Origin: a virus
Direction: 5' to 3' (one strand)
Length of the DNA: 20,642 nucleotides
Virus record (IMG/VR): IMGVR_UViG_3300042691_024610
Coordinates: 1-20,642 of that record
Shown here: in pieces, positions 1-20,642 of the stretch
How the letters are laid out: each line of letters starts with the position of its first letter
Position numbering within the stretch: position 1 is the stretch's first letter
Notes under the pieces: generated by a model
What the model saw: only the letters and a program-made list of their open reading frames with translations
Database searches by the model: none
Told to the model about the DNA's origin: nothing
Made by a program: the position numbers and the translations under genes

Positions 1-2
1 TT

Positions 3-872
3 CCCGGTCCGCTGGCCGCGATCAACCTCAACTACGGGCTGCAGACCGCGGAGCAGAAGAACGTGAGCCTGTACCTGCGCGACCCCGGCAGCGGCGGGCA
101 CCTACTGCGCGGCATCACCAGCCCGCGCTACGGGCGCATCTACGACCGCGATGTGGTGGACGCGGTGATGAAGGTCGCGGGCAACGGCACCGGCGATACG
201 CGGTGGAAGGTGCCGGGGACCATTGAGTGGGGCAGCAAGTTCGGCGTGTCGTACAACCCCAACGTCAACATCACCAAAGAAAACACCACGCTGTACGCCA
301 GCGACCGCGACGTGTTCCTCTTCTTGGTCGACGATAAAAACCCGATTGAGGTCGGCAAGCTGGCAAACGGCAACCCCGACCTGATGTTCCGCGGGTTCTA
401 CGTGTGGAACAGCGAGGTCGGGAGCCGCACCTTCGGGTTCGCATCGATGTACCTGCGCGGGGTTTGCCAAAACCGCAACCTTTGGGGCGTCGAAAACTTC
501 AACCAGATCGTGTTTAAGCACACGAGCGGCGCACCCGACCGGTTCTTGGAAGAGGCCGAGCCAGCACTGCTAGAGTTTGCCAACCTCACCGAGTCCCGCC
601 TCATCGCGGGGGTCAAGGCAGCCAAGTCGGTCATCGTTGCCCGCAACGACGAGGACCGGCTGGAGTTCCTTGGGCGCTACGGGTTCACCGAGAAAGCCGC
701 CAAAAACGTCATCGATACCTGCGTGGTCGAGGAGCAGAAGCTTCCCGAGAGCGTATGGGATTTCGCGCAGGGCGTATCCGCGACGGCGCGGCGCGAAGAC
801 CTGCAAGAGAACCGGCTGCGGATTGAGCAGATTGCCGGTCGGATGCTGGATCGTGTGAAGGTGGCGGCGTGA
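3..872 (+). CDS. DUF932-family phage/plasmid protein (5' end outside window)
   Basis: The reading frame is open from the first in-frame codon at position 3, and the upstream residues (PGPLAAINLNYGLQ...) continue smoothly into the rest. The GTG at 63 is therefore probably internal, and the gene starts before the window. The visible 289 codons resemble the C-terminal part of the DUF932 family, proteins of unknown biochemical role common in phages and plasmids, often near recombination genes. Supporting stretches are VSYNPNVNITKENTTLYASDRDV, seen here as an N-P-N...L-x-A-S-D-R-D pattern, then FRGFYVWNSEVG and CQNRNLWG. The stop codon overlaps the GTG start of the next gene (GTGA). The family assignment comes from remembered motif resemblance, and the function is unknown. 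Confidence 0.75.
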   Translation, partial: PGPLAAINLNYGLQTAEQKNVSLYLRDPGSGGHLLRGITSPRYGRIYDRDVVDAVMKVAGNGTGDTRWKVPGTIEWGSKFGVSYNPNVNITKENTTLYASDRDVFLFLVDDKNPIEVGKLANGNPDLMFRGFYVWNSEVGSRTFGFASMYLRGVCQNRNLWGVENFNQIVFKHTSGAPDRFLEEAEPALLEFANLTESRLIAGVKAAKSVIVARNDEDRLEFLGRYGFTEKAAKNVIDTCVVEEQKLPESVWDFAQGVSATARREDLQENRLRIEQIAGRMLDRVKVAA

Positions 873-1174
873 GCCGCCACTACCCGCTACCGGTATTCGA
901 CGACGCTCTTGAGCGAGCGGCGGCAGAGCAAGCAGCGAAGGAGGCGCGTCTCGCAGAGCAACGCGAACGCGCCCGCCTTCGGTTCCGCTCCGAGTTCCCA
1001 CAAGTGACAGCCTTTGCTGACGAGTGCCGAGCCGTATTCGGCGACGACGTCAGAGTGCTTTGGGCGATTGAGAACGGCAAATACGTCGGTCGCCCGCCAA
1101 CCTTGGAACTAAAACGGAATGGAACGACTGAACATCCCCTGCAGCAAGTGCGACTCACCGACGAAGATTATTAG
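869..1174 (+). CDS. small phage protein, unknown function
   Basis: A 101-residue protein starts at a GTG that overlaps the TGA of the DUF932 gene, which suggests translational coupling. Residues 10-40 are an Ala/Glu/Arg-rich helix, likely a short coiled coil. A compact segment follows (FPQVTAFADECRAVFGDDVRVLWAIENGKYVGRPP) that resembles small conserved phage proteins I cannot name. There are no metal-binding cysteines, signal peptide or membrane segment. Its last 56 bases overlap the next gene in another frame. It is probably real because of the coupled start and sensible codon use, but no function can be assigned. Confidence 0.6.
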   Translation: MSRHYPLPVFDDALERAAAEQAAKEARLAEQRERARLRFRSEFPQVTAFADECRAVFGDDVRVLWAIENGKYVGRPPTLELKRNGTTEHPLQQVRLTDEDY

Positions 1175-1442
1175 AACGCAAACAGTCCCGCGCACTGGGT
1201 ACATCAAGCGACGACGCGAATGTGTCGCCTGTGGCGCTCGCTCGACGACGCATGATGCTCCACCGATACACGAGAAGCCCCCGCTGACCGCGTATCAGGC
1301 GGGGCAAATTGACCGACGGTCAGCACGCATCAACGCCGCGATGGCGGGAGCAAATCTTGGAGCAACGGTCACCTTACGGGACGGCAATCGTGCCTCTCCC
1401 ACGGACCTGATGGAGGAACTAAAAAAATGTGGATTTTCTTAA
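1119..1442 (+). CDS. small zinc-ribbon protein with NrdR/Ogr-like metal site
   Basis: A 107-residue protein whose N-terminus has two CxxC knuckles, IPCSKCDSP and RRRECVACGARSTTHD, about 24 residues apart. The arrangement, with a run of arginines before the second pair and S/T-T after it, matches the zinc ribbon of the NrdR regulator (RRRRCxxCxxRFTT) and resembles the Ogr/Delta phage activators. NrdR's ATP-cone is absent, so only the DNA-binding-type ribbon is shared. A role as a small DNA-binding regulator is inference. The start overlaps the preceding gene by 56 bases, without a strong ribosome binding site. The end overlaps the next gene by 16 bases. Confidence 0.65.
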   Translation: MERLNIPCSKCDSPTKIIRTQTVPRTGYIKRRRECVACGARSTTHDAPPIHEKPPLTAYQAGQIDRRSARINAAMAGANLGATVTLRDGNRASPTDLMEELKKCGFS

Positions 1443-1831
1443 ACGACGCCTTTCTTTCGATTGTCACCCCTCGCACACACGACGTGCCGAAGCCGCTGCG
1501 CGGACGCGATCTGCTGCTAGTGCGGGCGCGAAAGCGCGGTGACATTCAGCGAGTGTTTCCGAGCGTGCGTGTAACACGCACACCGAATCGCGACTACGCC
1601 TTCCGGGCGTTTGTACCGCGCCCACGCGTGATCGACGCGATTGGGCAGCGCCTCCTCGACATGGAGTATGGGAACTTCAAGGACTCGGTGGCGAACGACG
1701 AGCGCCACAGCGCCTACTCAAAGGTCTGGTCGGTGATGTACAGCTATCAGCACAACGACTACCAGCCACGCCGGGACACCTATGACCGCGGATACGACCT
1801 CTGGCCTGACGAACATTACGCGGGCAACTAG
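1427..1831 (+). CDS. conserved phage protein, unknown function
   Basis: A 134-residue protein beginning MWIFLNDAFLSIV, a start typical of a conserved family of small phage proteins. DLLLVRARKRGDIQRVFP and a central FRAFVPRP segment follow, and then a basic region with NFKDSV...HSAYSKVWSVMY. The family is recognised by pattern only, and no enzymatic motif is visible. A GAGGA ribosome binding site lies about 9 bases before the ATG. The last part is Tyr/Asp-rich. The gene converges on the helicase gene, and the two TAG stops share the palindromic CTAG at 1828-1831, leaving no room for an intergenic terminator. Confidence 0.7.
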   Translation: MWIFLNDAFLSIVTPRTHDVPKPLRGRDLLLVRARKRGDIQRVFPSVRVTRTPNRDYAFRAFVPRPRVIDAIGQRLLDMEYGNFKDSVANDERHSAYSKVWSVMYSYQHNDYQPRRDTYDRGYDLWPDEHYAGN

Positions 1832-3267
1832 CGAATGTTGAACCGCCGTTGTTCGAAGATGTACTCGGCCTCCTCATCGCCGGGGACACCGATCAAGTCG
1901 TGATAGCGTGACTTCGCCACGCGAATGAGCGTGTGGTCGGCGTAGCGGTGAACCACCACACCGATATCTGCCTTGTTGTACCAGTGCGCCGAGTCCGAGA
2001 TATCGTAGAGCGTCGGGACGCGGTACTCGCCCTTGTCATCCTTCTGCTGCTTGGCAGGGTGCGCGACAATCACTACGTGGACCATTAGCTTCCGAGCGAA
2101 GCGGCGCAGCGCCTTGATAGCGCGGCCCGTATACTCGGTGAGGCTTTCCTCCCGGCTCCGAGCGTGGTCCATCTCATTCCACGGGTCGATGACAACCACT
2201 TTGCATCCGTGCTGAATCACCGCGGCCTCGGCTTTGTCGAGCATCCACTCCAGCGTGACATCCTCGTCCTCGTTCGGCACGAGGAACGTAAAGTGCTGGT
2301 CGATCCATTGGTCCGCGGCGGCTAACTCGCGGCTGTCGCAAAAGCTCGTCGGCTTCTGGCAAAACCATGTGCGGAGGTTGCGTCGATGGTCGCGCTGCGG
2401 CATCTGCTCAAACGACGCAAAGGCCACGTTCAAACCGTACCGCTGCACGATCCGGCAGAAGATATCGTTGACCACAGACGACTTGCCATGCGACGGAATG
2501 CCGGTGAAGACCGCAACGTCGCCGAGGCGCACCTTGTAGCGCTCCACTAGCTTCGGCATCGGGATGTCGAACACCGGCGCATCAGGGACCGGTGGCAACT
2601 CGCTCATTCGGTAGACGCCGTCGACCCGTAGCCATTGCGCCCGAGACAGCGTCGCGTCAACGCCCTTCGGGCCGTAATGGATCAAAACCTCGTTGAGGTC
2701 TTTGAGCCGCCGCTCGCGGTCCTCTGGATGCTTGGGATAGGTGACGTACTTGCAGCGAAACCGCCCGAGACGCACCGACAGGTCTTGCAGCAGATTTGCT
2801 CCCGGCGCATCGCCGTCTACCGCGAGGATGACTTCAGTCACGCGCTCAACGGATAGCAGCGACCGCGCCTCTTGCAAGAAGGCGTACTTCCCGCTGTCGT
2901 TTGGCAGCGGCTTGTCCGGTGCGCCGCCGGGGACCGATACGCTTCGCAGCCACCCAGACTGGATCGCTGCCAGTGCGTCGAGTTCGCCCTCGGTGATGAC
3001 CAGCGGTTTGCCGATCAACGAGTCATCGCGGAGGATGTCCTCGTTCCAGAAACATTGCACGCCGCCCTTATCCTGCCAGAACCGTTTTTCTTCGCCCAGC
3101 GTTCGAAACTTTCTGTTGACCACTTTCCCTTCGCGTAGGAAGGGAATGCACAGCGCCTCAATACCACCGGTTCCAGCGAGGGCGTGCAGCCCCAGCTTGA
3201 GCGCCAGCTCTGGGTCGATATGCCTCGCTTCCAGCCCCTCTTGAATCGAATGAGTTAACCCTTCCAC
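1828..3267 (-). CDS. Toprim primase / DnaB-type replicative helicase (T7 gp4-like), lacking its own zinc domain
   Basis: Replication protein with an N-terminal Toprim primase core and a C-terminal RecA-type hexameric helicase. On the chosen start (479 aa), the Toprim glutamate motif TEGELDAL is near residues 92-99 and the DGD metal motif near 151-153. Walker A GIPSHGKSS is near 256-264 and Walker B VVVIDPWNE near 357-365, followed by the helicase-like IVAHPAKQQ. The frame extends upstream to a GTG at 3288, but there is no ribosome binding site there. The GTG at 3267 has GGAGGA four bases upstream, so it is preferred. The zinc finger usually at the front of such proteins is encoded by the upstream gene in a different frame. 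It should prime and unwind phage DNA at the fork. Confidence 0.9.
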   Translation of the reverse strand: MEGLTHSIQEGLEARHIDPELALKLGLHALAGTGGIEALCIPFLREGKVVNRKFRTLGEEKRFWQDKGGVQCFWNEDILRDDSLIGKPLVITEGELDALAAIQSGWLRSVSVPGGAPDKPLPNDSGKYAFLQEARSLLSVERVTEVILAVDGDAPGANLLQDLSVRLGRFRCKYVTYPKHPEDRERRLKDLNEVLIHYGPKGVDATLSRAQWLRVDGVYRMSELPPVPDAPVFDIPMPKLVERYKVRLGDVAVFTGIPSHGKSSVVNDIFCRIVQRYGLNVAFASFEQMPQRDHRRNLRTWFCQKPTSFCDSRELAAADQWIDQHFTFLVPNEDEDVTLEWMLDKAEAAVIQHGCKVVVIDPWNEMDHARSREESLTEYTGRAIKALRRFARKLMVHVVIVAHPAKQQKDDKGEYRVPTLYDISDSAHWYNKADIGVVVHRYADHTLIRVAKSRYHDLIGVPGDEEAEYIFEQRRFNIR

Positions 3268-3493
3268 CTGTTCCTCCGCTCCATCCACAGTGAAAACAAT
3301 GCCAAACGGCCCGCCCGTCCTCTAACTGCCCCCCGTGTATCTGTGTCGGCCCAACCGCGACGCTTAAGCACGGCTTGCGCTTGTTGCCGCTCTTGCGCGT
3401 GTCGCTGCACTTCGGGCAGACGGTGTAGTGGTTCCCCGGCTCGTAGTTCCGTAGCCGGATGCCATCCGCGTTGAGTTTCTCGGCGACGCTCAT
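3158..3493 (-). CDS. primase zinc-finger protein (zinc-binding domain of the split primase-helicase)
   Basis: A 111-residue protein with VCPKCSDTRKSGNKRKPCLSV and VWHCFHCGWSGG, two CxxC knuckles arranged as in the zinc-binding domain that lets T7 gp4-like primases read template sequence. After the second knuckle the sequence degenerates into Arg/Ala/Gly-rich residues, and it ends inside the helicase gene. In most relatives the same domain is fused directly to the Toprim domain. Here the Toprim-helicase lies in the +1 frame and the two frames overlap by about 110-130 bases. The start is the ATG at 3493, which shares one base with the TGA of the replication gene (TGATG). The frame also extends upstream to 3580, but that part is Arg-rich shadow. 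Whether this is a separate subunit, a frameshifted product or a disrupted gene is open. Confidence 0.75.
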   Translation of the reverse strand: MSVAEKLNADGIRLRNYEPGNHYTVCPKCSDTRKSGNKRKPCLSVAVGPTQIHGGQLEDGRAVWHCFHCGWSGGTGGRVNSFDSRGAGSEAYRPRAGAQAGAARPRWNRWY

Positions 3494-4281
3494 CAGCCGC
3501 CCACCCCGAAGGCGTCGCGGCCTACCGCACCAGCCCGCTTGCTTGCGGCCACATCGTCCCACCGGCCTTGGTTCAGCCACGTAGTCGGGTGCGCGATGTA
3601 CTTCTCATCCTTGCCCGCGGTAGTCGCTGCGTAGGCTTGAGCGCCCAAGAGTAGGCGAGGGGTCGCCTCGGCCCCGAGAAGGCGCTTGGCGGTCTGGTAA
3701 GCGCGGAACGCGGCGAGCTTGCCCACCTTCCGCGGATATGCGGACCACCACTCTTCGTATTCCTGAGTGAAACTGACGGTACGCCTACCTTTCTCACCGG
3801 CATGAGAGTCGGTATTAACTCTCGCGACAGCCGTAGGCTGATCGATAGTTTTATCTTCTGAAGTAGAAGATGAAGATGAAGATGAAGGGGTTGGCTTTTG
3901 CTTGTCGACAAGGTTATGCTTTTGGTTAAGCAACGTGGGGTTTCCACCAAGCCTACCTGCAGCAGCACGGACGTTTCTCAGTTGTTCATCCCGAATCATT
4001 CGGCGGCTAAAAATCGCGCCGGTCTCATCGCGGGAATACACCCCGGCAGACTCCAGTTCGTCCAGCAGTCCTTGCACCAAATCCATCGGCTCGCCGACCG
4101 CTCGACTGATCTGCAGGTCTGTCATCGGCTTGCCGTTGACCGCCAGCACGCCGTACGGACTAGCCTCGTGCATGATGCACATGAGTTCGATCCACAGACC
4201 TCGTGCAGCCAGACTACACGTCGAAAGAGACGGGTCTTTGCGCCAATCGGCTGGGTAGAACTGGAACGCGGGGCGCTTCAT
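3493..4281 (-). CDS. phage replication initiator-like protein (DUF1376/O-like N-domain, Ser linker, C-terminal WLNxGRW domain)
   Basis: A 262-residue protein. The N-terminal 110 residues (FQFYPADWRKDPSLSTCSLAARGLWIEL...) match a phage family with a winged-helix-like replication fold. A low-complexity serine linker, SSSSSSSTSED, follows. The C-terminal part (YEEWWSAYPRKVGKLAAFRAYQTA...YIAHPTTWLNQGRW) is the usual tail of phage replication proteins that lie beside helicase genes. It probably recognises the phage origin and recruits the helicase encoded downstream. The ATG at 4281 is chosen because it gives the canonical family start MKRPAFQFYPADW and has a GGGGG stretch upstream. An in-frame ATG at 4344 falls inside the presumed operator region. 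The next gene overlaps its stop codon by one base. Confidence 0.8.
   Translation of the reverse strand: MKRPAFQFYPADWRKDPSLSTCSLAARGLWIELMCIMHEASPYGVLAVNGKPMTDLQISRAVGEPMDLVQGLLDELESAGVYSRDETGAIFSRRMIRDEQLRNVRAAAGRLGGNPTLLNQKHNLVDKQKPTPSSSSSSSTSEDKTIDQPTAVARVNTDSHAGEKGRRTVSFTQEYEEWWSAYPRKVGKLAAFRAYQTAKRLLGAEATPRLLLGAQAYAATTAGKDEKYIAHPTTWLNQGRWDDVAASKRAGAVGRDAFGVGG
3866..3887. repeat. tandem GAAGAT hexamers in the replication gene linker (possible origin iterons)
   Basis: GAAGAT repeats about 3.7 times on the + strand, encoding the serine run on the - strand. The flanking stretch to 3930 is clearly more AT-rich than its surroundings. It contains the 12-base palindrome CTTGTCGACAAG (3901-3912), flanked by two GCTTTTG copies (3894-3900 and 3918-3924). 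Lambdoid phages place origin iterons in the linker of the O gene. Assigning an origin here is an inference by analogy, and the repeats may be only a serine-rich linker. Confidence 0.35.
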
Positions 4282-4337
4282 GGTCGCCCCCGGGTTTGTT
4301 CTATTCGTGATACTGACGGCACGCTTTCCTCCAATCG

Positions 4338-4355
4338 CTGTCATGCCCGTGATAA
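4338..4355 (-). promoter_or_regulatory. repressor operator at the leftward promoter (OL-like)
   Basis: The 18 bases ctgtcatgcccgtgataa recur identically at 5498-5515. On the - strand the core is TATCACGGGCATGA. It overlaps the -10 hexamer of the leftward promoter by four bases, where a bound repressor would exclude RNA polymerase. An additional CGTGATA half-match lies downstream at 4306-4312. Confidence 0.6.
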
Positions 4356-4380
4356 TTGTGCGATGCCATGCTTACGTCAA
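4352..4380 (-). promoter_or_regulatory. leftward sigma70-type promoter for the replication genes
   Basis: On the - strand TTGACG (4380-4375) is followed after 17 bases by AATTAT (4357-4352), so five and four bases of the hexamers match consensus at optimal spacing. Transcription would begin near 4345 and give a leader of about 65 bases before the replication gene at 4281. The operator repeat overlaps the -10, so the promoter is likely silenced in lysogeny. Confidence 0.55.
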
Positions 4381-4410
4381 GTTCCAAAATGGAACTTCTT
4401 GCGTCTGTCG

Positions 4411-4758
4411 CTACCCAACCTCGACGATTTCGGTGTTGTAGAGTGCCTTCAGCAGTTTCTTTTTTATCCGGTACTCGGGCGTCCGAGTCGGCTTGGACTT
4501 GACGTCCTCCACGATCACATCGCCCGTCGAGACGCGCCGATAGCGGAAATCTGCGATATACGCGCAGACTTTTTGCCCGTTTACGACAAGGTTGAATCGT
4601 GGCTGTAGCTCCAACGCATCAATTTCTCCGACCCGCAGAAGTGCCTTCAAGTACACGTAACGGGTCGCCTCGGCCTTCGAGGCAAAGATGTTGCCGTCGA
4701 CCTCTGTTTTGACGTTCCGGAACTTGGACGTAGATACCCGAGCAAAGCGAAAGGTCAT
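4411..4758 (-). CDS. DUF1064-family nuclease-like protein
   Basis: A 115-residue protein matching DUF1064, phage proteins with a PD-(D/E)xK nuclease-like core. FASKAEATRYVYLKALLRVGEIDALELQPRF opens the domain, the conserved ADFRY and VEDVKS follow, then T-x-T-x-x-Y-x-I-K-K-K. Residues Glu in KAEA, Asp in ADF and Glu/Lys in EDVK form the likely metal and catalytic set. Members are thought to act on branched or recombination DNA intermediates, but this is not shown here. The ATG at 4758 is preceded by AAGAG. The gene is divergent from the repressor with only 54 bases between starts, and is separated from the replication gene by a 129-base regulatory gap. Confidence 0.8.
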   Translation of the reverse strand: MTFRFARVSTSKFRNVKTEVDGNIFASKAEATRYVYLKALLRVGEIDALELQPRFNLVVNGQKVCAYIADFRYRRVSTGDVIVEDVKSKPTRTPEYRIKKKLLKALYNTEIVEVG

Positions 4759-4812
4759 GTGCGATCTCTTGGGTGCAATATTTTCTTATCGGTATGTGAC
4801 TGGAGTCGAGTT

Positions 4813-5427
4813 ATGGCTATGAAAAAGAACCATGCCCGTGATAGTTTCAAGGCATACATGGAGAAGCGGGGATTCAAACCGCATCCATGGGCGAAGAAGG
4901 CAGGGATTCGATCTAGCACGCTCTACAACTACTTGAGCGGAGTAAGCGGGAATCTGACGGCGGATACGCTGCAAAAACTCGCTCATGCCGCGGGCACCTC
5001 CGTTGACGAACTGCTGGGTATTAGTCCTAGCCCACCTAAAGGTACAGCCGCACAGCCCGTCCGCGTTGACGCTGTGGTCGGCATCTATGGGAGGATGTTC
5101 AACGTGGACGGAGAGCAATATGTGCCTCGCCCGATAGGGCTGCCGAGTGACATTGAGGTGTGCGCTGCACGAATCGACAAAGACGGGCTTCACCCCGTCC
5201 CCGGGGGGTGGACGCTGTTTTACGAAAAGACGCCGCGCAGCCCGGAAGATCTGATTGGGAAGCTGGCGGTGGTGCAAGTAGCGGCACAAGGTCAGCGTCT
5301 GGTCCGTGAGGTTCATCGCGGCACCAGAGCGGGGCTGTACAACCTGACGGCTTGGAACGCCGGGATGCTTGAGGATGTCGAGATTGTCGCTGCCCATGCT
5401 GTCGTTTCCATTGTTCAAACGGTGTGA
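4813..5427 (+). CDS. CI-like phage repressor, HTH plus S24-like C-terminal domain with degenerate catalytic site
   Basis: A 204-residue repressor. Residues 8-70 form a helix-turn-helix (WAKKAGIRSSTLYNYLSG), and residues about 85-204 resemble the S24/LexA C-terminal domain (IGKLAVVQV...LVREVHRGTRAGLYNLTAWNAGMLEDVEIV). In cleavable relatives the nucleophile lies in a GDSMxP motif. The aligned segment here is KDGLHPV, so the Ser appears replaced by Gly. The general-base Lys aligns with Arg in LVREV. Autocleavage is therefore unlikely, although dimerisation may persist. The ATG at 4813 has GGAG seven bases upstream. A GTG at 4759 in the same frame lacks support. An operator core lies in codons 7-11, suggesting autoregulation. 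It is the probable lysogeny repressor. Confidence 0.85.
   Translation: MAMKKNHARDSFKAYMEKRGFKPHPWAKKAGIRSSTLYNYLSGVSGNLTADTLQKLAHAAGTSVDELLGISPSPPKGTAAQPVRVDAVVGIYGRMFNVDGEQYVPRPIGLPSDIEVCAARIDKDGLHPVPGGWTLFYEKTPRSPEDLIGKLAVVQVAAQGQRLVREVHRGTRAGLYNLTAWNAGMLEDVEIVAAHAVVSIVQTV
4831..4843 (-). promoter_or_regulatory. third repressor operator core, inside the repressor's first codons
   Basis: The bases catgcccgtgata are identical to the central 13 bases of the operator pair at 4338-4355 and 5498-5515, and encode residues His7-Ala8-Arg9-Asp10 of the repressor. Binding here could block elongation or act on a divergent promoter for the DUF1064 gene. A looser, gapped resemblance (TTATC, then GGTATGTGAC) lies at 4786-4800. 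Confidence 0.5.
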
Positions 5428-5497
5428 CCAAAAGTATCACCGAAAAAACAGTCAGACGCCAGAAAATATCAGCACCCGAATAATCCCTATTGCGTAA

Positions 5498-5515
5498 CTG
5501 TCATGCCCGTGATAA
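5498..5515 (+). promoter_or_regulatory. repressor operator ahead of the rightward early operon (OR-like)
   Basis: The bases ctgtcatgcccgtgataa are an exact 18-base copy of the site at 4338-4355, 40 bases ahead of the exonuclease gene. The core has weak dyad symmetry (TCA...TGA). The associated promoter is not clear. TTGCGT at 5490-5495 with GATAAC or TAACTT 15-17 bases on is the best weak candidate. Nearby TATCAC (5435-5440) and TATCAG (5467-5472) may be weaker half-sites. Confidence 0.6.
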
Positions 5516-5518
5516 CTT

Positions 5519-5546
5519 CCGGTTCACCGCGTTGGGCGGTAACCGG
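5519..5546 (+). promoter_or_regulatory. stem-loop in the exonuclease mRNA leader, overlapping its ribosome binding site
   Basis: CCGGTT pairs with AACCGG and, after a bulged C, ACCGC pairs with GCGGT, closing a GTTGG loop and giving 11 base pairs in total. The 3' arm runs directly into the GGAGG ribosome binding site of the ATG at 5555, so two G residues of the site lie in the stem. Folding could dampen translation of the recombination genes. No intrinsic-terminator U-tract follows it. Confidence 0.5.
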
Positions 5547-5554
5547 AGGAACAC

Positions 5555-6556
5555 ATGGGCGCAATCGCAGTTAAGGACGAAGCCGAATGGCTTTCGCTAC
5601 GTGACTCTCACGTAGGTGGTTCGGAGGTCGCCAGCCTTTTTTATCGCTGGCGTTTCGCGGACGGCACGGAAGCCGTCCTGCATTTGTACGAGGCACCACC
5701 CGAGGGGTCGACCCTCATCGAGTGCCTTTCACCTTTCAAGACGGGCTACCGGCTCTGGCAGGAAAAGTCAGACCGCCTCATGCCGGACGACCTGTCCGGT
5801 AACGAGCGGGTGCAGGCGGGCAACTTCCTTGAGCCTGCGTTAGCGGCGTGGGCGACCGAGAAGTTCAAGTGGAAGCTCCGCAAGGTGCATCGCTACTGCA
5901 CCCATCCGGTCGTGATGGGGTGGGGCGCGAGCCTTGACTACGAGGCACACGAGTCCGGGCTGCCGCCGATTGAGTTCAAGAATGTCGACGGCTTGGCCTT
6001 CCGCGACCACTGGGCTGTCGAGGGCGATGAGATTCTCATGCCGCCCCTTAACTATGTCCTGCAGCTGCAGCACCAGATCGGCGCGGTTGGCGCGGACCAC
6101 GGCTGGATTGTGGCGTGCGTCGGTGGCAACCGCCTCCTGCGCGGGCGCATTGAGCGGCACGAACCGACCCAGCAGAAGATCGCCGAGGCGATTGCCAAGT
6201 TCTGGGAAGGCGTCCAAACCGGCACGGAACCGAAGTGGGTTGCCGACTACGACAGCGTCGCCGAGGTTCACCGGTACGGCAGCAAGGCGCTGCAGGTCGA
6301 CCTCACCAGCGATAGCGACCTGCCACAACTCTGCGCGGACTACATCGCCCGGAAGGCCGAAGCAGACCAGCTAGAGGCCACCCTGTCGCACCTGAAGGGG
6401 CAGATTGCCTCCAAGGTTGGCGACGCCACCAAGGCCGCGGCTCGCGGCTACCGCCTCTCGTGGGCGGTCATTGAGCGCCCGGAGAAGGTCATCCCCGAGC
6501 GCGTTCAGAAAGCGCTCACGTACCGGGGCGCTCTCACCATCACTCCAACCCTTTGA
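5555..6556 (+). CDS. YqaJ-like / lambda-exonuclease-family viral recombinase nuclease
   Basis: A 333-residue nuclease that should resect double-stranded phage DNA ends 5' to 3' so that the annealase encoded next can load. Family marks in order are VGGSEVASLF near residues 20-29, GNFLEPALAAW with Glu93, GASLDYE with Asp128, and the metal-binding IEFK with Glu140 and Lys142. LQLQHQIGAVGADHGWIVACVGG lies near 169-191. The C-terminal third is a helical EAIAKFWEGVQTG...KAEADQLEATL region usual for this family. The ATG has GGAGG five bases upstream. It is the first gene of the rightward operon, with Bet fifteen bases downstream, an exonuclease/annealase pair as in lambda Red. The operator at 5498-5515 suggests it is shut off in lysogeny. 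Confidence 0.88.
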   Translation: MGAIAVKDEAEWLSLRDSHVGGSEVASLFYRWRFADGTEAVLHLYEAPPEGSTLIECLSPFKTGYRLWQEKSDRLMPDDLSGNERVQAGNFLEPALAAWATEKFKWKLRKVHRYCTHPVVMGWGASLDYEAHESGLPPIEFKNVDGLAFRDHWAVEGDEILMPPLNYVLQLQHQIGAVGADHGWIVACVGGNRLLRGRIERHEPTQQKIAEAIAKFWEGVQTGTEPKWVADYDSVAEVHRYGSKALQVDLTSDSDLPQLCADYIARKAEADQLEATLSHLKGQIASKVGDATKAAARGYRLSWAVIERPEKVIPERVQKALTYRGALTITPTL

Positions 6557-6570
6557 GGAAGGGACACACC

Positions 6571-7323
6571 ATGTCAGCTGTAACCACTATTGAAAGCACA
6601 CAGCCCCGCGCCCGACTGCTCGCCCTAATGGCGAACAAGTACAGCGTGGACCCCGACAAGATGCTGACCGCGCTTAAGGCCACCGCCTTCCGCGGCGACG
6701 TCACGAACGAGCAAATGATGGCGCTGCTCGTTGTCGCCAACCAGTACGACCTCAACCCATGGACCAAGGAAATCTACGCCTTCCCAGACAAGAAGAGCGG
6801 CATCGTGCCGGTGGTCGGGATCGACGGGTGGAGCCGCATCATCAACAGCAGCCGCGAGTTCGACGGCATGGAGTTCGTCGAGAGCGAGAAGCTGGTCGAG
6901 AGTGCGGAACACCAGCCGTGCCCGGAGTGGATTGAGTGCAGGATTTACCGCAAAGACCGGTCGCACCCCATCAGCGTGCGCGAGCGGTTCAGCGAGTGCT
7001 ATCGCCCACCGTTTAAGAACGACCGCGGCTACGTCAACAACGGGCCGTGGCAGACCCATACCAGCCGCTTCCTGCGGCACAAGGCGATGATTCAGTGCGC
7101 TCGCGTCGCCTTCGGATTCGTCGGCATCTACGACCCGGACGAGGCCGAGCGCATCCGTGAAGCCGTCGACGTCACACCAGCGGTCGTGCGTAGCGCCACT
7201 CGCAACGCCCGCTCCGCGCTCGACGACTTTGCTGGTGGGGGTAAGCCCGAACCCACCGCGGCATTCCCGCCGCCAGAGGGCACTTTCCACGAGGGACACG
7301 ATGGCAACAGTACCAACACCTAA
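6571..7323 (+). CDS. bet: Bet/RecT-type single-strand annealing protein
   Basis: A 250-residue protein matching the Bet family of phage single-strand annealing proteins. It has VVANQYDLNPWTKEIYAFPDK near residues 54-74, GIVPVVGIDGWSRI near 77-90, and the later WQTHTSRFLRHKAMIQCARVAFGFVGIYDPDEAE segment. It would coat and anneal the single strands exposed by the exonuclease encoded immediately upstream. The ATG at 6571 is chosen because GAGGAAGGG lies just before it. An in-frame TTG at 6553 lies before that site. The C-terminal tail, about 50 residues of Ala/Pro/Gly, is variable and overlaps the next start by 23 bases. Confidence 0.9.
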   Translation: MSAVTTIESTQPRARLLALMANKYSVDPDKMLTALKATAFRGDVTNEQMMALLVVANQYDLNPWTKEIYAFPDKKSGIVPVVGIDGWSRIINSSREFDGMEFVESEKLVESAEHQPCPEWIECRIYRKDRSHPISVRERFSECYRPPFKNDRGYVNNGPWQTHTSRFLRHKAMIQCARVAFGFVGIYDPDEAERIREAVDVTPAVVRSATRNARSALDDFAGGGKPEPTAAFPPPEGTFHEGHDGNSTNT

Positions 7324-7588
7324 AGGCGACTTTGAGGCACGACTAGGAGAGACATTTCGTGTCATCCGGCGGTCTCGTTCTGTATGGCTGCGCGATCTGG
7401 CGAAGGTGCTGGGCGTATCGGTCAACACCATTCGGTGGCACGAGAACGGCGCACGGATGATGCGTGCTGACCTGATCGTTAAGGCCGCGGAACACATGAG
7501 CGTCGAACCGGGAGTGCTGCTCGGCGAAACCCGCGAAGAAATCACTATCACAGAGGAAATACCCCATGGCATCGAAGCAAACGCATGA
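7301..7588 (+). CDS. XRE-family helix-turn-helix protein (possible Cro-like regulator)
   Basis: A 95-residue protein with a single HTH_3 domain: RSVWLRDLAKVLGVSVNTIRWHENGARMMRADLIVKAAEHMSVEPGVLLG, in which LRDLAKVLGVSVNTIRWHENG is the helix-turn-helix. It starts at the ATG at 7301, with GAGGG upstream, inside the end of bet. The stop overlaps the SSB-like gene by 23 bases. Its place within an early operon suggests a Cro-like or early regulator, which is inference. The Trp/Arg-containing recognition helix differs from that of the repressor, so shared operators cannot be assumed. Confidence 0.75.
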   Translation: MATVPTPKGDFEARLGETFRVIRRSRSVWLRDLAKVLGVSVNTIRWHENGARMMRADLIVKAAEHMSVEPGVLLGETREEITITEEIPHGIEANA

Positions 7589-7889
7589 CCTCGTCCTGAA
7601 GGTGGGCGAGTACACCGACCGCACCGGCGCGACCAAAGCTCGCACCAAGAACATCGGCGCGGTCTATACGAAGGACGACGGGTCCATGTTTCTCGCCATC
7701 GACTCGCTGGTCATTGCGATGGAGACCCAGTACGTGGCGAATAAGGACCGCTCGGACAGGGTGATGGTGTCGGTCTACCCCGTGCGCGAGAAGTCGTACG
7801 GCGACAGCCCCGCACCAACCCGCAGCGCCACCCCGGCGACGCCCGCTCCGGCAGCCGCTGCCGATCCGAACGATGACATTCCGTTCTGA
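7566..7889 (+). CDS. single-stranded DNA-binding-like protein with acidic SSB-type C-tail
   Basis: A 107-residue protein. The N-terminal 75 residues (THDLVLKVGEYTDRTGATKARTKNIGAVYTKDDGSMFLAID) are a beta-rich domain like small phage proteins found beside annealases. A Pro/Ala-rich linker then leads to the terminal NDDIPF. DDIPF is the conserved tip by which bacterial SSB proteins recruit partners. The domain is shorter than the usual OB fold, so the SSB call rests on the tail and on its position behind exonuclease and annealase genes. GAGGAA precedes the ATG. It may protect single strands during recombination or replication. Confidence 0.6.
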   Translation: MASKQTHDLVLKVGEYTDRTGATKARTKNIGAVYTKDDGSMFLAIDSLVIAMETQYVANKDRSDRVMVSVYPVREKSYGDSPAPTRSATPATPAPAAAADPNDDIPF

Positions 7890-7902
7890 TTAGGAGGCCA
7901 GT

Positions 7903-8238
7903 TTGGAAGCGCATTACGCAGAAGCATCACGGAGCGTTGTGTACAGCGCTCCGTCTGCCTCTATCAAGGCGCAATGGTGGCGGTGGCACAAGCAGAACCC
8001 GCACGTCTACGAACTGTTCAAGCGGTTCACCTACGACGTGATTGGTCGCGGCCACCAGCACTACTCCAGCAAGGCCATCTTTGAGCGCATTCGGTGGCAT
8101 ACAGAGATCGAGACCAACGGCGAGGAGTTCAAGATGTCGAACAACTACACGCCGTACTACGCTCGTCTCTTTATGCACGAGCATCCGCAGCACGCGGACT
8201 TTTTCCGGACCAAATCCCTCCGGAGTGGCTTGTCATGA
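7903..8238 (+). CDS. conserved phage protein, unknown function
   Basis: A 111-residue protein read from a TTG with AGGAGG five bases upstream, the strongest initiation site nearby. The motif series WWRWHKQNPHVYELFKRFTYDVIGRGHQHYSSKAIFERIRWHTEIET...MSNNYTPYYARLFMHEHP belongs to a small conserved family frequent in prophages of many bacteria. It is rich in His, Tyr and Trp, with no known catalytic pattern. Its TGA overlaps the next ATG (ATGA). Its biochemical role is unknown. Confidence 0.75.
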   Translation: MEAHYAEASRSVVYSAPSASIKAQWWRWHKQNPHVYELFKRFTYDVIGRGHQHYSSKAIFERIRWHTEIETNGEEFKMSNNYTPYYARLFMHEHPQHADFFRTKSLRSGLS

Positions 8239-8468
8239 CCGGCGAGTTTCGTCGCGCCATTCAGCGTGAGGTGTCCAGCTGGGCTGGTTCCAGCGTCATG
8301 TTTTTCGAGAAACGCAAGCATTCCGCAGCGTCTCTCGCATTTCGGCAGCAAGCCCGAATGGTTGTGGTAGCCCGCTCGGCGAGCGACACCCGCGCCCTTC
8401 GGAACGTCATCTCGGAAGTTCGCCGAGCGCTGCGTGCGCTTGGTGCAAGCAGGAGCGAATCAACATGA
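8235..8468 (+). CDS. small basic phage protein, unknown function
   Basis: A 77-residue basic protein translated from the ATG at 8235, coupled to the preceding stop (ATGA). It has a KRKHSAASLAFRQQARMVVVARSASDTRALRNVISEVRRALRALGAS pattern. The ASDTRALRNVISEVRRALR part recalls the TPSDxRAxxN...VRRxLRxLG motif in small phage proteins I cannot name. Longer in-frame starts lie inside the previous gene and are unlikely. No membrane segment or metal site is visible. Function unknown. Confidence 0.6.
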   Translation: MTGEFRRAIQREVSSWAGSSVMFFEKRKHSAASLAFRQQARMVVVARSASDTRALRNVISEVRRALRALGASRSEST

Positions 8469-8584
8469 GCAGTTTTGCCATTTTGATGTGTGGGGCGTGG
8501 GGCGGTGCGGTGCTGGGATATTTCATCGCAGCGCTGTGCTGGACGGCCCGTGACGACAGACGAGACAACCACGAGGACGAGTAA
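8465..8584 (+). CDS. 39-aa single-span membrane peptide (DUF3789-like)
   Basis: This ATG at 8465 overlaps the previous stop (ATGA), and the TAA lies directly before the next ATG at 8585. The peptide has one hydrophobic helix, FAILMCGAWGGAVLGYFIAALCW, read here as about 22 residues with small-residue packing. A charged tail rich in Asp, Arg and Glu follows. This shape matches small phage membrane proteins of the DUF3789 type. A membrane location is well supported; its role is not. The tight coupling on both sides argues that it is translated. Confidence 0.55.
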   Translation: MSSFAILMCGAWGGAVLGYFIAALCWTARDDRRDNHEDE

Positions 8585-9091
8585 ATGAGCTATTTGGTGT
8601 TCAAAGACCAGAAGTCGTTCATGAACTACTTCCGGCAGGAGCCGTCGTCCGCGACCGCGGAGCTATACAAGCGGCTCTGCGACGAAGAGTTCGCGGAGCT
8701 AGAAGAGGCGTGGAAAGAGCATCTGCGGCAGCCGAGCGAAGGCTCGGTGACCGAGATTGCCGATGCGTGCCTTGACCTGATCTACGTCGCCAGCGGGCTG
8801 ATGCACGCGCTGGGACTCGACCCGCAACCGCTGTGGGACGAGGTGCATCGCAGCAACGTCGACAAGATCAAGCACGCGTGCCTTTCCTGTGAGGCCACCG
8901 GCACTGTCGTGTACATCGACGACCAAGAGCGTCGGTCCCAACAGCCGTGTTCGGCGTGCAAGGGGCAGGGCTTCGTCTACGAAGTCCGTCGCCGCGAGGA
9001 CGGCAAGGTGCTGAAGCCCGGGGGCTGGATGCCGCCACAACTCCTGCCGCTCGTTCAAGGAATGGTGCGGCCTCGGGAGCCACAAGCGTGA
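8585..9091 (+). CDS. MazG-like NTP pyrophosphohydrolase with inserted zinc finger
   Basis: A 168-residue all-alpha NTP-PPase relative. The EExxE metal motif appears in LCDEEFAELEEAW (about residues 32-43) and the second acidic set in TEIADACLDLIYVASGL (56-72). HRSNVDKI near 88-95 and RREDGKVLKPGGWMPP near 136-151 complete the family. Between the last two sits an extra DnaJ-like finger, CLSCEATG and CSACKGQG (Cys99, 102, 122, 125), which many relatives lack. The enzyme would hydrolyse nucleoside triphosphates, possibly house-cleaning or altering nucleotide pools. It starts directly after the membrane peptide, and the end is coupled to the next gene by GTGA. Confidence 0.8.
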   Translation: MSYLVFKDQKSFMNYFRQEPSSATAELYKRLCDEEFAELEEAWKEHLRQPSEGSVTEIADACLDLIYVASGLMHALGLDPQPLWDEVHRSNVDKIKHACLSCEATGTVVYIDDQERRSQQPCSACKGQGFVYEVRRREDGKVLKPGGWMPPQLLPLVQGMVRPREPQA

Positions 9092-9216
9092 AACGGCTAG
9101 TAGTCGTGATCGTTGCGGCGGTCGTCGCAGCCGTTGCGTATTGCGGGCCGCCTCCAGAGCTTGAGGGCATCGCGGGCGGGGACATACAGAAAGCCATTCA
9201 GACCGGAGAGTACTGA
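9088..9216 (+). CDS. 42-aa membrane-anchored or secreted peptide
   Basis: The GTG at 9088 overlaps the preceding TGA. After a KR start, a hydrophobic stretch of about 15 residues (LVVVIVAAVVAAVAYC) forms a signal-anchor, followed by a short polar tail, PPPELEGIAGGDIQKAIQTGEY. The cysteine follows AVAY, which resembles a lipobox except that Tyr precedes Cys, so lipidation is doubtful. It could be an inner-membrane peptide, and nothing shows its role. Confidence 0.5.
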   Translation: MKRLVVVIVAAVVAAVAYCGPPPELEGIAGGDIQKAIQTGEY

Positions 9217-9255
9217 CACTACGGAAGCGAGACCAGCGCAGTTCGGGGGCATCAC

Positions 9256-9438
9256 ATGAGTCAACGCGACTTTGACAAAGACGGCGAGGACCAAGTTCGC
9301 AAAAGCGAGGCGCGACAGCGCGACTTCGTCGAAGGCGACTGCGATTTGTGCGGTGAGTGGGCGTCACGCCTGCTGGAAGGCGTCTGCCCGCCGTGTCGCA
9401 ACCACTATCACCTCGACCGGCCCCAGCGGTGGCGGTGA
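9256..9438 (+). CDS. 60-aa zinc-knuckle protein
   Basis: The N-terminal half is highly charged (RDFDKDGEDQVRKSEARQRDF). CDLCGEW and CPPCRNHYH, two CxxC pairs about 15 residues apart, then predict a small treble-clef or ribbon zinc site, with further His residues in NHYH. The ATG follows a GGGGG stretch. The TGA overlaps the following ATG (TGATG). A nucleic-acid or protein-binding role is likely from the fold type only. Confidence 0.55.
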   Translation: MSQRDFDKDGEDQVRKSEARQRDFVEGDCDLCGEWASRLLEGVCPPCRNHYHLDRPQRWR

Positions 9439-9581
9439 TGTACCGGTTGCGCCGTTACCGAGTCCGGCTGCGTCGCTGGTGGTGGTGGCTCTGGACGGGC
9501 TACTCGTCGCTGCACGACGTACGGCGAAGGATGGAAAGCGAAGTCCGTCGTTTTGGCGGCAGGATTACTTGGGACGACTGA
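9438..9581 (+). CDS. 47-aa Arg/Trp-rich peptide
   Basis: The start is the ATG at 9438 that shares a base with the preceding TGA. The first 20 residues, YRLRRYRVRLRRWWWWLWTG, combine six or more arginines with five tryptophans, and the rest is an ordinary charged helix. Such composition suits membrane-interface or nucleic-acid binding. Upstream in-frame starts lie within the previous gene. The stop lies one base before the excisionase GTG. The gene is plausible by coupling on both sides, but short. Confidence 0.45.
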   Translation: MYRLRRYRVRLRRWWWWLWTGYSSLHDVRRRMESEVRRFGGRITWDD

Positions 9582-9582
9582 C

Positions 9583-9858
9583 GTGAGGATTACGGTTCAG
9601 CAATGTGCGGAGCGACTCGGTGTCTCGCCGAGGACCGTCTTGCGCCTTTGCGTCAGCGGACAGATACCCAGCGCCATTCAGGTCGGGAAGCGATGGACTA
9701 TCGACGAGACCGCAATCCGCGGTTGGATGGAAAGGAAGGAACAGCGATGTCAGGCAACATCTACCGGCGAGGAAAGACGTGGTGGGGTCGGCTACAGGTC
9801 CGGGGTGTTGAGTACCGACGAAGCCTACGCACGGCTGATGAGGCCACAGCCAAGCTAG
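9583..9858 (+). CDS. xis: excisionase-like MerR/HTH_17 DNA-binding protein
   Basis: A 91-residue protein, GTG start. The first 50 residues form a winged HTH of the excisionase/HTH_17 type: ITVQQCAERLGVSPRTVLRLCVSGQIPSAIQVGKRWTIDETAIRGWMERKE. This shape bends att DNA and directs the integrase to excision, or acts as a regulator. The position directly before and overlapping integrase by 112 bases fits Xis. The residues after about 50 lie in the overlap and look unconstrained, so the domain is confined to the non-overlapping part. The GTG follows the previous stop by one base. Confidence 0.7.
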   Translation: MRITVQQCAERLGVSPRTVLRLCVSGQIPSAIQVGKRWTIDETAIRGWMERKEQRCQATSTGEERRGGVGYRSGVLSTDEAYARLMRPQPS

Positions 9859-10871
9859 CGCTCGCGGACTGGAAGGCGCAGCTGGGCAAAGGCGAGGGCG
9901 GCGGTGATGCCACGTGGCGGGCTGCGGTCGTCGCGTGGTCCGAGACCATAGGGTCGATGGAGCAGGGCGGTGGCGGGCTTAAACCGCGGGTGCGGGACCG
10001 CTACCTCGACAGCCTACGACTGTTCGACCACTTCTGGTGCAACAAGCGCCTGTCCGAGATCGGGCGACGCGAGATCGCCGACTTCATACGGGAGCGAAAG
10101 AAGGGCTTCGTGCGGCGCGGTCCGGACGGCAAGCTCAAGCAGATGGGGCCGGTCTCCAACTACTCCGTCCTGTGCGATCTGACCGCCGCGTCGAGCGTGT
10201 TCCGGGTCGCGGTGGCGTCTGGGATGTGCGACCACAACCCAGCTCGCGAGTGGGACCGAAAGCTCGTGCGCCCCCGGAAGCGGGTCATGGTGCCGCCCAC
10301 GCTGGAGGCCATCGAGACGGTTGCCTCGTACGCGACCGGCAACGTCGGTCGCTTGATCCTGTTTGCCGCCAATACCGGGATGCGCCTGATGGAGGCGGTC
10401 ACCCTCGACTGGCGGGAGGTTCGGGAGGACCGGGGCGAGGTGCTGCTGACGCAGACCAAGGTCTCGCGCCCGCGGGTCGTAAGGCTCAAAACGCCGGGGG
10501 GAGATGCGACCGGCACACTGGCTGGCACACCCCGGCACATCCGATCACACCTCGTGTTTGGGCAGGGCGTCGATGGCGAGCAACTCGCCAGCCCAGCCGG
10601 AGCGTTCCGGCACGTGATGCAGCGGGCGATCAACGGAGAGGCGGTACAAGGCCGCGCTTTACGGCGATTCCGCTTCCACGACTTACGGCACGCCTTTGCG
10701 GTGCGGTGGCTGCTGGCGGGCGGGGACATCTACGGGCTGTCGAAGCACCTCGGGCACACCTCGGTCAAGACGACCGAGATATACCTCGCGTACCTCCCGG
10801 CCTACGAGGAAAGCATCCGGCACACCGCTGGCACAATGCCACCCCTTTGCGGCGACCAGCAGATCGCGTAA
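9747..10871 (+). CDS. int: tyrosine recombinase, phage integrase
   Basis: A 374-residue integrase. An N-terminal arm-type domain (SGNIYRRGKTWWGRLQVRGVEYRRSLRT) is followed by a SAM-like core-binding domain to about residue 180, then the catalytic domain. The catalytic set is visible as Arg213 in NTGMRLMEAVTLDW, Lys238 in LLTQTKVSRPR, His311 and Arg314 in FHDLRHAFAV, His337 in LGHTSV, and Tyr346 in KTTEIYLAY. All six positions are present, so it should be active. The ATG at 9747 has AAGGAAGGA upstream. The frame also extends upstream to 9603, but that region is the Xis gene. The downstream att/tRNA region is the expected recombination target. Confidence 0.92.
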   Translation: MSGNIYRRGKTWWGRLQVRGVEYRRSLRTADEATAKLALADWKAQLGKGEGGGDATWRAAVVAWSETIGSMEQGGGGLKPRVRDRYLDSLRLFDHFWCNKRLSEIGRREIADFIRERKKGFVRRGPDGKLKQMGPVSNYSVLCDLTAASSVFRVAVASGMCDHNPAREWDRKLVRPRKRVMVPPTLEAIETVASYATGNVGRLILFAANTGMRLMEAVTLDWREVREDRGEVLLTQTKVSRPRVVRLKTPGGDATGTLAGTPRHIRSHLVFGQGVDGEQLASPAGAFRHVMQRAINGEAVQGRALRRFRFHDLRHAFAVRWLLAGGDIYGLSKHLGHTSVKTTEIYLAYLPAYEESIRHTAGTMPPLCGDQQIA

Positions 10872-10904
10872 TCGCAAAAAACGCCGAGAAACATAGGGCA
10901 AAAG

Positions 10905-10920
10905 TGTTCCACGTGAAACA
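10905..10920. other. chromosomal-type parS site match
   Basis: The 16 bases TGTTCCACGTGAAACA fit the ParB-binding consensus TGTTNCACGTGAAACA, known from many bacterial chromosomes, at every defined position. The CACGTG core is palindromic. It lies 33 bases after int and 65 before the tRNA. No parA or parB gene is in the window, so any ParB would come from the host. Chance occurrence of such a 15-base match in 20 kb is below one in ten thousand, if bases were equally frequent. Confidence 0.6.
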
Positions 10921-10931
10921 GGTGCAATGCC

Positions 10932-10963
10932 TGAAAACCGGTCTTGAAAACCGATGGACCGGT
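10932..10963. repeat. att-core-like repeat segment between int and tRNA-Ser
   Basis: TGAAAACCG occurs twice directly (10932-10940 and 10945-10953). ACCGGTC (10937-10943) and GACCGGT (10957-10963) form a 7-base inverted repeat around 13 bases. GTCTTGAAAAC at 10941-10951 is identical to the anticodon arm of the tRNA-Ser at 11015-11025. Its position beside int suggests attP or Int-binding core sites. The same stretch also holds a possible tRNA promoter -35, and the two readings are not exclusive. Confidence 0.35.
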
Positions 10964-10971
10964 ATTAGTAT
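10944..10971 (+). promoter_or_regulatory. candidate promoter for tRNA-Ser
   Basis: TTGAAA (10944-10949) and TAGTAT (10966-10971), spaced by 16 bases, would start transcription a few bases before the tRNA at 10985. The perfect dyad AGTATC-TT-GATACT at 10967-10980 overlaps the -10 and start, and could bind a regulator. Spacing and -10 are only fair. Confidence 0.35.
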
Positions 10972-10984
10972 CTTGATACTTTGC

Positions 10985-11075
10985 GGTGGGGTGGCCGAGA
11001 GGTTTATGGCTCCAGTCTTGAAAACTGGCGAAGTTTCAAAGACTTCCGTGGGTTCGAATCCCACCCCCACCGCCA
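10985..11075 (+). tRNA. tRNA-Ser, anticodon UGA (CCA encoded)
   Basis: All arms can be drawn. The 7-base acceptor stem GGTGGGG pairs with CCCCACC. The D-arm has GCC/GGC with the GAGAGGTTTAT loop. The anticodon stem CCAGT/ACTGG has loop CTTGAAA and anticodon TGA at 11019-11021. A long variable arm (GAAGT/ACTTC) shows a class II tRNA. The T-arm is GTGGG-TTCGAAT-CCCAC. The discriminator G and encoded CCA follow. It reads UCA and other UCN serine codons. No mismatch is seen, so it should be functional. A complete tRNA beside int may be a phage-borne gene or a captured host attachment site. Confidence 0.95.
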
Positions 11076-11152
11076 GCCGCTCCGGCGACAGCCGCGACAG
11101 CGCCGCCAGTACGGACGCACGACTGATCGGCACAGGTCGGCACAAGCACAAA

Positions 11153-11172
11153 GGCGGGGGTTTCCCCCCGCC
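11153..11172 (-). terminator. GC-rich hairpin, probable terminator of the 11187-11564 gene
   Basis: GGCGGGGG and CCCCCGCC pair over 8 bases around TTTC. On the - strand the hairpin is followed by TTTGTG, a weak U-tract, and lies 15 bases past the stop of the leftward gene. On the + strand no U-tract follows, so it could weakly act for the tRNA transcript only as an RNA end. Two copies of TCGGCACA lie just before it on the + strand (11127-11145). Confidence 0.55.
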
Positions 11173-11186
11173 CTCGTGCGCCCCAA

Positions 11187-11564
11187 TCAGGCGTCTAGCT
11201 GCATCGCGTCGATGGCCTCGTCGGTGAAGGCTGGGTTGCGCCCAGTCTTGCCGAACTCGTCCGGTCGACTTCGACGGTCGGCTGCCCGCTGCTCTCGGTA
11301 CACCGCCGCCAGCTTCTTCCCCTGTTGGAACATCGGAAACATCTCTTCGATGTCCCGCTTGGTTAGAAGCGCAGCAAGGGGCGTAAACCCACCGTCCTCA
11401 CTCTCGTAGCCTACGATTACCTCTGGGGCCATCACGCGTTCGCCAAACCTGATGACCTTGGGACGCTTCACAAAGGTCACCGAGAGCTTTTGGTCGTTCG
11501 CACATAGCATCACGAACTTCTCGTAGAGCTTTTGACCCACGGTTACGTCGTCTGCATTCTTCAT
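11187..11564 (-). CDS. unrecognised 125-aa protein under an operator-bearing promoter
   Basis: I do not recognise this 125-residue protein. It begins MKNADDVTVGQKLYEKFVMLCANDQKLSVTFV, has a beta-rich middle and a basic/acidic helical stretch RDIEEMFPMFQQGKKLAAVYREQRAADRRSR, and an acidic C-terminus. There are no signal peptide, membrane span or cysteine pairs. It has a strong GGAGGA ribosome binding site before the ATG. Its own near-consensus promoter at 11623-11651 and its own terminator make it a monocistronic unit between the late operon and the tRNA. The repressor operator overlapping that promoter suggests expression on induction. Confidence 0.75.
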   Translation of the reverse strand: MKNADDVTVGQKLYEKFVMLCANDQKLSVTFVKRPKVIRFGERVMAPEVIVGYESEDGGFTPLAALLTKRDIEEMFPMFQQGKKLAAVYREQRAADRRSRPDEFGKTGRNPAFTDEAIDAMQLDA

Positions 11565-11622
11565 GCTTTCTTCCTCCAGTAGTTGTTAAACAGCGAGTGG
11601 AAGCGTCTACTTCCACACCACA

Positions 11623-11651
11623 ATAATATCATCGTGATGATACTTTGTCAA
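11623..11651 (-). promoter_or_regulatory. near-consensus sigma70 promoter of the 125-aa gene
   Basis: On the - strand TTGACA (11651-11646, perfect consensus) is followed after exactly 17 bases by TATTAT (11628-11623, five of six). The leader to the ATG at 11564 is about 50 bases. This is the strongest promoter-like sequence in the window. A 16-base dyad, TATCATCGTGATGATA (11627-11642, six-base arms perfect), fills the spacer, so it is likely under repressor control. Confidence 0.7.
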
Positions 11652-11661
11652 GTTCGTGATA
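11648..11661 (-). promoter_or_regulatory. repressor operator match at the -35 of the 125-aa gene promoter
   Basis: TATCACGAACTTGA on the - strand matches the OL/OR core TATCACGGGCATGA at 11 of 14 positions and overlaps the -35 TTGACA. A bound repressor would block polymerase there. The neighbouring dyad at 11627-11642 shares CGTGAT with it and may be a second contact site. Confidence 0.45.
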
Positions 11662-11693
11662 TTTTTGATCTCACCGAAATGATCTGCAAAGGC

Positions 11694-11720
11694 AAAAAAA
11701 ACCCGGGAGTTACCCCGGGT
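11694..11720 (-). terminator. intrinsic terminator ending the late tail operon
   Basis: ACCCGGG (11701-11707) pairs with CCCGGGT (11714-11720) around a six-base loop. On the - strand the stem is followed by eight T residues, a classic rho-independent terminator for leftward transcripts. It lies 34 bases past the stop of the dNMP kinase, isolating the 125-aa gene promoter from late transcription. Confidence 0.85.
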
Positions 11721-11754
11721 AAACTCGCGTTGGATGCGAGGCTGGAGTACTCAA

Positions 11755-12315
11755 TCAACTAGCAAGCACGAGAGGCTCTTCGGCAGTCGCAGGAAGTGTC
11801 AGCAGGTGATCGACGGAGGAGTAGAGGGCCGGGATGGAGGTCGCGTTGTTGATCAGCACGTCCTCCAGAATCGCCTTCTGGGCACGCTCGCTGGCGTGGT
11901 CCATCGTGTTCAGCCCGGGGCGGTAGACGCGCCACAGCACGCCTCCCATGTCCTTGATGAGCGTCGCCTCGTTGGGGAAGCGAACGTCATCGACGACCAG
12001 AGGGGTCGTGCAGCGCTCGGCCTCGGCCCGCAGGACGTTGATCCAGATGTCGCCGTAGACCTGCCGACGCCCCCACTCGGTCCCCAAGGACTGCATCATG
12101 GCCCGCGGCGTCGCGCCGCCGAACTGGGGCAGGCCGGTCATCTTGGCGTCGCCGTCAAGCTGCTCGTCAGTCAGGCCGAGCGCCTTCAGCATCCGCTTGA
12201 TCGGGTCGGCGAAGCGCATCCGGGTATACCCGTGCTGCTCCGACAGGTGCTTTGATACGAGCGTCTTGCCAGACCCCGCTACTCCAAGAATTCCAATGAC
12301 GCGTGGTCCGGACAT
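11755..12315 (-). CDS. deoxynucleoside monophosphate kinase, P-loop phage type
   Basis: A 186-residue P-loop kinase like T4 gp1-type phage dNMP kinases. GVAGSGKT near residues 11-18 binds nucleotide. FADPIKRMLKALGL near 35-48 and MMQSLGTEWGR near 73-83 are family stretches. VVDDVRFPNEA near 107-117 is the usual second motif, and WRVYRPG near 128-134 the third. It should phosphorylate dNMPs from degraded host DNA for phage DNA synthesis. The ATG follows AGGAG closely, and the gene starts one base after the previous stop. It is the last gene of the leftward tail operon, so it is made late. Confidence 0.85.
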   Translation of the reverse strand: MSGPRVIGILGVAGSGKTLVSKHLSEQHGYTRMRFADPIKRMLKALGLTDEQLDGDAKMTGLPQFGGATPRAMMQSLGTEWGRRQVYGDIWINVLRAEAERCTTPLVVDDVRFPNEATLIKDMGGVLWRVYRPGLNTMDHASERAQKAILEDVLINNATSIPALYSSVDHLLTLPATAEEPLVLAS

Positions 12316-12316
12316 T

Positions 12317-12520
12317 TCACTTCTCCTTCGGCTTTGAGTTGACCTTCTTCACCGCAGGCTTGCGCTTGGGACGCTTGGCAAGGTGCGGTTCCAGATGCTT
12401 TGGAATCGACAGCGGGGGCGGCGGCGGGAGCTTGCGCGGAGCGGGTTCGTCCCCGCCAATCGCAGCCCGCAGCTTTGCCAGCGTGTCATTCCAAAATGCC
12501 TGCCATTTGCCGTCTGCCAT
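12317..12520 (-). CDS. 67-aa proline- and lysine-rich protein, unknown
   Basis: The N-terminal 25 residues are an amphipathic helix (KWQAFWNDTLAKLRAAIGG). The rest is a disordered Pro-rich tract (PRKLPPPPPLSIPK) and a lysine-rich tail (KRPKRKPAVKKVNSKPKEK). GAGGAG precedes the ATG, and the gene begins three bases after the stop of the upstream gene, so translation is well supported. No function is suggested by the sequence. A nucleic-acid or membrane contact by the basic tail is possible. Confidence 0.6.
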   Translation of the reverse strand: MADGKWQAFWNDTLAKLRAAIGGDEPAPRKLPPPPPLSIPKHLEPHLAKRPKRKPAVKKVNSKPKEK

Positions 12521-12523
12521 ACG

Positions 12524-12886
12524 TCACTCCTCGGGTTGGGGTTTGGGTATCTGCTCCTTTACAGCCATGACCGCGGCTCGCATCACCTCTAGCTCCGCGC
12601 CGCCTTTCCAAAGTGCATCCAGCTGGTCGCCGATGTCCGGATACGCCTGTCGCCGTGCCTCGCGGTAGTCCACCGGCACCGGCCCCACGACCATCTCGTA
12701 GATGACGCCTCGCTGCTCCTCGTAACGGAACATGAACTCCGACGGGGGATACTGCGTGCGGTCGACCATGTAGACCGGCAGCCACGCGCTCGACGTGTCG
12801 CCCGGAGCGCTTTGAATAGACGACTCCAATCCGTTCTCACCCCAACGGGCAAACGCGATCTTCCACGGTTTCTTTGGCTGGCTCAT
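12524..12886 (-). CDS. small phage tail-region protein, DYREARRQAYPDIGDQLDALWKGG type
   Basis: A 120-residue protein. The C-terminal part carries the recognised segment YREARRQAYPDIGDQLDALWKGGAELEV...AVKEQIPKPQPE, common in proteins encoded downstream of phage tail-fibre or tip genes. The N-terminal half is beta-rich, with no recognised motif. The start overlaps the J stop by one base (TAATG), so translation is coupled. An accessory role in tail tip or fibre assembly follows from position, not from biochemistry. Confidence 0.7.
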   Translation of the reverse strand: MSQPKKPWKIAFARWGENGLESSIQSAPGDTSSAWLPVYMVDRTQYPPSEFMFRYEEQRGVIYEMVVGPVPVDYREARRQAYPDIGDQLDALWKGGAELEVMRAAVMAVKEQIPKPQPEE

Positions 12887-15800
12887 TACCGGATACCCAT
12901 TGCAAGAATGTCGATAGTCGTAATGATGACGCGATTAGCGGTTCCCGCTCGGCAGCGCAATTGGTACGAGCGCCCGAGCGTCGTCGTCAGTTCGGGGACG
13001 AACAGGCTGGTCGAGCGCTGCGATTGGTTAAGCACCGATACGTCGCGCACTTGAGTGTATGTGCCGACGACGCCATTGCCGAGCGATGGTCGAGCGCGGA
13101 CATACGGGCTGCCAAGCGATGTGCCATACGCCGCAACGTAGACGATCTGCTGCGTCCCGTTCATGTACACGCTGTCGACCGTTCCCACCTCTGCGAAGCT
13201 ATTTGTGAGGGTGTCGCCGACCTGAATGTCCTGCGCGTTGTAAAACGTCAATATCCAGCCGATTTGCTCGTAGATTCCAAACTCCCACTCATACCAGTAC
13301 CAGAACTCTTGCACATTTGGAGTAACCGAAATATTGGAAACGGTCTGCCCGTTGCCGACTGGAGCCGAGTAGAGGCTGATGTAGAAGTTCGACGCCAAGG
13401 CCGTGCCGCTTAACACGTTGACCTGCACATACGGCTTGTGCCCGTTCGGGTGCGTTGCCGCCGGAAGCTGCACGGTTAGGTATGTCGTCTCGTAAGTCGG
13501 CACATACGCGCCGTTCGAACTGCCTTGCCCCGTCACGTACGTCGTGATGTCGCCGGTAAGCTTATTGACGTTGAGGTTGTCAATCTTGGCGTTGGTAATG
13601 ACGCCATCGCCAATTTGCGCTGACGCGGTGATGACGCTGGTCGCCGCCAACTTTGCAGCGGTGATTGCACCTGCGCTTATCTTGTCTGCCGTAATCGCGT
13701 TCGCCGCAATCTTGTCCGCGGTCACCTCGCCAGCCGCAATCTTTCCCGCCGTGATTGCGTTCGCCGCAATCTTGTCTGACGTAATCGAGTCGGCGGCTAT
13801 CTTGCTGGCGTTGACGGCGTTCGCAGCAATCTCGTCTGCCGAGATAGCCCCGGCGGCTATGTTGCCTGCCGTAATCGTATCGGCGGCGATCTTTCCACCA
13901 GTAATAGTATTCGCGGCAATCTTGTTGCCCGTAATTGTGTCGGCAGCGATGGTCGATGCGGTGACAGCCCCCGCGGCCAGCTTCGCCGTGGTGATGGCTC
14001 CGGCATCAATCTTTGCAGACGTAATGGCATTCGCAGCGATGGTGTCGGCGGTAACGGCTCCAGCAGCGAGCTTTGCCGTCGTGACCGCGCCAGCCGACAA
14101 CTCCGACGCGGTGATTGCGTTTGCAGCAATCTCATTCGCGGTGACAGCATCTGCGGCGATCTTGCCCGCCGTGATAGCGCCAGCCTCGATTTTTGCCGAT
14201 GTAATCGCGTTTGCGGCGATTGTGTCCGCTGTCACCGCACCAGCCGTTAGCTTCGCGGTTGTGACAGCCCCTGCGGAAATCTCTGCGGCTGTGATTGCAT
14301 TCGCCGCAATCTCGTTCGACGTAATTGAGTCGGCAGCAATCTTGCCCGCGGTGATAGCGCCAGCTGCGATCTTGGCAGACGTAATAGAGTCTGCAGCGAT
14401 CTCGTTTGCGGTCACCGCGTTTGCGGCGATCTTGCCCGCGGTGATAGCCCCGGCGTTGATCTTGGGCGAGGTGATTGCGTTGTCTGATATCTCCGTCGAC
14501 GTGATGGTTCCCGGGAGAATCTCATCCGGACGCGGCCCGAATCCTGATGCAAACTCGCCTTGCTCGACCTGCGGAGCGCAGATATCGATGGAGGCTCCGC
14601 TGGGCAGCGTGCCCGGACCAGAGCCAACCGACCACGAGATGTATAGCTCTCCGCTTGCCGTCGAGCCGTTGTTGTTTGGCTGTACACGCCAGATGTAGCG
14701 CTGCCACGTGCCGTTGATGAGCGCTGGGTTGGCAAGGTTCGTGGCCGAGGAAAACCCCATGTTGGAGTACAGCCCCTCCATGTTGGCACCAGCGGCCCCA
14801 GCGCCGTTTGCACGCGCCCAGAAACTGATGACATACGTGACTCCGGGCGTCCACGTTTGCACCGAGTTCGTGTACATCCCAAACGTACTAGCGACAGCTT
14901 GATTCGCTGTGACGCGATAGTAGTTCGTGCCAAACAAGCCGCCGCTGTTGACGCTTGTCGTTATGGAGTAGCCGCCGTTGTTGTACAGCCCCCAGCCCGT
15001 TGGCATCGAACCGTTGTGCGACTTGAAGGTGGCGTTGCCGAGGAGGTTGCCACCGCCGCCCTGTACGTTCAGCTGCGCTGCGGTGAGCTGCCCAGCAATC
15101 TTGGCTGCAGAAATAGCAGCGAGTTGGGCGTCACTCAATTGACCGGTAATCTTTGTCGCCGCCAAGTCCGCAATCTGGTTGTTTGCCAGTTGCCCAGAAA
15201 TCTTGGCTGCAGAAATCGCCGCAAGTTGCGAGTCGGTCAGTTGCCCGGAAATTTTGGTCGCCGCGAGGTCCGCAATCTGTGCGTTCGACAGCTGCCCTGT
15301 CACCTTCGACGCAGCTAGCGCAGCGATCTGTGCGTCAGATACCGTGCCGGAGAGATCAGCGGTTGGAACGGTTGCCACGTACGAGGAGCCGTTCCACCGA
15401 TAGAGCTTGCCGTCGGCGGTGTTGAAGATGCTGTTGGTCGACTTGGCTCCGGGGACTGACGACACGACCGTGACCGGCTCAATACCAGACGCGAACTTTG
15501 CGGTGTTGATTTGTGCGTCCGCAATTTGCGCCGCGACGATCTGGCCGGTGAGGTCCGCAGCAGGAACCGCAGCGGTCCACGCGCTGCCGGTGTAGCGGTA
15601 GAGCTTGTTATCGGTGGTCAGGAACACCATCCGACCAGCAAAGAGGTTCGTTGACGGCAGCGCCGACACGATCTCGTAGCCCGTCTTGACCTTGCTCACC
15701 GAGAACACACGGGTGTAGGTGACGCCGCCGTACACCGCCGACAGGGTCAGCGTGCCGGTGTCGCCGCTCATGGCGGTGACACGGTAATAGCCCTTCGCCT

Positions 15801-18800
15801 GTCCGTTGACCGGCGTGTTGGTCGCCGTATTGATTGTGCCGGTAAGTCCGCTCGCCGTCGCGGAAAGGGTGGCCGAGGCTGTGACGTCGGTGACGCCCTC
15901 ATACACCGTCAGCTGACCGTCGATACCGGAGAACGACGGCACGCTGCCATCGGCGTAGGCGAACACCGTGGTGGCAGCCTTGGTAAGCGTTACCTCGACC
16001 GCGTTCGTGCCGTTTGTCCCGTTTGTACCGTTTGTACCATTGGTGCCGCTCGTACCGGCCCGCGCCTTGGCAACGGTGAACTCCTTGGTGAGGGACTGCC
16101 CGTTGTAAGCCGCTGTGATCGCCAGCGTGGCGTTGTCGGCGCTTGCCGCGGTCACGCGGTAGTAGCCCTTGGGTTGCCCGCTCACGGGCGTATTAGCGCC
16201 TGTGTTGACCGTACCGGTGCAGTTCGTGGCGGTCGCCGAGAGCGTGGCGCTGGCGGTGACATCTGTGTTGCCGTCAAACACCGTGAGTGTGCCCACGGCG
16301 GTCGCAAACGACGCCACGGTCCCAGCGGCGTCTGCGGCGAGCGAAACTGCCTCGTTGGTGAGATTGAGCGCCAGCACGCGGTTGAGGGCCGTGGCGCTCA
16401 CACCGGACGAGAACGCGCCCTTATTGCCGGTCGTGTCTACCGACTTGAGCCAGTAGTACCGGACGCCGTTGGCGCTCTCAAGCCCCAGCCGGTCGTAGGT
16501 GGTCGCCGTGACCTTGGCAAATACGGTGGCCGTCGCCGAGTTGTTGACGGTGTTCTCGTATATCTCGGTTTCCCAGAGATCGTTGTTGGTGGGGTTGTCC
16601 CACGCCAGACGAATGCCGCCCGGAATGGCGGTGGCGCTGACGTTGGTCGCCACGCCAGAGAAGTTGGTCTTGCCGACCACGGTGTGTTCCACCGTCGTCG
16701 ACCATGTACCAGCGGCCCCAGACTCGGCGATGCCGCGGCTACGCAGCTGATAGATATCGCCGACAACCACGCGGTCGATGTACCCGAACGGGTTCGCCCG
16801 CTCTAGCGATAGCACCTCCCAGAACTCGGTGTTCTTGATGCGGTACTGCACCTCAAATCGGTCGATGCGCTCTTGCTGGGTGCTTTCTGGCTGCTGCACG
16901 CCGACGAAGATGCGGTAGTTCAATGAGCCGTCGGCGTTGACGATCACTACCGAGTCATCCGACCGGATGGTGCTGATGTAGACCGGCGGGACTACGCCAG
17001 AGCCGGGAGCGCTCGTGGTCGTGAGAAACGAGTTAAAGGCCGGGATGGCTGCGGTGTCGGCGGTGTACACGCCGTCCTGTGCATCGACGAGCGTGACGGT
17101 GACGTTGAAGTCCTCGGAAGGCTCAATCTTCCGCACAAGCATTGGTGCGGTAACCGATGTCGAGGTGCCAAACATCACGAGGTCACCAACCGCGGGCGAG
17201 TTCGCCGCAGTTGTTGGCGTCGTAATAGTCAGGACCGAGACATAGCCTGTGCCGGGGTTGTTGACCGCCTGCAGCTTTGTGGTGCCGTCGGACTTGCGGG
17301 TCCGCAGTGAATACGACGTGCCTGTTTCAAAGTACACATCGTCGTCGAGCGTCACCGTGATGTTGCTGCCGCTGGTCGTGACCGACTTGACGCGAGTCGC
17401 CATGATGCCAATGCCGATGGCGTCGTGCGAGAACATGACGAGGTCGCCAAGCGTGCAGCGCAGCGCTTCGATGTCCATCTGGACCGTGTGCTGCTCTGGA
17501 CGCAGCTTTGCCACCGCCATGTGATACCGCGCCTCGCGGTATGCCTGCGTTGGGGACGTACACCCGATAAGCTCTAGCGTCTCAAACCGTGTCGCATTGG
17601 CGGCGGTATAGCCGTCGTCGTACACCACGCGCTCGTCAGTCTGATAACCGTTGTCCTTGTTAATGAACAGCACGCGCAGGGCGTGCGGGTAGTCCAAGAA
17701 CAGCTTTGAGCCGCTGTACCCCGTAGAGTTACGCGGAGTGATGTGCTGGATCGGAACGTTCTGCTGGATATCCCGCACGACCGAGTGCTTGCCGTCTCGC
17801 ATCGTGTAGAGAGCGCGAGCATTGCCACCAATGGTTCGCAGAGCGTCAATGACGGAGCCGCCTTCAAGAACGGCGTTAAACGTCCAACGCGGTTCGTTGA
17901 CGCCTGCGGGTGCCGATGCCGCACACGCCGTCGCCCAGTCCGATATCGCAGTCAAATCAATCCGCGAGTCTGGCATGAACGTCTCGCCGCCACGACGCCG
18001 CAGAATGTCTGCGAAAGCCCATGCGGGGTTCGACGTCTTGGTGAACGTCCATGCGCCGCTGCTGTAGACGGGAAGGTAGGACTCCGCGTCGCAGTTGATG
18101 GTCTGCGGCACGCCGTTCAACTGATTGGATGCCTTGATGCGAAGCGCAATCAGCGAGACGTTCTTTTGATTGACCGGATAGTCGGCCTTGATCGTGCGAA
18201 GCGCCGTCCACCACGACAGGTCGACATATTTGCTGCCGCCATTCGCTGTCGTACGCCGTACCCGAACTTGATACTGCCCAGCCGACGGCAGCACCACGCG
18301 ACCGCTTCGGCGAATTGCCGTGCTGCTCGACCCCTTGACCGTGATCTGGCCCGCGGTTCCAAAGCCCGTGTCGGCGCTGTTCGCCCACACAGCGTTGACC
18401 CAGTTGCTCGTTCCGACCGGCGCGTACTGCACCGAGAACGTAACGGTGGCCTCTTTCTGGTTGCCTTTACTGTCGAAGTAGAACAGTCCCTGCGGAAATG
18501 CGATGTCCACCGAGAACTCAATTGCGTTGGTTGCGGTCGTGCGATAGCCGTAGTCGTTGGTCGAGGTAACGGTTCCCGGGTCAACGGGGTTGTACGTGTC
18601 GGAGATACCGTCGTACTGGTAATACTCGCCGTAGTAGCCGTAGCCACCGGGGTAGTAATTAGTGGTCTGATACGGTTCCAAGCGGATCGTGAAGTTGTCC
18701 TCAGTAACCGTCTTGGTAAACAGCGTCAGAGGCGCGTCGTTAGACCACCCCTCACGAATTTCGTAACTGACTCCCTCGTACGCGGAGATCGGCGTCTCTC

Positions 18801-19479
18801 CGATGCGTAGGTTGGTGATCTCTAGTGGTCCCCAGCCGACAACCAGCGCGATACGAAGGTACTCGTCGTCGCCCTGAATCTCGGAGTAGGGACGGGCAGC
18901 AAGCATTGGATAGACGCGGCGCTTGCCAAAGACTCGCGGGATGTTGCCATACGGCGCGAAAGCGTTCGACGAGCCGGTCAGGCGGTCACGCTCGTCTTGC
19001 CGATTGTTCTTGAGTCCCGGTGGAGGAACCAGCGCGTTCAACGCAAGGTAACCAACCGTTGCAAGTCCAGCTGCCACAAGGCCGGTAACAATGTTGACGC
19101 CAACGGTCGACGTGATACCAAGGCCGCTGGCAATAGAGCCGCCAATAGGGCCAGCGAAGGTGTACGCGACGACCGTAATTACGATCATCGCAATGGCGCG
19201 GAAAATGTCCTTGCCGCTCTTCTGCGGCACGACGCGGATGTACACGTGAGAGCCGATAGCGGGAACCGTCGTCGCCCATTGGTCTGGGAGATACTCCACG
19301 TCGTTGATCCACACGCGAACGTATGGCGTAACCGCCGGAGGGAGTTTGCAGGCCGTGACTAGCTCGCCGATGGATTGTCCATGCAAGCCCTGCATGAGCG
19401 CAACCGTCGAGGCGAACGGCTGATCGTGAACTACGACAGGAAAGTTCAGTCCGTGGACTGGAGGGGTTTCGTCGCTCAT
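12886..19479 (-). CDS. J-like tail tip/host specificity protein, 2197 aa, repeat-rich
   Basis: Central tail tip protein that should contact the host receptor. Residues 1-90 are the usual start, 92-152 a long hydrophobic Ala/Gly segment, and 155-400 the typical tip beta domain (GNIPRVFGKRRVYPMLAARPYSEIQGDDEYLRIALVVGWGP). A Tyr-rich insert lies near 275-297. An FN3-like domain lies near 940-1030, and two homologous Ig-like domains near 1043-1145 and 1165-1263, joined by a GTN repeat. Two YRxxGSxxxAxVPxADL units follow. A 17-residue repeat lies near 1376-1471, and a jelly-roll carbohydrate-binding-like domain (NLLGNATF...) near 1478-1655. Twenty-nine decapeptides (1656-1945) precede a beta-rich C-terminus. 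It far exceeds the usual 1000-1300 aa. The ATG overlaps the NlpC stop (ATGA). Confidence 0.9.
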   Translation of the reverse strand: MSDETPPVHGLNFPVVVHDQPFASTVALMQGLHGQSIGELVTACKLPPAVTPYVRVWINDVEYLPDQWATTVPAIGSHVYIRVVPQKSGKDIFRAIAMIVITVVAYTFAGPIGGSIASGLGITSTVGVNIVTGLVAAGLATVGYLALNALVPPPGLKNNRQDERDRLTGSSNAFAPYGNIPRVFGKRRVYPMLAARPYSEIQGDDEYLRIALVVGWGPLEITNLRIGETPISAYEGVSYEIREGWSNDAPLTLFTKTVTEDNFTIRLEPYQTTNYYPGGYGYYGEYYQYDGISDTYNPVDPGTVTSTNDYGYRTTATNAIEFSVDIAFPQGLFYFDSKGNQKEATVTFSVQYAPVGTSNWVNAVWANSADTGFGTAGQITVKGSSSTAIRRSGRVVLPSAGQYQVRVRRTTANGGSKYVDLSWWTALRTIKADYPVNQKNVSLIALRIKASNQLNGVPQTINCDAESYLPVYSSGAWTFTKTSNPAWAFADILRRRGGETFMPDSRIDLTAISDWATACAASAPAGVNEPRWTFNAVLEGGSVIDALRTIGGNARALYTMRDGKHSVVRDIQQNVPIQHITPRNSTGYSGSKLFLDYPHALRVLFINKDNGYQTDERVVYDDGYTAANATRFETLELIGCTSPTQAYREARYHMAVAKLRPEQHTVQMDIEALRCTLGDLVMFSHDAIGIGIMATRVKSVTTSGSNITVTLDDDVYFETGTSYSLRTRKSDGTTKLQAVNNPGTGYVSVLTITTPTTAANSPAVGDLVMFGTSTSVTAPMLVRKIEPSEDFNVTVTLVDAQDGVYTADTAAIPAFNSFLTTTSAPGSGVVPPVYISTIRSDDSVVIVNADGSLNYRIFVGVQQPESTQQERIDRFEVQYRIKNTEFWEVLSLERANPFGYIDRVVVGDIYQLRSRGIAESGAAGTWSTTVEHTVVGKTNFSGVATNVSATAIPGGIRLAWDNPTNNDLWETEIYENTVNNSATATVFAKVTATTYDRLGLESANGVRYYWLKSVDTTGNKGAFSSGVSATALNRVLALNLTNEAVSLAADAAGTVASFATAVGTLTVFDGNTDVTASATLSATATNCTGTVNTGANTPVSGQPKGYYRVTAASADNATLAITAAYNGQSLTKEFTVAKARAGTSGTNGTNGTNGTNGTNAVEVTLTKAATTVFAYADGSVPSFSGIDGQLTVYEGVTDVTASATLSATASGLTGTINTATNTPVNGQAKGYYRVTAMSGDTGTLTLSAVYGGVTYTRVFSVSKVKTGYEIVSALPSTNLFAGRMVFLTTDNKLYRYTGSAWTAAVPAADLTGQIVAAQIADAQINTAKFASGIEPVTVVSSVPGAKSTNSIFNTADGKLYRWNGSSYVATVPTADLSGTVSDAQIAALAASKVTGQLSNAQIADLAATKISGQLTDSQLAAISAAKISGQLANNQIADLAATKITGQLSDAQLAAISAAKIAGQLTAAQLNVQGGGGNLLGNATFKSHNGSMPTGWGLYNNGGYSITTSVNSGGLFGTNYYRVTANQAVASTFGMYTNSVQTWTPGVTYVISFWARANGAGAAGANMEGLYSNMGFSSATNLANPALINGTWQRYIWRVQPNNNGSTASGELYISWSVGSGPGTLPSGASIDICAPQVEQGEFASGFGPRPDEILPGTITSTEISDNAITSPKINAGAITAGKIAANAVTANEIAADSITSAKIAAGAITAGKIAADSITSNEIAANAITAAEISAGAVTTAKLTAGAVTADTIAANAITSAKIEAGAITAGKIAADAVTANEIAANAITASELSAGAVTTAKLAAGAVTADTIAANAITSAKIDAGAITTAKLAAGAVTASTIAADTITGNKIAANTITGGKIAADTITAGNIAAGAISADEIAANAVNASKIAADSITSDKIAANAITAGKIAAGEVTADKIAANAITADKISAGAITAAKLAATSVITASAQIGDGVITNAKIDNLNVNKLTGDITTYVTGQGSSNGAYVPTYETTYLTVQLPAATHPNGHKPYVQVNVLSGTALASNFYISLYSAPVGNGQTVSNISVTPNVQEFWYWYEWEFGIYEQIGWILTFYNAQDIQVGDTLTNSFAEVGTVDSVYMNGTQQIVYVAAYGTSLGSPYVRARPSLGNGVVGTYTQVRDVSVLNQSQRSTSLFVPELTTTLGRSYQLRCRAGTANRVIITTIDILAMGIR
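13645..14514 (-). repeat. 29 tandem 30-base units encoding decapeptides in J
   Basis: Units follow the pattern A-(G/N/D)-x-(I/V)-T-x-x-x-I-A with no indel over 870 bases, as in AGAITAGKIA and ANAITSAKID. A six-unit superperiod is visible, for example ANAITAAEIS to ADAVTANEIA and ANAITASELS to AGAVTASTIA. The regularity suggests a beta-helix or shaft. The frequent ACC/GTGAT codons give near-identical DNA blocks, so copy number may vary by recombination. Confidence 0.9.
15067..15354 (-). repeat. 51-base repeats encoding a 17-residue motif in J
   Basis: Five full copies and one partial copy of xxGQLxxxQ(I/L)A(D/A)(L/I)(A/S)A(T/A)K. Copies alternate between QIADLAATK and QLAAISAAK, giving a 102-base higher-order period. 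The units join the sugar-binding-like domain to the YRxxGS module, probably as a helical or beta shaft. Confidence 0.8.
16003..16056 (-). repeat. 9-base repeats encoding a Gly-Thr-Asn linker in J
   Basis: Six 9-base units such as GTTTGTACC encode the flexible GTN repeats between the two Ig-like domains. Two adjacent units are identical, so slippage could change linker length. Confidence 0.8.
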
Positions 19480-19895
19480 GCGCCTGCGTACCTGTAGAAG
19501 CCGGTGATGCGCTTTTCCCAGAGCATCGACCGGTAGTTTTCAATGACGGAGTTGGCTTCTTCGTGCGTGTGTATCATCCACCCGGGCGCTAGTACCAGAG
19601 CGCAATGGAACGGATGCCCGCGCATCCGAATCAGGATGCCGTCGCCGAGCTTTTCCTCTCCCGGTGTCACGGGCGTGAACTCGCTCGCGTACTTGATGGC
19701 GTCCGTTCCAATGACCTCTGGCTTCTGCCCTTTGAACCAATCCACGCCCTCGTATGGCTTCCAGAGCGACCCAAGCCGCTCTTGCTGAATCATCTGAATC
19801 AGCCCCCAACAATCGCACCCAAGGCGGTCGCGCCCGTGCGTCTTGTACGGAATGCCGATGTACTCGGCGGCCCATTCGGGGAGCGTCCGGTCCAT
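19476..19895 (-). CDS. NlpC/P60 peptidase, lambda K-like tail assembly protein
   Basis: A 139-residue protein with the NlpC/P60 cysteine peptidase pattern. DCWGL gives catalytic Cys29, preceded by GCDC. GHPFHCALVL near 93-102 supplies the likely catalytic His. TPGEEKLGDGILIRM and PGWMIHTHEE are typical companions. It would cleave peptidoglycan stem peptides or process tail proteins during tip assembly or DNA entry. The frame runs to a TTG at 19898, but the ATG at 19895 that shares one base with the DUF1833 stop (TGATG) is chosen. Its 3' end overlaps the J start by four bases. Confidence 0.88.
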   Translation of the reverse strand: MDRTLPEWAAEYIGIPYKTHGRDRLGCDCWGLIQMIQQERLGSLWKPYEGVDWFKGQKPEVIGTDAIKYASEFTPVTPGEEKLGDGILIRMRGHPFHCALVLAPGWMIHTHEEANSVIENYRSMLWEKRITGFYRYAGA

Positions 19896-20365
19896 CAAAA
19901 CAACCCCGGAAAACGGCTAGGTGTCATCGTCAACGTAATCGGCTCCGTGAAAAGAGACTCGAAGTACAACTCGCCCTCAATCTGCACGGCGTCATAGTTC
20001 ACGTTACGAAGTGTCAGGCCAGCGAAACTGATTTCCACGGTATCGGGAGCGCTCGCAAGTATCACCTCCAGCGTTACGGATGGAGGCGACGTCAGGCTGC
20101 GGATAGCGGTGATCGCGGTTCTGTCAACGTTGTCGAATCGCAGAACCGCTTTGGTGATACCGTCGGGGTCTTCACCGGGAAGGACAATGTCAAACGGGAA
20201 CGCCTGATAGATGTTCCCGCGGCTCGTGATGTCCTCGTTGTTGTTGACCACGCGAATCGGCGCTGCCATGGAGGCGTGGCTGATCGTCAGCAGCACCAGC
20301 CAGACCTCGCCAGTCTCCTGCGCGTGAATCGACGCGAGCGCGGTAGAAGAAAGAGTGCGGGCCAT
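19895..20365 (-). CDS. DUF1833-family minor tail protein, lambda L-like position
   Basis: A 156-residue protein. TGEVWLVLLTISH, IRVVNNNEDITSRGNIYQAFPFDIVLPGEDPDG and AVLRFDNVDRTAITAIRSL are family stretches, followed by ITLTMTPSRFPGLF at the C-terminus. DUF1833 proteins sit between the M- and K-like genes in siphoviral tail operons and build the tail tip. Its ATG overlaps the TAA of the upstream gene by one base (TAATG). No catalytic pattern is visible, as expected of a structural part. Confidence 0.8.
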   Translation of the reverse strand: MARTLSSTALASIHAQETGEVWLVLLTISHASMAAPIRVVNNNEDITSRGNIYQAFPFDIVLPGEDPDGITKAVLRFDNVDRTAITAIRSLTSPPSVTLEVILASAPDTVEISFAGLTLRNVNYDAVQIEGELYFESLFTEPITLTMTPSRFPGLF

Positions 20366-20642
20366 TAGACGAGTTCCAAACTGAAGCCGACGACGTTTGC
20401 AGCGCCGCTGCCCGTCGATTGTATTGTCGGAGCGGGGTTCCGAAATCGCAGGGTGGCTGCGGCACGTGTTCTCGGATGCACCCAGTCAAACGGCAGGGAG
20501 CCGCCCTTGCAGTCGTTCTGCCAGAAGCTCTCAAAGGTTGTCGTCTGCGCGGGCGTCAGCATCAGCTGAATAGAGAATGTCCGCAGCGACTTGGTGAACC
20601 GGCGACGAATCTTTGCGGGGCCGGTGTCCATCTGGCTCTCAA
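20365..20642 (-). CDS. minor tail protein, lambda M-like (5' end outside window)
   Basis: The frame is open to the window edge (ESQ precedes the ATG at 20631), and family members have about 20-25 further N-terminal residues ending in a QMDxGPAKxRRR motif. That ATG is therefore internal and the gene begins beyond the window. The visible 88+ residues, DTGPAKIRRRFTKSLR, LMLTPAQTTTFESFWQNDCKGGSLPFDWVHPRTRAAATLRF and VVGFSLELV, suit a small tail-tip protein. Operon position fits lambda M. The assignment is by pattern recall. Confidence 0.75.
   Translation of the reverse strand, partial: ESQMDTGPAKIRRRFTKSLRTFSIQLMLTPAQTTTFESFWQNDCKGGSLPFDWVHPRTRAAATLRFRNPAPTIQSTGSGAANVVGFSLELV

Follow-up and report, generated by a model that had tools for sequence, protein, structure and literature searches.

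A T7-type primase-helicase split into two overlapping phage genes, a zinc-ribbon gene and a Toprim-helicase gene in the +1 frame

The stretch of DNA analysed here as a whole, called "the window" below, comprises positions 1-20,642 (20642 bases) of the IMG/VR virus record IMGVR_UViG_3300042691_024610. The genes and signals considered here all lie on its minus strand and are arranged as follows:

3493..4344, minus strand: upstream replication-initiation gene (phrog_270 replication initiation protein, E 6e-22)
3158..3493, minus strand: zinc-ribbon ORF of 111 aa, with ATG at 3493 and stop at 3158; cysteine pairs CPKC (residues 26-29) and CFHC (residues 66-69); tail end RPRWNRWY
1828..3267, minus strand: Toprim-helicase ORF without a zinc finger, 479 aa, with GTG at 3267 and stop at 1828
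3288, minus strand: GTG, alternative start of the Toprim-helicase (486 aa)
3273..3277, minus strand: GGAGG, likely ribosome-binding site, 5 nt before GTG 3267
3158..3267, minus strand: doubly coding overlap of 110 nt, encoding the helicase N-terminus and the basic/aromatic tail of the zinc subunit

The stop codon of the replication-initiation gene overlaps the start of the zinc ORF as TGATGA. The helicase frame is +1 relative to the zinc-ribbon frame; a TAG bounds it ~33 nt before GTG 3288, and it is open thereafter. A preceding sequence-only reading had described the two frames as overlapping by about 110-130 bases and had noticed a ribosome-binding site, GGAGGA, within the GWSGGTG codons of the zinc-finger ORF just before GTG 3267. 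Both observations are borne out: the overlap spans 110 nt if counted from GTG 3267 and 131 nt if counted from GTG 3288, and the Shine-Dalgarno (SD)-like GGAGG (3277-3273) belongs to the GGA GGA codons of the Gly-Gly that follows the second CxxC. The helicase start in the window is a GTG, weaker than the usual ATG, and the mRNA around it is predicted to fold with -10.5 kcal/mol over 70 nt, a value without a control that is given no weight here.

Several other features of the window deserve mention. Some 110 nt past the integrase gene (9603-10871) lies a tRNA-Ser (TGA anticodon, 10985-11075), a possible attachment site. In the 168-aa protein encoded at 8585-9091 a PRA-PH (MazG-like) domain precedes a stretch rich in CxxC motifs, which has a sub-threshold match to the DnaJ central domain, and the 107-aa protein encoded at 7566-7889, without a Pfam match, has the C-terminus NDDIPF, which we take to resemble the tails of single-stranded DNA-binding proteins. 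Diverged tandem repeats with periods from 9 to 102 nt occupy 13679-16057 within a minus-strand ORF of 2197 aa (19479-12886).

The larger of the two overlapping ORFs matches the Pfam families AAA_25, DnaB_C (E 2.7e-09), Toprim_2 and Toprim_4, and its profile aligns to residues 79-535 of T7 gp4 (6n7i, E 7.6e-25), with matches also to Twinkle. Its structural model has a mean pLDDT of 92.4, and in a fold search of the PDB the T7 gp4 chains occupy ranks 1-6 (TM-scores 0.44-0.65). The Toprim residues E93, G94, E95, D151 and D153 are invariant in 30 aligned sequences; E93, D151 and D153 are presumably the catalytic ones. By alignment, residue 1 of the helicase falls near residue ~70 of T7 gp4, and its Arg15 is aligned with T7 Arg84, a residue described in a passage of PMC9198812 as highly conserved in DnaG homologues. 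Two hallmarks of T7 gp4/Twinkle-type proteins, the DnaB-family ring helicase domain and a Toprim domain with Glu and Asp-x-Asp, are thus found in this polypeptide, but the zinc-binding domain is encoded in the other frame. The primase-helicase of the window is a split variant and not a fused member of the T7 gp4 type.

The zinc-ribbon protein is less easily placed. The window's own copy has no match in Pfam or PHROG, a profile search of the PDB gave nothing below E 0.07, and a fold search with its model gave no significant match (best E 0.34). The AlphaFold model is confident for approximately residues 1-77, whereas residues 78-93 and 95-103 have pLDDT <50, so the tail is predicted to be unstructured. 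Since neither fold nor profile identifies the protein, its assignment to primases rests on its position, on the cysteines (which were also the search pattern) and on the PHROG matches of its relatives. Among 54 aligned homologues, 16 match phrog_47 "DNA primase" and 7 match phrog_239 "DNA primase/helicase" (E <= 0.01), in addition to scattered matches to 15 other PHROG families; one matches Zn_ribbon_DnaG (E 0.0047). Both Cys pairs are invariant in the 54 rows, which were selected by that same pattern.

Relatives of the locus were collected from viral contigs with the helicase protein (best 80 of 116) and with the helicase alignment (best 80 of at least 504, 78 of them new), and were supplemented with 8 loci from genome contigs and 6 phage records, from 40 listed among 531 with a helicase match. 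The sequence-only reading had suggested a comparison of relatives, and in the resulting set (the window and 172 further loci) we found 87 of 173 loci with the helicase in the same +1 relation to a separate zinc ORF, and 48 in which the two parts are fused. Two more loci are unfused in another way: in L026 the helicase is in the other frame, and in L045 the two parts are in the same frame with a stop between them. The remaining 36 loci have no classifiable finger; 32 of them begin beyond helicase residue 230 and two (L160, L168) lie at a contig edge, which leaves L035 and L095 as the only pattern-negative loci whose helicase N-terminus is reached away from a contig edge. Inspection by eye shows a variant finger in L035, where the frames are related as in the split loci, and in L095 a finger of the CPLH type that shares the frame of the helicase.

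In a quickly built tree with 83 split and 46 fused helicases (129 in all), one branch with an SH-aLRT value of 100 parts the split from the fused forms, and a change between these states is needed only once. The root of this tree was not inferred, L015 and L039 (short) and identical proteins were left out, and the window is represented by L002, identical to it in the part used. The earlier statement that most relatives have the two parts fused therefore holds for the wider T7 gp4-like family; among the near relatives the opposite is true, as all 83 helicases on the same side of this branch as the window belong to unfused loci. DnaG and T7 gp4 are fused, and hence the split is probably the derived state. 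In the open-access library to which our search was confined, we found no description of a split primase of such kind.

These data bear on two explanations under which the locus would hold no split primase. The possibility of an assembly error, raised by the sequence-only reading, can be dismissed in practice. A single indel in a gene that is really fused could give such a picture, and the 48 fused loci show that the wider family is indeed fused. However, L002, a differently named record of another length (with possibly independent reads), aligns to the window over 7288 bp, including the entire junction, with 2 mismatches and 0 gaps. The same frames are found in L003, L004 and L005 (93% helicase identity) and in L015, the loci that share the frame relation come from records with many sample numbers, and both frames are under constraint (see below); we consider the chance of such an error negligible. 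Because the same layout recurs across a large and diverse group of phages, the split of the T7-type primase-helicase into two overlapping genes is real, old and widespread. Alternatively, the zinc-ribbon gene could encode a separate protein with no part in the primase, e.g. a regulator that happens to sit upstream, as might be suspected from the failure of the window's copy to match any Pfam or PHROG family or known fold. This we regard as very improbable: 16 and 7 of the 54 homologues match the two primase families named above, beside the scattered matches to 15 others, the zinc ORF corresponds in place, order and cysteine pattern to the N-terminus of the fused relatives, and the only two assessable loci that lack a finger by pattern, L035 and L095, both have one by eye.

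Initiation signals for the helicase were sought in 83 de-replicated loci, after removal of L002 (the window's copy) and of three loci with identical local DNA. A signal was scored if an SD-like 4-mer was present 5-16 nt upstream of a start codon located no more than 66 nt after the second CxxC. An ATG with an SD is found in the helicase frame in 60/83 loci, versus 1/83 and 3/83 in the other two frames, and the background inside 82 helicase genes is ~4.7% of in-frame segments of the same length. These frequencies are well beyond what chance would give. When each 60%-identity cluster is reduced to one representative, the numbers are 34/46 versus 0 and 3; with ATG, GTG and TTG all allowed in the 83 loci, they are 67/83 versus 2 and 6. 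The position is also similar, with the start 19-28 nt past the second CxxC in 57 of the 77 loci that have one, and by eye the SD of the relatives lies within lysine/glycine codons after the second CxxC. Thus, as far as sequence signals can tell, a putative ribosome-binding site and a start codon follow the finger as at the internal start of T7 gene 4; the start in the window is, however, out of frame with the upstream part, and not in frame with a long form.

The 16 loci that lack a start with an SD comprise 10 with a start codon and no SD-like 4-mer, and 6 (L023, L090, L091, L093, L119 and L153) without any ATG, GTG or TTG in the stretch examined, although L153 has an ATG outside it, nearer the conserved arginine. 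L039 was scored as a match only through an ATG beside the conserved arginine, and by eye L023 and L089 carry ATC and ATT where their relatives carry ATG. Split loci without the usual start codon and SD at the expected place include L023, L039, L089, L090, L091 and L093. Loci without these signals may use rare starts, may be decaying or may rely on a frameshift.

In order to see what the zinc frame would look like if the helicase alone mattered, we recoded the helicase with synonymous codons according to its own usage. Among the 68 loci with short tails, 57% of the zinc proteins end with W, Y or F (6.6% expected under recoding), the last 14 residues have a net charge of +3.1 (versus +0.7), and there are 1.35 tryptophans (versus 0.30). 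The long-tail loci (15 of the 83, and 12 of the 46 representatives) are excluded from the aromatic count. The notion that the basic/aromatic tail is a mere by-product of helicase codons is thereby rejected for the short-tail group. Nor are the counts explained by relatedness, as the signal is kept on the 46 representatives below 60% identity: 16 of the 34 short-tail representatives have an aromatic end, whereas 500 shuffles gave 2.4 on average and never more than 8. With near-copies included, 44 of 73 short-tail zinc proteins end with W, Y or F and 64 of 73 contain a W among their last 14 residues. Basic-aromatic tails are present also in L026 and L045, though their zinc ORFs overlap the helicase barely or not at all.

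Past the second CxxC, the zinc frame of the 15 long-tail loci runs on for 129 codons on average (mean chance 0.005), and the charge is +2.7 versus +0.5 under recoding; an aromatic C-terminal residue is found in 0 of these 15 proteins. A supported sub-clade of 13 loci (L047, L048, L108, L109, L111, L112, L113, L116, L118, L119, L121, L125 and L129) has zinc frames open for 331-448 nt past the start of the helicase match and zinc proteins of ~172-214 aa; these frames are far longer than synonymous recoding predicts.

Third codon positions of the helicase were compared as well. Between the window and L003, the third base is kept at 15 of 19 four-fold sites in the overlap and at 117 of 207 outside. 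Third-base identity at four-fold sites in short-tail pairs is 104/125 in the overlap versus 907/1278 outside for pairs more than 85% identical, and 758/1468 versus 9465/21146 for pairs at 60-85%. There is no excess in the overlap for short-tail pairs at 45-60% (2188/5958 versus 37350/97213) or at 30-45% (1867/5684 versus 31740/89843).

The remaining alternative is a programmed +1 ribosomal frameshift by which a single primase-helicase is made from the two frames, either alone or alongside the separate products. The relation between the parts is indeed +1 in 87 of the 89 unfused loci, and the usual start is missing from the stretch examined in the 6 loci listed above, with the ATG of L153 lying elsewhere. 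A programmed frameshift would leave the downstream frame without initiation signals of its own, yet 67 of the 83 loci possess them in that frame. In 7 of 77 loci the helicase frame is interrupted by a stop codon downstream of the second CxxC and ahead of the helicase start, so that a shift before that start is barred there. In the product of a shift, the distance between the second CxxC and the Toprim EGE motif would have a median of 98 codons (86 unfused loci, range 82-134) versus 118 in the fused proteins (48 loci, range 104-143). In L045 the two parts share a frame with a stop between them and in L026 they stand in another relation, and a long overlap under selection in both frames would fix the +1 relation without any shift. 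We therefore consider frameshifting improbable as the general explanation; the shift entertained by the sequence-only reading is disfavoured and not needed, even if it may still operate in some of the 16 relatives that lack the start signals.

The reading we prefer, that two overlapping genes are translated separately into the two subunits of the primase-helicase, is in our judgement very probably correct, as far as can be judged from sequence. The suggestion that the phage makes a separate zinc subunit and a finger-less helicase is supported by the layout, by the internal start signals and by the constraint on both frames across a divergent clade. According to this two-subunit scheme, the upstream gene would yield a small zinc-ribbon protein equivalent to the template-recognition part of a DnaG/T7-type primase, and the ribosome-binding site in the glycine codons after the second CxxC would allow a second protein to be begun in the +1 frame, namely a Toprim catalytic core with a ring helicase, without a finger, like the short form of T7 gp4. 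Both proteins would be made, and the finger would work in trans on the Toprim domain of the helicase ring; primase fingers were reportedly found to work in trans by Corn et al. in 2005. The basic, aromatic and unstructured tail, a candidate dock on the helicase ring, would hold the finger there, in the role played by the linker in fused relatives. By eye, fused linkers often contain basic, aromatic and proline residues (e.g. W-x-K-P-x-Y-x-K-P), and 36 of 45 distinct loci (L049 and 44 others) match a loose pattern of this kind, a count without a control; this stretch is a possible counterpart of the tail of the split form.

A more detailed picture can be offered tentatively, with somewhat less than even confidence. 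It envisages a whole clade of phages with a two-subunit T7-type primase. The finger, a diffusible subunit, would dock on the ring through a basic tail with a terminal tryptophan, and the DNA that encodes both this tail and the helicase N-terminus would also contain the ribosome-binding site that sets the ratio of the two subunits. The supply of fingers could then tune the frequency of priming. The finger of one sub-clade (L047, L048, L108 and others) would carry ~75 additional residues, encoded in the alternative frame across the region of the helicase gene that specifies the primase core.

T7 gp4 is a textbook primase-helicase, and among the old questions about it are how its finger works with its own or with a neighbouring subunit and why T7 makes the shorter form. 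A naturally separate finger would make these questions testable with two purified proteins, as the dose of the finger, its docking tail and the helicase activity could each be varied separately. The clade also shows that two genes and a start signal can be packed into ~100 nt and kept so across a deep group.

Comparison with known systems places the split form as follows. The T7 gene 4 protein, with its 63-kDa and 56-kDa forms, is a Toprim-helicase of the same family with an internal start at a similar place. This start is Met64, and the 56-kDa form retains the Toprim part. The chain numbering agrees with a start at Met64, as residue 16 of 5ikn and 1q57 is aligned where 6n7i has residue 79. 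One passage of a review (PMC12593628) words the 56-kDa form as being without the primase domain. The likeness to gp4A/gp4B drawn by the earlier reading thus holds for an internal start at about the same protein position. In T7 this start keeps the frame of the long form, which bears the finger, whereas in the window it is out of frame, the finger is separate with a tail of its own, and so no chain with both finger and helicase, i.e. no fused gp4A-like product, is predicted. Twinkle, the mitochondrial T7-like helicase, shares the family and fold of the window's helicase. In most metazoans, according to a passage of PMC3610141, Twinkle is without the zinc-binding domain. In the window, by contrast, this domain is kept, as a separate gene. 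The fused phage primase-helicases of the phrog_239 type (e.g. L049, L083, L086 and L087) have two like parts in the same order as the window, but in one polypeptide and with a median of ~20 codons more between finger and Toprim than in the split form. A parallel in a named phage is Bradyrhizobium phage BDU-MI-1 (KY940711, L082), which has the same split layout with a helicase 35.5% identical to that of the window, and which is the only one of 50,697 phage records matched by the window's zinc protein at E 1e-3. Its zinc-ribbon gene (L082 2652-2984, KY940711 17539-17871) is unannotated and overlaps the annotated DNA primase/helicase; a small replication gene has thus been missed by annotation in a named phage.
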